DNA of 64,000 nt, taken from the NCBI GenBank assembly GCA_027306995.1, contig DAHUXS010000014.1, positions 62,001 through 126,000 of the forward strand, read 5' to 3'. This document shows positions 1 through 64,000 of this stretch, one piece after another. A program made the position numbers and the translations under genes. The stretch is from Lysobacter sp. (GTDB lineage Bacteria > Pseudomonadota > Gammaproteobacteria > Xanthomonadales > Xanthomonadaceae). The notes below the pieces were generated by a model. That model worked only from the letters and a program-made list of their open reading frames with translations, did no database searches and was not told where the DNA came from. Numbering within the stretch: position 1 is the stretch's first letter; every line of letters starts with the position of its first letter.

Positions 1-2190
1 GTGGTCGCGGACATCGCCCCCCGCGCGCAGGTCGAGCGTGCCCGGCTGGCCTTCATGCACCACGCTCAAGCCATCGGCGACGAAACCGCCGCGATCGTAC
101 TTCGCGCTGCCACGCACGTTGTCGAAGCGCAGGCCATATTCGCGATGCGCGAGCTTGGCCCCGTCCAGCGTGGCGATGCCATCGAGCTTGTAGGGCAGAT
201 CGTCGTGGAACGGCAGGAACAGGGTGAGGCTGGTGCGCGCCGGCCCGCCGACATCGAGTTGCGCGAATACCGATCCGAGATCCTTCTCCAGCGGGCTCTG
301 GCGCAGCATCTCCAGCATCTGCTTGGCGTCGCCATTGCCATCGGCCTTGACGGTCAACTCGGCCTTGTCGAAGCTGGGGATATCGGCCACCGCGTGGGTG
401 ACGTTGACGCCGGCGATGGTGCCATCGGTTTCGATGTGCATGCCAGCGCCGAGGAATTGCACATGCGTGAGCTTGCCGCGCAATTCGGGCCAGTCGGGCT
501 GGAACTTCAGCACCGCATCGCGGACGTCGGCATCGACTTCGAACAGGCCGCTGTTGTTGCGAAACGGCCAATCGTCGAGATCGCCGGACACGACTGCGTG
601 TGCGCGTTCGATATGGCCACCGACCAATGCCATGTTCAACCAGTCGACGGTCGCCTTCGGCATCATGTAGTTCACCCAGTAGCCGTGCGACGCCGTCACC
701 GGCGTCTGGCTGGTGACATCGGCGGCGATGCCGATCAGCGGGCGAGTGCCATCACCCTGCCAACGCAAGCCGCCGCGCGCATCCACCGAGACTTCAGGCG
801 ATGACAGGTGCAAGGCATCGGTGCCGAAACCGAAACCATCGCCATCGCGATACCAGACGATGTTGCCGTTGGGCTGGTATGTGTGCGGCACGCCGAAACC
901 GCTGGGCCAATCGAAGGTGAAACGACTCGTCGGGTCGAGCGCCAGCGCGCCACCATCGCGGTCACCGATCATGCGCCCGCTCACGCCGCTCACGCCCGGG
1001 GCATGGCCGACGGCGCGGAAGCCGACACGATCGGCGGTCGCGGTCACGCGCGGCTGGTCCGCGCTTCCGGCTAGGCGCACGTCACGCAGGCTGCCCTGCG
1101 GCTGCGCTTCCGTCAGCCAGCGCGCGAGTCCCGCGGGAACCCGGTCCGACAATGCCGCGATCGACGCCACCATCGGCAGATCGACGCGCGCCACGGCAGC
1201 CGAAAGACGATCGCCACCGGCAACGCTCAAGCCATCCAGCGTCTGCGTCGTACCCGCGCGGGTGATGGTGAGCGTCGGCACGTCCATGCGCCAATCCGTG
1301 CCGGAATGGCGATATCCGGCCAACCCTTGCACACGCTGCAACAGCACCGGCGTGGCAGTCGATCCCGGTGTGCTCGAACGCAACAGCACGTCGCTGAAAT
1401 CGCTGCGGCTGACCAGTTTCGTCACCCGGCGCGCGCCTACGTCCAGCCACGCCTCGCCGCTGCCATGGCCACCGGCCAGCGCGACGCCGAACAACTGCAG
1501 GAAGCCCTGGTAACCCTTGAGGTCGAGACCGCGGCTGCCGACATAGACGCGGCCGTCACCGCTGTGGCGATCGAAATCCATCGTGGCGAAGGTTGGCGTC
1601 GCGACGCCCTTCAGCCAGCCGCGCATGCCGACGCGCACGCGCGCGCCATTGACCTGCGTGCGCACGTCGATGCGCGGAATGTCGGCGTGCAATCCCAGCG
1701 AATGCGCATCCAGCGTCAGGCTGCCGCCGATCACCTGCAACTCGCCCAGCGGTTCGAGCGTGGTCAGCGGATCGCCACCATTGGTCTGCCCCGGCAATCC
1801 ACGCACATGCCAGGTGCCATCGTCGTCGCGCTGCAGGTTGACGTGGATGCCGCGCAGGCGCAGTTCGGTGAGGCGATTGCCCGGCAGCCAGCCGGTGTAC
1901 TGGGAGACCAGCAGCTCGGCATCGCCAAGCCGCAACGGATTGTCAGGCGAGCCGACGGTGAGATCGCGCAGCGACAACAAGGGACCACGACGCGTCCAAT
2001 GCGCATGCACGCTGGAGAACTGCACCGGGCGTCCGGCGCGTTCACTCAACCATGCGCGCACTTCATTCGGATGCTGTTCGATCCACGGCATCACCCGGCT
2101 CAACGCCGCGGTGAGCAACGCCAGCAACAACAGGCACACACCAATCGCGTAATAGAGCGATTTGCCCGCGAGGTGAATATGCCGCCGCAT
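1..2190 (-). CDS. yhdP: YhdP family (AsmA-like) envelope protein, 3' end outside window
   Basis: The minus-strand frame is open from an ATG at 2190 to the window edge, giving 730 codons; the C-terminus lies beyond position 1. An N-terminal membrane anchor (about residues 12-30, Leu/Ala rich) is followed by long beta-strand-like sequence typical of the DUF3971/AsmA-like YhdP family (about 1,250-1,300 aa in full). Family members are large inner-membrane proteins whose periplasmic body is thought to move phospholipid toward the outer membrane. The gene begins 12 bp after rng, and maf-rng-yhdP is the conserved enterobacterial and xanthomonad order, which supports the name more strongly than any single motif. 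The opposite strand also carries long open frames here, but these are GC-driven mirrors. Confidence 0.85.
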   Translation of the reverse strand, partial: MRRHIHLAGKSLYYAIGVCLLLLALLTAALSRVMPWIEQHPNEVRAWLSERAGRPVQFSSVHAHWTRRGPLLSLRDLTVGSPDNPLRLGDAELLVSQYTGWLPGNRLTELRLRGIHVNLQRDDDGTWHVRGLPGQTNGGDPLTTLEPLGELQVIGGSLTLDAHSLGLHADIPRIDVRTQVNGARVRVGMRGWLKGVATPTFATMDFDRHSGDGRVYVGSRGLDLKGYQGFLQLFGVALAGGHGSGEAWLDVGARRVTKLVSRSDFSDVLLRSSTPGSTATPVLLQRVQGLAGYRHSGTDWRMDVPTLTITRAGTTQTLDGLSVAGGDRLSAAVARVDLPMVASIAALSDRVPAGLARWLTEAQPQGSLRDVRLAGSADQPRVTATADRVGFRAVGHAPGVSGVSGRMIGDRDGGALALDPTSRFTFDWPSGFGVPHTYQPNGNIVWYRDGDGFGFGTDALHLSSPEVSVDARGGLRWQGDGTRPLIGIAADVTSQTPVTASHGYWVNYMMPKATVDWLNMALVGGHIERAHAVVSGDLDDWPFRNNSGLFEVDADVRDAVLKFQPDWPELRGKLTHVQFLGAGMHIETDGTIAGVNVTHAVADIPSFDKAELTVKADGNGDAKQMLEMLRQSPLEKDLGSVFAQLDVGGPARTSLTLFLPFHDDLPYKLDGIATLDGAKLAHREYGLRFDNVRGSAKYDRGGFVADGLSVVHEGQPGTLDLRAGGDVRDH

Positions 2191-2202
2191 CAGAACGGGG
2201 TC

Positions 2203-3693
2203 TTACAGCAGGACGACATCGTAGTGCTCCTGCACATACTGGTCGTCCTGCTGGAAGCGGATCGACTTGCCGAGGAATTCCTCGAGCTCGGCGACGGCGG
2301 TCGATTCTTCCTCGGTGATGCGATTGACCACCGTCGGCGACGCGATCACCAGCAGGCGCTCGGCATCGAACTGGCGCACGGCCCGGGTGATCTCGCGGAA
2401 GATTTCGTAGGTCACCGTTTCCGCGGTCTTCAGCGTGCCGCGACCATTGCAGGCCGGGCACGGTTCGCACAACTGGCGTTCCAGCGATTCCACCGTGCGC
2501 TTGCGCGTCATCTCGACCAGGCCGAGCGGCGAGAAATCGTAGACGGTGGTCTTGGCGTGGTCCTTCGACAGCGACTTCTCCAACATTCGCAGCACCTGGC
2601 GGCGATGCTCGGGATCGTGCATGTCGATGAAGTCGATGATGATGATGCCGCCGAGATTGCGCAGGCGCAGTTGCCGCGCCACCGCCTGCGCCGCTTCCAG
2701 GTTGGTTCGGTAGACGGTTTCCTCGAGCGTGCGCTGGCCAACGAAGCTGCCGGTGTTGACGTCGACCGTGGTCATCGCCTCGGTCTGGTCAATGACGAGG
2801 TAGCCGCCCGACTTCAATGGCACTTCCTTCTGCAGCGCGCGCTGGATCTCGTCCTCGACGCCGTAGAGATCGAAGATCGGACGCGCACCGCTGTAAAGCT
2901 CGATGCGTTCGGCCAGGCCCGGCATGTATTGCGCGGCGAACACCCGCAGCTTCTCGCAGGTTTCACGCGAATCGACCTTCACCTTCTCGACGTCGCGACG
3001 CATCAGGTCGCGCACGGCGCGCATCGGCAGGCTCAGGTCGTCGTAGATGCAGGTCCCCACCGGCGCGTTGCGCGCGCGCTCCTCGACCAGCCCCCACACC
3101 CGCGACAGATAGGCGATGTCTTCGGCCAGTGCCTCGGCCGGCTGTCCTTCGGCATTGGTGCGGATGATGAAACCGGAACCGCCGGTCATCGCCAGCTCGC
3201 TGACCAAGCCCTTCAATCGCGCGCGTTCGGCATCGTCCTCGATGCGGGCCGACACCCCGACCACCTTCGACTGCGGCAACATCACCAGGTAGCGCGACGG
3301 CACGCTCAGCTGCATCGTCAAACGCGCACCCTTGCTGCCGATCGGGTCCTTGACCACCTGCACCACGATGTCCTGGCCATCGCGCAGCAGCTCGGTGATC
3401 GGTCGGGTCGGAGGCGCCGGGGTTTCCGCCGCGGTGGCGCCGTCTTCGTTCGGGATCGCCGGCATCGCCCGCAGGATGTCGTTGGCGTGCAGGAAGGCCG
3501 CGCGCGCCAGGCCGATGTCGACGAAGGCCGCCTGCATCCCCGGCATCACCCGCTGGACCTTGCCCTTGTAGATGTTGCCGACCACGCCGCGGCGCCAGCC
3601 GCGTTCGATGTGCAACTCCTGCAGCATGCCGTTCTCGACCACGGCGACGCGGGTTTCGCGCGGAGTGACGTTGACCAGGATCTCTTCGGTCAT
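2203..3693 (-). CDS. rng: ribonuclease G
   Basis: A 496-aa endoribonuclease of the RNase E/G family (E. coli RNase G is 489 aa), acting in 16S rRNA 5' maturation and mRNA decay. The start is [15 protein letters not shown], exactly as in the family. An S1-like RNA-binding segment follows ([19 protein letters not shown], about residues 38-60). The catalytic DNase-I-like domain has the Mg-binding VDVNTGSF motif near residue 307, and the Zn-link cysteines lie in [12 protein letters not shown] near residue 408. The long unstructured C-terminal scaffold of RNase E is absent, which separates this from rne. The ATG overlaps the maf stop (ATGA), so translation is probably coupled. The frame is open further upstream, but that part lies inside maf. 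Confidence 0.96.
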
Positions 3694-4259
3694 GGCCAGA
3701 CTCCCGCTTGCGCCAACAGACGTGATGTTTCCGCCAGCGGAAGACCCATCACCCCGCTGTGGCTGCCATCGAGATGGGTGATGAAGACTTGCGCCGCACC
3801 CTGGATGCCGTAGGCGCCAGCCTTGCCCTGCCACTCGCCGGTGTCGAGATACCAGTCGAGTACGGTCGCCGGAAGTTCGCCGAACGTGACCGTCGATTTC
3901 GACACTGCCTGCAACTCCCGGGAGGCGGACACCAGCCACACGGCGGAAATCACCGTATGCGGGCGACCGGCGAGCAGTTGCAACATGCGGGCGGCATCAT
4001 CGCGATCGACAGGCTTGCCGAAGACGATGTCGTCCAGCACCACTTCGGTATCGGCGGCGAGCACCCAGGCATCGCGCTGTCCGGAGAGTTGCAGCAACCC
4101 GGCGCCGGCCTTTTCGCGAGCGACGCGGCGGACGTAATCCTCCGGCGGCTCGCCTTCGACGCGGACTTCGGGAACGTCGAGATCGAGCACGCCGAATGCC
4201 AGCCCCAGACGGGCCAACAGTTCCGACCGGCGAGGGGAGCGCGAGGCAAGATGCAGCAT
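3690..4259 (-). CDS. maf: Maf family nucleoside triphosphate pyrophosphatase
   Basis: A 189-aa protein starting [15 protein letters not shown], the family signature that forms the phosphate-binding loop. Maf proteins hydrolyse non-canonical or excess NTPs to NMP plus PPi; the YhdE branch prefers dTTP and UTP. The central [16 protein letters not shown] segment (about residues 70-85) carries the catalytic Asp, and [11 protein letters not shown] sits near residue 150. The ATG at 4259 was chosen because the conserved N-terminus begins there, although the frame stays open upstream. It is the first gene of maf-rng-yhdP and overlaps rng by 4 bp. Confidence 0.94.
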
Positions 4260-4400
4260 GGTGCAAGGATACCGTGCGAGGGCCGCCCAGCCTCCCCCGG
4301 CGGCTGAACACCGGGCAACATTTCCGGGCCATCCAACCCCGTCGCGAATCACTACCCGTTAACCAGTCATGTACCAACGTGAACTTTTCAGGAGCCCACC

Positions 4401-5138
4401 ATGCGTCCGTTTCGCCCGCTCGCACTTTCCCTCGCCCTTGCCGCCCTTGTTCCCATGACTCTCGACGCCCAGTCCACCCCGCAAGCCACCATCGCCAACA
4501 GCGACGGCACCCTGCTCTCGGTCTCTGCCGACGGCTCTTCCAAGCGCGTCCCCGACGTGGCGACGATCTCGACCGGCGTGGTCACCCGCGCCGCCGATGC
4601 CAACGCCGCGATGCGCGATAACGCCAACCAGATGACCAAGGTGATGGCCGCCATCAAGGCCGCCGGCGTCGCCGAGCGCGACATCCAGACCAGCGGCGTG
4701 AACCTCAATCCGAACTACAACTACACGCCCAACAAGCCGCCGAAGATCACCGGCTACGAGGCACGCAATACCGTCAGCGTGAAGGTGCGCGATATCGCCA
4801 AGCTCGGCAAGGTGATGGACAGCCTGGTCGCGGCCGGCGCCAACGATCTCAACGGCCCGTCGTTCGAAGTCGACAAGCCGGACGAGGCCTATGACGAGGC
4901 ACGCCGTGGCGCGCTGGAGAAGGCGCAGGCGCGTGCGGAGATGTACGCCAAGGCGCTGGGCCTGCGCGTGCGCCGGATCGTCAGCATCGACGAGAGCGGG
5001 TCGAGCTTCCCGCGCCCGATCCCGATGATGGCGATGAAGGCGATGGCAGCAGCGGCACCGGCGGCCGACACCGAAGTCTCGCCCGGCGAAGCCAACCTCT
5101 CGGCACACCTCAACGTGGTGTTCGAGCTGGGGCGCTAA
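4401..5138 (+). CDS. SIMPL (DUF541) domain periplasmic protein
   Basis: A 245-aa protein with an N-terminal signal peptide (MRPFRPLALSLALAALVP, probable cleavage after LDAQS). The body matches the SIMPL/DUF541 family (E. coli YggE-like): ISVSADGSSKRVPDVATISTGV-type start, repeated Ala-rich helices and the VKVRDIAKLGKVMDSLVAAGAN segment near residue 135. Family members are periplasmic or outer-membrane associated and have been linked to oxidative stress, but no enzymatic activity is established. A GGAG ribosome site lies just upstream of the ATG. The gene stands alone, divergent from maf, with a terminator-like hairpin behind it. Confidence 0.85.
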   Translation: MRPFRPLALSLALAALVPMTLDAQSTPQATIANSDGTLLSVSADGSSKRVPDVATISTGVVTRAADANAAMRDNANQMTKVMAAIKAAGVAERDIQTSGVNLNPNYNYTPNKPPKITGYEARNTVSVKVRDIAKLGKVMDSLVAAGANDLNGPSFEVDKPDEAYDEARRGALEKAQARAEMYAKALGLRVRRIVSIDESGSSFPRPIPMMAMKAMAAAAPAADTEVSPGEANLSAHLNVVFELGR

Positions 5139-5152
5139 GTCCGCGCATGGCA

Positions 5153-5177
5153 GCGGGTGGCCGGTTGCGCCACCCGC
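5153..5177 (+). terminator. hairpin after the SIMPL gene
   Basis: A 9-bp perfect stem (GCGGGTGGC / GCCACCCGC) with a 7-nt loop starts 14 bp after the stop. The T-tract behind it is poor, so termination is plausible rather than certain. Confidence 0.5.
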
Positions 5178-5208
5178 TTACGTTCCCTTGCAAGCAGTCG
5201 ATTGATCG

Positions 5209-5227
5209 GCGCACTGTCGAAGTGCGC
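5209..5227. repeat. inverted repeat upstream of the TonB-like gene
   Basis: GCGCACT-GTCGA-AGTGCGC, perfect 7-bp arms, about 70 bp before the start codon at 5295. It could be an operator or an mRNA leader hairpin. No regulator for it can be named from the window. Confidence 0.35.
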
Positions 5228-5294
5228 GACCTCCAACCCCGTTGTCGCGCGTCGCGCGTTGTAGTCCACAGGCTCAACAAACCGGAGGTGGATC

Positions 5295-6008
5295 ATGCAG
5301 TCGCAAACGCTCGCGTTGTCCCGCGCCACGGCCCTGCAACAGGACGATCGGCTCGATTTCGCCCGCATCGGCGCCTTCAGCGCCGTCATCGCCATCCACG
5401 TGATCGCCGCCGGATTGCTGCTCGCGCCGACGCGCATTCCCGATCCCGGACGCATCGAGCAACGCACGCCAATCATCATTGTCCTGCCCGCGACGCCCCC
5501 GCCCCCGCTGGTTCCGGTCGAAGTGACCCATCGTCCACCGCGGATGACGCCTGATCCCGTGACACGACCGCCCACGGTGACTCCGCCGACCGGGACGAAC
5601 ACCGCGACCGCCAGCAGCGACGCGCCTCCGATCGCCGCCAGCGCAAGTTCGACATCGAGTACGGTGGTCGCGAGCGGCGGCGGCACGACCGAAGGTGCGG
5701 TTGAGCCGAAGACCGAGGTCCCGACGTTACGCGGATCGCAACTCGCCTATGCGAGCGCACCCGCACCCGTCTATCCGCGCAACGCCCTTCGCGATGGCAT
5801 CGAAGGCACGGTGGTCCTGGAAGTGACCGTGGACGAGAACGGCAAGCCGATCGATGTCGTGATCGCGACCAGCAGCGGCTCGCGCGAACTCGATCGCGCC
5901 GCGCGCGAACAGGTGTTGCGTGCATGGCGCTTCCAGCCGGCGATGCAGAACGGCCATGCCGTGCGCGCGATCGGCCGGGTGCCGGTGAACTTCACGCTCA
6001 ATCGCTGA
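5295..6008 (+). CDS. energy transducer TonB family protein
   Basis: A 237-aa protein with the classic TonB layout: a short cytoplasmic N-terminus, one membrane helix (about residues 26-46), a Pro/Thr-rich periplasmic spacer (about 55-100) and a C-terminal TonB domain (about 145-235) with YPRNALRDGIEGTVVLEV and AWRFQPA. TonB couples the proton-motive force, via ExbB/ExbD, to outer-membrane receptors. No exbBD lies beside it, so it may be one of several TonB paralogues; the Oar-like receptor at 28-31 kb is a possible client. A strong GGAGGTGG site precedes the ATG at 5295. Confidence 0.9.
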   Translation: MQSQTLALSRATALQQDDRLDFARIGAFSAVIAIHVIAAGLLLAPTRIPDPGRIEQRTPIIIVLPATPPPPLVPVEVTHRPPRMTPDPVTRPPTVTPPTGTNTATASSDAPPIAASASSTSSTVVASGGGTTEGAVEPKTEVPTLRGSQLAYASAPAPVYPRNALRDGIEGTVVLEVTVDENGKPIDVVIATSSGSRELDRAAREQVLRAWRFQPAMQNGHAVRAIGRVPVNFTLNR

Positions 6009-6015
6009 GGGGTGG

Positions 6016-6050
6016 CACGCGCTGGCTCGACGCATGGCCAGCGCGTGTTT
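6016..6050. terminator. hairpin between the convergent TonB-like gene and rlmH
   Basis: An 11-bp perfect stem (CACGCGCTGGC / GCCAGCGCGTG) with a 10-nt loop and a short T stretch, in the 41-bp gap between convergent genes. It probably ends the tonB-type transcript. Confidence 0.6.
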
Positions 6051-6520
6051 CATGCACGGTGGTACGGGTGATTCCCCAGGATCGACACCGCGCGATACAG
6101 TTGCTCCGCCACCAGCAAGCGCACCAGCATGTGCGGCAACGTCAGCGGTCCCAATGACCAGTGCTCGTCGGCGCGCGCGATGACGTCGGCAGCGTGCCCT
6201 TCCGGTCCGCCGATCAGGAAAACGAGATCGCGCCCCTGCCCGCGCCAGTGTTCCATGCGCTGCGCCAGCTGTTCCGAACTATGGGCCTTGCCGCGTCCGT
6301 CGAGCGCGACCACCCAGGTGCCGCGCGGAATCGCCGCCAGCACGCGGGCGCCTTCATCGCCCATCGCGCGCGCGGCATCGCGACCCTTGCCACGTACACC
6401 GGGCTCGACCTCCACCAGTTCCAGTGGAAGTCCATGCAGCAATCGTTTCTGGTAATCGGCGAATCCCTGCGCAACCCACGCGGGCGCGTGTTCGCCGACG
6501 GCGATCAGTTTCGCCTTCAA
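6050..6520 (-). CDS. rlmH: 23S rRNA (pseudouridine1915-N3)-methyltransferase RlmH
   Basis: A 156-aa SPOUT-fold methyltransferase that methylates pseudouridine 1915 in helix 69 of 23S rRNA using SAM. It shows the family start ([14 protein letters not shown]), the SAM-binding knot [13 protein letters not shown] (about residues 100-112) and the conserved C-terminal LGNHPYHRA. Length matches E. coli (155 aa). The start codon is TTG at 6520 and overlaps the TGA of rsfS as TTGA, implying coupled translation. It is the last gene of the leuS-lptE-holA-nadD-rsfS-rlmH run. Confidence 0.96.
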
Positions 6521-6915
6521 GCAGACTCGGAGGGCGGCTCGTCACCGACCGTCCACAGACGTTCCAGCGCGTAGAACTCGCGCACGCGCGGCAGCATCAC
6601 GTGGGCCACCACGTCGCCGAGATCGACCAGCACCCACTCGGCCTCGCGCTCGCCTTCGACGCCCAACGGTTGGCAATCGAGCTTCTTCGCCTCGCGCACC
6701 ACTTCGTCGGCAATCGACTTGACGTGGCGCGTCGACGTGCCCGAGGCGATCACCAGGTAATCGCAGACGCTGGTCTTGCCGCGGACGTCGATCTCGACGA
6801 TGTCGTTGGCCTTGAGGTTCTCGACCGCGGTGCGGACGTGCTTGAGCAGAACATCCACCGGTGGCGGCGGATTGGGGAGCTGGGTCTTGATGACGTGCGC
6901 TTGATTGTTGGCCAA
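6517..6915 (-). CDS. rsfS: ribosome silencing factor RsfS
   Basis: A 132-aa protein of the RsfS/Iojap family, which binds L14 on the 50S subunit and blocks subunit joining in stationary phase. The signature is [35 protein letters not shown], about residues 36-70. No ATG lies at the conserved N-terminus. I place the start at TTG 6915 (reads [14 protein letters not shown]) because GGAAG sits 7 nt upstream and the length fits the family. The frame stays open upstream into nadD, which is a GC artefact. It overlaps rlmH by 4 bp and follows nadD by 28 bp. Confidence 0.92.
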
Positions 6916-6943
6916 AGTCGGGCTTCCGGGGACTCGGGGCGAA

Positions 6944-7627
6944 TTATAAATGTCCGGACGGCGGGGTCGCAGCTGTCCCCATACAGGCGGCCCCATACAG
7001 ACAATTCCGGGCGATATAGCCGGCGACCGCGGGCGGCACCCAGTCCCGCCAGGGCTCGCTTGCGGCAATGCGCCGGCGCAGCTCGGTGGCCGATTCCGGC
7101 GTGGCTGGCTGGCGCAGGCGGAGGGCCAGCCCGACGGGCGCGCCGTGCAGGGCCTGGGCGGATGCGGTGAAACGCGAGCCGAACTCCGCCGCCAGCTCCG
7201 GCGACATCGCCGCGTCCAGGTCGAAGCCGGGTCGTTCGGCGATGACGAAATGCGCGAGCTTCGGCAACTCCCGCCATTCCTTCCAGGTCGGCAGGCCGAG
7301 GAAACTGTCGGCACCGACCAGCAGCGCCAGCGGCGCGCGATCGCCGATTTGCACGCGCAATTCGCGCAGGGTATCGATGGTCCAGGATGGCGTGTCACGA
7401 CGCAGCTCGCGCACGTCGACATCGATGTTTTTGAGGTCGGCGACCGCCAGCTCGCACATCCGTGCGCGATCGACAGCGGCCGCGGACGTGGGCCCCTTGT
7501 GCGGCGGATCGCGTGCCGGCAGCAGCGATACCTCGGCATGCAACACATCGCGCGCATGCAGTGCCACCGCGAGATGGCCGTTGTGGATCGGGTCGAAGGT
7601 GCCGCCGTAGAGGATGCGCAGCGTCAC
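6944..7627 (-). CDS. nadD: nicotinate-nucleotide adenylyltransferase NadD
   Basis: A 227-aa nucleotidyltransferase that converts nicotinate mononucleotide and ATP to deamido-NAD. It carries the (H/T)xGH motif in [12 protein letters not shown] (residues 8-19), [17 protein letters not shown] near residue 100 and the C-terminal [22 protein letters not shown] helix. The start codon is GTG at 7627, one base past the holA stop. The last ~15 residues after the conserved end are probably disordered. Cytosolic; part of the leuS-to-rlmH operon. nadC, an earlier step of the same pathway, lies at 36.5 kb. Confidence 0.95.
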
Positions 7628-7628
7628 G

Positions 7629-8669
7629 TCAGGCGTGTGCGGTGATCAGCTTGAATGCACGCGGCTCGGCGACCGCCAGCAGCACGCGTTCCAGCAACTG
7701 CCAGGGATCGCCCGGCGCGCGCCCCTTCGACGCGCGATCGACCCGGCCGATTTCGGCGAGCAATGCATCCCAATGCCCCGCCGCATGGCGACCCAGCGCG
7801 CGCTTGTATACCGCCTGCTTGCTGTCCCAGACGCGCTGCGCCTTGAACTCCGCCATCAGGTTGCCGCCGCGCGCCTGCACCCGCGACAACGCGGCGAGGC
7901 GCTGCAACTCCATCACCACCATGCCGAGCAAGGCCGGCACGGCCAATCCTTCCGCACGCAACGTCGCCAGCATGCGCGTCACCTGCGCCGGCTGTCCGAC
8001 CAGTGCGGCATCGACCAGGCGGAACACGTCGAAACGCGCGGCATCGGCGACCAGCGCGTCCATCCGTTCGGTGCTCAGCACTTCGCCGGGATCGACCAGC
8101 AGCGCGAGCTTGTCGATTTCCTGCGCTGCCGCCAGCAGATTGCCTTCGGTACGCCCGGCCAGGTGTTCCACGGCATCACGATCGGCCTGCACGCCGCGCA
8201 TGCGCAGGCGGCGCTCGATCCACTCGCTCCATTCGTGCGGCTTCACCGGCCATGCGATCGCGATATGTCCAATGCGGGCGATGGCTTCGCTCCACTTGCC
8301 GGCGTGCGCCTTGCTCCATTCGTTGGCGGTCACCAGCAGGATGGTGTCGGCCGGCGGATCGGCACAAAACGCCGAAATCACTTCGGCGCCATCCTTGCCC
8401 GGCTTGCCGGTCGGCAGTCGCAAATCGATCAGCCGCAACCGGCTGAACAATCCCATCGCCTGGAAACTCGCGCTGACCTCATCCCAGTCGAAGCTGCGAT
8501 CGTCGGCCTCGAAGACTTCGCGCTCGGTGCAGCCATCGGCACGCGCTTTCGCCCGGACGGCATCGGCGGCTTCCAGGACCAGCAACGGCTCGGCACCGGC
8601 AATCAGATAGGCCGGGCGCAACGGTTCGCGTTCGAGCTGTGCTGCCAGTCGGTCGGGCTTGAGTTCCAC
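7629..8669 (-). CDS. holA: DNA polymerase III subunit delta
   Basis: A 346-aa clamp-loader subunit; HolA (delta) opens the beta clamp. The N-terminus reads ELKPDRLAAQLEREPLRPAYLIAGAEPLL, with a degenerate P-loop as normal for delta. The central IDLRLPTGKPGKDG and LAGRTEGNLLAAAQEIDKLALL (about residue 165) are typical. Length agrees with the family (about 340 aa). The GTG at 8669 is chosen because the conserved N-terminus begins there. It follows lptE by 22 bp, the usual gammaproteobacterial lptE-holA pair. Confidence 0.95.
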   Translation of the reverse strand: MELKPDRLAAQLEREPLRPAYLIAGAEPLLVLEAADAVRAKARADGCTEREVFEADDRSFDWDEVSASFQAMGLFSRLRLIDLRLPTGKPGKDGAEVISAFCADPPADTILLVTANEWSKAHAGKWSEAIARIGHIAIAWPVKPHEWSEWIERRLRMRGVQADRDAVEHLAGRTEGNLLAAAQEIDKLALLVDPGEVLSTERMDALVADAARFDVFRLVDAALVGQPAQVTRMLATLRAEGLAVPALLGMVVMELQRLAALSRVQARGGNLMAEFKAQRVWDSKQAVYKRALGRHAAGHWDALLAEIGRVDRASKGRAPGDPWQLLERVLLAVAEPRAFKLITAHA

Positions 8670-8691
8670 TCGGTCCTGCCGGGGGCGCCGG

Positions 8692-9216
8692 TTACTGGCC
8701 TTGGCGGTTGATCTTGCGCGAGACCGCGTCGATCCGGCGCATCACCGACGAGGCCATGTCGCGGCGCATTTCTTTCGCCAGCAATTCGTGTTCGCTGGCC
8801 TTGCCGACGGCATCGGCCGCGGGCGCGACGTAATCGCGGGTGAGTTCGATCGCCTGCTGCGGCACCACGTCCTTGCCGTTGGCCCCGCGCAGGGCAAAGA
8901 TCACCGCGTAGCGCAGGCTGAACTCCTGGGCACGGCCGTATTGGTCGAGCGAGATCGGGATATCGCCCCAGCGCTCGGAAATCACTTCCAGCGTCGCCAC
9001 GCCGACCGACTCCTTGGGATCGGCTGGCACCGCGCCCGCGCGCGTCATCGATTCCGACAGCATTTCCGCCAGCGGACTGTAGGGATCCGCGCTGACAACG
9101 CGCACCGGGCCGAGGTCGGACGGCAACTGCACCGCATCGCGCAGATGGAATCCACAGCCGGACAGGGCCAGGGCAAGCACGGATACAACGAACACGGAAA
9201 CAGCCGGTTTCTTCAT
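8692..9216 (-). CDS. lptE: LPS-assembly lipoprotein LptE
   Basis: A 174-aa lipoprotein with signal MKKPAVSVFVVSVLALALSGC; the lipobox LSGC puts the lipidated Cys at residue 21. LptE plugs the LptD barrel and receives LPS at the outer membrane. The mature part begins GFHLRDAVQLPSDLGPVRVV, a typical LptE opening (GFxLR). The ATG at 9216 was picked because the signal peptide starts there; the frame is open upstream. It sits between leuS and holA, the conserved LptE position. Confidence 0.93.
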   Translation of the reverse strand: MKKPAVSVFVVSVLALALSGCGFHLRDAVQLPSDLGPVRVVSADPYSPLAEMLSESMTRAGAVPADPKESVGVATLEVISERWGDIPISLDQYGRAQEFSLRYAVIFALRGANGKDVVPQQAIELTRDYVAPAADAVGKASEHELLAKEMRRDMASSVMRRIDAVSRKINRQGQ

Positions 9217-9296
9217 GGGCTCGGGATCGCGATGCGGTCGGGAGGCGCCAGTGTAGCGCCGCGACCGGGAACGGGCTCTAAAGGCCGGGTGTCCGG

Positions 9297-12080
<2,784 letters not shown>

Positions 12081-12160
12081 TCAGACTACCGCAGTGCAGC
12101 ACCGGCGTCATGCCAAAGCCCGATATGCCAACATCGAAGCACTCCCCGGGGACCACCGCC

Positions 12161-13480
12161 ATGCATCGCCTGCCCGCTGCCCTCCTGCTGGTATTTGCCG
12201 CCACGCCGGCCATTTCCGCGGAGACCGCGACTGCGCCCACGCCCGTCGTCCTCCACTGCGGCCACCTGGTCGATACCGTCGCTGGTCGCCTGCTCGGCGA
12301 GACCACGGTCGTCACCGAGGGCAAGCGCATCCGCCAGGTCCAGGCCGGCCGCATCGACATCCCCGGCGCGCGCACCATCGAGCTCGGCAGCGCCACGTGC
12401 CTGCCCGGCCTGATCGACAGCCATACCCATCTCACCAGCGAGACCAGCCCGACCGGCTACACCGACCAGTTCCGCCTGAACCCCGCCGACTACGCCATCC
12501 GCTCGACCGTATACGCCCGGCGCACGCTCGACGCCGGCTTCACCACCGTGCGCAACCTCGGCGATTCCGCCAACACCTCGATCGCGCTGCGCAATGCCAT
12601 CAATGCCGGCATCGTTCCCGGCCCGCGCATCTTCACAGCGGGCGGCGCGATCGGCACCACCGGCGGCCACGCCGACGACACCGACGGCTATCGCGCCGAC
12701 CTGCAGGGCGATCCCGGCCCCAAGGACGGCATCATCAACAACGTCGACGATGCCTACAAGGCGATCCGCCAGCACTACAAGGACGGTGTCGACGTCATCA
12801 AGATCATGCCCTCGGGCGGCGTGCTCGACGAAAGCAGCAGCGTCGACAACGCACAGATGACCATCGAGGAGATCAAGGCGATCGTCGCGGCCGCGCACGA
12901 TTACGGATTCACCGTCGCCGCGCACGCGCACGGCGCCGAGGCGATCCGACGCGCGGTGATCGCCGGCGTCGACTCGATCGAACACGGCACCTTCATGGAC
13001 GACGCCGACATGAAGCTGATGAAGGAACACGGCACCTGGTATGTCCCGACCATCATCGCCGGCAAATACGTGCAGGAAATGGCCAACATCCCCGGCTACT
13101 ACCCAGCGCAGGTCGCGGCGAAGGCGAGGCAGGTCGGGCCGATCATCCAGGCCACCGCGGGCAAGGCCTACAAGGCCGGGGTGAAGATCGCCTTCGGCAC
13201 CGACGCCGCGGTCTATCCGCATGGCCGCAACGCACAGGAATTCGCCTATATGGTCGAAGCCGGCATGCCGCCGATGTTCGTGCTGCAGGCGGCGACCACG
13301 CATGCCGCGGAACTTCTGAAGAAGTCCAAGGATCTCGGCAGCGTCGAGGCCGGCAAGCTCGCCGACGTGATCGCGGTCGAAGGCAATCCGCTCGACGACA
13401 TCAAGCGGATGCAGAAGGTCGGCTTCGTGATGAAGGATGGCACGGTGTATCGCCTCAACGGCCAAACCCCGTCCCCGTGA
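12161..13480 (+). CDS. exported metal-dependent amidohydrolase
   Basis: A 439-aa protein with an N-terminal signal peptide (MHRLPAALLLVFAATPAISA). It has the amidohydrolase/imidazolonepropionase-like metal ligands in order: GLIDSHTHL (HxH, about residue 86), the carboxylated-Lys position in VDVIKIM, AAHAHG, SIEHGTF and the C-terminal AFGTDAAVYPHG. Related exported enzymes are annotated as Xaa-Pro dipeptidase-like or aryldialkylphosphatase-like; the substrate cannot be read from sequence. An in-frame ATG at 12110 would bury the signal peptide, so the start at 12161 (GGGGA 8 nt upstream) is preferred. Its stop overlaps the MocR start (GTGA). Confidence 0.87.
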   Translation: MHRLPAALLLVFAATPAISAETATAPTPVVLHCGHLVDTVAGRLLGETTVVTEGKRIRQVQAGRIDIPGARTIELGSATCLPGLIDSHTHLTSETSPTGYTDQFRLNPADYAIRSTVYARRTLDAGFTTVRNLGDSANTSIALRNAINAGIVPGPRIFTAGGAIGTTGGHADDTDGYRADLQGDPGPKDGIINNVDDAYKAIRQHYKDGVDVIKIMPSGGVLDESSSVDNAQMTIEEIKAIVAAAHDYGFTVAAHAHGAEAIRRAVIAGVDSIEHGTFMDDADMKLMKEHGTWYVPTIIAGKYVQEMANIPGYYPAQVAAKARQVGPIIQATAGKAYKAGVKIAFGTDAAVYPHGRNAQEFAYMVEAGMPPMFVLQAATTHAAELLKKSKDLGSVEAGKLADVIAVEGNPLDDIKRMQKVGFVMKDGTVYRLNGQTPSP

Positions 13481-14979
13481 ACAACGACGGGAATGCCACC
13501 GGCAATCCCTTTGAAATCGCCTTCGAACTTCCGCCCAAAGGCAGCCGGCGATCCTCGGAATCCGTCCACGCCCAATTGCGCGCTGCAATCCTCGACGGCC
13601 GGTTGGTTCCGGGATCAAGGCTCCCCGCCGAACGCCAATCCGCGGCTTTCTTCGGCGTCTCCAGGAATACCATCGCCCGCGTCTATGCGCGGCTGGCAGT
13701 GGAAGGACTGGTACTGCCGCGGCATGGATCCGGCACCTACGTCGCGGCGAAGCAACAACGGCCAAGGCGCGATTCCGCTTCCACGCGACTCACGACCGAT
13801 CCGCGCCTGAACCCGCTGTGGTTGCAGCCGGAGCTTGTCCTGGGGCTCAGCTTCTGGCACGACAACCCGCATGCAACATCGTCGCGGACAGCCCCATCGC
13901 TGGATTTCCGTCCGGCACTGGTCGATCCACGGTTATTCCCGTTCGACATATTTCGCCGCGTCAGCGTCGGGCAACTGCGGCGCATGGAACTCAAGCCTCC
14001 CGTCTTCAAGAGTCCGCAAGGCAACCCGGGACATTTCCCGTTGCGCGCCGCCGTCGCGACCCATATCGGCGTCTCGCGCGCCGTGGTGTGCGAACCCGAC
14101 GACGTGCTCGTGACCGCCGGCGCCCAGCAGGCGTTCGACCTCCTTGCACGCACGCTGGTCAAGCCGGGAATCACCACCGTCGCCATCGAGGATCCCGGCT
14201 ATCCGCCCATGCGGGCGGCGTTTCTTGCGGCAGGCGCGAAAGTCGTTCCGGTACCAGTGGACGCGGAAGGACTGGTGGTCGATGCCCTGCCCGCTTCCGC
14301 GCACATCGTCTGCGTGTGCCCCTCGCATCAATTCCCGTTCGGCGTATCGATGTCCGCGCAACGACGCGCGGCATTGCTTGCCTTCGCGAGAAAACACGGG
14401 GCTGTCATCGTCGAGGACGATTACGACGGCGAATTCCGTTACGACGGCACCCCGTTGCAGGCGCTGCGATCGACTGCGGCGGCGGACGACGTGTTCTACG
14501 TCGGCACCTTCTCGAAATGCATGCTGCCGGCACTGCGGCTGGGTTTCGTGGTGGCGCCGCGCTGGGCCATGCCGACGCTGGTCGCTGCGAAGAATTGCCT
14601 CGATTGGCATTGCCCGACCCTGACGCAAATGACGGTCGCCCGCTTCATCGCGGACGGACACCTGGCGCGTCACGTGCGCAAGCTCCGCAAGATCTACAAG
14701 ACGCGGCGGGACCTTGTCCGGGACATGCTCCAGTCGCTGTTTCCAGGCGAACTCTCGCCGATGCCATCCCACTACGGAATGCACGTGGCGGCGTTCTCGT
14801 CAGCAGGCAAGCACCTCGCGCGCGTCACCGCGCGCCTGGCGGAAACGAACGTGCAATTGCATTCGTTCGATCGCTATTTCCTCGACACGCCGACTTCGCA
14901 AGGCCTGGTGTTCGGTTATGGCGCCGTCGATCTCGACGAGATCGAGATGGGCCTGAAGGCATTGCGACGCGCGCTCTGA
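13477..14979 (+). CDS. MocR/PdxR-type transcriptional regulator (GntR HTH + aminotransferase fold)
   Basis: A 500-aa fusion of an N-terminal GntR winged helix (about residues 30-95: SVHAQLRAAILDGRLVPGSR, LPAERQSAAFFGVSRNTI) with a fold-type I aminotransferase domain (about 145-495). The PLP-contact VEDDYDGEFRY and the Schiff-base Lys in GTFSKCMLPALRLG are present. MocR proteins sense PLP or amino compounds and often activate a neighbouring gene from paired operator sites. The GTG start at 13477 overlaps the amidohydrolase stop, so the two are co-transcribed. Candidate operators lie just downstream, before the 15091 gene. The effector is unknown. Confidence 0.92.
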   Translation: MNNDGNATGNPFEIAFELPPKGSRRSSESVHAQLRAAILDGRLVPGSRLPAERQSAAFFGVSRNTIARVYARLAVEGLVLPRHGSGTYVAAKQQRPRRDSASTRLTTDPRLNPLWLQPELVLGLSFWHDNPHATSSRTAPSLDFRPALVDPRLFPFDIFRRVSVGQLRRMELKPPVFKSPQGNPGHFPLRAAVATHIGVSRAVVCEPDDVLVTAGAQQAFDLLARTLVKPGITTVAIEDPGYPPMRAAFLAAGAKVVPVPVDAEGLVVDALPASAHIVCVCPSHQFPFGVSMSAQRRAALLAFARKHGAVIVEDDYDGEFRYDGTPLQALRSTAAADDVFYVGTFSKCMLPALRLGFVVAPRWAMPTLVAAKNCLDWHCPTLTQMTVARFIADGHLARHVRKLRKIYKTRRDLVRDMLQSLFPGELSPMPSHYGMHVAAFSSAGKHLARVTARLAETNVQLHSFDRYFLDTPTSQGLVFGYGAVDLDEIEMGLKALRRAL

Positions 14980-14996
14980 ATGCAATCCCGCCCGAT

Positions 14997-15033
14997 GGAG
15001 TGGCCCACTCCAGATTTCCCCGATTGGCCCAAC
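14997..15033 (+). promoter_or_regulatory. paired palindromes, candidate MocR operator
   Basis: Two pseudo-palindromes with the same core: GGAGTGG-C-CCACTCC centred at 15004 and TTGG-C-CCAA centred at 15028, i.e. TGGCCCA repeated 24 bp apart. They lie between the MocR gene and 15091. A TACAGT -10-like box at 15054-15059 has no good -35, as expected of an activator-dependent promoter. Paired sites are known for MocR regulators; the assignment here is inference. Confidence 0.45.
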
Positions 15034-15090
15034 TGGAGGCCGGAAGAGTTTCCTACAGTCACGCCCTGAATCCGTAACAGGGAGAACGTC

Positions 15091-15642
15091 GTGATATCGA
15101 GATTGTTGTTGCGCGGAATCGTGTTCGCCGGTGCGCTTGCCTGTATGCCGCTTGCCGCTGCCACTGCATCAGTCAGGGATGGCGCCCACGATTTCGATTT
15201 TGCCCGCGGTGTCTGGCACACCCATGCCACCCAGGTCCTCGATCCGTTCGATGGCGGAACCCACACCGTGGTCATGGACGGCACCAAGACGGCACGCCCG
15301 GTCTGGAACGGCCGCGCCTGGCTAGAGGAAATCGAAGCCGACGGCCCCAACGGGCACTGGGAGGGCGCGACCCTCTTCGTCTACAACGCCAAGTCCAGGC
15401 AATGGAGCCAGACTTACATTGACGGTGATTCTGGCGAGATCGAAGCGCCGACCATCGGCAGTTTCAAGGATGGTCGCGGTGAGTTCTACGGCACGACCGT
15501 CCACGACGGCCGCACGCTCCTGGTCCGCGGCGTCTGGTCCGACATCACGGCCAACGCCCATCGTTTCGAGATTTCCTATTCCCGCGATGGTGGCCGCAGC
15601 TGGGCCACGGCGTTCAAGGCCGATCTGACGCGGCTGAAATGA
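15091..15642 (+). CDS. small exported protein of unknown function (DUF1579-like)
   Basis: A 183-aa protein with a signal peptide (about residues 1-26, ending ATASV). The mature part resembles single-domain beta-rich DUF1579-like proteins: FDFARGVWHTHATQVLDPF, repeated Trp/aromatic strands such as LFVYNAKSRQWSQTYID and SYSRDGGRSWATAF. No catalytic motif is visible. The start is GTG at 15091 with GGGAG upstream. It lies 111 bp behind the MocR gene, across the candidate operator, so it is a plausible MocR target. A strong terminator follows. Confidence 0.72.
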   Translation: MISRLLLRGIVFAGALACMPLAAATASVRDGAHDFDFARGVWHTHATQVLDPFDGGTHTVVMDGTKTARPVWNGRAWLEEIEADGPNGHWEGATLFVYNAKSRQWSQTYIDGDSGEIEAPTIGSFKDGRGEFYGTTVHDGRTLLVRGVWSDITANAHRFEISYSRDGGRSWATAFKADLTRLK

Positions 15643-15682
15643 CAAGCGACTGTCGGGGACGAAACCGGCACGGCAGAAAAAC

Positions 15683-15713
15683 GAAAACCCCGGTTTCAGG
15701 CCGGGGTTTTCTT
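15683..15713. terminator. bidirectional rho-independent terminator
   Basis: GAAAACCCCGG / CCGGGGTTTTC, 11-bp stem, 7-nt loop. A T-rich stretch follows on both strands, so it serves the 15091 gene (+) and tRNA-Val (-). Confidence 0.85.
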
Positions 15714-15740
15714 TCCAAATCAATTACAACTTATTGATTT

Positions 15741-15815
15741 TGGTGGGCGGTACAGGGTTCGAACCTGTGACCCCTACCATGTCAAGGTAGTGCTCTACCG
15801 CTGAGCTAACCGCCC
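15741..15815 (-). tRNA. tRNA-Val (anticodon GAC)
   Basis: A 75-nt cloverleaf with encoded CCA. The acceptor GGGCGGT pairs with ACCGCCC, the D-arm contains AGCTCAGCGGTAGAGC, the anticodon loop is TTGACAT (anticodon GAC) on a CTACC/GGTAG stem, and the T-arm is ACAGGTTCGAACCTGT. It lies 66 bp downstream of uvrB on the same strand and is followed by a terminator. Confidence 0.97.
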
Positions 15816-15881
15816 GCGTGGGTACCACGCAAGGCCGACAAGTCTAACGGGCCGGCCGGATTTTCTCAACCACTGTTCGCC

Positions 15882-17909
<2,028 letters not shown>

Positions 17910-18076
17910 GGGCAGGAAATGGGGCCGCGGACGTGGGGGATCAACCAGTGTAGGGGACCGCGTCGCCCACACCGATACGGGGCGAATCCTGACATGGCGA
18001 CGGGTCAGGAACTGGCAGCAGTCGCGGCCCGTGCGATCGAGGCTATGTCCATGCCCACACAACACGGACGGTGCAC

Positions 18077-18613
18077 ATGCGCGGATCGCAGCGCGGCTTC
18101 ACCCTGATCGAACTGATGGCCAGCCTGGCAATCGTCACCATAATTGCCGGTATCGGCGGCCCCAGCCTCAACCGGCTGCTGCACAGGTATCGCGCGAGTG
18201 CCGCATTGAACGCCCTCACCGCCGACCTCGCCCTCGCCCGCGTGGCGGCGATTTCCCGTGGCAAGGCGGTCACCGCCTGCCCCAGCCGCGACGCCACCAC
18301 CTGCATGGACGACGGCGACTGGACCGAAGGCTGGCTGGTCTTCGTGGACGCCAACGACGACCGCCGCCTGGGTGCCGGTGAGCAGATCCTCGGCACCCGC
18401 CAGGCCCCGCGCAACGGTGACCTGTGGCTGTATTCAACTGATGGCCGAACCGCCCTGCGCTACCTGCCCTCGGGCTTCAGCTATGGCAGCAACGCCACCA
18501 TCACCGCCTGCGTCGATGGCCAGACCTATGGCGCCCTGGTGGTGAACAATGCCGGGCGGGTGCGGATGGAACGGACCGCAGGAGCCGTCCCCTGCCCGCC
18601 AGCTCAGGGTTGA
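18077..18613 (+). CDS. GspH/FimT-family pseudopilin
   Basis: A 178-aa prepilin-like protein. A short basic leader (MRGSQRG) is followed at once by [19 protein letters not shown], the type IV prepilin cleavage site (G/F) with Glu at +5. The body fits GspH/Fim[26 protein letters not shown] and a C-terminal [16 protein letters not shown] with paired Cys. It would be processed by PilD. It lies outside the main minor pilin operon and points away from it, with tRNA-Asn and a terminator between. A GTG at 18071 is an alternative start. Confidence 0.85.
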
Positions 18614-18638
18614 CCCCCACAGGCGGTCGATTTATCCT
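18610..18638 (+). promoter_or_regulatory. promoter of tRNA-Asn
   Basis: TTGACC, a 17-bp spacer, then TATCCT; the -10 ends 11 bp before the tRNA 5' end. The -35 overlaps the end of the preceding pilin gene. Confidence 0.75.
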
Positions 18639-18649
18639 AATTGGCTCAC

Positions 18650-18726
18650 GCCCGAATAGCTCAGCCGGTTAGAGCACTTGACTGTTAATCAGGGGGTCGT
18701 TGGTTCGAGTCCAACTTCGGGCGCCA
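18650..18726 (+). tRNA. tRNA-Asn (anticodon GTT)
   Basis: A 77-nt cloverleaf with encoded CCA. GCCCGAA pairs with TTCGGGC, the anticodon loop is CTGTTAA (GTT) on a CTTGA/TCAGG stem, and the T-arm is GTTGGTTCGAGTCCAAC. It has its own promoter and terminator. Confidence 0.97.
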
Positions 18727-18735
18727 GATTGAAAA

Positions 18736-18768
18736 CAAAACCCCGCCATTGGCGGGGTTTTGTTTTTG
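18736..18768. terminator. bidirectional terminator between tRNA-Asn and pilE
   Basis: CAAAACCCCGCC / GGCGGGGTTTTG with an ATT loop and T-tracts on both strands. It ends tRNA-Asn (+) and the minor pilin operon (-). Confidence 0.88.
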
Positions 18769-18783
18769 TGCTGTGGCTTCGGG

Positions 18784-19212
18784 TCAGAAGCATCTGGGAT
18801 TGGCTACGCCGCCCGCCAATTTCGTACCGGCCTGGGTGAGGCTTAGCGTTCCGCAAGAGTCACTCGCCTGCGATCCGATGGGTGTCGCCGTAACGGTGTA
18901 GGTCGTGGAACCAAGATTGGATGGTGGATTGTTGAACGTGTAATAGGGAGCTGAGTCGGCCTTGCACGCAGTGTCGGGAATGCTGACCGCGTTGTTGTTC
19001 GTGTCCCTGTCGTAGGCCATGTTGGTCGTATAGAAACGCTCCATGTACTGCGCACGCTCCGTCAGGCATGCGGCCGCAGCAGAGCGGCGTGTTTTCTTCA
19101 CGTGCTCGATGTAGCTCGGATACGCGATCCCGGCGAGGATCGCGATGATCGCCACCACGACCATGAGCTCGATCAGAGTGAAGCCTCGGTTTCCGGATTT
19201 AGTGCTGCGCAT
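18784..19212 (-). CDS. pilE: type IV pilin PilE-like (minor pilin)
   Basis: A 142-aa prepilin: leader MRSTKSGNRG, then FTLIELMVVVAIIAILAGIAYPSY (Glu +5). The C-terminal region has spaced Cys residues (TACKADSAPYY, SDSCGTLSL, NPRCF) for a D-loop disulfide. PilE of this operon type is a minor pilin that joins PilVWX in a priming complex at the pilus tip, not the major subunit PilA. Last gene of fimT-pilV-pilW-pilX-pilY1-pilE, 14 bp after pilY1. Confidence 0.92.
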   Translation of the reverse strand: MRSTKSGNRGFTLIELMVVVAIIAILAGIAYPSYIEHVKKTRRSAAAACLTERAQYMERFYTTNMAYDRDTNNNAVSIPDTACKADSAPYYTFNNPPSNLGSTTYTVTATPIGSQASDSCGTLSLTQAGTKLAGGVANPRCF

Positions 19213-19226
19213 GAACTGTCATTCCA

Positions 19227-22200
19227 TCAATTGGTGGGGACGATTTCGCGCCAGCCGACGCGTTGCGGTTGCCCGCCGCTTTGCGGAGTTGTCTGGCCGA
19301 GATAGAAATCCGACGAAGTCCCGCCACTGCTGCCAGTGCCTCCTCCGTTGCCATTGCCATTGCCCCCTCCGTTGCCGTTGCCTCCCCCATTGCCGCCGGA
19401 AGAGCTGCTGCTGTTGTCTGCGGTGAATGTGCCGACACCCAGGAGCACCAGACCGGAATTCACGATGACCTGGGTCGGCATGCCCCCGGAATTGATGAAG
19501 ACCGAACTGATTCTCCCAGTTGTTCCCGATGCCCCCGATAGCTGGGTCTGGTCGGAGAAATAACTGCCGAACCCGGGATTGGTGCCGGTGAAGATATCGA
19601 CGGCATTCAGATAACCGCTCCCCTGTGCTCCCGAGCATCCGCCGCCGGAACCGGGCATCACGGAAGTGATGTACATCCCGGACCCGTTGATTGTCGGTGC
19701 ACTGATGACGCGTTCGTTGTTCGCGCCCGTGAGGTCGAGCACCCAACCGCTCTTCCCTGATGGCAAGACCGAATAATTCTCGAATCCTCGCGCCGATTGT
19801 CCCGTGGCCGTTGTACCGGAATACGGAATGGTGCGAACCTGCAAATCACTCCTGCCCAATAGCGTGCTGGAATCGATAATGCCGTACAGGCTTTGCGTTT
19901 GCGCGGAGTACAAGGGGTTGCCGGGCACGTCCGAAAGGGAAATGTAGCGCCCCGTCCCGAAACCGACGAAGATGCGGCCATTCGTGTCGCGCGCCGCATC
20001 CAGTCCACCGGTGATCGGCTGGGGATTACCCACAGAATCGGTCGCCTGGAAAATCTTCGTAGCCGTTGTCGGCAAGGAGGTGCCGCTGAAATCCCATTTC
20101 CAGACATTTCCCTTGAGATCGGCACCGTACACCGTATCGATCGTGTGGTTGCCATCGAGATCGACCAACCCCATCGACATCAGGCCGTTTCCACCAGATG
20201 CCCCGGTATCGAGCTTGGTCACGCCATTGAGCGTTCCATTGGCATTGATGTCGTAGACAAACAAAACGGCCGACCCGTTGGTGCTCTCGATCCCGTTTGG
20301 AACGAATGCGTAGGTCTTGCCGCCATTGCCCTTGCGAATCGCCACCGACCCGAGCACATAGCCCATGTCGGGATCGCCCGTCGCATCGCTTGCCTGGAAG
20401 GTCCTGTCCCAAAGTACGTTGCTTGTCCCCATGCTGGTCGGCGTGGAGACATCGAGCGAAAACACGCCCTTGCCCCCTCGTCCCAATCCACCCACGAGGA
20501 TGTTTTTCGACGGTGTCACCGACATCGGCGAAACGTCGAGCTGTCCATCCGTGAAATAACGATGGACATAGCCGGTCGAACTCAATGTGGCGAGCGCATT
20601 GAAATCGAGCCCCGCGGGAACATAGGAGAACAACACCTTGCCGGTGCCCGCATTGAGGCCGTGGAGCATTCCGTCGTTAGCCCCGATGTAGATGGTATTG
20701 GTGTCCGCGACATAGGCCGGCGCCGAGTCCGTGATGTCGCCAATCGGATAGCTCCGGCGCCGCAATGTGCCATTTGTCTGGCCGATTTCCTTGGACTGGT
20801 CGCCCAGGATGTAATTGATGTTGTCGGTCGCGCTGACGGCGTCCGTTCCCGATGACCGTGCAAATACCGAGGGATTGGACAGCGATGGGGAGAAGGTCCT
20901 GGCTACCCCGCCCCAGGTGGTCAGCACCGTGCGTCCCGAGAATCCGGTGGCGTTGACTCCACCGGCGGTGAATGTCTTGGAAAGGGTCCACACCGAAGTG
21001 TTCGACACTCCGGTGAATGCCGAGTTGTACGGGCTTGCCTTCATGTCGCCGATCCAGGTGGACGACGTGTATCCGGCAAGGAAGGTCAACGTTGACGAGT
21101 TCGTCTGCGTCGAAGTAGTCGTGGCGTTCGATCCCGAAGCCGTTCTGGCGTCGATCGCGGCCAACGCCGATGCCAGCGCATCAGCGAACGACTGCACGTC
21201 GCCGGCAACGACGAACCTGCCGTGTCCGTTCAAGGTCGCGTGCCACAGATCGTCGATGCGCTGGGCGCCATTGTTGCTGATCGGATCGACATTCCAGGGG
21301 GAAGGCGGCGGATTGTTCGGATTCAACGTTCCTTGCTGCCCGATGGACACGCCGAACGTCACCATGTGCTGCCACGTGGCCGGATCCGAGGAACCCGCGC
21401 GGACGTTGTCGTTCATGTCCGTGCGCAGGTCATTCTTCCAGTAGTAGTAGGCGACGTCCGCGAGGGTGTCGGAATAACTGTCGCCATACGTCGATCCCTG
21501 GTCGGCGTTCCCGACCGGTGACGTGTAGCCGCTACTGGACGACTTGTCGTTCCAATAGCCGTCCGTGGTGAGAATGGCGTAGTTCTGCCGGCACGACAGC
21601 ATGCTTCCGTTCGAATCCTTCCAGGGATTGTCGGTTGCGAAATACCGTCCGGCTCGCTGCAATGCCCCATGGAGCGGCGTGCCGTCATATGCCCCCGCAG
21701 ACTGAAGGGCCGAATAGAACCCGTCGCGATTCGCCCCGGAAAACGCGCCGTCCGACGTGCCGTAGGGAATCGGGTAGGCCGGCACGCTGCCGGACATATT
21801 GATGGTCGAGCCGTTCTTGCGATTCCAGATCGTGTCGAATCCGACCCGATAACCACTACCCAGCTTGCCGAACGCCTCCGAGGCACCCGCCTTGGCGGTC
21901 TTGTTGCGGGTGCGGGCGTACTGATACCAGTTGGCGAAATTCTGTTGCTCGTCCGCCTGGGAGCGATTTGTTGGGGTTTGAGCAACGCCAGGCGCAATAG
22001 TTGCAGCCAACATGACGTTGCTAAACGTGGCTCCGCTATCGCGAAATACCTGTACGGTCCAAGCTCCGGGGACAGGCGTGGAGGATGAACATGTTTCGCT
22101 TCCATTCCCGGAATTCGACGTGCAGACGGTGTTGCCGAACGGATCAATCAGATTCAATTGCACGTTCTTCCCGCCTCCCGAAGTCGCGACTGCGATTGCT

Positions 22201-22883
22201 CCGGCATCAGCAGGCACAGTAATCAGGAAGGTTCTCTGAGTTGTTGCATTCATCGAGGAATCGAGCGGGCCTTTCGGAAACCCGGAAACGGATTGAGCCG
22301 CTCCCGTTGTCATGACTTGGCCGGTGCTCCCGATGAAGTAGCGCACGTAGTTCGCCGGATTCGTTCCGGGGTTTGTCGTATTCGGCACGTAAAAAACCGC
22401 ATCCGAATTGCCCGCCAGATTCCTGGTCCCGGTCGTTCCATACAAGCTGGTGGCCACCGCCGCGATGCTGGCATTGGGCATGCGCGCCGTCAGGTCGACG
22501 CTCGATGTGCGCCAGGGGAGATAGGTGTTCGCGGGGTTGTAGTAAATCGTATTGTTGACGTAGGAACGATCGGTCGGATTGTCGTTGAGACCGCACCGCC
22601 AACCGCCCGAATAGGTGCTTCCGAAGCCATTGCTGCAATACGTCGTGTCATCCGGACTTGATACGTCTTCCGGCATCTTGACGAAGCCCATCGATCCCGA
22701 ATCGTCCAGGATCAGCAGGATGTTCGGCGGCACCCCTGCCCCGCCGGTCAGCAGCGGATAGTCCGGGAACGAAGTCGCGGCCTGGACCGAAAGCCCCATC
22801 AGCGCGCAAGCCATTCCCGCCAGCGCGATACCGGTCTTCTTTGCCCAGACTGGAATTCTTTGTTGCATGTTCATGGCATTCAA
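19227..22883 (-). CDS. pilY1: PilY1/PilC tip adhesin
   Basis: A 1,218-aa exported protein with a signal peptide (about residues 10-35, ending SVQA). Near residue 52, NILLILDDSGSM is a MIDAS-like start of a von Willebrand A-type region. The C-terminal half (about 720-1130) is the PilC/PilY1 beta-propeller, with a Ca-binding loop VDLDGNHTID and YGADLKGNVWKWDF typical of the family. PilY1 sits at the pilus tip, mediating adhesion and surface sensing. Unusually, a Gly/Asn/Ser-rich low-complexity linker (genome 19336-19410) precedes the last ~30 residues. Surrounded by pilX and pilE. Confidence 0.95.
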   Translation of the reverse strand: MNAMNMQQRIPVWAKKTGIALAGMACALMGLSVQAATSFPDYPLLTGGAGVPPNILLILDDSGSMGFVKMPEDVSSPDDTTYCSNGFGSTYSGGWRCGLNDNPTDRSYVNNTIYYNPANTYLPWRTSSVDLTARMPNASIAAVATSLYGTTGTRNLAGNSDAVFYVPNTTNPGTNPANYVRYFIGSTGQVMTTGAAQSVSGFPKGPLDSSMNATTQRTFLITVPADAGAIAVATSGGGKNVQLNLIDPFGNTVCTSNSGNGSETCSSSTPVPGAWTVQVFRDSGATFSNVMLAATIAPGVAQTPTNRSQADEQQNFANWYQYARTRNKTAKAGASEAFGKLGSGYRVGFDTIWNRKNGSTINMSGSVPAYPIPYGTSDGAFSGANRDGFYSALQSAGAYDGTPLHGALQRAGRYFATDNPWKDSNGSMLSCRQNYAILTTDGYWNDKSSSSGYTSPVGNADQGSTYGDSYSDTLADVAYYYWKNDLRTDMNDNVRAGSSDPATWQHMVTFGVSIGQQGTLNPNNPPPSPWNVDPISNNGAQRIDDLWHATLNGHGRFVVAGDVQSFADALASALAAIDARTASGSNATTTSTQTNSSTLTFLAGYTSSTWIGDMKASPYNSAFTGVSNTSVWTLSKTFTAGGVNATGFSGRTVLTTWGGVARTFSPSLSNPSVFARSSGTDAVSATDNINYILGDQSKEIGQTNGTLRRRSYPIGDITDSAPAYVADTNTIYIGANDGMLHGLNAGTGKVLFSYVPAGLDFNALATLSSTGYVHRYFTDGQLDVSPMSVTPSKNILVGGLGRGGKGVFSLDVSTPTSMGTSNVLWDRTFQASDATGDPDMGYVLGSVAIRKGNGGKTYAFVPNGIESTNGSAVLFVYDINANGTLNGVTKLDTGASGGNGLMSMGLVDLDGNHTIDTVYGADLKGNVWKWDFSGTSLPTTATKIFQATDSVGNPQPITGGLDAARDTNGRIFVGFGTGRYISLSDVPGNPLYSAQTQSLYGIIDSSTLLGRSDLQVRTIPYSGTTATGQSARGFENYSVLPSGKSGWVLDLTGANNERVISAPTINGSGMYITSVMPGSGGGCSGAQGSGYLNAVDIFTGTNPGFGSYFSDQTQLSGASGTTGRISSVFINSGGMPTQVIVNSGLVLLGVGTFTADNSSSSSGGNGGGNGNGGGNGNGNGGGTGSSGGTSSDFYLGQTTPQSGGQPQRVGWREIVPTN
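19336..19405 (-). repeat. Gly/Asn codon repeat tract within pilY1
   Basis: Imperfect repeats of GGC/GGA and AAT/AAC codons encode a Gly-Asn tract close to the C-terminus. In-frame units could expand or contract by slippage without breaking the frame. Confidence 0.6.
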
Positions 22884-22889
22884 CCTGTT

Positions 22890-23465
22890 TTAGCGCTTGT
22901 AGATCGACTGCAAGATGACTTCGCCCCCGTTGGGGGTCGCCGCGTACGAAGTGATTCTGAAAACGCTCTGTCGTGCGTTGGAAACGGCGCTATCGCAATT
23001 TCCGCCCCGGTTGCACCCGATCTGCCCGCTGGAGCCCCCTGAAGCGCTGCTGGCAGGCGCGGCCGTACCGTTGTCTTCGATCACGAATTTCGGCGTGATC
23101 GCGCTGACGCCCGACCCGACAGCTGTTCCGGTTCGGTAACCACTGCTCCCCGTCCAGAATCCGTTTGCCTGCCATGCCGAAGCTGCGCTGCCCGGGTTGG
23201 CGCAGTACCCGTTCGCGCAGCCGGATCCGGGAAAGCTGGTGGCCGACGTTCCATCGCGCGCCAGCACTTCTGCCTGCCGCAGCCCGGATTCGGCCGCCTG
23301 GAACGCGATCGCGCGCGCCGTCGTGCTGGCCGCCATTTTTTCCTGCATCAATGCGCCGCGCATGGAGGCGAGGCCCAATAGCGTCACGATGATCAACAGC
23401 AACAGCACCATGATCAGCGCGGCGCCCGACTGTTTGTTGGCAAACGGTTTCATCTGGCTGTTCAT
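22890..23465 (-). CDS. pilX: minor pilin assembly protein PilX
   Basis: A 191-aa protein with an N-terminal segment of the PilX kind: KQSGAALIMVLLLLIIVTLLGLASMRGALMQEKMA, a single hydrophobic helix followed by AESGLRQAE. As in PilX-family proteins, the cleavage region (SG/AALI) lacks the Glu+5 of ordinary pilins. It belongs to the PilVWX priming complex. The ATG overlaps the pilW stop (ATGA). Confidence 0.92.
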   Translation of the reverse strand: MNSQMKPFANKQSGAALIMVLLLLIIVTLLGLASMRGALMQEKMAASTTARAIAFQAAESGLRQAEVLARDGTSATSFPGSGCANGYCANPGSAASAWQANGFWTGSSGYRTGTAVGSGVSAITPKFVIEDNGTAAPASSASGGSSGQIGCNRGGNCDSAVSNARQSVFRITSYAATPNGGEVILQSIYKR

Positions 23466-24499
23466 TGCACGTCCACGTGGTTGCGCAGGCTAACGACATC
23501 CGCAAGCTTGCGATTCAGCACCGCGTTGTTGGTCCCCTTGGTGTCATTGCTGGTCATGGCGCCGGACACGGCCTGGACCGTCAAAACCAAGTTGACTGCC
23601 GTGACCTGTCGCCATTGCAGACCCGCGGATGCATCCGCGAAGTTCCCGCCGCTGCCGACCTTGTAGGTGATTTGCATGTTGGTGACGCCTTCGGCGATCT
23701 CGCTGGGCGTTTGCAGGGATGCGCCAGCGTTGTTGATCACTTGCCGGTACAGCGAGGAGCCCCCGCGCGGATTGGCTGCGACATACCACTTCACTGCGTA
23801 TGGTTTGACGACCTGCGCCGGCGAGTTGCTGGGCGGATTGAGGCAATTCGGGTTCGGATTGGCCGCATCCGGAAGGAAGCAATAACCGCTGGCATTGCCC
23901 GACGGATTGCTGTCGAAGGTTGATTGGTCAGCCTGGAAGGGTTTCTGCAGGTTCCCCGGATTGCCGTTGCCACTGTTGTGCTGGATGGCGAGTCCACCCG
24001 GCAGCGCCGTTGCCTGGAAGATGGATGCGACATCCGCGTTGCACACCATCAGGATGTCGTTCGTGGCTATCCCGGTCGTGTTGGAAACACCGATATCGGC
24101 GCTGGGACCGGCATTGCTGGTCACTGCAATGGACGAACCATTGGTCATGCTCAACGTGATGGTGTCTGGCGTCGTTCCGCCACCATCAGTCCCGGAAACG
24201 CCATCCTGCCAGCCGGTCCAATAGCTGCCTCCCGGTTTGGACGTATCCAGCATGTTGACGATGTTCCTGGTACAGGGATTGCCGCCTGCCTCGCGAATGT
24301 CCCGTGCCATCAATTCGAACGCGGTACGCTGGTTTTCCTGGATGCGATTCACCGCCTCCGTCGAACCGTAGACCTTGCGATTGGACAGGAACAGGCTGCC
24401 AGCCGCCCCCACCACCAGCAGGCCGAGCACCAGCGCCACCATCAACTCGATAAGGGTGAAGCCGCCCTGCGCGCGTTTCATGTCGACTGTGCCGTTCAT
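23462..24499 (-). CDS. pilW: minor pilin assembly protein PilW
   Basis: A 345-aa prepilin-type protein: leader MNGTVDMKRAQGG, then FTLIELMVALVLGLLVVGAAGSLFL. The NRIQENQRTAFELMARDIREAGGNPC segment right after the helix is diagnostic of PilW. The ATG at 24499 is favoured by its ATGA overlap with pilV; a second Met (MKRAQGG) six codons later is possible. Acts with PilV, PilX and PilY1. Confidence 0.93.
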   Translation of the reverse strand: MNGTVDMKRAQGGFTLIELMVALVLGLLVVGAAGSLFLSNRKVYGSTEAVNRIQENQRTAFELMARDIREAGGNPCTRNIVNMLDTSKPGGSYWTGWQDGVSGTDGGGTTPDTITLSMTNGSSIAVTSNAGPSADIGVSNTTGIATNDILMVCNADVASIFQATALPGGLAIQHNSGNGNPGNLQKPFQADQSTFDSNPSGNASGYCFLPDAANPNPNCLNPPSNSPAQVVKPYAVKWYVAANPRGGSSLYRQVINNAGASLQTPSEIAEGVTNMQITYKVGSGGNFADASAGLQWRQVTAVNLVLTVQAVSGAMTSNDTKGTNNAVLNRKLADVVSLRNHVDVQ

Positions 24500-24951
24500 A
24501 GCTGGGAGGTGACCTCGAAGTGCTGCGCGGCCTGCGTCGCATCCTTGAAGCCCGTTCCCTTCGTGTCGTCCCATTGCACGCCGACGGTGCAGGTCAGCGA
24601 ACCCGCGATGCAGACCACCAGTCCCTTCGCACTTGGATCAACCGCCGTCTTCAACCCATCCAGCCAGCCCATGATGGTGCCCGGCGTGCCGGTGCCGTCG
24701 CCGGCGGTATAGATATTGGTGTTGTATGTACCCGCGTTCAGGCGATCGGAACGGATGATGTCGAGCATCGAATACGCCTGAATCGCCGCCTGGGTCCGGG
24801 CCGCCGAACTGCCGGTGTTCTTCAGGGTGATTGCCTGCAACGCGGCGATGCCGAGAATGCCGATCGCGAGCACGAGCACGGCGATCATCACTTCCAGCAT
24901 GCCAACGCCTTGCTGGGCCCGGTGACCGTGGAATGGAATTGTCTGTTTCAT
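24496..24951 (-). CDS. pilV: minor pilin PilV
   Basis: A 151-aa prepilin: leader ending HRAQQGVG, then MLEVMIAVLVLAIGILGIAALQ, the PilV form of the N-helix (Met at +1, Glu +3). Two adjacent ATGs exist (24954 and 24951); GAGG sits at a better distance from the second. It lies 7 bp after fimT and overlaps pilW by 4 bp. Confidence 0.92.
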   Translation of the reverse strand: MKQTIPFHGHRAQQGVGMLEVMIAVLVLAIGILGIAALQAITLKNTGSSAARTQAAIQAYSMLDIIRSDRLNAGTYNTNIYTAGDGTGTPGTIMGWLDGLKTAVDPSAKGLVVCIAGSLTCTVGVQWDDTKGTGFKDATQAAQHFEVTSQL

Positions 24952-24958
24952 CATTGCC

Positions 24959-25510
24959 TCAATTGTCACCGGGCGCCGAGCAGCCGGACGTTGCAGCACG
25001 ACGCGCGGTGCTGATGCGCCCAACGCTCGCGCTCACGTCGATATCGTTCTGACCGGAGAGTGCGCCGACGCATACCCCCACTGTGCCGCTGGTATTGGCG
25101 CCAGCTGCTGAAAATCCGTTCGGAGCAAAGGTGAGTTTGTTGCTGGCACCCGAAAGATTGGCGCTGGTGATCACCGTGACGCCGCTGGACAGTGTCGAAT
25201 CACGCAGGTAGACGTTGGATCCATTCTTCGTGTAGTACGCAATCCAACGGTTACCCGCAGCCGCCGCACAATTCGCACCGTCGGTGCTCGGGCAGACCGT
25301 AGTCGTCGTGCGATTGGTGATGGCCCCCGCACGTGCGACCTGCATCAGCGCGACAAGCTCATTGCCAGCCGAGGTCACCCGGTTGCTGCGAATGAGGTTG
25401 GCGAGACTCGGCGCCGCGATCCCGGCGATGATCGCCATGATCGCTACCGTCACCATCAATTCGACAATGGTGAACCCCTGCTCGCCCGATTTGGTCATGC
25501 CTTGCCCCAT
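24959..25510 (-). CDS. fimT: GspH/FimT-type minor pilin, first gene of the operon
   Basis: A 183-aa prepilin: leader ending TKSGEQG, then FTIVELMVTVAIMAIIAGIAAPSLANLIRSNRV (Glu +5), typical of FimT/FimU. Conserved body: NELVALMQVARAGAITNRTTTTVCPS, with C-terminal GFSAAGANTSGTVGVCVG. FimU/FimT links the minor pilin complex to the major pilin. A second Met 4 codons in is also possible. Head of the six-gene operon; divergent from the histidine kinase gene at 25632 across 121 bp. Confidence 0.9.
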   Translation of the reverse strand: MGQGMTKSGEQGFTIVELMVTVAIMAIIAGIAAPSLANLIRSNRVTSAGNELVALMQVARAGAITNRTTTTVCPSTDGANCAAAAGNRWIAYYTKNGSNVYLRDSTLSSGVTVITSANLSGASNKLTFAPNGFSAAGANTSGTVGVCVGALSGQNDIDVSASVGRISTARRAATSGCSAPGDN

Positions 25511-25631
25511 TGCAGCACCTACCCCTTTTCTACCGCGAACACATTAATCCCTTCACCAGCCGGCCCGGCTGCCGCCCGACAGGCGGCATGGTACCGGCGA
25601 CCGAAGGGCGGCAGGCGTCGTAGCATGGGCC

Positions 25632-26657
25632 ATGGATCGCCCCGCCCATACACACGAACACCCAATCGACATCCTCTGGCAACCCGCCACGCTGCTGTCG
25701 ATTTTTGCCGCCGGTGAATTGCTGGCGATCATCCTCGCCCTCGGGGCTCCGCTTGCCAATGGCCCGGTGCTGATCAAGTTCGGACTGGCTTCCTTCGCCG
25801 TGCAGTGGGTGGTGCTGTTCACGCTCGGTGGTCTTTATCTCCTGCGCCGGAAATTGACCGGATTCGGTGCCCGTGGGGTGATTGCCCTGGCCATGGCCCT
25901 GATGTTGATCGTGACCCTGCTGTCAGGCGCATGGGCAAGTTCGTTGTTTGGCGATGTACTCGCGGACCGGGGAGCGCCGTGGTTCGTCGGCACCCTGCGG
26001 TTCTACGTCTGCCTGCTGGCGATGTCGGCCTTCGGACTGCTTGCACTGCGCAGCCATTGGAGTGCGCAGCGCGCCGCGTGGCAGGCGCAGCAGGCCGAAC
26101 TGCTGGCATTGCAGGCGCGCGTCGATCCGCACTTCCTGTTCAACACGCTCAATACCGGCATCGCGCTGGTCCATGCCCGCCCCGATGCCGCCGAACAATT
26201 GCTGCTCGATCTTTCCGATCTGTTCCGTGCCGCACTGTCCGGCGCGCGCACGATCACGCTGGCCGACGAGCTCGATCTTGCGCGGCGCTATCTCGACATC
26301 GAGCAACTGCGCTTCGGTCCACGCCTGCAGGTGGACTGGCATGAACCCGACATGCTGCCGCAGTTGGCGCTTCCGGCATTGTCGATCCAGCCGCTGGTGG
26401 AGAACGCGATCCACCATGGCATCGAACCACGCATGGAAGGCGGCACGGTGACCGTCCACATCACCGAAGAAGACCACGATCTTGTAGTCGAGATCGGCAA
26501 TCCCCTGCCCGATTCGTCATCGGAACGCAGGGATCGCGGCCATCGCGTCGGACAGGCTGGAGTCGCTGCGCGCCTGCGCGAGGCAGGCGGCAGTTTCAAC
26601 GCGGGAATCGAAGGCGAACGCTACATCGCGCGCGCGCGCATTCCGCTCAACACATGA
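25632..26657 (+). CDS. LytS/AlgZ(FimS)-type sensor histidine kinase
   Basis: A 341-aa protein with four predicted membrane helices (about residues 18-38, 50-70, 83-103, 118-140) and no periplasmic sensor domain, then a His_kinase domain: phospho-acceptor His in ARVDPHFLFNTLNTG (about residue 172) and N-box LVENAIHHGIEP (about 255). The G-box is degenerate: RGHRVGQAGVAARL in place of GxGIGLxN. This architecture is that of AlgZ/FimS, which with AlgR controls fimU-pilVWXY1E in Pseudomonas. Here it is divergent from that very operon, but no LytTR response regulator is adjacent. Confidence 0.85.
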   Translation: MDRPAHTHEHPIDILWQPATLLSIFAAGELLAIILALGAPLANGPVLIKFGLASFAVQWVVLFTLGGLYLLRRKLTGFGARGVIALAMALMLIVTLLSGAWASSLFGDVLADRGAPWFVGTLRFYVCLLAMSAFGLLALRSHWSAQRAAWQAQQAELLALQARVDPHFLFNTLNTGIALVHARPDAAEQLLLDLSDLFRAALSGARTITLADELDLARRYLDIEQLRFGPRLQVDWHEPDMLPQLALPALSIQPLVENAIHHGIEPRMEGGTVTVHITEEDHDLVVEIGNPLPDSSSERRDRGHRVGQAGVAARLREAGGSFNAGIEGERYIARARIPLNT

Positions 26658-26661
26658 CCGC

Positions 26662-28077
26662 TCAGCGGATGACCTTGTAGCAAGGGTTGTATTCGCCCGA
26701 GATCTTCATGCGGCGCTGGTCGACGAAGCTGCGCAACATGTCGTCGAGCGCGGCCATGATGTCGGCATCGCCATGGATCTCGAACGGCCCATGCTCCTGG
26801 ATGCGACGCACGCCGCCTTCCTTGACGTTGCCGGCGACGATGCCCGAGAACGCGCGACGGAGGTCGGCGGCGAGATCCTGGGGACGGCGACCATGGTGCA
26901 GGTCGAGCGCGGCCATCGCCTCGTGCGTCGGGTCGAACGGACGCTGCAGATCGAACGGAATGTCGAGCGCCCAGTTGAAGTAGAAGGAGTCGCGATGCTC
27001 GATGCGATATTCGCGCACCTTGCGGATGCCGGCGATCATCGTGCGCGCAACCTCCACCGGATCATCAACGATGATCTGGTAATGCTTCGTCGCTTCCTCG
27101 CCCAGCGTCAACCGGATGAAGCGATCGATCTCCTCGAAATACGCGGCGGAATCCTTCGGCCCGGTCAGGATCATCGGGAACGGCAGCTTGGCGTTTTCCT
27201 CGCGCAGCAACACGCCGAGCAAGTAGAGGATTTCCTCGGCGGTGCCGGCGCCACCCGGGAACACGATGATGCCGTGCGCCACGCGAACGAACGCCTCGAG
27301 GCGCTTCTCGATGTCCGGCATGATCACGAGGTTGTTGACGATCGGGTTCGGCGATTCCGCGGCGATGATGCCAGGCTCGGTGATGCCGATGTAGCGCGGG
27401 TTGGTTCTGCGCTGCTTGGCGTGGGCGATGGTCGCGCCCTTCATCGGCCCCTTCATCGCGCCGGGGCCGCAGCCGGTGCAGATGTCGAGCCCGCGCAGGC
27501 CGAGTTCGTAGCCGACTTCCTTGGTGTAGAGATACTCCTCTCGACTGATCGAGTGGCCACCCCAGCACACCACCAGATTGGGATCGCCGTGGCGAAGCAT
27601 GCGCGCGTGGCGCAACAGGCGGAACACCGCATCGGTGATGTCCGCTGAAGTCTCCAGTTCCTTCGCGTCTTCCGGCCCCATTTCCATCGCCATCCACGCG
27701 ATATCGCGCACGACCGAGAACAGCAGGTCGGCGACACCACGGATGATTTGTCCATCGACGAAGGCCATCGCCGGTGCGTTCTTCAGTTCGATGCGGACGC
27801 CGCGATCCTGCTGCTGGACCTGGATGTCGAAATCGGAATATTTGCGGCTGGCCAGATGCGGATCATCGGAGGCGCTGCCGCTGGTCAGCACCGCCAATGC
27901 GCATTTGCGCAAGAGGTCGTGCATGCCGCCGGCGGAGGCATCGCGCAGTCTGGCGACTTCCTCGCGAGACAGGATATCGAGACTGCCCTTGGGATACAGG
28001 CTTGCATCGACGGTGCTATTGGCCTGGCTTTCCAGGGGCTGCGGATCGGTTCCGGAATTCTTCGTTGTCGTATTCAT
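26662..28077 (-). CDS. ppnN: pyrimidine/purine nucleotide 5'-monophosphate nucleosidase PpnN
   Basis: A 471-aa LOG-family protein of the PpnN (YgdH) type, which splits the N-glycosidic bond of NMPs and is stimulated by (p)ppGpp in E. coli. The LOG motif PGGAGTAEEILYLLG lies near residue 270, with GCGPGAMKGPMKGA upstream. The extra N-terminal and C-terminal domains (PpnN-specific, ending EYNPCYKVIR) give a length close to the ~450 aa of E. coli. Cytosolic. It ends 5 bp from the convergent kinase gene. Confidence 0.93.
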   Translation of the reverse strand: MNTTTKNSGTDPQPLESQANSTVDASLYPKGSLDILSREEVARLRDASAGGMHDLLRKCALAVLTSGSASDDPHLASRKYSDFDIQVQQQDRGVRIELKNAPAMAFVDGQIIRGVADLLFSVVRDIAWMAMEMGPEDAKELETSADITDAVFRLLRHARMLRHGDPNLVVCWGGHSISREEYLYTKEVGYELGLRGLDICTGCGPGAMKGPMKGATIAHAKQRRTNPRYIGITEPGIIAAESPNPIVNNLVIMPDIEKRLEAFVRVAHGIIVFPGGAGTAEEILYLLGVLLREENAKLPFPMILTGPKDSAAYFEEIDRFIRLTLGEEATKHYQIIVDDPVEVARTMIAGIRKVREYRIEHRDSFYFNWALDIPFDLQRPFDPTHEAMAALDLHHGRRPQDLAADLRRAFSGIVAGNVKEGGVRRIQEHGPFEIHGDADIMAALDDMLRSFVDQRRMKISGEYNPCYKVIR

Positions 28078-28127
28078 GCTTCGATTCTAGCGCTCTTCCG
28101 CGCGATCACGCTCACGGGCCAACCACG

Positions 28128-28161
28128 AAAAAAATGGAGGCCGGGTTTCCCCGGCCTCCAT
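28128..28161 (-). terminator. terminator of the Oar-like receptor gene
   Basis: A 12-bp perfect stem (ATGGAGGCCGGG / CCCGGCCTCCAT) with a 4-nt loop, followed on the minus strand by seven T. It lies 24 bp past the receptor stop. Confidence 0.92.
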
Positions 28162-28184
28162 GGTGTTGCAGATGTCACGATGGA

Positions 28185-31100
28185 TCAGAACTTGTACTTC
28201 AGGGTCAGCAGAGCCGACCAGCGCGAGACCACGCGAGCCGGGTTCTGGTAGGAGTCGTAGATTCCGAAGTTCTGCCAAGTCGGCGACGTTGGCGTACCAA
28301 GATCGTAGACGTACTGTGCGTTCGCACCACTGCCCTGGATGCCCTTCACGTTGGCGAGACGACGGGTCTGGAAGAAGCCGATCGTCTGGACCTGTCCCCA
28401 GTTCTTGTTGAGCATGTTGAGGAAATTGAAGATGTCCAGGCGCACGACCGACTTGTGTCCCTTGAAGAAGCCCGGGAACTCCTGCTGCACGCCAAGGTCG
28501 AGCTGGTTGCTCCACGGCTGTGAAGTGGAATTGCGGCCGGCAATCTGACCACGGTGGGTCGCCAGGTAGGGGTTCTTGTCGATGAAGTCCTGGAACGCAG
28601 CAACCTGGGCTCCCGTTGCCGTGCCGTAGCTCACCCTCGGATCGTTGCGCAACGGGATGTAGGCCAGGTCGACGTTGGAGATGGAATCGCCGTTGACATC
28701 GGTGCCGAAGGTCCAGCTGTACGGCAGGCCGGTATGGCCGCTGTAGAAGGCCGAAATCGTGGTGCGGTAATCCCCGAAGAAGGCATGATCGTAGTTCAGC
28801 CCCAACTTGAACGCACGCTTGATCACGTAGCTGGAAGTCGTGGCGATGACCTGGTCCGACGTCGTGTACGGATTGACGTAACTGACGAAATTGAAATTCG
28901 AGAACGCCTGCGAGCTGGTGCCCGGGTTGGCTTCGGTGGCATGGGTGAACGTGGCGCTGAAATTGACGCTCAGGCCATTCGTCAGTGCCTTGCTCAGGGC
29001 AACCGTGATCGCATCCGAACTGCCCTTGTTGCTGTTCGTCAACACGGTCGAGCGATTGCTCATCTCGGTGAAGTTGCCGTTGTTGGTCCCCGTGCCGATG
29101 CTGGCGCCGTTGGTCGACAGCGTCTTCCAGTACGACAGGCGACCGTCGGGCAGCGTGCCATTGGGCACGCCGAGATTCGGTGCCAAATAGGCAATCGTGT
29201 TCTTGTTCTTCAAGTGCGAGACTTCAACCGAAGCCACGATGTCGAAGATCGGCAACACCGTATCGAACGCCAGCGCGCCCTTCCATACCGTCGGCATCTT
29301 GAAGTTCGGATCGAGCACATCGATCTGGCAGGTAGCGGTCGTGGAGCACGTCCCCGCAACCGCGGCCGTCGGGCCCGGCTGATTGTTCGGATCAGGACTG
29401 AACGGAGCAGTGGCCGGGGTGGTCGTGGTAAACCCCTTCGATGAGGTCACGCCATTGTTCATGTACGGATTGGTCAACCACACGTACGGGGGCGTGGACT
29501 GGAACAGGCCGATACCGCCGCGCAGTTGCATCGGGCGCGCAGTATTGAACTTGTAGTTGAAGGCGAGACGCGGTTCGATGACCTTGTTGCCGGAACCCAG
29601 CGTGGTATTGCTGGGGTAACCGAAGCGGCTCTGCCACACCGGCGCACCCGCCGTCGCGCCCGGCGCGGTGTTGGTCGCACTTTCAACCGCAACCGGCGGT
29701 GCACGGTTGGCCTTGGGAATATCAACGCGCACGCCATAGGTCAACGACAGGTTGTCGGTGACCTGCCAGGTGTCCTGCAGGAAGGGGCTGATCTGGGTGT
29801 ACTTCCATGAGCCCGAAATATCGTTCAGGGTGACGCCGGTCGGCAGGTAGTTCTTGATGAATGCAGCATAGTTCTTGCTGGCGATTTCATCGGCCGGGGT
29901 GCCATTGCCGTTCTTGTCGTAGAACACATACGCGCCGTGCAGCAACGAGCCGAACAGATCGGCAACCTCGTTGCTCAGGTAGTCGAACCCGCCCTTGATG
30001 ACATGGTTGCCAGCGTGATACGTACCGACGAAAGTGGCGTTGATGCGCTTGCTGTGGATCGCATTCTCGTGACGGAAACGATCCTCACCGGCAACCACCC
30101 AGGGATCACTGGCGCTGCCGGGATTGGGGTTGCTTCCGGTCGCACCGCAACGCGAGGCAATATTTGCAGGCGTGTCAGCGGCGGTCGGGAAACACGCCCA
30201 CACTTCAGGTTGGTTTATAGCCGCGCCGTTGGTGTTGTCGAACTTCTGGTAGCTGACCTTCGCTTCGGTGCTGAAATTGTCGCTCCAGTCGCTGAACAAC
30301 TGCACCGCGTAGTTGTCGGTCTTGCTGTTGATCGTGTACCAGTTGCTCGGCAGGATCGCGGAAATATCCTTCACGTACGCACTGTACGGCGTCGGCTTGG
30401 TTTCCTCCGTGCGCTGCAGCGTGAGGCTGGCGCGATGCTTGTCGTTGATGTTCCAGTCGAACTTGGCCAGATAGCGCTTGTCTTCCAGGGTGATGGCACT
30501 GCCGGCGCCGTACTGGCCGGCCTGGATGCCAATCGACTGGAAGGCATTGGCGACATCGTTCACCTGTTGCGAGGTGAGCTTGCCACTGGTCACGGCATCA
30601 GTGCCGACGCCGGAGATGCCGGTGGTCTTCTGGTTTTCATACGACGCGAAGAAGAACAGACGGTCCTTGATGATCGGACCGCCAAAGGTCACGCCGAACG
30701 TCTTGTCCTTGTCGAAACCGGTATATGCATGGCCACCGAGGCGGCCGACCATGCTGTTGGCGTCCTTGTACGCGTAGTACACCGAACCATGGAACTGGTT
30801 GGTACCCGACTTGGTCACCGCATTGATGTTGGCACCGACGGTGTCGGAAGACGTATCGAAATCGGTGGTCGCGATGTTGTACGCGGCGATGGTGTCCGGC
30901 GAGATCGGCGAGCCGGTGTATGGCAGGCCGTTGGCATTCAGGCCGAAGGGATCGCTCTGGGACAAGCCGTCAACCGTGATGTTGTTGAAACGGTTGTTCT
31001 GGCCGGAAACGGAGATCGAACCATTGTTCTGGTCGGTGATGTTGATGCGCGGATCGAGGCGCGCAATATCATCGATCGAACGATTGCCGGATATCGCGGT

Positions 31101-31550
31101 TTCCAGTTTGCGACCGGCGATGTTCGTCCCCAAGCCCTTCTTGTCAGGGTTGAACAGTTCTGCCGTGGCGCGACCGGTGACCGTGACCGTTCCCAACTCG
31201 TTGCCTGCGGCGCCGACAGCCTCATTCACCTGTGCGACTTCGTTGAGGTTCACGAACACGCCGTCCTGGGTCTTGTCACCCGCCGACGAATGCACCTTCA
31301 CCGTGTACGGGCCACCCGGGCGCAGACCGCTGACGTTATAGCGACCATTGGCATCGGTGATGCTGCGGCTGACCGTGCCCGATTCGACGTGAGTGATGGT
31401 CACTTCGGCACCGGAAACAGCCTGACCATTGGCGGTAGTGATGCGGCCGGCGATACCGGATGCGGTGCTCTGCGCGAACACCGGCGCCACTGCCAGTGCG
31501 GCGAGCAGACCGAGACTCAGCTTCGACAGTCGGAGATTGGAAGACGACAT
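28185..31550 (-). CDS. Oar-like TonB-dependent outer-membrane receptor
   Basis: A 1,121-aa protein with a signal peptide (ending APVFAQ, about residue 27), an N-terminal carboxypeptidase-regulatory-like Ig domain (about 30-105: GIAGRITTANGQAVSGAEVTI), a plug (about 120-240) and a large beta-barrel ending in Phe (LLTLKYKF). Oar-type receptors are abundant in xanthomonads and myxobacteria; ligands are mostly unknown (peptides or protein substrates have been proposed). GGGGGAA precedes the ATG at 31550; an upstream in-frame Met lacks a signal peptide. Monocistronic with its own terminator. Confidence 0.9.
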   Translation of the reverse strand: MSSSNLRLSKLSLGLLAALAVAPVFAQSTASGIAGRITTANGQAVSGAEVTITHVESGTVSRSITDANGRYNVSGLRPGGPYTVKVHSSAGDKTQDGVFVNLNEVAQVNEAVGAAGNELGTVTVTGRATAELFNPDKKGLGTNIAGRKLETAISGNRSIDDIARLDPRINITDQNNGSISVSGQNNRFNNITVDGLSQSDPFGLNANGLPYTGSPISPDTIAAYNIATTDFDTSSDTVGANINAVTKSGTNQFHGSVYYAYKDANSMVGRLGGHAYTGFDKDKTFGVTFGGPIIKDRLFFFASYENQKTTGISGVGTDAVTSGKLTSQQVNDVANAFQSIGIQAGQYGAGSAITLEDKRYLAKFDWNINDKHRASLTLQRTEETKPTPYSAYVKDISAILPSNWYTINSKTDNYAVQLFSDWSDNFSTEAKVSYQKFDNTNGAAINQPEVWACFPTAADTPANIASRCGATGSNPNPGSASDPWVVAGEDRFRHENAIHSKRINATFVGTYHAGNHVIKGGFDYLSNEVADLFGSLLHGAYVFYDKNGNGTPADEIASKNYAAFIKNYLPTGVTLNDISGSWKYTQISPFLQDTWQVTDNLSLTYGVRVDIPKANRAPPVAVESATNTAPGATAGAPVWQSRFGYPSNTTLGSGNKVIEPRLAFNYKFNTARPMQLRGGIGLFQSTPPYVWLTNPYMNNGVTSSKGFTTTTPATAPFSPDPNNQPGPTAAVAGTCSTTATCQIDVLDPNFKMPTVWKGALAFDTVLPIFDIVASVEVSHLKNKNTIAYLAPNLGVPNGTLPDGRLSYWKTLSTNGASIGTGTNNGNFTEMSNRSTVLTNSNKGSSDAITVALSKALTNGLSVNFSATFTHATEANPGTSSQAFSNFNFVSYVNPYTTSDQVIATTSSYVIKRAFKLGLNYDHAFFGDYRTTISAFYSGHTGLPYSWTFGTDVNGDSISNVDLAYIPLRNDPRVSYGTATGAQVAAFQDFIDKNPYLATHRGQIAGRNSTSQPWSNQLDLGVQQEFPGFFKGHKSVVRLDIFNFLNMLNKNWGQVQTIGFFQTRRLANVKGIQGSGANAQYVYDLGTPTSPTWQNFGIYDSYQNPARVVSRWSALLTLKYKF

Positions 31551-31723
31551 GCAGTTCCCCCTTGGGAATCGATTCATGAAATAAGTAGACGCGCCACATC
31601 CCGCAGGCATGCAGGGGGCTATCCCCGGGCAGGCAGCAGGGTTAACGACATGTTAAACCTTAGGTGAGCGACATGACAGTGCCGTGTCAACGACTTGCCG
31701 GATATCCGACAGCCCGCACAGGT

Positions 31724-32323
31724 TCAGCTACCTGTCGCCGCTCCCAGGTATTGGCGAATGCCGTCAAGGCACATTTGCACGGAAATGGCCACCAGCAGCA
31801 TGCCCATCAGGCGCTCGACTGCGGTCAGCACGCGCATCCCCAGCAGGCGATAAAGAAGGGTGGATGACAGCAAGATGACCGCCGTTCCGCCCCAGGCCAG
31901 CAGCAGGGCCAGGCTCCATTGCAGCTGATGGGCGGGATCCTCGGTGCCCAGCAGCATCACCGCCGCCATTCCCGAGGGGCCGGCCACCATCGGCACGGCG
32001 ATGGGGACAATGAAGGGTTCGCCGTCCGGCAATTCGCCCATGATCCCTTCCGGGACCGGAAAGATCATGCGGATGCCGATCAGGAACAGGATGATGCCGC
32101 CGGCGATCGAGACCGCCTGCTGGTCGAGGTGCATCAGCCGCAGCACCGACGGGCCGATCCACAGGAAGACCATCAGCACGCCGAGCGCGATCAGCATTTC
32201 CCGGACCAAGACGGCCCGCCGGCGTTCCCTGGGCAGGGGACGCAGCAGTCCCAGCACCACGGGGACGTTGCCCAGCGGATCGAGGATCAGAAACAGCATC
32301 AATGCCGCGGAAGCGAGCGTCAT
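31724..32323 (-). CDS. MarC family integral membrane protein
   Basis: A 199-aa protein with six predicted membrane helices, of the MarC/YhgN family: LFLILDPLGNVPVVLGLL at the N-terminus and VPIAVPMVAGPSGMAAVMLL (about residue 110). The family's function is unsettled; the original link to multiple antibiotic resistance was withdrawn. Its ATG overlaps the stop of the SDR-like gene (ATGA), so grxD, the SDR-like gene and this gene form one operon. Confidence 0.9.
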   Translation of the reverse strand: MTLASAALMLFLILDPLGNVPVVLGLLRPLPRERRRAVLVREMLIALGVLMVFLWIGPSVLRLMHLDQQAVSIAGGIILFLIGIRMIFPVPEGIMGELPDGEPFIVPIAVPMVAGPSGMAAVMLLGTEDPAHQLQWSLALLLAWGGTAVILLSSTLLYRLLGMRVLTAVERLMGMLLVAISVQMCLDGIRQYLGAATGS

Positions 32324-33048
32324 GCCTGCACTACCCGGATCTGGCCGGTGAACGGACGTCCCGCGGACGATAGCAGTTCGACGCAGGCCGGGGCATAGGC
32401 CGAGGGCAGGCGCACGGATGGATCGAAATCCTCCATCCAGGCGCGACCGCGCAGCTCGGTTTTCATCGGGCCCGGCTGCAGGCCATGGATGCGAACGGGA
32501 GATTCCGGCACGAACTCACCCGCCAGCATCGGCACCAGCGCGCGACGCGCCGGATTCGCCATGCCATAACCGCCCCAGAACGGACGCTCGCAGCGCTCGG
32601 GCGCGTCGACGACAAACACCACGGCGGCGTCCTGCGATTTCTGCATCACCGGCAAACAGGCCATGGTCAACCACGCCGGTGCGGTCGCATTGACGTGCAG
32701 CGCGCGCGCGATGTCGGAGGGATCGCTGTGCGGGAACGGGACCAGCGCATTGAAGTGCGCGGCGCAATGCAGCAGTCCGTCCAGGCAACCGAATTCGCTG
32801 TCGAGTTTTTCCGCCAATTCAAGATGGTCGTCAGGGCTGGCACCCTCGAGGTCCATCGGGTAAATCGCGACGTCGCCGCCTTCGGCAGCGATGGCATCGT
32901 GGACGCGATGCAGTTTGGCCAGCTTGCGACCGAGGATCACCACCGTCGCGCCTTCGCGCGCGCAGGCCATCGCCGCCTCGCGGCCGAGCCCGCCGGTGGC
33001 GCCCGTCACCAGGACGACGCGCCCGTCGAGGCGACGCGCGTCGCTCAC
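32320..33048 (-). CDS. short-chain dehydrogenase/reductase-like protein with altered active site
   Basis: A 242-aa Rossmann protein related to YciK: nucleotide motif VTGATGGLGREAA (GxxxGxG, residues 13-25) and LHVNATAPAWL (active-site Asn helix). The catalytic Tyr is present in WGGYGMAN, but the Lys of YxxxK is Asn, and the catalytic Ser position reads VVFVVDAP with no Ser. It may bind NAD(P) without dehydrogenase activity. The GTG start at 33048 overlaps the grxD stop (GTGA). Confidence 0.82.
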   Translation of the reverse strand: MSDARRLDGRVVLVTGATGGLGREAAMACAREGATVVILGRKLAKLHRVHDAIAAEGGDVAIYPMDLEGASPDDHLELAEKLDSEFGCLDGLLHCAAHFNALVPFPHSDPSDIARALHVNATAPAWLTMACLPVMQKSQDAAVVFVVDAPERCERPFWGGYGMANPARRALVPMLAGEFVPESPVRIHGLQPGPMKTELRGRAWMEDFDPSVRLPSAYAPACVELLSSAGRPFTGQIRVVQA

Positions 33049-33365
33049 GCCTTGCCGGCTTCGCTGACAATCCGGGCCAGTTCGCCCGATTCGTACAGTT
33101 CGCTGACGATGTCGCAACCGCCGATCAGTTCGCCATTGATGAAGAGTTGCGGGAACGTCGGCCAGTTGGAATAGCGCGGCAGGTTGGCGCGCACTTCCGG
33201 ATCTTCCAGCACGTTGACGGTGAACAGTTCGCCCGCGCCGGCGGCCTTGAGCGCCTGCACCGCGCGGCTGGAAAAGCCGCACATCGGGAACTGCGGCGTT
33301 CCCTTCATGAAGAGGACGATGGGGTGGCCTTCGACATCGGCCTTGATGCGGTCCATGACGGACAT
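33045..33365 (-). CDS. grxD: monothiol glutaredoxin GrxD
   Basis: A 106-aa Grx4-type monothiol glutaredoxin. [17 protein letters not shown] carries the CGFS motif (about residues 30-33), followed by the GSH-binding WPTFPQLFI and GGCDIV. These proteins carry [2Fe-2S] clusters and deliver them to targets. The ATG at 33365 has CGGAGA 5 nt upstream; longer frames are not conserved-looking. Divergent from sodB by 85 bp, pairing iron-sulphur and superoxide functions. Confidence 0.95.
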
Positions 33366-33414
33366 GACGATCTCCGGGAATATGCATGCACGGACCACTT
33401 ACGGTCGGTCCGCT

Positions 33415-33428
33415 AGAATGCACATTCT
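33415..33428. promoter_or_regulatory. palindrome in the grxD-sodB divergent region
   Basis: AGAATG-CA-CATTCT, perfect 6-bp arms, centred 30 bp before the sodB ATG. TAGAAT at 33414 could be a -10 element overlapping it. It might be an operator; no protein can be assigned from the window. Confidence 0.35.
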
Positions 33429-33450
33429 ACCGCCTGCCCGAGGTTTCCCC

Positions 33451-34029
33451 ATGGCCATCGAATTGCCCGCCCTCCCCTACGATCGCACCGCGCTGGAACC
33501 GCATATTTCCGGCGAAACCATCGACTACCACTATGGCAAGCACCACAAGGCCTACGTCGACAATCTCAACGGCCTGATCGCCGGTACCGAGTTCGAGAAG
33601 ATGGACCTGGTCGAGATCGTGAAGAAGTCGCAGGGCGGCATGTTCAACAACGCCGCGCAGGTGTGGAACCACACCTTCTACTGGAACTGCATGAAGCCGA
33701 ACGGTGGCGGCGAGCCGACCGGCAAGCTGGCCGACGGCATCAACAAGGCTTTCGGCGATTTCGCGACCTTCAAGCAGCAGTTCACCGACACCGCGATCAA
33801 GACCTTCGGCTCCGGTTGGGCGTGGCTGGTGCAGCGCAAGGACGGTTCGCTGGCGCTGGTCAGCACGTCGAATGCCGCTACCCCGCTGACCGGCGACGAC
33901 ACCCCGCTGATGACCTGCGACGTGTGGGAACACGCCTACTACATCGACTACCGCAACCTGCGCGCGAAGTACATGGAGAACTTCTGGAGCCTGGTGAACT
34001 GGGACTTCATCGCCGGGAACATGAAGTAA
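33451..34029 (+). CDS. sodB: iron superoxide dismutase
   Basis: A 192-aa Fe/Mn-type SOD. Metal ligands are visible in [10 protein letters not shown] (His27), VWNHTFYW (His, about residue 75) and [12 protein letters not shown] (Asp and His). The [10 protein letters not shown] segment with Gln before the second ligand His is the Fe-SOD form. It detoxifies cytosolic superoxide. The ATG at 33451 begins the conserved [12 protein letters not shown] membrane protein gene follows 4 bp later. Confidence 0.96.
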
Positions 34030-34033
34030 GCGC

Positions 34034-34537
34034 GTGACATTCACGCCGAACCAGCTGCTGCCCTATGCCACCCCGCTGCTGATCGCGTGGGTGTTCTATC
34101 GCCGTGTGCGCGGCAATTTCGGGCCGCAGTCTTGGAAGCCGAGGCGGACATATGTCCGCCTCGCGCTGATCTCGGTGGTGACGGTGATGCTGGCGCTCGC
34201 TGCGGTCTTCGTGCCGCACGCGGCGTTGCCGATGGCGGGCGGGCTGGCTGCAGGCGTCGTGCTGGGATGGTTCGGCCTGCGCCATACCCATGCCGAATGG
34301 CGCAATGGCGTGCGCACCTACATCCCGAATCCGTGGATCGGCGGACTGCTGACGCTGGCATTGGCCGGACGACTGGTCTGGCGTTTCACCCAGGGCGGCG
34401 GAATGACCGGCGCACAACAGCAGCCGAGCGTGCTGACGATGGCCATCGCGGCCGTGCTGATCAGCTACACGCTGGTCTACAACATCGGTTTGATCGTGCG
34501 CATGCGCGAACTCGGCGAACATCCGCCGGCAACTTGA
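34034..34537 (+). CDS. integral membrane protein, CcdC/DUF1453-like
   Basis: A 167-aa protein with four predicted membrane helices (about residues 8-22, 44-62, 65-82 and 133-153). The RRVRGNFGPQSWKPRR cytoplasmic loop resembles the CcdC/DUF1453 group, but similarity is judged by eye only. The GTG start at 34034 lies 4 bp after the sodB stop, so it is probably co-transcribed with sodB. Function unknown. Confidence 0.65.
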   Translation: MTFTPNQLLPYATPLLIAWVFYRRVRGNFGPQSWKPRRTYVRLALISVVTVMLALAAVFVPHAALPMAGGLAAGVVLGWFGLRHTHAEWRNGVRTYIPNPWIGGLLTLALAGRLVWRFTQGGGMTGAQQQPSVLTMAIAAVLISYTLVYNIGLIVRMRELGEHPPAT

Positions 34538-34541
34538 AACG

Positions 34542-35690
34542 CTAGGCGCGCAACGCCTCGATCACCGGCGTGATCTGGTCGTCACGCCCCAACGCAGCAC
34601 CGACACGCTGCAACGCATCTGTCAACGCCTGCGCCGAGTCGTCGCGCAACGTCGCATGGCCGACCTTGCGTCCGGCGCGCGCTTCCTTGCCGTAGTCGTG
34701 CCAGTGGCCGCCGGCCTCCGCGAGTACCGGATTCGCATCGGGCATGCTGCCGATCCAGTTGAGCATGCATGCATGCCCCACCATGCGCGTGTTGCCGAGC
34801 GGCAATCCGAGCACCGCGCGCAAGTGGTTCTGGAACTGCGACGTTTCCGCGCCTTCGATGGTCCAGTGGCCGGAGTTGTGCACGCGCGGCGCGATCTCGT
34901 TGGCCATCAGCCTGCCATCGCGCACGAACAATTCCAGCGCGAACACGCCGACATAATCGAGCGACTCCGCCAAGGTGCGCGCATACGCAGTCGCCTGCGC
35001 TTCCAGATCGACGGAAAATCCCGCCGGCGCCAGGCTCGCCGACAGCACGCCATCGACATGCCAGTTGCGGGTGAGCGGCCAGGCACGGAATTCGCCGTCG
35101 CGGCCGCGCACTGCAACCACCGATGCTTCGGATTCGAACGGGATGAAGGCTTCGAGGATCAGGCCGGTGCGACTTGCCTGTGCACCCAGTGCATCCCACG
35201 CGGCATCGAGCGTTTCCGCACGATCGTCGCGCAGGCGGAACTGGCCCTTGCCGTCGTAGCCGAGGCGGCGCGTCTTGAGGATGCACGGCGCACCAATCGT
35301 CTTGACCGCCGCATCCAGTGCGGCACGATCGGGCACGTCCATGAAATCGGGAACAGGAATGCCGAGTTCGCGGAACAGGGTTTTCTCGGCGAGGCGATCC
35401 TGCGTCAATCCCAGCGCACGCGGATTCGGGAACACCGGCACCCGGTCGGTCAGCCATTGCGCGGACTGCGCCGGCACGTTCTCGAAATCGAAGGTGGCGA
35501 TGTCGATGCGCGAGGCGAATTCGGCCAGCGCGGCTTCATCGGTGTAGTCGCCGACCACCATCGGCGCGAACTGCCCGGCACAGGCATCGGCCACGCTGTC
35601 GAGTACGAGGAAACGCAGGCCGAGCGGCGCGCCCGCCAAAGCCATCATGCGGGCCAGTTGCCCGCCGCCGAGAATGCCAACGGTTGTCAT
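34542..35690 (-). CDS. purK: 5-(carboxyamino)imidazole ribonucleotide synthase
   Basis: A 382-aa ATP-grasp enzyme that carboxylates AIR to N5-CAIR with bicarbonate and ATP in purine synthesis. N-terminal [17 protein letters not shown]; the ATP-grasp core has [15 protein letters not shown] (about residue 140) and [17 protein letters not shown] (about 265). The ATG at 35690 overlaps the purE stop. The purEK pair provides two consecutive steps. Confidence 0.96.
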
Positions 35691-36193
35691 GCGATGCGCG
35701 GATCGTCCGCGGCCTTGACGTCATCGGTCTGCTTCTGGCGGAACGCCGCCAGCGATTTCGCGATATCCGCATCGGTGGTCGCCAGCATCGCCGCCGCGAA
35801 CAGCGCCGCATTGGCCGCGCCGGCATGGCCGATGGCAAAGGTCGCGACCGGAATGCCGGCCGGCATCTGCACGATCGATAACAATGAATCGAGGCCGTTC
35901 AAGGCCTTCGACTGCACAGGAACGCCGAGCACCGGCAGTGCGGTCTTCGATGCCAGCATGCCCGGCAGGTGCGCGGCGCCGCCGGCACCGGCGATGATCG
36001 CTCGCAGGCCACGCGATGCTGCGTTCTCGGCGTAATCGAACAGCACGTCGGGCGTGCGATGCGCCGAAACCACTTTCACCTCGTGCGGAATGCCCAGCGC
36101 CTGCAGCTTTTCCGCCGCATGCAGCATGGTTTCCCAGTCGGATCGCGAACCCATCACGATGCCCACCAGGGGGGCCGGGTGATCGCCGCTCAT
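35687..36193 (-). CDS. purE: N5-carboxyaminoimidazole ribonucleotide mutase
   Basis: A 168-aa class I PurE that converts N5-CAIR to CAIR. Signatures: [13 protein letters not shown] at the N-terminus (about residues 10-22), SAHRTPD (about 43) and [14 protein letters not shown] (about 71). The start at ATG 36193 is preferred over GTG 36205 because GGAG lies 6 nt upstream of the ATG. The gene overlaps purK by 4 bp. Confidence 0.96.
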
Positions 36194-36258
36194 CGCCGTC
36201 TCCACGATTAAAGACGTATTCTATCGGTTCTCTTCCCGCATTCCGTCAATTCCGCCGC

Positions 36259-36525
36259 ATGGACAAGAAGTTGCTGGACATCCTGGTCTGCCCGGTCACC
36301 CGCCAGCCGCTGGCCCAGCTCGATGGCGAGCGCCTCAAGGCCCTCAACACGGCGATCGGCCAGTCCGGCGTGCAATTCGGCGGGCATCGCCAGACCGACA
36401 CCCTGCGCGAGGCGCTGGTGACTCGCGATGGCAAGCGCATCTATCGCGTCGATGACGGCATCCCGGTGCTGCTGCCCGACGAGGCGCTGGACGCGGGATC
36501 GCTGGCCGGACCGGCGCAGGGATGA
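36259..36525 (+). CDS. Trm112/YcaR-like small protein without the zinc cysteines
   Basis: An 88-aa protein with the YcaR/Trm112 frame: MDKKLLDILVCPVTRQPL at the start and YRVDDGIPVLLPDEA at the end. In YcaR the first pair is CPxC and a further Cys follows; here only one Cys remains (CPVT), and about 25 residues are inserted in the middle. The Zn-ribbon is therefore probably lost. It overlaps nadC by 4 bp. Function unknown. Confidence 0.82.
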   Translation: MDKKLLDILVCPVTRQPLAQLDGERLKALNTAIGQSGVQFGGHRQTDTLREALVTRDGKRIYRVDDGIPVLLPDEALDAGSLAGPAQG

Positions 36526-37406
36526 GTCTCGTCGCACCGAGCGTGCAACCGCCCGATCCGGCGGTGGTCGCAGAGAACGTGCGCGCCGCCTTGGCGGAAG
36601 ACATCGGCAACGGCGACGCCACCGCCAGCCTGTTGCCTGATAGTGCCGATACCGCTTACCTGCTGTGCAAGGAAGACGCGGTGATCGCCGGGCGACCTTG
36701 GTTCGACGCCTGCCATCGCGCGCTCGATCCCGATGTCCGCATCGACTGGCGCATCGAGGAAGGCACACGCGTCAAAGCCGGAACGGTGCTCGCGATCCTG
36801 CACGGCCGCAGCCGCGCCCTGGTCACGGCGGAACGCGCCGCCCTCAATTTCCTGCAGACGCTGTCCGGCACCGCCACGATCACCGCGCGCCACGTCGAAG
36901 CCGTTGCCGGCACGCGCGCGCAGATCCTTGATACCCGCAAGACCCTGCCCGGTCTGCGCATCGCCCAGAAATACGCGGTGCGGATGGGCGGCGGCCACAA
37001 CCATCGCATCGGCCTGTACGACACGGTGATGTTGAAGGAGAACCACATCCGCGCCGCCGGCTCCATCGCCGCGGCGGCGGCCCTCGCGCATGCGCGCTTC
37101 CCGCAGCTGCCGTTGGTGATCGAAGTCGAAACGATCGCGCAATTGCGCGAGGCGCTGGCCACTGGCTGCACCCGAATCCTCATCGACGATTTCGACGCGA
37201 CGACGCGCCGCGAGGCGGTCCGCATCGCCCACGACGAATTCGGCGGAAAGATCCCGCTGGAAGTATCGGGCAGCGTCGACCTTGCATCGTTGCGCGCCAT
37301 CGCCGAAGACGGCGTCGACTGCATTTCGATCGGGGCGCTCACCAAACACGTGCACGCCATCGACCTGTCGATGAAACTGGGGCCAGTACCGGCGCACTTC
37401 GCTTGA
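36522..37406 (+). CDS. nadC: nicotinate-nucleotide pyrophosphorylase (carboxylating)
   Basis: A 294-aa quinolinate phosphoribosyltransferase: quinolinate plus PRPP gives nicotinate mononucleotide, CO2 and PPi. Motifs: AALAEDIGNGDATA (about residues 23-36), TAERAALNFLQTLSGTAT (about 102), LDTRKTLPGLRIAQKYAV (about 135) and GGGHNHRIGLYD. Length matches the family. It works upstream of NadD (6.9 kb). Confidence 0.97.
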   Translation: MSLVAPSVQPPDPAVVAENVRAALAEDIGNGDATASLLPDSADTAYLLCKEDAVIAGRPWFDACHRALDPDVRIDWRIEEGTRVKAGTVLAILHGRSRALVTAERAALNFLQTLSGTATITARHVEAVAGTRAQILDTRKTLPGLRIAQKYAVRMGGGHNHRIGLYDTVMLKENHIRAAGSIAAAAALAHARFPQLPLVIEVETIAQLREALATGCTRILIDDFDATTRREAVRIAHDEFGGKIPLEVSGSVDLASLRAIAEDGVDCISIGALTKHVHAIDLSMKLGPVPAHFA

Positions 37407-37437
37407 TTTTCCATCCAAGGGGACCCAACCAAGGATC

Positions 37438-38466
37438 ATGACCATGACCAACCGGATCTCCCTCGCGCTCGCTGCCCTGCTGCTGGCTGGCACGGCATCG
37501 GCGCAGTCGCAGATCACGCCCGTGCCAACCACGTCTCCGGTTGCACAACCGCAGCAATCCACACAGCAGCAAACGCCAATACCGCCGACTGCAACGCAAG
37601 CGCAGCAACAATCGCAATCAACGATCCCCGCCTCTGCGCCCTCGCCGCGCGCCTACGTGCCCACCGGAACGCAGGCGCAGCGCATCCTCGAAATCGCCCA
37701 GCGCGAAAACCGGAACTGGTATTCACCCTTCATCGCGATCGATGGCGGTTTGCGCACCCTGCCCGTCACCGAAGCCGAGCGCTCGCGCCTCAATGACGGC
37801 ACCGAGGCCTGGCAGAAAGTCTCGGAGTACTGGCGCGACGGCAACACCCTCGGCGAAATGGTCGATGGCGGACGCCCCGGCGCCAGTGCCTGCGAATCGG
37901 CCTTCGGCATGGTCACCGCCGGCATCCGCTCCGATTGCCGCGGCTTCATCATCGATACCCCGTGGTCGGCGGCGTTCATCTCCTACGTGATGACCAAGGC
38001 GCAGATTCCCGGTTTCCACACGTCGCCGCGCCACATCGATTACATCCGCGATGCATTCGCCAATCGCGGGCCGTACTACGCGATCAATCCCGGCATCTCG
38101 CGCCCCCAGCTCGGCGACCTGCTGTGCTACGTGCGCCTGTCGCGCACCATCATCGGTTATGACGGCCTGCGCGCCGCGTTTGCCGCCAATCCCTCACTCA
38201 ACCAGGCCGCTCACTGCGACGTGGTTGTGCGCACCGACTTCAACAGGCATTTCGTCGAAACCATCGGCGGCAATGTCGAGAACGCGGTGACCCTGCGCAA
38301 GCTGCAACTGGACGCGCAGAACCTGCTGGTGCTGCCGCGTCCGGTCAACATCGGCATGCAGGGGGAAGAGGAAGACTTCCAGGTCGGCTGCTCGCCCGAC
38401 AACGAATCGGCCTGCGGCTTCAATCGCCAGAACTGGGCGGCGCTGTTGCGCCTGCGCGATCCATGA
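37438..38466 (+). CDS. exported DUF2272 domain protein
   Basis: A 342-aa protein with a signal peptide (MTMTNRISLALAALLLAGTASA), a Gln/Pro/Thr-rich linker (about residues 23-75) and a DUF2272 domain (about 80-335). WSAAFISYVMTKAQIPGF, LGDLLCYVR and HCDVVV match the NlpC/P60-like layout of this family, presumed cell-wall amidases or peptidases. Starts at 37438 or 37444 are equally possible. It overlaps the DUF3301 gene by 4 bp and follows nadC by 31 bp. Confidence 0.82.
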   Translation: MTMTNRISLALAALLLAGTASAQSQITPVPTTSPVAQPQQSTQQQTPIPPTATQAQQQSQSTIPASAPSPRAYVPTGTQAQRILEIAQRENRNWYSPFIAIDGGLRTLPVTEAERSRLNDGTEAWQKVSEYWRDGNTLGEMVDGGRPGASACESAFGMVTAGIRSDCRGFIIDTPWSAAFISYVMTKAQIPGFHTSPRHIDYIRDAFANRGPYYAINPGISRPQLGDLLCYVRLSRTIIGYDGLRAAFAANPSLNQAAHCDVVVRTDFNRHFVETIGGNVENAVTLRKLQLDAQNLLVLPRPVNIGMQGEEEDFQVGCSPDNESACGFNRQNWAALLRLRDP

Positions 38467-38816
38467 GCGACGCCGCACCGCTCATCGCGCTGATCCTGTT
38501 CGGGATCGGCTTCTGGTGGTGGCAGTCCGCCCGTGGCGCCTACGATCGCGCGCGCGAACTCGGCCGCAATGCCTGCAATGCCGCGCAGGTGCAATGGCTG
38601 GACGAGAGCGTGCAAAGCGCCGGTATTCGCCTGCGCCGTGATCCCGGCGACGGCTGGCTGAAACTCGAGCGCCGATTCCGCTTCGAGTACTCCAGCGACG
38701 GCAACGATCGCCATGCCGGGCAGTTGGTATTACTAGGTGACCGGCTGGTGGAATTCGCCGGACCGACGCGCCCGGAACCGGTGGTCGTCGCGGATTTCAG
38801 CTCGCCGCTGCACTGA
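38463..38816 (+). CDS. DUF3301 domain small membrane protein
   Basis: A 117-aa protein with one N-terminal membrane helix (about residues 6-21, ending in a Trp triplet) and a short cytoplasmic or periplasmic domain: ELGRNACNAAQVQWLDESV and RRFRFEYSSDGNDRHAGQLVLLG are typical of DUF3301, a family of unknown function. Coupled to the DUF2272 gene. Confidence 0.82.
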   Translation: MSDAAPLIALILFGIGFWWWQSARGAYDRARELGRNACNAAQVQWLDESVQSAGIRLRRDPGDGWLKLERRFRFEYSSDGNDRHAGQLVLLGDRLVEFAGPTRPEPVVVADFSSPLH

Positions 38817-38834
38817 ACGCAGCGCGATCGTGTC

Positions 38835-39332
38835 TTACTTGACGATCTTCAGATGCGCGCCGCGCTTCGGCGGCGGTGTCGGCGAAGGTTCGTCGTCGCC
38901 AGTGTCATCGGACGCCGCATCGCTCGGCACGCTACGCAACGGCGAGATCGCAGGCGGCGCGGACGATTCCTGAGGATCGCCGTCGGCATCTTCCGCGGAT
39001 TCGGCACCATCGCCGGCGACTTCCGCATCCGGCGGCAAGGCCATGCCCATCCCGGTTTCGCGTGCGTAGATCGCCAGCACCGCGTCGATCGGCACGAACA
39101 CCGCATGGCTGACGCCTCCGAAACGCGCATTGAAGGCGATCAGGTCGTTGTCCATGCGCAACTGCCCCACCGCGCGCTCGGCGATGTTCAGCACCACTTG
39201 TCCGTCACGCACGGTACTCGGCGGAACGCTCACGCCGGGACGCTTGGCGTCCACCAGCACGTGCGGCGTCATGCCGTTGTCTACGATCCATTCGTAGATC
39301 GCCCGCAACAGGTACGGGCGCTGGCTGGTCAT
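38835..39332 (-). CDS. sspB: ClpXP specificity-enhancing factor SspB
   Basis: A 165-aa adaptor that delivers ssrA-tagged proteins to ClpXP. The ordered N-terminal domain (residues 1-105) begins MTSQRPYLLRAIYEWIVDNG and contains LNIAERAVGQLRM and FNARFGGVSHAVFVPIDAVLAIYARE. A long acidic, Pro-rich linker ends in the ClpX-tethering tail RGAHLKIVK. The ATG at 39332 is the conserved start. It follows sspA by 20 bp. Confidence 0.95.
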   Translation of the reverse strand: MTSQRPYLLRAIYEWIVDNGMTPHVLVDAKRPGVSVPPSTVRDGQVVLNIAERAVGQLRMDNDLIAFNARFGGVSHAVFVPIDAVLAIYARETGMGMALPPDAEVAGDGAESAEDADGDPQESSAPPAISPLRSVPSDAASDDTGDDEPSPTPPPKRGAHLKIVK

Positions 39333-39352
39333 CGCCAGGGCGGCGTCGCCAC

Positions 39353-40003
39353 TCACTCCGGCAGCGCGCGCAGCTTCTTTTCCGCTTCCGTCAGGCTGCG
39401 GGTGAAGCCCGGGTTGCGGAAGATGCGGTTGCCGTAATCCTCGATCACCTTGCCGTCCTTCGGCAGCGCCACGTCCAGCGCCTGCAGGCGCCAGATGATC
39501 GGCGCCATCGCGCAATCGGCCAGGCTCATCTCGGTGTTGAGGAAGAACTTGCTGGCCTTGAACAGCGGGATCGACTGCACCAGCAGCTCCGACAAGCGCT
39601 TGCGGCCGGCTTCGGCCTGGGTCTTGTTGCCGAGCTGGATCGCCTGCACCTGCGGCACCCAATCGTGCTCGATGCGCAGCATCGCGAGGCGCACGCGGGC
39701 GCGCGAGATCGGGTCCATCGGCATCAGGGTCGGATGCGGATAGCGCTCGTCGAGGTATTCGCTCACCACCGACGCCGCGTACAGCACCAGGTCGCGCTCG
39801 ACCAGGGTCGGCACCGACTGGTACGGGTTGAGGTCGATCAGGTCTTCCGGAGGCGATTGCGGATCGACCGGCACGAGGTCATAGGTCACGCCCTTCGCCG
39901 CCAGTACCAACCTGACGCGATGGCAGACCACGTCGTCCAGCGCGGAATACAGGGTCAGCGTGTTGCGCGAACGCGGTCCGCCTGCGGGTGCCATCGTCAT
40001 CAT
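39353..40003 (-). CDS. sspA: stringent starvation protein A (GST-fold)
   Basis: A 216-aa GST-like protein that binds RNA polymerase in E. coli. The thioredoxin-like N-domain has LTLYSALDDVVCHRVRLVLAAKG and NPYQSVPTLVERDLVLYAASVVSEYLDERYP; the C-domain is all-helical. Lying between petC and sspB identifies it as SspA, not a catalytic GST. Several Met codons compete; ATG 40003 has AGGAGG 8 nt upstream, whereas 40006 is TTG. Confidence 0.95.
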   Translation of the reverse strand: MMTMAPAGGPRSRNTLTLYSALDDVVCHRVRLVLAAKGVTYDLVPVDPQSPPEDLIDLNPYQSVPTLVERDLVLYAASVVSEYLDERYPHPTLMPMDPISRARVRLAMLRIEHDWVPQVQAIQLGNKTQAEAGRKRLSELLVQSIPLFKASKFFLNTEMSLADCAMAPIIWRLQALDVALPKDGKVIEDYGNRIFRNPGFTRSLTEAEKKLRALPE

Positions 40004-40055
40004 CAATCTCTCCTCCTGGCCCGGCCATTGCCGGAGCCATCGTCGCGTGCACCGT

Positions 40056-40880
40056 TCAGTGCACGTCCTTCCAGTATTCGCGGTTGAGCAGCCACGCCAA
40101 GAACGTGAAGAGCGCCAGGAACGCCAGCACCCACACGCCGATCGCCGGACGCTTCAGACCCGCGGGTTCACCGGCATATTCGAGGAAGGTGGTAATGTCG
40201 CGCGCCACCTGGTCGAATTGCTGCGGCTTCAGCGTGCCCGGCGACGCCACCACCAGGCGGCTGATGCAGCCCTGGTCAGTATCGGTGGTGCCGTGTGGGC
40301 AAGCCATGATGGCCTGACCTTTCTCGTCCTTCTCGCCAGTCGCGACCTTCGCGGTGTATTCCGGCTGCTGGGTGCCTTGCAGCGACCACAGCGGGTTCGG
40401 CATCGACGCACCCGGGAAGATCGTGTTGTTCCAGCCCACCGGGCGGGTCGGGTCAAGGTAGAACGACTTCAGGTAGGTGTAGATCCAGTCGCTGCCGCGC
40501 ACGCGCGCGATCAGCGAAAGATCCGGCGGTTCCTTGTTGAACGCAGCCTTGGCCATTTCCGGCGTCATCGACGCCAGGATCGGCTCGCCGACGTTCTTCA
40601 CGCCGGTGACGTTGAGCTGGTCCATCACTTCCTGCTCGGACAGGCCGAGATCGTCGCCAAGGCGCGAGTAGCGCAGGTGCTTCAGCGAGTGGCAGCCGGC
40701 GCAGTAGCTCAGGAAGTCCTTGGCACCGCGTTGCAGCGAACCCTTGTCGGTGAGGTCGGTGCCTGCGGATTGCAGTTCGACGCCGTCCTCCGACGCCAGC
40801 ACCGGCGCGGACAGCAGGCCGAGCAATGCGAATGCGGCGAGCGACTTCAGCATGTTCTTCGGTGTCATCGACTTAGTCAT
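40056..40880 (-). CDS. petC: cytochrome c1 of the bc1 complex
   Basis: A 274-aa exported haemoprotein with a signal peptide (about residues 10-29), the haem c site CAGCH (residues 60-64), a distal Met-ligand region (IFPGASMPNPLW) and a C-terminal membrane anchor (GVWVLAFLALFTFLAWLL) before NREYWKDVH. Part of ubiquinol-cytochrome c reductase. It overlaps petB by 8 bp. Confidence 0.97.
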   Translation of the reverse strand: MTKSMTPKNMLKSLAAFALLGLLSAPVLASEDGVELQSAGTDLTDKGSLQRGAKDFLSYCAGCHSLKHLRYSRLGDDLGLSEQEVMDQLNVTGVKNVGEPILASMTPEMAKAAFNKEPPDLSLIARVRGSDWIYTYLKSFYLDPTRPVGWNNTIFPGASMPNPLWSLQGTQQPEYTAKVATGEKDEKGQAIMACPHGTTDTDQGCISRLVVASPGTLKPQQFDQVARDITTFLEYAGEPAGLKRPAIGVWVLAFLALFTFLAWLLNREYWKDVH

Positions 40881-42147
40881 GGTTGAACGTCACCCGCTCC
40901 GGCACCGGCTTGGTCTTGTCGATCTTCGTCCAGATCGGCATGGTCAGGAAGAAGAGGTAGTAGAAGACCGTCAGCACGCGGCCGATGATCGCTTCCTTGG
41001 GGTCGGTGCCCGGGCCACCGCCGATCTTGGCCAGCCAGATGAAGGTGGCGGCGAAGCCCAACAACATCGCCCACGACAGCTTGCCGCGATAGCGATAGGA
41101 CTTGACCGGCGAGCGGTCCAGCCACGGCACCAGGAACAGCAGCACGATGGCGCCGAACATCACCAGCACGCCCCACAGCTTGATGCCGAAGAACGACGGC
41201 ACCACGCGCAACATCGCGTAGTACGGGGTGAAGTACCACACCGGCTTGATGTGGGCCGGCGTCACCAACGGGTTGGCCGCGGTGAAGTTGTCGTGTTCCA
41301 GGAACAGGCCGCCGAAGTTCGGGATGAAGAAGATCACGAACGCGGCGAACATCAGGAAGAAACCGATGCCGACCAGGTCGTGCACGGTGTAGTACGGATG
41401 GAACGGGATGCCGTCGGCCGGCTTGTTCGCGTCCCAGCGGTTGCCCTTCGGGCCCTTCTTGATGTCGACGCCGTCCGGATTGTTCGAACCGACTTCGTGC
41501 AGGGCGCCGAGGTGCAGCACCACCAGCAGCAGCAGCACGATCGGCAACGCGATCACGTGCAGGGCGAAGAAGCGGTTGAGCGTGGCATCCGACGGGATGT
41601 AGTCGCCCATGATCCAGTGCGTCAGGTCCGTGCCGATCACCGGGATCGCGCCGAACAGCGAGATGATCACCTTGGCGCCCCAGAACGACATCTGGCCCCA
41701 CGGCAGCACGTAGCCCATGAAGGCTTCGGCCATCAGCACCAGGTAGATCACCATGCCGAGCAGCCACACCAGCTCGCGCGGCTTGCGGTAGCTGCCGTAC
41801 ATCAGGCCACGGAACATGTGCAGGTAGACGGCGATGAAGAACAGCGAGGCGCCGGTCGAGTGCATGTAGCGGATCAGCCAGCCCCAGTCGACATCGCGCA
41901 TGATGTATTCGACGGAGTCGAACGCTTCTTTCGCGTCCGGCTTGTAGTGCATGGTCAGGAAGATGCCGGTCAGGATCTGGTTGACCAGCACGACCAGGCT
42001 GAGCACGCCGAAGTAGTACCAGAAGTTGAAGTTTTTCGGCGCGTAGTACTCGGTCATGTGCTTGCGGTAGATCGGCATCAATGCCGGCGCCCGCTCGTTG
42101 ACCCAGTCCATGACGTTCTGCGCGGTGCGCGTGACGACGTTACTCAT
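40873..42147 (-). CDS. petB: cytochrome b of the bc1 complex
   Basis: A 424-aa polytopic protein with eight predicted helices. Haem-ligand His pairs sit in YMHSTGASLFFIAVYLHMFRG and FFALHVIALPIVLLLLVVLHLGALHE. The Qo-site PEWY motif is replaced here by KPVWYF: AHIKPVWYFTPYYA reads PVWY where most proteobacteria have PEWYF. It carries quinol oxidation and reduction in the membrane. It begins directly at the petA stop. Confidence 0.96.
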   Translation of the reverse strand: MSNVVTRTAQNVMDWVNERAPALMPIYRKHMTEYYAPKNFNFWYYFGVLSLVVLVNQILTGIFLTMHYKPDAKEAFDSVEYIMRDVDWGWLIRYMHSTGASLFFIAVYLHMFRGLMYGSYRKPRELVWLLGMVIYLVLMAEAFMGYVLPWGQMSFWGAKVIISLFGAIPVIGTDLTHWIMGDYIPSDATLNRFFALHVIALPIVLLLLVVLHLGALHEVGSNNPDGVDIKKGPKGNRWDANKPADGIPFHPYYTVHDLVGIGFFLMFAAFVIFFIPNFGGLFLEHDNFTAANPLVTPAHIKPVWYFTPYYAMLRVVPSFFGIKLWGVLVMFGAIVLLFLVPWLDRSPVKSYRYRGKLSWAMLLGFAATFIWLAKIGGGPGTDPKEAIIGRVLTVFYYLFFLTMPIWTKIDKTKPVPERVTFNHD

Positions 42148-42765
42148 TTACGCGGCTCCCGGCGGATCGATGCCGATGACGAGGTTGTCGCCTTCGAAGT
42201 GGTACGGCGGCACCGGCAGGTTGGCCGGCGCCGGCTGCGACTTCAGCACGCGACCGGCCATGTCGTAGCGCGACTTGTGGCAGGGGCAGAAGAAACCGCC
42301 CTTCCAGTCGGGATCGAACGGCTCGGGCTTCACCTCGGAATGCAGCTCCGGGGCGCAACCGAGATGGGTGCAGACGCCGATCAGGACCAGGACGTCGGGC
42401 TTGATCGAACGGTGTTCGTTCTGCGCGTACTTGGGCTGCTGGTCGGTGTTCTGCGACTTCGGATCGGCGACCATGGCGTCCATCTGCGGCAGCATGTCCA
42501 GCATCTGGGTGGTGCGCTTGATGACATAGATCGGCTGGCCACGCCAGGCGACACCGCCACCGAGGATCTGGCCCGCCACCAGGTTGGCGACGTTGACGGT
42601 CACCGGGCCGCCTGCAACCTTGGCGCGCGCGCTCGGATTCCAGGACTTGATGAAGGGAACCGCCGCGAAACCCGCGCCTACCGCGCCCACGACCACAGTC
42701 GTTGCGGTCAGGAAGCGCCGACGTCCCGGGCTGGCCGGACCGTCGTGTACTTCGTTGTTGGCCAT
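42148..42765 (-). CDS. petA: Rieske iron-sulphur subunit of the bc1 complex
   Basis: A 205-aa protein with a Tat-type N-terminus (GRRRFLTATTVVVGAVGAGFAAV) that also acts as the membrane anchor. The Rieske cluster boxes are CTHLGC (about residue 133) and CPCHKSRYD (about 158). First gene of petABC-sspAB. The ATG at 42765 is the conserved start (MANNEVHDG); longer open sequence upstream overlaps the promoter region. Confidence 0.96.
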   Translation of the reverse strand: MANNEVHDGPASPGRRRFLTATTVVVGAVGAGFAAVPFIKSWNPSARAKVAGGPVTVNVANLVAGQILGGGVAWRGQPIYVIKRTTQMLDMLPQMDAMVADPKSQNTDQQPKYAQNEHRSIKPDVLVLIGVCTHLGCAPELHSEVKPEPFDPDWKGGFFCPCHKSRYDMAGRVLKSQPAPANLPVPPYHFEGDNLVIGIDPPGAA

Positions 42766-42911
42766 CCGGCACTCCGAAAGCAAAGATGTTTGAAGGTTGG
42801 CGATCCGCCCGGACGCGCTGCCGCGGCCGGCCATCGTTCGACAGGAAAGTGTAACGGAAGGCTTAACGAACCGACAATCCGCCGGGCCACCCCAAGGCCG
42901 CGACGCCGTGC

Positions 42912-43802
42912 TCAGTTGGCGCTGCTGCGGGTCCGGTAGCGATCGGCCAAGGTACGGACGCGCTCGACGTAGGCGCGGGTCTCGCTGTAAGGCGGCACCC
43001 CGCCGTATTTGTCCACGGCGCCCTCGCCGGCGTTGTAGCCGGCCGCCATGCGGGTGAGGTCGCCGTTGTAGCGCTTGGCCAGCCACGCCAAGTACTGGAC
43101 GCCACCCTGGATGTTCTGGGCGGCGTCGAAGGGATTGCCGACCCCGAAGCGACGGGCGGTGGCGGGCATCAGCTGCATCAGGCCCTGGGCCCCGACCCGG
43201 GACATGGCCCGCGGGTTGTAGGCCGATTCGGCATGGATGATCGCGCGCACGATCGCCTCTTCCACGCCGTAGAGCTTGGCGGCCGAGGAGATTTCACTCT
43301 GGTAGGCGGTGGTGTTCAGCGCCAGGGTGCGGAAGTTGATGTGCGAAGTCGGATCGCAGGCGAAGCAGCGCTCGATGAAGGAGTAGCGGATGGTCTTCAG
43401 GTCGGCGGCGGCGACCCCGCGCGGCGGCTTGCTGGTGACGTAGCGGATGCCGTCCTTCATGTAGGAGTAGACCGCGCCGCTGACACGGCGCTCGCCTCGG
43501 CCAACGGTGGCGCTGCCGGTCGCGGAAACGGTCGGAACGGCGGTGGCCGGCTGGGTGTCGTTGGCGGCGACGGCCACGGGCGCCGTTCCCTGCGTGGCAG
43601 GCGCAACGACCGCGGCAGGCGGCGGGGAAACGGCCGTGGGGCTGGAGCGGTACGTGCTCATCGCCGTGCAACGCATCCCGGCCAGGCGGGTGCCGGAATA
43701 GGTCGTGCCGCCGGCGCCTTCGCAGCGATACAGGGTGCCGGCCGCAGCGGGGCCGGCCAATGCCAATGCGAGCAAAACCAGCGCGAGTCGCCCCCCGATC
43801 AT
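42912..43802 (-). CDS. exported lytic transglycosylase (SLT domain)
   Basis: A 296-aa protein with a signal peptide ([21 protein letters not shown]), a DUF4124-like start ([23 protein letters not shown]), an Ala/Pro/Thr-rich linker, and a C-terminal SLT domain (about residues 175-285): catalytic Glu in [14 protein letters not shown], then [19 protein letters not shown] and [16 protein letters not shown]. It cleaves peptidoglycan in the periplasm. Divergent from miaB. Confidence 0.92.
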
Positions 43803-43917
43803 TCTTCGAAGTCTCCACAAAATTCAGATGGATACAAGTGCGGAACACGGGGTCGGCATTAGAATATGCGCCCCACACCATCCGGCCCGGATTCCCCACC
43901 GCGCCCCGGAGACGAAG

Positions 43918-45270
43918 ATGACCGACCTGACTGCCGTGAAAGGCAAGCTGTACATCCAGACCCACGGTTGCCAGATGAACGAGTACGATTCGGCGAAGAT
44001 GGCCGACGTTCTCGCCGAGCACGAAGGACTGGAACTGACCACGAACGCCGAAGAAGCCGACGTGATCCTGGTCAATACCTGCTCGATCCGCGAAAAAGCC
44101 CAGGAGAAGGTCTTCAGCCAGCTGGGCCGTTGGCGCAGCCTGAAGCAGGGCGACAAGCCGGTCCTGATCGGCGTCGGCGGCTGCGTGGCCAGCCAGGAAG
44201 GCGAAGGCATCGTCAAGCGCGCGCCCTATGTCGACCTCGTGTTCGGACCGCAGACCCTGCACCGCCTGCCGGAACTGATCCGCGCCCGTCGCGCGTCCGG
44301 CCGGCCGCAGGTGGACATCAGCTTCCCCGAGATCGAGAAGTTCGACGCCCTGCCCGAGCCGCGCGCCGAAGGCCCGACCGCCTTCGTCTCGATCATGGAA
44401 GGCTGCTCGAAGTACTGCTCGTTCTGCGTGGTGCCCTATACCCGTGGCGAGGAAGTCAGCCGTCCGTTCGAGGACGTGCTGGTGGAAGTCGCCCAGCTCG
44501 CCGCCAAGGGCGTGCGCGAGATCAACCTGCTCGGCCAGAACGTCAACGCCTATCGCGGCCCGATCACGGACAGCGAAGAAGTCGCCGACCTCGCCCTGCT
44601 GATCCGCACCATCGCCGAGATCGACGGCGTCGAGCGCATCCGTTTCACCACCTCGCACCCGCTGGAGTTTTCGGACTCGCTGATCGAGGTCTATCGCGAC
44701 GTACCCAAGCTCGCCAACTACCTGCATCTCCCGGTGCAGTCCGGCAGCGACCGTATCCTCTCGGCGATGAAGCGCGGCTACACCTCGCTCGAGTTCAAAC
44801 AGAAGATCCGCAAGCTGCGCGCGGTGCGCCCAGACATCGCGATCAGCTCCGACTTCATCGTCGGTTTCCCCGGCGAAAGCGATGCCGATTTCGAGAAGAC
44901 GATGAAGCTGATCGAGGACGTCGGTTTCGACCAATCGTTCTCCTTCATCTATTCGCGCCGCCCCGGCACGCCGGCCGCCGACCTTGCCGACGATGTCAGC
45001 GACGAGGCCAAGCATGCGCGACTGTCGCGACTGCAGGTGCACATCAACGCGCACAGTTACGAGCTGTCGAAGGCGATGGTGGGCACGACTCAGCGCATCC
45101 TCGTCACCGGCACCTCGCGCAAGGACGCCAGCGAACTCACCGGCAAGACCGAGAACATGCGCCAAGTGAATTTTGCCGGGCATCCCCGTCTGGTCGGCGG
45201 ATTCGTCGATGTCGTGATCACCGAGGCGCTGCCGAATTCGTTGCGCGGGCGCGTGGCGACGGTCGTTTAA
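43918..45270 (+). CDS. miaB: tRNA-2-methylthio-N6-dimethylallyladenosine synthase MiaB
   Basis: A 450-aa radical SAM methylthiotransferase modifying A37 in tRNAs. The N-terminal UPF0004 domain carries three cluster Cys ([25 protein letters not shown]). The radical SAM triad is in [18 protein letters not shown] (about residues 161-178), and a C-terminal TRAM domain runs from about 385. GGAGACGAAG precedes the ATG at 43918. The stop overlaps that of the convergent DUF1801 gene. Confidence 0.97.
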
Positions 45271-45677
45271 CCGCTCGCTCGCACCTTCGTCGCAGCGGCG
45301 ATCATCTTCTCCAGTACCTTGGCGTCGATGTCGCTCATGCGCGCGACGTAGAGACAGCCCTTGCCGGTCTTGTGCTTGCCGAGCTTCGCCAACAGGCCGG
45401 ATGCCTCGCCAGCACCATGCAAGCCGTAGATGCTGATCGCATCCTTGCGCGAGCCAAAACCGACGGCGCAGGTCTCGCCTTCGCGGCCACTCTCGTATTT
45501 GTAGCGATGCACGCCGACTCCGACGATGCCGCTGCCCCACATCCGGGCAGGTGATTTCGCGGCTTTCTCCATCAATGCCGCCAATGCGATGCAATCCTCG
45601 CGGCGTGATTCGGATTCGATCGATGCCAGGAATTGCTCGACACTGGCATCGGTCGGTTGCGTCTTGTTCGCAGGCAT
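45267..45677 (-). CDS. DUF1801 domain protein
   Basis: A 136-aa cytosolic protein of the DUF1801 (YdhG-like) family: [51 protein letters not shown] and [21 protein letters not shown]. No enzymatic role is known. AGGAGG lies upstream of the ATG at 45677. The stop codons of this gene and miaB overlap on opposite strands by 2 bp. Confidence 0.87.
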
Positions 45678-45774
45678 TCGCTTCCCTCCTCGCCATTGGG
45701 CGCATCTGTTGATCGATACTGTGCCCAGGCGCCCGTCCGGGCAAGTCGCATCCAGCAGCCCCTTCCGAATCCGC

Positions 45775-46377
45775 ATGACCTACCTCATCGCACGTCCGGC
45801 AGTCGGGCAATACTTGATCGCGGCCCTGCTTGCATGCGCCATCTCCGGCTGCATGACCACGCAGGCGGTTGATTCCACGCAACGCCCGTCAACTTGGGCG
45901 CAACCCGTCGCCAACGCCGGATTGCACAACCTGCACCGGGTGACGCCAACCTTGTGGCGTTCGTCGCGGCCGGACGCGCAGGGATTCGCCGCCGCCGACA
46001 CGCTCGGCATCCGCACCATCGTCAACCTGCGCCCGATGCCGGACACCGCGCCCGAGCCGAAGCGCGCGACGCTCGAACACATCCCGGTATGGACTTGGCA
46101 CGTCACCGATGGCGAGATCCTCGACTTCCTGCGCATCGCCAGCGATCCGGCGAAACAACCCGTGCTGGTGCACTGCCAACACGGCGCCGACCGCACCGGC
46201 GTGATGATCGCGGCCTATCGCGTGGTGGTGCAGGACTGGAGCAAGGAAGACGCGATCCGCGAGATGCAGCGTGGCGGTTACGGCTATCACGCGATCTGGA
46301 CCAATCTTCCGCGCGTCATTCGCAGGCTTGATGTCGCGAAGATGCGCGCACGCCTGCATCCCGCCGAATCCCCCTGA
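45775..46377 (+). CDS. lipoprotein with tyrosine/dual-specificity phosphatase domain
   Basis: A 200-aa protein with a lipoprotein signal (LIAALLACAISGC; lipobox ISGC). A cysteine-phosphatase domain follows: LWRSSRPDAQGFAAADTLGIRTIVNLR and the P-loop HCQHGADRTG (HCx5R, about residue 132). These resemble bacterial DSP/PTP-like enzymes acting on phosphoproteins or phosphoinositides; placement in the periplasm suggests an extracytoplasmic substrate. The substrate is unknown. Confidence 0.85.
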   Translation: MTYLIARPAVGQYLIAALLACAISGCMTTQAVDSTQRPSTWAQPVANAGLHNLHRVTPTLWRSSRPDAQGFAAADTLGIRTIVNLRPMPDTAPEPKRATLEHIPVWTWHVTDGEILDFLRIASDPAKQPVLVHCQHGADRTGVMIAAYRVVVQDWSKEDAIREMQRGGYGYHAIWTNLPRVIRRLDVAKMRARLHPAESP

Positions 46378-46412
46378 CGATCGGCACATCCGGATCACGC
46401 CGCTTTCGTCCC

Positions 46413-46418
46413 TATAAT
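46413..46418 (+). promoter_or_regulatory. -10 element before the 46442 gene
   Basis: A perfect TATAAT lies 23 bp upstream of the ATG at 46442, which favours that start. No convincing -35 is visible. Confidence 0.5.
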
Positions 46419-46441
46419 CCGGGATAGACGGAGAGACCGCG

Positions 46442-47404
46442 ATGCCCCGGTTCATCGATCGATTCGATCGCAAGCACATGACTCGCACACTGCCGCTTGC
46501 GGTTTTCCTCAGCGGATCCGCAATCGCAGGGCATGCTTTCGCCGAAGAAACCACTTCGCCCGCACAACAATCGCTGGACGATGCGTGGTGGACGGGTTCG
46601 GTGATCTCCAATTCGCCGGCATCGCTGCCGAAAGGCCACGGCTATGTCGAATCCTATTTCTACGATGCCAGGAGTTCCGGTGTCGATGCCTGGGGATCGC
46701 AGACCTACATGCTGTATGGACTCAGCGATCGGGTCACCGTCGGCCTGCGCCCATTGTTCGGTTACACCCGCATCGATGGCGGTGGTGGCAGCACGCGCAT
46801 CGGAACCGGCGATATCTCGCTGCATGCGCAATACGCGTTGACCACCTATTCGCGGGAAAAGAACCGGCCGGCGGTCGCTGTCGCGCTTGAGGAATCGCTA
46901 CCCACCGGCAAATACGATCGCCTCGATCGCGCAAGCAACGGCTTCGGCAGCGGCGCCCGCACGACGACGCTCGGCATCTATGCGCAGCACTATTTCTGGA
47001 TGCCGAACGGCCGCATCCTGCGCGGCCGCGTCAACATCAGCGGCTCCCATTCGGATCGCGTGCACGTCCGCGACCTCAGCGTGTACGGCACGTCCGTCGG
47101 CTTTGACGGCCATGCCCGCCCCGGCAACAGCGTGGCCTTCGACAATGCCTGGGAATACAGCATCACCAGCAACTGGGTGGTGGCGACGGATTTCTACTAT
47201 CGCCACGACGCCGCAACGACTTTGCGCGACACATCCGGCGTGCGCAGCCGAAGCCACGCCAGCGACACCTTCGCGGTCGTTCCGGCGGTCGAATACAACT
47301 GGTCGCCACGCGTCGGCGTGATCTTCGGGACGCGTTACATCCCGGCCTGGGGCCACAACACGCGATCGGTCACGCCGGTCGTTGCCCTCAGCATCTTCAT
47401 GTAA
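46442..47404 (+). CDS. outer-membrane beta-barrel protein, MetA-type transporter family
   Basis: A 320-aa protein. A signal peptide (about residues 13-34, TRTLPLAVFLSGSAIAGHAFA) precedes alternating hydrophobic strands and a terminal Phe-Met (VVALSIFM). Segments such as SQTYMLYGLSDRVTVGLRPLFGY and FGSGARTTTLGIYAQHYFW resemble the phenol-degradation MetA-like barrel family. Substrate unknown. GGAGAG upstream supports 46442; 46478 would give a shorter signal. Confidence 0.72.
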   Translation: MPRFIDRFDRKHMTRTLPLAVFLSGSAIAGHAFAEETTSPAQQSLDDAWWTGSVISNSPASLPKGHGYVESYFYDARSSGVDAWGSQTYMLYGLSDRVTVGLRPLFGYTRIDGGGGSTRIGTGDISLHAQYALTTYSREKNRPAVAVALEESLPTGKYDRLDRASNGFGSGARTTTLGIYAQHYFWMPNGRILRGRVNISGSHSDRVHVRDLSVYGTSVGFDGHARPGNSVAFDNAWEYSITSNWVVATDFYYRHDAATTLRDTSGVRSRSHASDTFAVVPAVEYNWSPRVGVIFGTRYIPAWGHNTRSVTPVVALSIFM

Positions 47405-47441
47405 AAAAGAAGCGGCCGGGCCCTCCCTTGCCCGCCGCTTC
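47403..47441 (-). terminator. terminator of the fasciclin gene
   Basis: Stem GAAGCGG + CGGGC / GCCCG + CCGCTTC (one bulged C), 8-nt loop, followed on the minus strand by six T. Confidence 0.82.
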
Positions 47442-47490
47442 ACAACTCCCGATTTACGTCAGCAACATCCTGTTGCTTGGTCGGAATGCT

Positions 47491-47934
47491 TTATTGCTTG
47501 GTCGGGATATTGACCTTGTCGATGCCGTGGATGACACCATTGCTCGAATTGATGTCGCCTGTGGTCACCAATGCGCCATCGATGCTGACCTTGTCATTGG
47601 CCAGTTTGATCGGAGCGGACTGGCCGTTGACCGTTTTTGCCGCTTCCCACTTGCCGATGTCGGCCACCGACTTGCGGCCGTTCATAACGTGGTAGTTCAA
47701 CAGTGAGACGAGTTCCTGCTTGTTTTCCGGCTTGAACAGGTTGTCCAACTTGCCGGCCGGCAGCTTGTCGAATGCCGCATCGGTCGGTGCAAAAACGGTG
47801 AAGGGGCCGGTGCCGCGCAAGGTGTCGCTCATGCCGGCTTGCTCGATGGCCTTGCCGAAGGTCTTGAATGAGCCATCGGCGGCAGCGGTGTCGAGAAGAT
47901 TCTTGGTGTTCGGAGTGCTAGTCATGGTGCTCAT
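47491..47934 (-). CDS. fasciclin (FAS1) domain protein
   Basis: A 147-aa single FAS1 domain. NLLDTAAADGSFKTFGKAIEQAG, the H1 motif GTGPFTVFAPTDAAFDKLPAG (about residues 38-60), LLNYHVMNGRKSV and the H2-like GVIHGIDKVNIP are clear. FAS1 proteins are usually exported and adhesive, but no signal peptide is visible from the ATG at 47934. The last codons (IPTKQ) are repeated once more just after the stop. Confidence 0.9.
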   Translation of the reverse strand: MSTMTSTPNTKNLLDTAAADGSFKTFGKAIEQAGMSDTLRGTGPFTVFAPTDAAFDKLPAGKLDNLFKPENKQELVSLLNYHVMNGRKSVADIGKWEAAKTVNGQSAPIKLANDKVSIDGALVTTGDINSSNGVIHGIDKVNIPTKQ

Positions 47935-48067
47935 GGTTTGGTGCCTTTTTGGAGTGCGTATCCGCGGATATACGGAATCGCGGGCGGCCGAAGCCGGAGT
48001 TACTGCCGGGGGCGGGAACACGGAGGCTCAGTTGCGGAGAATGGGGTGGGAAGTGCGCGCGGCTGAG

Positions 48068-48097
48068 TGGCCGTTACGGCATTGCGCCGTAGTGCCA
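48068..48097. repeat. inverted repeat in the fasciclin-LysR gap
   Basis: TACGGC-ATTGC-GCCGTA, perfect 6-bp arms, lies within the 253-bp gap (47935-48187). Nothing else coding is seen in the gap, which holds the fasciclin promoter and the LysR 3' flank. Confidence 0.4.
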
Positions 48098-48187
48098 GAA
48101 CACAGTGCGCTTTGTGTTGTTAACAGGATGTTATCCGGGGCGATCCATTCATGCCGACGCCATCGTGTGGATCAATCAGAAGCTGTA

Positions 48188-49156
48188 TCAGCGATCGGAA
48201 TGACCGCTGTGATAGTAGTCGCGGGCCTCGAGCAAATCCGGCTTGATGAGATCGACGAAGGCGCGTGCGTGTTTCGACAGGAACTTGCCTTTGCGCAACA
48301 CCACACCGTAGCTGCGCGAAGGGAAATAGCGCGCAAGCGAACGTGCAACGAGACGCTCGTGGTCCACCGGCGTCAGGCAGATCGAGGTGACGATGCTGAT
48401 GCCCATGCCCATCGCCACGTACTGCTTGATGATTTCCCAGCCACCAACCTCCATCGCCACCGTGTAGGGCACGCGCGCGCGCTGGAACACCAGGTCGACG
48501 AAACGATACGTGGTGAGCCGCTGCGGCGGCAGGATCAATCCATAGGGGGAGAGATCCGACAGCGTGATGTCCTGCTTGCCGGCCAACGGATGGTCGGGCG
48601 GCATGATCAGCATCGGATCGAAGTTGTAGGCAGGCGCATAGCGGATGTCGTTGGGCACGTCGAGCATCGAACCGACCGCGAGATCGACCTTGTCGGCGCG
48701 CAGCATCTCGAGTCCGCCGGCCCCGGTGACGTTGTGCAGCGTCAGCTTGACGTTGGGATGCGCGGCCTTGAACGCGGCGACGATCGGCGGCAACAAATGG
48801 ATGATGGTCGAGGTGCCTGCGGCGATCTGCAGTTCGCCGGTTCCCTTGCCGTGCAAGGCTTCACGGAAATTGCCATGCAGGCTGTCGAGGCCATCGACCA
48901 GCGGCGCGACCAATCCATAAAGCAGCGTGCCGTCTTCACTGAGATCGAGGCGACGCCCCTGGCGCTGGAACAACTTCGTGCCGAATTCGCGCTCCAGCGC
49001 CTGGATTTGCAGGCTCACCGCCGGCTGGCTGAGGAATAGCGCCTCGGCCGCCCGCGAAATCGAGCCCAGTCGCGCCACCTGGCAGAACGCGCGCAAAGGC
49101 TTGAGGCGACTGCCCTTGTAGGAGAAACGAGGCGCGTGGTCGCGGTCTTCGCTCAT
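48188..49156 (-). CDS. LysR family regulator divergent from aceBA
   Basis: A 322-aa LTTR: N-terminal wHTH (LRAFCQVARLGSISRAAEALFLSQPAVSLQIQALE, about residues 20-55) and a periplasmic-binding-like effector domain (about 105-305). Divergent from aceB across 118 bp, which contains the aceBA promoter, so it probably controls the glyoxylate shunt. The effector is not readable. The ATG at 49156 begins MSEDRDHAPRF. Confidence 0.9.
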   Translation of the reverse strand: MSEDRDHAPRFSYKGSRLKPLRAFCQVARLGSISRAAEALFLSQPAVSLQIQALEREFGTKLFQRQGRRLDLSEDGTLLYGLVAPLVDGLDSLHGNFREALHGKGTGELQIAAGTSTIIHLLPPIVAAFKAAHPNVKLTLHNVTGAGGLEMLRADKVDLAVGSMLDVPNDIRYAPAYNFDPMLIMPPDHPLAGKQDITLSDLSPYGLILPPQRLTTYRFVDLVFQRARVPYTVAMEVGGWEIIKQYVAMGMGISIVTSICLTPVDHERLVARSLARYFPSRSYGVVLRKGKFLSKHARAFVDLIKPDLLEARDYYHSGHSDR

Positions 49157-49194
49157 GGCCGGGATTTCAGTATTAGTTTTCCAAATATATTCGA

Positions 49195-49222
49195 TTGACA
49201 ACTTTGCGTTGCGAAATACTAT
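49195..49222 (+). promoter_or_regulatory. sigma-70 promoter of aceBA
   Basis: TTGACA, a 16-bp spacer, TACTAT. It lies in the AT-rich 118-bp LysR-aceB gap, about 50 bp before the chosen aceB start. Confidence 0.8.
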
Positions 49223-49274
49223 CCGGCACCGGATGGTTGCAGTGCAGCAGATCGCTGTGCCGCAGATCCCGCCG

Positions 49275-50906
49275 ATGTCCGCCCAGCCCCAGACCTTCGC
49301 GCCCGACCTCCCGCATGTGACCGCCCAGGCCAACGGACAGGATGGCCTGCTGACCCCCGACGCCCTGGCCCTGTTGGCCGGGCTTCACCGCAAGTTCGAG
49401 CCTGTTCGCCGCCGGTTGCTGGACGATCGCCGCCAGCGCCAGGCCCGCTACGATGCCGGTGCCCTGCCCGACTTCCGGCCCGACACCGCCGCGATCCGCT
49501 CTGGCAACTGGAAGGTGGCCGCGATCCCGGCCGCCCTGCAACGCCGCCAGGTCGAGATCACCGGGCCGGTCGATCCCAAGATGGTGATCAACGCCCTGAA
49601 CTCGGGGGCCGATTGCTACATGGCCGATTTCGAGGACAGCACCTCCCCGACCTGGGCCAACCTGGTCGAAGGCCAGATCGCCCTGCGGGCCGCGATCGCC
49701 GGCAGCCTCGAATTCACCGGCCCGGCTTTGAACGGGCAAGACGGCAAGCGCTATGCCCTGCGCCCGGAACAGGAACGCGCTGTACTGATCGTGCGGCCGC
49801 GTGGCTGGCATCTCGACGAGAAGCACGTGACCGTCGATGGCGAGCCGATGTCGGGCGCGCTGTTCGACTTCGGTCTGTTCTGCTTCCACAACGCACGCGC
49901 ACTCGCGGCGAAGGATCGCGGTCCCTACTTCTACCTGCCCAAGCTGCAATCGATGGAAGAAGCGGCGCTGTGGGACCAGGCGATGTCCTTCGTCGAGGAC
50001 GAACTCGGCCTGCCGCACGGGCAACTGAAGGCGACCGTGCTGATCGAGACGCTGCCCGCCGCGTTCGAAATGGACGAAATCCTGCACGCCCTGCGCGATC
50101 GCATCGTCGGACTCAACTGCGGGCGCTGGGACTACATCTTCTCCTACATCAAGACGCTGCGCGGCCATCGCGACCGCGTGCTGCCGGAACGCGGCCAGGT
50201 GACGATGACGCAGCCGTTCCTGAAAGCCTATTCGGAACTGCTGATCAAGACCTGCCATCGCCGTGGCGCGTTCGCGATGGGCGGCATGGCGGCGCAGATC
50301 CCGATCGCCAACGATGCCGAAGCCAACACCCGCGCACTGGAACGCGTCACCGCCGACAAGTTGCGCGAGGCGCGTGCCGGCCACGACGGCACCTGGGTCG
50401 CGCATCCGGCGTTGATCCCGGTTGCGCGCGACGCCTTCGCGACGGTCGTGACCGGCGACAACCAGCTTGAGGTGCTGCGCGAAGACGTGGATGTTTCCGC
50501 CGCGGATTTGTTGCACCCGAGCCTCGGCACGATCACCCACGCCGGCTTCGACGGCAATGTCGAAGTCTGCGTGCGCTATCTCGCCGCATGGTTGGCCGGC
50601 AACGGCTGCGTGCCGATCCACAACCTGATGGAAGACGCCGCGACCGCCGAAATCGCCCGCACGCAATTGTGGCAATGGCTGCACCACGGGGATCTGCACC
50701 ACGGGGATCTGCATATCGACGACGGCACCCCACTCGACTTCGCCTTGCTTGAACGCGCGTTGATCGGCCTGCCTTCGCGTCTGCGTGGGGCGAACGTTCC
50801 CGGCAGCGATCGCATCGACGACGCCATCGCCTTGCTGCACGACCTCACCCACGCCGACACGCTCGCCGATTTCCTCACCCTGCCCGCTTACGCGCAGTTG
50901 CCCTGA
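49275..50906 (+). CDS. aceB: malate synthase A
   Basis: A 543-aa enzyme (typical ~535 aa) that condenses glyoxylate and acetyl-CoA to malate. Motifs: [31 protein letters not shown] (about residue 97), [34 protein letters not shown] with the catalytic region and [16 protein letters not shown] (about 285). A 15-bp tandem duplication near the 3' end gives [13 protein letters not shown] 49275 is chosen as the best match to the family N-terminus; ATG 49233 is possible. Confidence 0.96.
50679..50708 (+). repeat. 15-bp tandem duplication inside aceB
   Basis: CTGCACCACGGGGAT occurs twice in perfect tandem, in frame, and encodes two copies of LHHGD. Confidence 0.95.
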
Positions 50907-50950
50907 TCCCCGTTCCATCCACCACTCAAACCGCACGCCAGGAGATTTGT

Positions 50951-52252
50951 ATGAGCACGAACACTCTTCCCTCCGCCGAACAACTCAGGCACGAGTGGAG
51001 CAACAACCCGCGTTGGGCCGGCATCCGCCGCGACTACAGCGCCGATGACGTGGTGCGCCTGCGCGGTACCGTGCATGTCGAACATTCGATCGCAAAGATC
51101 GGCGCCGAGAAACTGTGGAATTCGCTGAACCGCGAGGACTTCGTCAACGCGCTCGGCGCCCTCACCGGCAACCAGGCGATGCAGCAGGTCAAGGCCGGCC
51201 TGAAAGCGATCTACCTGTCGGGCTGGCAGGTCGCCGCCGACGCCAACCTGGCCGGCGAGATGTATCCGGACCAGTCGCTGTATCCGGCCAACTCGGTGCC
51301 GCAGGTGGTCAAGCGCATTAACAACACCCTGCTACGCGCGGATCAATTGAGCCATGCCGAGGGCGACAACAGCATCGACTACCTGCAACCGATCGTCGCC
51401 GACGCCGAAGCCGGATTTGGCGGCGTGCTCAACGCCTTCGAACTGATGAAGGCAATGATCGAGGCTGGCGCTTCCGGCGTGCATTTCGAGGACCAGCTCG
51501 CCTCGGTGAAGAAGTGCGGCCACATGGGCGGCAAGGTGTTGGTGCCGACGCGCGAGGCGATCGAGAAGCTCACTGCCGCACGCCTCGCCGCCGACGTGAT
51601 GGGCGTGCCGACCCTCATCGTCGCGCGCACCGACGCCGAGGCCGCCGACCTGCTGACCAGCGACGTCGACGACAACGACAGGCCGTTCTGCACCGGCGAG
51701 CGCACCGTCGAAGGCTTCTACAAGACGGACAAGGGCCTCGACCAGGCGATCAGCCGCGGCCTCGCCTACGCGCCCTACGCCGACCTGGTGTGGTGCGAAA
51801 CCGGCAAGCCCGATCTGGAATTCGCGCGCAAGTTCGCCGAAGCGATCCACGCGAAGTATCCCGGCAAGCTGCTCGCCTACAACTGCTCGCCGAGCTTCAA
51901 TTGGAAGAAGAATCTCGACGACGCCACCATCGCGAAGTTCCAGCAGGAAATCGCCAGCTACGGCTACAAGTTCCAGTTCATCACCCTGGCCGGTTTCCAC
52001 GCGCTGAACTACTCGATGTTCAACCTCGCGCACGGCTACGCCCAGCGCCAGATGAGCGCCTTCGTCGAATTGCAGGAAGCGGAATTCGCCGCCGCCGAAC
52101 GTGGCTTCACCGCGGTCAAGCACCAGCGGGAAGTCGGCACCGGTTATTTCGACGCGGTGACGCAGACCATCCAGGGCGGCAAATCGTCGACGACCGCCCT
52201 CAAGGGTTCCACCGAAGAGGAACAGTTCCAGCCGCAGGCCGTTGCGGCCTGA
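50951..52252 (+). CDS. aceA: isocitrate lyase
   Basis: A 433-aa enzyme (E. coli 434 aa) cleaving isocitrate to glyoxylate and succinate. The active-site loop [11 protein letters not shown] lies near residue 189, and [37 protein letters not shown] and [15 protein letters not shown] are all conserved. CAGGAG precedes the ATG. With aceB it forms the glyoxylate shunt operon, 44 bp apart. Confidence 0.98.
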
Positions 52253-52346
52253 TTGAATGGCGTGCGCTGCTCGGGGCTATCCGGGCAGCGCGGTGCGAGG
52301 GGCCATGTTCGCAACCGTCATGCACTCGGCGGTACCCTATGCACAT

Positions 52347-53342
52347 ATGAGTACTTCCCAACGCGATTTCGCCCTCGACCCCGACGACACCACGCGGTTG
52401 GCCAACCTGGCCGGACCGTTCGACGCACACCTGCGCCAGATCGAACTGCGGATGGGCGTGGAGATCGCCAATCGCGGCAACGTGTTCCGCGTCACCGGCG
52501 AGGAGGCCTCTGCGGTCGCCGACACCGAACGCTTGCTGCGTTCGCTCTACGACGAGACCGCGGGCGAAACGCTGGACGACCACGCCATCAACGTCCGTCT
52601 TGCCACATTCGCGCACGGCAATGGCGATGGCAAGCGCGAAGCCGATTACGTTCCGCAGGACGTGTCGGTGCGGGTCAAGCGCGGCAACATCCGCGGACGC
52701 GGCGCCAACCAGAAGAAATACCTGCACGAGATCGCTACCCACGACATCAACTTCGGCATCGGTCCGGCCGGCACCGGCAAAACCTTCCTCGCCGTCGCGA
52801 TGGCGGTCGATGCGTTGAACGAATCGCGCGTGCAACGATTGATCCTGGTGCGCCCAGCGGTCGAGGCCGGCGAGAAACTCGGCTTCCTGCCCGGCGACCT
52901 CACCCAGAAGGTCGATCCCTACCTGCGACCGCTCTACGACGCGCTGTACGAAATGCTCGGCGTCGAGAAGGTGGTGAAGCTGCTGGAGAAATCGGTGATC
53001 GAGATCGCGCCGCTCGCCTACATGCGCGGACGCACGCTCAACGATGCCTTCGTGATCCTTGACGAAGCGCAGAACACCACCATCGAACAGATGAAGATGT
53101 TTCTGACACGACTCGGTTTCGGCAGCACCGCGGTAATCACCGGTGACATGACCCAGATCGACTTGCCCAAGCATGTGAAATCCGGCCTACGCGATGCCAT
53201 CGAAGTCCTGCGCGATGTCGATGGCGTCAGCTTCACCTTCTTCGAATCGCGCGACGTGGTGCGCCATCCGCTGGTGGCGCGGATCGTGAATGCGTATGAA
53301 GCAAGGGATGCGCGCGATGGCGAAAGCGGCAGTAATGCTTGA
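52347..53342 (+). CDS. phoH: PhoH family ATPase (YbeZ)
   Basis: A 331-aa PhoH-like P-loop ATPase: an N-terminal KH-like region (about residues 20-70), Walker A GPAGTGKT (about 139-146) and Walker [10 protein letters not shown] (about 235). YbeZ works with YbeY and YbeX in rRNA maturation and ribosome quality. The order phoH-ybeY-ybeX is normally contiguous; here 5.4 kb separates phoH from ybeY. ATG 52347 begins MSTSQRDF; earlier in-frame Mets lack conservation. Confidence 0.95.
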
Positions 53343-53381
53343 GCTAAGTAGCATCGGTTGGCGTGAACGAATAGATGAAGC

Positions 53382-53621
53382 TCACTTCGTAAAGCCCAGG
53401 ACCTGGGCAGTTATGCAGATCACCAATCCGAGCAGTATTACGAACGTCGGAAGACCAGACTTCTTCTCTGCTGATGCATTGTAATTACCATAAGCAATTA
53501 GAGCAAATCCAATGCTGACAGCTAGACTCCTGTAGGAATGGGCATAAATGAAATCTGCGAACTCAAGAACAGCCAGGATGCTGGCCAGAATAAATACGAA
53601 TTTTCTGAGTTTTTGATTCAT
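53382..53621 (-). CDS. small two-helix membrane protein, possible immunity protein
   Basis: A 79-aa protein from the ATG at 53621, with two hydrophobic stretches (about residues 8-26 and 58-76), basic at the N-terminus and ending VLGFTK. No family is recognised. The sequence is AT-rich like the rest of the island. It is the last gene of the peptide-export operon, 62 bp beyond the ABC exporter, a position where bacteriocin clusters often keep a small membrane immunity protein. That role is inference. No good ribosome site is visible, and the frame stays open upstream into the exporter gene. Confidence 0.55.
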   Translation of the reverse strand: MNQKLRKFVFILASILAVLEFADFIYAHSYRSLAVSIGFALIAYGNYNASAEKKSGLPTFVILLGLVICITAQVLGFTK

Positions 53622-53682
53622 GGATTTAACGTGTCCGACATTGTTGGGAACTAAACGCAAACTCCAAAATGGCAAGTCAGAC

Positions 53683-55797
53683 TTAAAGAACCGCAGCTTC
53701 TTCAACTATAGAAGCAACAACCGGCTTGAAATCCCGTACGATCCGACCGCACTCCATCACCAGCACGCGATCCGCACTGGCAATGGTTTCCGGTCGATGT
53801 GCAATGAGGACCTTAGTGAGCTTGAGATGCTTGACCGCCTCGTTTACCCAACGCTCCTTGGCGACATCTAGATGACTGGTCGCTTCGTCCAGAATGAGCA
53901 ACCGCGGATTCCGATACAACGCACGCGCCAGAATAAGGCGTTGTTTCTGTCCACCCGACAGTGAACTACCCATATCGCCGATCAAGCTGTGATAACCCAT
54001 CGGCATTGCTGCGATTTCATCATGGATGGCGGCGAGTTGGGCGGCATGCTTGATGCGTGCCTGGTCGAACTCCTGGTCGAACAGGCTGATGTTGTCGGCG
54101 ATACTGCCCGCGAACAGTTGGTCATCCTGCATGACCACGCCCATCATCGTTCGCAGGTTGCGTGGACCTGCCTTGTGGAGGTCCAACCCGCCAATACGAA
54201 TTTGGCCTTCTGAAGGCTTGAGCAGGCCCAGCAACAGTTTGACCAACGTCGTCTTGCCACAGCCGGAGGCTCCCACGATCGCCACCGACTCGCCATCATT
54301 AATCTCGAGATTGCAGTCCTTGAGCACCCACGGCTCGCTATCGGCGTAGCGGAAACTCAATCCTTCAAAGGCGATCGCGATGCTTTGCGGGGCCGCGATT
54401 TCTGGCAGGTCCAGCCCCTCTTCCGGCGCGGTCAGCACAATATCGGCCAAACGTTCACCATGCAGGCGCAGCATGCGGAATTCGACCCATTTGTCGATGA
54501 GCGACGACATGCGAGTAGCGAACTGATCCTTGTAGGCAAGATAGGCAATCAGCATGCCGACTGAGAACACGTTTTGCATGGCCAGCAGAGCACCAATCCA
54601 GATGACCGCGATGCGTTCGGCACCAAACACCAGTTGGCTCAGGCCATTGAACCCCAACCCCATCCGGGCAAGCCGAACGTCGTTGTTGACTGTCTCGGTC
54701 ATCAGATTGTGGTAGATGCCCCGGCGCAGCGATTCCAGCCCCGCCACCTTAACGCTCTGCATCCCGCGTAGAGTTTCCAGTAGGTGAGTTTGCTGCCTGG
54801 CACCCGCTATTAGTTGCTGCTCGGTACGGTCGCGGACCGGTTGATAGGCAATGGCTCGGATTCCGAAATACAACCCAACCGCAACCAGTGTGATGAGCGC
54901 AAGTTTCCAACTGTAGAACAGCATCAATCCTAATGTCACCACAGCCATCAGGCCATCGATGATGGCCTCGATGAAACTGGTGGTCAGCGTCTTCTGGATG
55001 GTCTGTACGGAACCCATCCGCGAGGTGATATCGCCGAGATGGCGTTTCTCGAAGAAATCCAGCGGCAGGCGAATGGCATGAACAAAGACATTGCCCATCC
55101 ACTGCAGCCCGAGCCGCGAGGACAAGTAGACCACTGACCAGCCACGCAGCAGGCCAATAGCGATTTGCAGCAACAAGGCCAGCCCGAATCCCAATCCCAG
55201 GACGGTCAGCAGGTCCTTGTCCGCGGAGACCAGCGCCTGATCGACCATCCATTGCATGTAGAACGGCGCAAGGATGACGAAGACCTGTAGTGCGACCGAC
55301 AGCAAGAGGATTTGCGTCAGGGTGGGCCACAGCCCGCGAATACGACCGGTCAATTGGCGGGCGGATACCGATGGCATAGCCTTGTGCGGCTTAAACTCGG
55401 CGGAAGGCGTAAGTTCTAGCGCGACGCCTGTGAAATGGTCAGAGAGTTCAGCAAGGCTCAAGACACGCTTGCCGAAGGCTGGGTCGAGGATAGTGACATT
55501 GAACCTACCAACCTTGTCCAGCACCACGAAATGATTCAAATCCCAGTGCAGAATGCAGGGCAGTTTGAGTTTGGACAAATCGTCCAAATCCAACCGCAAT
55601 GGACGCGTCTGAAAGCCCAGTTGTTGAGCAATCGAAATGATGTGGCTGAGTTTTGCGCCTTTGAGGGAAAGCGGAAAGCGACGACGCAGTTCCGCAAGAC
55701 TGGTATTCAGCCCATGCGCGGAAGCAACCATCGCCAAGGAAGCGAGGCCGCATTCTGAAGTTTCTGATTGCAGAATGACCTTTTGCAAACGATTCAC
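53683..55797 (-). CDS. peptidase-C39 ABC transporter (PCAT), CvaB/MchF-like
   Basis: A 704-aa exporter that cleaves double-glycine leaders and pumps out the core peptide. The C39 domain (residues 1-140) has QSETSECGLASLAMVASAHG with oxyanion Gln10 and catalytic Cys16, then His89 (DLNHFVVLD) and Asp105 (ILDPAFGK), so the triad is complete. Six-helix membrane domain, about residues 160-430. ATPase: Walker A VGASGCGKTT (about 517), signature LSGGQKQR, Walker B LLILDEATSHLD and H-loop IAHRPE. Start GTG 55797, 7 bp after the LAB_N gene. Partner of the HlyD-like protein and, presumably, a TolC encoded elsewhere. Confidence 0.96.
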   Translation of the reverse strand: MNRLQKVILQSETSECGLASLAMVASAHGLNTSLAELRRRFPLSLKGAKLSHIISIAQQLGFQTRPLRLDLDDLSKLKLPCILHWDLNHFVVLDKVGRFNVTILDPAFGKRVLSLAELSDHFTGVALELTPSAEFKPHKAMPSVSARQLTGRIRGLWPTLTQILLLSVALQVFVILAPFYMQWMVDQALVSADKDLLTVLGLGFGLALLLQIAIGLLRGWSVVYLSSRLGLQWMGNVFVHAIRLPLDFFEKRHLGDITSRMGSVQTIQKTLTTSFIEAIIDGLMAVVTLGLMLFYSWKLALITLVAVGLYFGIRAIAYQPVRDRTEQQLIAGARQQTHLLETLRGMQSVKVAGLESLRRGIYHNLMTETVNNDVRLARMGLGFNGLSQLVFGAERIAVIWIGALLAMQNVFSVGMLIAYLAYKDQFATRMSSLIDKWVEFRMLRLHGERLADIVLTAPEEGLDLPEIAAPQSIAIAFEGLSFRYADSEPWVLKDCNLEINDGESVAIVGASGCGKTTLVKLLLGLLKPSEGQIRIGGLDLHKAGPRNLRTMMGVVMQDDQLFAGSIADNISLFDQEFDQARIKHAAQLAAIHDEIAAMPMGYHSLIGDMGSSLSGGQKQRLILARALYRNPRLLILDEATSHLDVAKERWVNEAVKHLKLTKVLIAHRPETIASADRVLVMECGRIVRDFKPVVASIVEEAAVL

Positions 55798-55804
55798 TTA
55801 TTTC

Positions 55805-56140
55805 TTAAGCAGAGGATTCATTGTCTGACGCGGCTACTGTTACAACCTCATTCCGGCGTAATAAAATCAGATTCCGGCCATAAATGATGGGTAGAAAGAT
55901 ATTCCCAAGAATGATTGGCAACTTGTCGATGTGAAGCGCATAAAGAACCATGATGATGCTAGCGCTAAAACTTATTCGCCAAAAAATCATCGGAACAACG
56001 ACTTTCCCCGCTTTTTCGGAGTTAAGCCATTGCACTACGAATCTTGAACTAAATAAGGCATTCCCAATAAATCCGAGAGCCGTCCAATAGACGCTATCAA
56101 CATAGAGCCATGGGAACCAAGGACTCAGAAACTCTTTCAT
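55805..56140 (-). CDS. stand-alone LAB_N-domain (lipid A biosynthesis N-terminal-like) membrane protein
   Basis: A 111-aa protein with three or four membrane helices. YWTALGFIGNALFSSRFVVQWLNSEKAGKVVVPMIFWRIS matches the LAB_N domain (about residues 17-85), an SMR-like module often found near glycosyltransferase or lipid A genes. None of those are here; it lies inside the peptide-export operon, directly before the PCAT gene. It may be an accessory membrane factor or immunity protein. AT-rich, like its neighbours. Confidence 0.82.
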   Translation of the reverse strand: MKEFLSPWFPWLYVDSVYWTALGFIGNALFSSRFVVQWLNSEKAGKVVVPMIFWRISFSASIIMVLYALHIDKLPIILGNIFLPIIYGRNLILLRRNEVVTVAASDNESSA

Positions 56141-56158
56141 TATTTATTCCAGATAAGA

Positions 56159-56180
56159 CGGCACCTCTCACGAGGTGCCG
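56159..56180. terminator. strong hairpin between precursor remnant and LAB_N gene
   Basis: CGGCACCTC-TCAC-GAGGTGCCG, a 9-bp perfect stem with a 4-nt loop. There is no T-run, so it may be an attenuator or an mRNA-stabilising element that lets precursor transcripts exceed exporter transcripts. Confidence 0.6.
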
Positions 56181-56200
56181 TTGCCGTAGGTAGCGGGACA

Positions 56201-56236
56201 TTACCAGCCGCCCGGCGGCGTGTTGTCAATCAGCAG
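56201..56236 (-). pseudogene. 3' remnant of a third double-glycine precursor
   Basis: The minus-strand codons read LLIDNTPPGGW then TAA, closely matching the C-terminus of precursor 1 (VINTMPPGGY). There is no leader, no core half and no start codon. The remnant is joined directly to an intergenic element of the type found before each intact precursor, which suggests a deletion that removed the leader and 5' core of a third copy. Confidence 0.6.
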
Positions 56237-56301
56237 ACTCCCTGAGCCTAGACTCCGGGACTTCTCCGAATGATGATGCGACTTTTATGTATTGTTCCGA
56301 A

Positions 56302-56457
56302 TCAATAGCCGCCGGGCGGCATTGTGTTGATCACCCTGGTAGGGATATCGTTATCATCTTCCGTGCTGAACGAGCCGGTTTGTGCATTTGCGAACAACGG
56401 ATCAACTGCTTCACCGCCAGTCACCTCTTGAACTTCAGTCATATTCAAATCACGCAT
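56302..56457 (-). CDS. double-glycine leader precursor peptide 1
   Basis: A 51-aa peptide. The 15-residue leader MRDLNMTEVQEVTGG has the key positions of GG leaders: Leu-12, Glu-8, Val-7, Val-4, Gly-2, Gly-1. The predicted core is 36 aa, begins EAVDPLFANAQTGSFST and ends MPPGGY. It is acidic (six Asp/Glu, one Arg) and has no Cys. GGAG lies 5 nt before the ATG. The gene sits in the operon of the PCAT and HlyD-like exporter, its likely processing and export machinery. The activity of the core (toxin, signal or other) is unknown. Confidence 0.88.
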   Translation of the reverse strand: MRDLNMTEVQEVTGGEAVDPLFANAQTGSFSTEDDNDIPTRVINTMPPGGY

Positions 56458-56476
56458 AAAAACTCCACTTAATATT

Positions 56477-56514
56477 GCGCAGACCCTCTGCGCCCAGGCT
56501 TCGGGACACCCCGA
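56477..56514 (-). repeat. structured intergenic element before precursor 1
   Basis: Two hairpins: TCGGG/CCCGA (4-nt loop, 56501-56514) and GCGCAGA/TCTGCGC (3-nt loop, 56477-56493). A related block, with the order TCGGG..GTCCCG then GCAG..TCTG, lies before precursor 2 and before the remnant. Confidence 0.6.
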
Positions 56515-56572
56515 TTTCCTCGTTCACTTGCCTCTTTATGTTCAAGAAAGAGACTGAGTGTCAAAATCTGTA

Positions 56573-56737
56573 TCAATTACCAAAAATTGGATGCGCCGCG
56601 AGCGCGTCTGCTACTTGCTTCCAGTAGTACGCCGAGTCGTACGTACTGGATGAGCCAGTTTCTGCATTTGCGAACAATGGATCAACTGCTTCACCGCCAG
56701 TTACTGCTTGAACTTCATATACGTTCAAACCTCGCAT
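56573..56737 (-). CDS. double-glycine leader precursor peptide 2
   Basis: A 54-aa peptide. Leader MRGLNVYEVQAVTGG, same consensus positions as precursor 1. The predicted core is 39 aa: its start EAVDPLFANAETGSSST is nearly identical to precursor 1, but the rest (YDSAYYWKQVADALAA, ending HPIFGN) is unrelated. Net acidic, no Cys. GGAG 5 nt before the ATG. The first 45 codons of the two genes are near-identical in DNA up to the divergence point, implying duplication or gene conversion. Confidence 0.88.
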   Translation of the reverse strand: MRGLNVYEVQAVTGGEAVDPLFANAETGSSSTYDSAYYWKQVADALAAHPIFGN

Positions 56738-56752
56738 AAAAACTCCATTTTC

Positions 56753-56793
56753 TGCACAGAATCCCCTGCACTACGGGCTCCGGGACTTTCCCG
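56753..56793 (-). repeat. structured intergenic element before precursor 2
   Basis: A CGGGA/TCCCG hairpin (56781-56793) and a TGCA..TGCA block (56753-56770), in the same order and spacing as the element before precursor 1, ending in the same GGAGTTTTTATGCG start region. Confidence 0.55.
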
Positions 56794-56805
56794 AAATCAA
56801 CACCA

Positions 56806-58062
56806 TCAGACCCGTCCTTTCAGCGAGTACAACGGCTCAAATATCCATTCAATCAGCGAACGCCTTTCCCCCAGCACATCCGCTTCCAATGCCATCCCGG
56901 GCTTCAACGGTTCCGGTTTGCCATACGCAGTAACGGTTTGCTTCGCAAGCGAGACCAGAACGCGATAGATGGTTTCGCTGCCATCGCCTTTTAGGCCCAA
57001 CGACGCCATCTCGCTCGGACTGAGCGCACTACGGCTGATGCGCACCACTTTCCCTTCGTAATGCCCAAACTTTTGATACGGAAAGGCCTGATAGCGAAGC
57101 AGCACCGCATCACCAGGCTCAATGAAACCGATGGCATGACTGGGCACTAGCAACTCCGCTTGTAAGGGGCTGTCCGTCGGCAACAAGCTCATCAATGGTT
57201 GCCCGGCCTGCACTGCCTGTCCCAGCTTGACCAGTTGCGTCGCCACCATGCCCTGCACAGGTGCGTTGACTTGCAGTGCCCCACGCGTTGCGGCTTCGAC
57301 GCGTTCCTGTTCCAAGCCGGCACGGTCACGGTGATAGTTGGCTTGCGCCGTCAATCGTTGTTCCGGGATTGCGCGCAACTGCTGTTCCAGTTGACTGATG
57401 GTGCGTTGCGCTTCAATGGCCTGGCGTTGCAGGGCTTGCAGTTGACTGACTTGCGCCAGCACCGCGCCTTCCTGTTGCTTCAACTGAAGCGTGCTCACCA
57501 GCTTCTGGTCTTCCGCGACCCGAAGGCGGTGCAAGGAGTCTTTGGCAACTTGAATTTGTTGTTGTTGTGTGGCGATTTCGCCCTGCATGTGCACGAGTTC
57601 ACGATGGGCGTTCGCCAGTTGCGCGCCCAGCCCCGAGGCCTGCGTATCCAGCAATGCTTCTTGTGCGCTCTGCGCACTAGCGAGTCCTTGCTCCTTTTCC
57701 TGCACGCCGCGCTCAAGGGCATCAGCGGTATTGCCGTTCGTGGAGGTCACTGATGGTATCGTCACCACGGCCAAACGTTTATCTACTTGAACGAAGACGC
57801 CTTCCGACACATCCATGACTGAAACCACACCAGCGACCGGCGCCAAGACCGTAGCCAAACCGCGACTGGGCACCAGTTGCCCGGTCACTCGCTCACGATG
57901 GGTGTAGTTGCCGAAAACGAGGAAAAGCACGACCGCGAGCGCCGCAACGGCAGCGAATCCGGTGAGGATCCATAGTGATGGTGGCTGGGCGAGCGAGATG
58001 CCTCCCAACCAACTCGTGCGCTTGGCTTCCAGTACTTCTTTGCGAAAGAGACCTTCTGGCAT
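56806..58062 (-). CDS. HlyD/CvaA-type membrane fusion protein
   Basis: A 418-aa periplasmic adaptor (CvaA ~413 aa). Start MPEGLFRKEVLEAKRTSWLGG, an inner-membrane helix (about residues 32-51), a lipoyl half-motif (VLAPVAGVVSVMDVSEGVFV), a long coiled coil rich in Gln/Glu/Ala (about 110-270), then the second half (LQVNAPVQGMVATQLVKLGQ) and a beta-barrel domain (about 300-415). It bridges the PCAT to a TolC-type outer channel. First gene of the operon. ATG 58062 fits CvaA; the frame runs on upstream through the promoter. Confidence 0.93.
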   Translation of the reverse strand: MPEGLFRKEVLEAKRTSWLGGISLAQPPSLWILTGFAAVAALAVVLFLVFGNYTHRERVTGQLVPSRGLATVLAPVAGVVSVMDVSEGVFVQVDKRLAVVTIPSVTSTNGNTADALERGVQEKEQGLASAQSAQEALLDTQASGLGAQLANAHRELVHMQGEIATQQQQIQVAKDSLHRLRVAEDQKLVSTLQLKQQEGAVLAQVSQLQALQRQAIEAQRTISQLEQQLRAIPEQRLTAQANYHRDRAGLEQERVEAATRGALQVNAPVQGMVATQLVKLGQAVQAGQPLMSLLPTDSPLQAELLVPSHAIGFIEPGDAVLLRYQAFPYQKFGHYEGKVVRISRSALSPSEMASLGLKGDGSETIYRVLVSLAKQTVTAYGKPEPLKPGMALEADVLGERRSLIEWIFEPLYSLKGRV

Positions 58063-58090
58063 CGATTCTGCATATATCCGCCCTATATCT

Positions 58091-58119
58091 GTTCTAGATT
58101 CCAGACAACAAACCGTCAA
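58091..58119 (-). promoter_or_regulatory. promoter of the peptide-export operon
   Basis: On the minus strand, TTGACG (58114-58119), a 17-bp spacer and TAGAAC (58091-58096), about 30 bp before the hlyD-like ATG. Confidence 0.6.
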
Positions 58120-58128
58120 TTGACAAAG

Positions 58129-58145
58129 TGCTTGCACGGCAAGCA
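58129..58145. promoter_or_regulatory. palindrome, candidate operator of the XRE regulator
   Basis: TGCTTGC-ACG-GCAAGCA, perfect 7-bp arms, 10 bp upstream of the -35 box of the export operon and inside the 246-bp gap to the divergent XRE gene. No other gene is seen in this gap, which is AT-rich. Confidence 0.5.
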
Positions 58146-58308
58146 GAACTGCACAAATTTGATTCAGTTTCCACAACGGGTTTCGTTTCAATTTCAGAAA
58201 AATCTGACAGTAATAATTTTCATGTTCGAGCATTAATTTTGGTGCGCGGGCTTTGTCAGGGTTGAGCTGACTTTGCATCGTCGATTCCAACTCTTCCTGA
58301 GCTTTACC

Positions 58309-58677
58309 ATGAACCTCCCAACCCGCATTCGCACTGCACGCCGCAAAGCCGATCTTTCGCAGCAAGCCCTTGCCAAATGCTTGGATGTGAGCCGCGGCGC
58401 TGTTTCCAACTGGGAAGGCAATGGGCAGGCTCGTCCGTCCATCGACAATCTGCGCGGAATCGCCGAGGTCACCAAGACATCTTTCGATTGGTTAGCCACC
58501 GGCCGAGGCTCGATAATGCCGGATGCATCCACTGCGTCTGCACCCATTATCGGCTCGCCGGAAGCATGCGATCCAATGGAAACCCGGTTGCTCAACCTGT
58601 TCCGCTCGATCTCCTTCAACAAGCGGGCGCGATTCCTCGAAGCCATCACTGCCATGCTGGTAGTCATGTTCGATTGA
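58309..58677 (+). CDS. XRE-family (Cro/CI-type) transcriptional regulator
   Basis: A 122-aa protein with an N-terminal HTH (about residues 5-62: TRIRTARRKADLSQQALAKCL, VSRGAVSNWEGNG) and a C-terminal helical part (ETRLLNLFRSISFNKRARFLEAI) that may dimerise. Divergent from the export operon, so it probably regulates it; the palindrome at 58129 is the likeliest site. Base composition is closer to the chromosome than that of the peptide genes. The start at ATG 58309 has only a weak ribosome site. Confidence 0.87.
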   Translation: MNLPTRIRTARRKADLSQQALAKCLDVSRGAVSNWEGNGQARPSIDNLRGIAEVTKTSFDWLATGRGSIMPDASTASAPIIGSPEACDPMETRLLNLFRSISFNKRARFLEAITAMLVVMFD

Positions 58678-58745
58678 GTAAGTGATGGGAGAGGCTCTGG
58701 AACCGATAAATACACCCCAAGCACCTGCTGGCGTAAACTCCATCC

Positions 58746-59222
58746 ATGACCCGCGGTCCCGTTCGCCTCGATGTCGCAGTCAGCTACGCCGTGCCGCGCG
58801 CCGGCGTGCCGGCCGCCACCAGTTTCCGCCTGTGGGTGGCGTCCGCGCTGGAAGGTCGCATCCTCGAAGCCGATCTCGCGCTGCGTATCGTCGGCGTCGA
58901 CGAAGGCCGTGCGCTGAATCGCCACTATCGCGGCAAGGATTACGCCACCAACGTGTTGAGCTTCCCGGCGGAGCGTCCGCCCGGACTGCCCAAGGCGGCG
59001 AAATTCCCCCTGCTCGGCGACCTGGTGCTGTGCGCGCCGGTGGTGGCGAAAGAGGCAAAGGAGCAGCACAAATCGCTCAACCATCATTACGCGCACCTGA
59101 CCGTGCACGGCTGCCTGCACCTGCTGGGCTGGGACCATGAGCACGACGCCGATGCCCAGGCCATGGAGCAGTTGGAACGCGAGGTGCTGCTGGAGCTCGG
59201 GATCGCCGATCCCTACGCCTGA
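58746..59222 (+). CDS. ybeY: endoribonuclease YbeY
   Basis: A 158-aa Zn-dependent rRNA maturation factor. The metal motif HLTVHGCLHLLGWDHE (H3xH5xH pattern, about residues 117-132) and LNRHYRGKDYATNVLSFP (about 58) are intact. Works with YbeZ/PhoH, from which it is separated by the island. Followed by ybeX. Confidence 0.96.
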   Translation: MTRGPVRLDVAVSYAVPRAGVPAATSFRLWVASALEGRILEADLALRIVGVDEGRALNRHYRGKDYATNVLSFPAERPPGLPKAAKFPLLGDLVLCAPVVAKEAKEQHKSLNHHYAHLTVHGCLHLLGWDHEHDADAQAMEQLEREVLLELGIADPYA

Positions 59223-59300
59223 ATGCGGCAGTCACCAGCGAGCCATCGCCGCAAGGTAGACTGAACCGTCTTCCCGCAATGACGCGACCCGCTCGACCCA

Positions 59301-60152
59301 ATGGCCGACGATCCTGACAGTCCCAACGGCCAGCCCGAACACCGGAGCTGGCTGGAACGCATTGGCGCCGCACTGTCCGGCGAACCCACCACCCGTGGCG
59401 ATGTCCTCGAATTCCTGCGCGATGCCGGCGCCGACGGCCTGATCGGCGCGGACACCCTGCGGATGATGGAGGGCGCGATCGCGATCTCCGACCTCACCGT
59501 CGACGACGTGATGGTGCCGCGCGCGCAGATCACCATGCTGCAGGTCGACCAGCCGATGGCGGAAGCACTGGCGGTCGTGCTCGAATCCGGTCATTCGCGC
59601 TTCCCGGTGCACGGCGAAGACAAGGACGAGATCCTCGGCATCCTGTTGGCGAAAGACCTATTGCGCGTGGTGGTCGAACAGAAGGATCACGGCCTGCGCG
59701 ACCTGCTGCGCCCGGCCTTCTTGATTCCGGAATCGAAGCGCCTCGACGTGCTGCTGCGCGAGTTCCGCCTGTCGCGCAACCACATGGGCATCGTCATCGA
59801 CGAGTACGGCGGCGTTGCCGGCCTGCTCACCATCGAGGACGTGCTGGAACAAATCGTCGGCGACATCGATGACGAACACGACGACGCCAGCGACGACGCC
59901 GCGCACATCCGCGCCAGCGCCGACGGCCAGTTCGTGGTCGATGCATTGACGCCGATCAGCGATTTCAACGAACGCTTCGGCGCCGACTTCGACGAAGACG
60001 AGTACGACACCATCGGCGGCCTGGTGACCGCAGCGATTGGGCACCTGCCCGAAGCCGGCGAGGAGCTGGCGATGGGCCGCTTCGTGTTCCGCGTCGCCAA
60101 CGCCGATGCCCGTCGCGTGCACGCCTTCCATGTCGGTGTCCACGCCGGATGA
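59301..60152 (+). CDS. ybeX: CBS/CorC-domain protein YbeX
   Basis: A 283-aa cytosolic protein: an N-terminal segment, two CBS repeats (about residues 65-190; VDDVMVPRAQITML, SRFPVHGEDKDEILGILLAKDLL, MGIVIDEYGGVAGLLTIEDVLEQIVGDI) and a C-terminal CorC_HlyC domain (about 205-283). Linked to Mg homeostasis and ribosome maturation. It overlaps the DUF4105 gene by 4 bp. Confidence 0.94.
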   Translation: MADDPDSPNGQPEHRSWLERIGAALSGEPTTRGDVLEFLRDAGADGLIGADTLRMMEGAIAISDLTVDDVMVPRAQITMLQVDQPMAEALAVVLESGHSRFPVHGEDKDEILGILLAKDLLRVVVEQKDHGLRDLLRPAFLIPESKRLDVLLREFRLSRNHMGIVIDEYGGVAGLLTIEDVLEQIVGDIDDEHDDASDDAAHIRASADGQFVVDALTPISDFNERFGADFDEDEYDTIGGLVTAAIGHLPEAGEELAMGRFVFRVANADARRVHAFHVGVHAG

Positions 60153-61324
60153 AGTGGGTGCGGGCGGTACTGCAGATTTTCCTGCTTGTCCTGATCGCGT
60201 TGCCGGCGTTGGCCACGCCACGCATCGGCGTGATGACGATGCAACCCGGCGAAGTCTTCTGGGAACGCTTCGGCCACGACGCGATCATCGTGGCCGATCC
60301 GGCCAAGGGCGAACCGATCTCCTACAACTTCGGCTTCTTCGATCCCGGAGAGCCCGGATTCACCGGACGCTTCATCCGCGGCGAAATGCTGTATTCGCTG
60401 GTGCCGCTGCCGCTGCGCGAGGACCTGCAGAATTACCAGGAAGAAGGCCGCGGCGTCTCGATCCAATGGTTGAACCTGACGCCGGAACAGGCGCAAGCCC
60501 TGCAATCGGCGCTGGAACTCAACGCGCAACCGCAGAACAGCCGCTACCACTACGATTATTTCCGCGACAACTGCACCACCCGCGTGCGCGACGTGCTCGA
60601 TCGCGCGCTTGGCGGCCAACTGCGCCGCCAGCTGGAAGGCAGCTCCAACGGCGAAACATTCCGCAGCGAAGCGACGCGCCTGGCATCACCCGCGCCGTGG
60701 ATGCGCTACGGCTTCGAACTGGGACTGGGTCCGTCCAGCGACGTGCCGCTGACGCACTGGGACGATGCGTTCCTGCCGCAGCGCCTCGCCGACAGTCTCG
60801 CAACCGTGAACAACAATGGCGCGCCCTTGGTCAGCGCGACGGAACAACTGCTGCCGCATCGGCTCGCGCCGGCGCCCGAAGATGCATCGTTGCCGTTGTG
60901 GCCATTCCTGGTCACGGGCTTTGCATTGGCTGCGCTGATCCTCGCATTCGGACACAGGCACCCGCGCCTGCTCGCTGCCTTCGCACTGCCGTTCTGGCTG
61001 TTCTGCGGCGTGTTCGGCGCGGTATCGCTCTACGCATGGATCGCCACCGCACACTGGGTCGCCGCCGCCAACCACAATCTGTGGCTGCTCAATCCGCTCG
61101 CCTTGCTGATGTTGTGGCCGGCGCTGCAGTGGGTGTACGGCAACGACAGCCGGTTCGGCCGTGGCGTGCTGCTGTTGCTGGCGGTATTCGCCTTCTGCGG
61201 CCTGATGGTGTCGTGGCTGGGGCCGCTGCAACGCAACGCGCCTTGGGTCGCGTTGCTGGTGCCGATCCATTGGGCGCTGGCGGCAATCTGGCCGCCCCGC
61301 ACGCTTGTCCGTTCACGCGACTGA
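60149..61324 (+). CDS. DUF4105 membrane protein
   Basis: A 391-aa protein: signal or first helix (about residues 5-22), a periplasmic DUF4105 domain (WERFGHDAIIVADPAKGEP, SYNFGFFDP, YFRDNCTTRVRDVLD with the conserved NC(T/A)TR), then five predicted helices in the C-terminal third (about 250-385). The Cys/His pattern hints at a peptidase-like fold; no reaction is known. It occupies the place where lnt follows ybeX in many relatives. Confidence 0.85.
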   Translation: MKWVRAVLQIFLLVLIALPALATPRIGVMTMQPGEVFWERFGHDAIIVADPAKGEPISYNFGFFDPGEPGFTGRFIRGEMLYSLVPLPLREDLQNYQEEGRGVSIQWLNLTPEQAQALQSALELNAQPQNSRYHYDYFRDNCTTRVRDVLDRALGGQLRRQLEGSSNGETFRSEATRLASPAPWMRYGFELGLGPSSDVPLTHWDDAFLPQRLADSLATVNNNGAPLVSATEQLLPHRLAPAPEDASLPLWPFLVTGFALAALILAFGHRHPRLLAAFALPFWLFCGVFGAVSLYAWIATAHWVAAANHNLWLLNPLALLMLWPALQWVYGNDSRFGRGVLLLLAVFAFCGLMVSWLGPLQRNAPWVALLVPIHWALAAIWPPRTLVRSRD

Positions 61325-61340
61325 GTGCAGGATGCGGGCA

Positions 61341-62363
61341 ATGGATACTCCGACCACCACTTCGCCACCCGCTCCAACCCCCGCGAGCGCCCTCGCCTGC
61401 GTGATCAATTGCGCGGTCTACCACGATGGCGTGCGCCAGGACATTCCGCTCGAACACATCAGCGACGTGCTGGCGAAGGACGACGGCAGCTTCGTCTGGG
61501 TCGGACTCTACGAGCCCGACGAGCACCAGCTCGACGAGTTGCAGGAAGAATTCGGCCTCCACGATCTCGCCATCGAAGACGCGCACAGCGCGCACCAGCG
61601 GCCCAAATTGGAAGTGTTCGGCAGCACGCTGTTCATGGCCGTGCACACGGCACAACTGATTGACCACCACCTGCGCCTCGGCGAAACCCACATCTTCTAC
61701 GGTCCGCGTTTCCTGCTCACGGTTCGCCATGGTGCATCGCTGAGCTTCGCACCCGTCCGCCAGAAACTCGAACGCGAACCGGACCGTCTCAAGATGGGGC
61801 CGGTGGTGGCCCTGCACGGCGTGCTCGACTTCATCGTCGACAACTACGAACCGATCGTCGATGCCTTCGCCGAGGAACTCGACGCCCTGGAGCACGCGAT
61901 CTTCGCCGAGGATTTCAGCCGTGGCACCATCCGCCGCCTGTACACGCTGCGCAAGGAACTGACCAAGATGCGCATGGCGGTGCTGCCGATGCAGGACATC
62001 CTCAAGCAACTGGTGCGCATCCAGGACTTCGGCATTCCCGACGAGGCACGCCCGTATTTCCGCGACATCGCCGACCATGCCGCGCGCACCGCCGACATCA
62101 TCGACGTGCAGCGCGAGATGGCTTCGACCGCGATGAACACCAACCTGTCGCTGGTCACCATCAACCAGGGCGAAGTGGTGAAGAAACTGGCGGGCTGGGC
62201 CGGTCTGCTGGCGGTACCGACGCTGGTCGCCAGCTGGTACGGCATGAATTTCCACCACATGCCGGAACTCGACCACCCCTATGCTTATCCGGTGATGATC
62301 GTACTGGTGGCCGTGGGCTGCATCGCGCTCTACCGCTATCTCAAGAAGGTGCGCTGGCTGTAA
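61341..62363 (+). CDS. CorA family divalent cation transporter
   Basis: A 340-aa protein: a large cytoplasmic N-domain and two C-terminal helices (about residues 280-300 and 312-332). The CorA selectivity motif GMNF is in ASWYGMNFHHMPEL. Transports Mg2+ (or Co2+/Ni2+). ATG 61341 has AGGA 8 nt upstream; ATG 61332 is an alternative. It lies downstream of the CorC-like YbeX. Confidence 0.92.
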   Translation: MDTPTTTSPPAPTPASALACVINCAVYHDGVRQDIPLEHISDVLAKDDGSFVWVGLYEPDEHQLDELQEEFGLHDLAIEDAHSAHQRPKLEVFGSTLFMAVHTAQLIDHHLRLGETHIFYGPRFLLTVRHGASLSFAPVRQKLEREPDRLKMGPVVALHGVLDFIVDNYEPIVDAFAEELDALEHAIFAEDFSRGTIRRLYTLRKELTKMRMAVLPMQDILKQLVRIQDFGIPDEARPYFRDIADHAARTADIIDVQREMASTAMNTNLSLVTINQGEVVKKLAGWAGLLAVPTLVASWYGMNFHHMPELDHPYAYPVMIVLVAVGCIALYRYLKKVRWL

Positions 62364-62468
62364 TCGCAGCGGGCATACGACCAAAGTCGAAGATCGCCTG
62401 CCGCGGCGCGCATTGACGCCCGCGCCGTGAAGCGCCACGCTCGCGGGAGTCCTTGTGGAGCGAACGGC

Positions 62469-64000
62469 ATGCAGGCGATCAAGATGCTGGGCTGGGTGGT
62501 GCTGGCGGTGTTCGCCGCCTGTTGCCTCGGCGTGGTGGCGTTGCAGCGTGGCGAAACCATCAACGCGATGTGGCTGGTCGCGGCATCGGTGTCGATCTTC
62601 TTCATCGGCTATCGCTTCTACGCGCACTACATCGCGACGCGCGCGGTGCATCTCGATCCCAGCCGGATGACGCCGGCATGGCGGCACAAGGACGGCCTCG
62701 ACTACGAGCCGACCGACAAGACCATCCTGTTCGGCCACCACTTCGCCGCGATCGCCGGTGCCGGTCCGCTGGTCGGCCCGGTGCTCGCCGCACAGATGGG
62801 CTATCTGCCTGGATTCCTGTGGATCCTGTTCGGTGTGATCTTCGCCGGCGCGGTGCAGGATTTCCTGGTGCTGGTGTTCTCGGTGCGCCGCGATGGCCGT
62901 TCGCTCGGCGAGATGATCCGCAGCGAAATGGGCGCGGCCGCCGGCGTCACCGCGATGATCGGCATCCTGATGATCATGGTGATCCTGCTCGCGGTGCTCG
63001 CACTCGTGGTGGTGAAGGCGTTGGCCGGCAGCCCGTGGGGCACGTTCACCGTCGCGGCAACCATCCCGATCGCGTTGCTGATGGGCGTGTCGCTGCGCTG
63101 GCTGCGCCCGGGCCGCGTGCTGGAAGCGTCGATCATCGGTTTCGTGTTGCTGATGCTAGCGATCTGGGGCGGCGGCAAGGTCGCGGCATCACCCGAACTC
63201 GCGCACATGTTCACCTTCGACGGCCGTGCACTGGCGTGGATGCTGATCGGCTACGGCTTCATCGCCGCGGTATTGCCGGTGTGGCTGCTGCTGGCCCCGC
63301 GCGATTATCTCTCCACCTTCCTCAAGATCGGCACCATCCTGTTGCTCGCAATCGCGGTGATCGTGGCGATGCCGCAACTCCACATGCCGGCGATCACCAA
63401 ATTCGTCGACGGCAGCGGCCCGGTGTTCTCCGGGAAACTGTTCCCGTTCCTGTTCATCACCATCGCCTGCGGTTCGGTCTCGGGATTCCATTCTCTGATT
63501 TCCTCCGGCACCACACCGAAGATGCTGTCCAACGAAAGCGAAGCCAAGCTGATCGGTTACGGCGGCATGCTGATGGAAGCGATGGTTGCGGTGATGGCGC
63601 TGATCGCCGCCTGTGTCCTCGATCCCGGCATCTACTTCGCGATGAATGCGCCGGCGGCACTGGTCGGCACCACGCCGGAAGCGGCGGCACAGGCGATCTC
63701 GAACTGGGGCTTCGTGATCACGCCCGACGTGTTGACGTCGACCGCGCACAACATCGGCGAAACCACCATCCTTGCGCGCGCGGGTGGCGCGCCGACTCTG
63801 GCGGTCGGCATGGCGCAGATCCTGCACGGCTTGATCGGCGGCGAAGGCCTGATGGCGTTCTGGTACCACTACGCCATCCTGTTCGAAGCGCTGTTCATCC
63901 TCACCACCATCGATGCCGGTACGCGCGTGGCGCGCTTCATGATCCAGGACCTCGCCGGCGTCGTGTATCCACCCTTCGCGCGCACGCATGACTGGGGCGC
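62469..64000 (+). CDS. cstA: carbon starvation protein A (CstA), 3' end outside window
   Basis: Open from ATG 62469 to the window edge (510 codons). Matches CstA, a peptide or pyruvate transporter induced by carbon limitation: YEPTDKTILFGHHFAAIAGAGPLVGPVLAAQMGYLPGFLWI is the family signature, with many membrane helices after it. GGAG lies 8 nt upstream. The C-terminus (the family is ~690-700 aa) lies beyond 64000. Confidence 0.95.
   Translation, partial: MQAIKMLGWVVLAVFAACCLGVVALQRGETINAMWLVAASVSIFFIGYRFYAHYIATRAVHLDPSRMTPAWRHKDGLDYEPTDKTILFGHHFAAIAGAGPLVGPVLAAQMGYLPGFLWILFGVIFAGAVQDFLVLVFSVRRDGRSLGEMIRSEMGAAAGVTAMIGILMIMVILLAVLALVVVKALAGSPWGTFTVAATIPIALLMGVSLRWLRPGRVLEASIIGFVLLMLAIWGGGKVAASPELAHMFTFDGRALAWMLIGYGFIAAVLPVWLLLAPRDYLSTFLKIGTILLLAIAVIVAMPQLHMPAITKFVDGSGPVFSGKLFPFLFITIACGSVSGFHSLISSGTTPKMLSNESEAKLIGYGGMLMEAMVAVMALIAACVLDPGIYFAMNAPAALVGTTPEAAAQAISNWGFVITPDVLTSTAHNIGETTILARAGGAPTLAVGMAQILHGLIGGEGLMAFWYHYAILFEALFILTTIDAGTRVARFMIQDLAGVVYPPFARTHDWG

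What the first reader, a model, noticed from the sequence alone, without database searches (positions are those of the whole stretch)
56302..56737. Two unannotated double-glycine precursor peptides, apparently a new acidic family
Two ORFs of 51 and 54 codons have textbook GG leaders (MRDLNMTEVQEVTGG and MRGLNVYEVQAVTGG) and good ribosome sites, and lie in an operon with a PCAT and HlyD-like adaptor. The predicted cores (36 and 39 aa) are acidic, lack Cys and are not Gly-rich, unlike colicin V or class II microcins as I know them. No modification enzyme is present. They may be antimicrobial, signalling or contact peptides of an undescribed type.
Basis: partly seen in the sequence, partly recalled or inferred. 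Interest (0 to 1): 0.9.

Follow-up and report, generated by a model that had tools for sequence, protein, structure and literature searches.

The report
Exported peptides with shared RNA leader
Two small exported peptides with no known relatives sit in a bacterial export cassette whose cargo genes, however different the cargo, often share a folded RNA piece just before their start codon that appears not to have been described.

Summary
Two paralogous ORFs (51 and 54 codons, - strand) have colicin V-type double-glycine leaders, lie between an HlyD-like adaptor and a C39-peptidase ABC exporter (PCAT), and look translated (pN 0.11, pS 0.35). A decayed third unit follows. The cores are acidic, Cys-free and Gly-poor; no relative was found outside this genome, apart from a weak match to a LysM protein. 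So the 'new acidic family' is one pair in one genome. Acidic or hydrophilic cargo of other sequence occurs in the same slot of relatives, beside colicin V-like cargo.

Each gene is preceded by a ~60-nt two-hairpin element. The same element, supported by covariation, precedes GG-leader genes with unrelated cores in 15 genera of Xanthomonadaceae (44 matches in 38 of 395 genomes at E<=1e-5; 41 of 44 before such a gene), and once in another family of the order. Rfam 15 has no match to it.

Best reading: an acquired microcin-type export island with swappable cargo, in which a cis-RNA module sets expression of the cargo. The peptides are most likely secreted antibacterial or signalling peptides; neither activity nor the element's function has been tested.

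The parts
56573..56737 (-). GG precursor, 54 aa (leader MRGLNVYEVQAVTGG, core 39 aa)
56302..56457 (-). GG precursor, 51 aa (leader MRDLNMTEVQEVTGG, core 36 aa)
56743..56805 (-). structured 5' element before the 54-aa gene; ends 5 nt before its start codon (in the seed alignment of the model)
56466..56524 (-). structured 5' element before the 51-aa gene; ends 8 nt before its start codon (not in the seed; R1 E 1.5e-5)
56201..56270 (-). decayed third unit: element-like sequence fused to a tail like that of the 51-aa precursor; leader and inner core missing (described only)
56806..58062 (-). HlyD-like adaptor, about 418 aa (start chosen from where relatives align; the listed ORF runs to 58365)
55805..56140 (-). 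LAB_N (PF07578) membrane protein, 111 aa; immunity candidate by position only
53683..55797 (-). peptidase-containing ABC transporter (PCAT), 704 aa, C39 domain
53382..53621 (-). 79-aa ORF with two hydrophobic segments (107 aa if the TTG at 53705 is used); second immunity candidate, no relative in the 60 loci
58273..58677 (+). divergent HTH_3 regulator; relatives in 26 of 60 adaptor loci

Best explanation
This is an acquired type I export island inserted between phoH and ybeY: HTH regulator, adaptor, cargo units, membrane protein, PCAT. The cargo slot is hypervariable: relatives keep the exporter and swap the cargo. Here the cargo is a duplicated (once at least triplicated) GG precursor. The PCAT's C39 domain is expected to cut after GG and export acidic peptides of 36 and 39 residues through adaptor and TolC; the LAB_N protein or the 79-aa ORF may give immunity. 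Each intact cargo gene carries its own copy of a structured RNA element, two hairpins ending some 20 nt before the start codon. I infer that it raises or times expression of the small cargo relative to the exporter genes of the same operon (mRNA processing or stabilisation, or a protein or ligand site acting on translation). Shown: ORFs, exporter, duplication and decay, cargo swapping, the element's covariation and its association with GG genes. Inferred: one transcript, cleavage, export, immunity, the element's action, and the peptides' activity (antibacterial somewhat more likely than signalling).
For: Frames: pN 0.11 against pS 0.35. Island: GC 45-60% against about 61-68% around it; phoH and ybeY are adjacent in 10 of 16 genus genomes, and the island lies between them here and in G106. 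Cargo swap: nearest PCATs 87% identical, cargo unrelated. Element: seed of 23 sequences, 27 cells changed on both sides against 10.9 in shuffles (0 of 500) and 3-11 in slid structures; 44 matches at E<=1e-5 in 38 of 395 family genomes, 41 of 44 before a GG/GA/AG leader by eye. Strict rule: 35 of 39 model rows against 242 of 40000 random positions. Distance to the start codon 10.0 +- 3.5 nt. All 38 genomes have the adaptor, which 147 of 395 have.
Against: No expression, cleavage, export or activity data. Most of the 44 matches were in the training set; among 12 independent matches at E<=1e-5 only 6 pass the strict rule (9 by eye, three of these being near-identical orthologues). Weaker matches are mostly chance: of 15 fetched, 1 strict, 3 by eye. 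Shuffled controls do not remove relatedness. Folding z-scores of five members are -1.84, -3.12, -1.00, -2.50, -0.62. The proposed CCC:GGG pseudoknot is not significant. Many GG genes in relatives lack a detectable element. LAB_N is in 0 of 60 other loci, so its immunity role rests on position.
Confidence: 0.6

Rival explanations
1. The two peptides are class II microcins: antibacterial, with a co-encoded immunity protein (LAB_N or the 79-aa ORF). This is the leading sub-hypothesis for what the cores do, compatible with the best explanation.
For: Colicin V-type leader, PCAT and adaptor; colicin V-like cargo in the nearest clusters; two-TM small ORFs between cargo and PCAT in L038 and L039 and in 14 of 41 slots, the place LAB_N takes here; variable cargo. 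In a 2026 screen 12 of 23 class II microcin candidates from Pantoea, Erwinia and Xanthomonas inhibited E. coli weakly (PMC13174018, passages).
Against: Cores lack the Gly-rich hydrophobic character; no family match; no immunity homologue.
Confidence: 0.5
2. The peptides are signals or host-directed peptides, as RaxX of Xanthomonas is.
For: RaxX shows that a PCAT of this family exports a non-bacteriocin GG peptide (PMC8872720, passages). The cores are hydrophilic and soluble-looking, and one has Tyr beside Asp.
Against: No sulfotransferase in the island; two PF13469 genes lie elsewhere in the genome. No receptor gene seen in the island; the cores are not conserved in the genus, which is unusual for a signal.
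Confidence: 0.25
3. The element is a DNA recombination or cassette-exchange site rather than an RNA regulator.
For: It is conserved while cargo changes; tandem copies occur; in L048 and L057 a second copy follows a duplicated 3' fragment of the adaptor gene.
Against: Pairs are kept through changes on both sides, the distance to the start codon is tight, and copies were seen before cargo genes, not on both sides of them.
Confidence: 0.15
4. The pair is a decaying or silent remnant with no present function.
For: The third unit has decayed; no homologues of the cores were found.
Against: Frames, ribosome sites, leaders and elements are intact in two units, and pN/pS is about 0.3 (small numbers).
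Confidence: 0.1

Closest known systems
Class II microcins (microcin V / colicin V, CvaAB-TolC export)
   Same: GG leader of the colicin V kind (recalled), PCAT and HlyD-like adaptor next to the cargo, small membrane ORFs nearby, colicin V-like cargo in relatives' slots
   Different: acidic, Gly-poor, Cys-free cores without family match; duplicated cargo; structured 5' element before each gene; no known immunity protein
RaxX / RaxSTAB of Xanthomonas (passages of PMC8872720; not fetched)
   Same: GG peptide exported by PCAT and adaptor in the same bacterial family, not a bacteriocin
   Different: no sulfotransferase gene in the island; sequences not compared
NHLP-type bacteriocin exporters (TIGR03796)
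   Same: best NCBIfam match of the PCAT, 506 bits
   Different: below the family cut-off of 853.3 bits; short colicin V-type leader instead of a nitrile-hydratase-like one (recalled)
Bacterial cis-regulatory RNAs in Rfam
   Same: short covarying hairpins at a fixed distance before a start codon
   Different: no Rfam 15 family matches the element at E<=1 in window 53000-59000 or in 12 relatives' loci

Membership tests
Class II microcin | double-glycine leader of colicin V type | tested here: met
   both ORFs, about 15-aa leaders ending in TGG
Class II microcin | PCAT and adaptor encoded with the cargo | tested here: met
Class II microcin | recognisable microcin core (family model, or Gly-rich hydrophobic core; features recalled) | tested here: not met
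   no Pfam or NCBIfam match at E<=10; Gly 8% and 5%, mean hydropathy -0.52 and -0.21
Class II microcin | cognate immunity gene | tested here: inconclusive
   LAB_N and the 79-aa ORF are candidates by position and hydrophobic segments only
Class II microcin | antibacterial activity | not testable with these tools
   no assay
RaxX-type sulfated peptide | sulfotransferase gene beside the precursor | tested here: not met
   none among the island proteins scanned; two PF13469 matches elsewhere in the genome, on C3 and C11
RaxX-type sulfated peptide | similarity of the core to RaxX | not tested
   RaxX was named only, not fetched
NHLP bacteriocin system | exporter above the NCBIfam cut-off | tested here: not met
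   506.2 bits against a cut-off of 853.3
Any Rfam 15 RNA family (for the element) | covariance-model match | tested here: not met

The most novel reading that the evidence does not exclude
A so far undescribed class of cis-acting RNA is dedicated to exported GG-leader peptides in Xanthomonadaceae and near kin. It goes with the cargo slot rather than with any peptide family, sits before individual cargo genes, and controls how much cargo is made relative to its exporter. In this genome it drives two acidic peptides of a type with no known relatives.
Probability: 0.5. Interest if true: 0.75.

Novelty: new variant of a known kind. Interest (0 to 1): 0.62.

Why it matters
Small exported peptides are hard to find because their cores share nothing. 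An RNA signature before the gene, independent of the core, gives a second handle for finding them, and makes testable how a bacterium makes much peptide and little exporter from one operon. The acidic pair adds an unusual cargo to a slot that in many relatives holds colicin V-like peptides.

Tried and rejected
Homologues of the cores: Pfam and NCBIfam at E<=10; tblastn of the 51-aa peptide on plasmids and phages; degenerate patterns in the collection of 84,980 species and in IMG/VR (141 and 14 stretches matched a pattern, none confirmed at E<=1e-3); 395 family genomes with the 51-aa peptide only. The sole signal outside the pair is the LysM protein N-terminus (E 2e-4 to 3e-3). PHROGs, PADLOC and solved structures were not searched, and no structure was predicted.

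Pseudoknot between CCC before hairpin 2 and GGG in its loop: attractive by eye, with swaps such as CCU:AGG (L068, L070) and UCC:GGA (L043), but own-pair complementarity was 29 of 41 against a mean of 26.1 in shuffles, reached by 151 of 1000. Not claimed.

Ribosome-site sequestration as a switch: not general (median SD unpaired 0.54, below 0.3 in 9 of 42), though the window's own 54-aa gene is one of the low ones (0.24). DNA recombination site: kept as a rival. Two order-level matches in one other family (L215, L217) look like coding sequence and were counted as chance.

Papers: search listings for (searches found no paper; 75 and 77 listed 15 of 63 and 12 of 131); passages of PMC13174018, PMC8872720 and PMC11885251; term look-ups in PMC2864571 and PMC8632094 with no occurrence of any term. 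The 2017 survey of 224 structured RNAs (recalled) is not held and could not be checked. A first attempt to hand in this report was sent back once for checking; in it I had written 8 instead of 7 Xanthomonadaceae for and '3-4' instead of 3 for the weak matches, both corrected here.

Full report
Observation. On the minus strand the order is adaptor (56806-58062), 54-aa ORF (56573-56737), 51-aa ORF (56302-56457), a decayed unit (about 56201-56270), a 111-aa LAB_N protein (55805-56140), PCAT (53683-55797) and a 79-aa membrane ORF (53382-53621); an HTH regulator points the other way at 58273-58677. The two precursors are 59% identical. Their first 32 codons differ at 8 synonymous and 8 nonsynonymous positions, pS 0.35, pN 0.11. 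The PCAT keeps C16, H89 and D105, the expected C39 residues by motif, and its ATPase motifs. The finding is real.

Island. GC falls from about 61-68% to 45-60% across about 53.3-58.7 kb. In the genus, 16 of 17 genomes gave ybeY. In 10 of these 16, phoH and ybeY are adjacent (within about 100 nt). In the window and in G106 the island lies between them. Three have about 1 kb of other sequence there, and in one phoH was not within reach. So the cassette is an insertion. G289 has the cassette elsewhere (L039 shows neither phoH nor ybeY) while its phoH-ybeY junction is empty.

Cargo slot. The adaptor is in 147 of 395 family genomes at E<=1e-25. I fetched 60 loci, the best 62 matches apart from the own genome less two (G272:C165, G029:C8). 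A PCAT match lies in 56 of 60, and a strict regex finds a GG-leader ORF somewhere in 34 of 60. The nearest relatives, G106 and G289, have PCATs 87% identical to this one but unrelated, colicin V-like cargo. They also carry 57- and 51-aa ORFs with two hydrophobic segments between cargo and PCAT, the place LAB_N takes here; 14 of 41 slots of 150-4000 nt have such an ORF. LAB_N itself is in 0 of the 60 other loci; a second LAB_N gene in this genome lies beside a glycosyltransferase-like ORF (named by eye). Among 42 element-linked cargo peptides, cores range from net -8 to +3 and 9 of 42 are at -4 or below, both window cores among them; L062 and L084 carry short acidic Gly-poor cores of other sequence. 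In one search the leader/core cut was automatic and is visibly misplaced for a few peptides, such as L166, L169, L061 and L075.

The element. Comparing the stretch between adaptor stop and first cargo start showed the same 60-nt motif in relatives with unrelated cargo. Seed alignment A2 had 23 sequences, picked by a regex and so biased; a sub-type without hairpin 1 was left out. On it the given structure has 87.2% standard pairs. It has 27 cells changed on both sides against 10.9 in shuffles (0 of 500), and a covariation score of 0.277 against 0.170; slid structures give 3-11 cells and 0.048-0.124 (that structure included the proposed CCC:GGG pairs, which contribute no such change). Shuffles do not remove relatedness, so the slid control matters. 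Model R1 found 39 matches at E<=0.002 in 61 sources, among them the unit before the 51-aa gene, which was not in the seed (E 1.5e-5). On A4, which is fitted to the model, the count is 50 against 15.1, and 6-13 in slid structures. Folding z-scores for five members are -1.84, -3.12, -1.00, -2.50 and -0.62: not remarkable singly.

Association with GG genes. Rule: a start codon from -8 to +30 nt around the model end, an SD 4-mer, 30-140 codons and a leader regex. It holds for 35 of 39 A4 rows and for 242 of 40000 random positions. The four misses are a 42-aa non-GG ORF (L048), a masked stretch (L064), a GG gene with only a 3-base SD (L070) and an AG-type leader (L074). R2 in 395 family genomes gave 60 matches at E<=1e-3 in 53 genomes; 44 of them, in 38 genomes and 15 genera, are at E<=1e-5. 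Of those 44, by eye 41 precede a GG, GA or AG leader, one is masked and two do not; 35 of the 44 belonged to the training set. Independent matches at E<=1e-5 (9 family, 3 order) give 6 of 12 strictly and 9 of 12 by eye; L162, L166 and L169 are near-identical orthologues, L164 starts 43 nt away, and the misses are L168, L215 and L217. Of the 16 weaker family matches, one lies in L044 (GG gene); the 15 fetched give 1 strictly and 3 by eye, so E above 1e-5 is not reliable. All 38 genomes have the adaptor. Of 39 A4 rows, 27 lie within 150 nt of the adaptor's end and 12 do not (two of the 12 follow duplicated adaptor fragments); of the 9 independent family matches, 8 are not next to an adaptor gene listed. 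So the element follows cargo rather than the adaptor.

Breadth. In the order sample, 13 of 388 genomes matched at E<=1e-5, 10 of them family members; of the three others, one (L218, another family) has a GG gene. In the class sample, 2 of 355 genomes matched, both of this family. These large searches used stricter filters that lose weak matches.

Mechanism. The start codon lies 10.0 +- 3.5 nt past the model end (n 42), roughly 20 nt past hairpin 2. The SD is mostly free in the predicted fold (median unpaired 0.54, n 42), though not before the window's 54-aa gene (0.24). That fits an element that stabilises or processes the mRNA, or binds a protein or ligand, better than simple SD masking. A copy per gene suggests raising cargo over exporter; but closely packed second GG genes in L047 and L061 have no copy of their own in the listing. 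This is inference.

The LysM echo. The 51-aa core's VDPLFANAQTGSFSTE resembles the N-terminus of a LysM protein in this genus (own genome E 4.1e-4; four more genomes), with 38 of 50 nt identical without gaps. The LysM protein is in 17 of 17 genus genomes, but the alignment reaches its first residue only in 5. It may be chance or a recombination source for the core; unexplained.

Comparison. It works like a class II microcin cassette. It is not filed as a described class II microcin because the core features tested were not met. It is not filed as RaxX-type, for want of a sulfotransferase in the island. The element matches no Rfam 15 family at E<=1, and no title or abstract start listed names such an element (searches found no paper); subscription literature is mostly not held, and one key survey could not be checked. 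Overall: a new variant of a known kind, with an RNA part that may be a new class.

Noticed in passing
L003:1315-1581 (-), own genome contig C17; relatives L004-L007: N-terminus of a LysM protein (VDPLFKDAQTGSFSTE-like) resembles the peptide core; 38 of 50 nt identical ungapped to the 51-aa gene.
   Followed up: partly
window 53343-58745; L122, L131, L133, L135: The phoH-ybeY junction is an insertion spot in this genus: the island in two genomes, about 1 kb of other sequence with a ~330-codon ORF in three, adjacent genes in ten of sixteen.
   Followed up: partly
L048:6281-6341 (+): A strong element match (E 5.1e-20) precedes a 42-aa ORF without GG leader.
   Followed up: no
L062, L071, L084, L065, L059: Short hydrophilic GG peptides with related W- and Q/R/N-rich tails recur in several relatives: another possible acidic cargo family (seen by eye).
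   Followed up: no
L049:8433, L069:6364, L070:5121, L076:5881, L083:9852: A sub-type of the element without hairpin 1 precedes closely similar 46-aa Cys-containing GG peptides.
   Followed up: no
L048:6491-6742, L057:7091-7261: Duplicated 3' fragments of the adaptor gene stand before second copies of the element, hinting at how cargo units are duplicated.
   Followed up: no
L171, L183, L184, L185 and L173, L174, L178: Two recurring weak R2 matches not before GG genes (E 3.7e-5 to 7e-4); probably other conserved hairpins.
   Followed up: no
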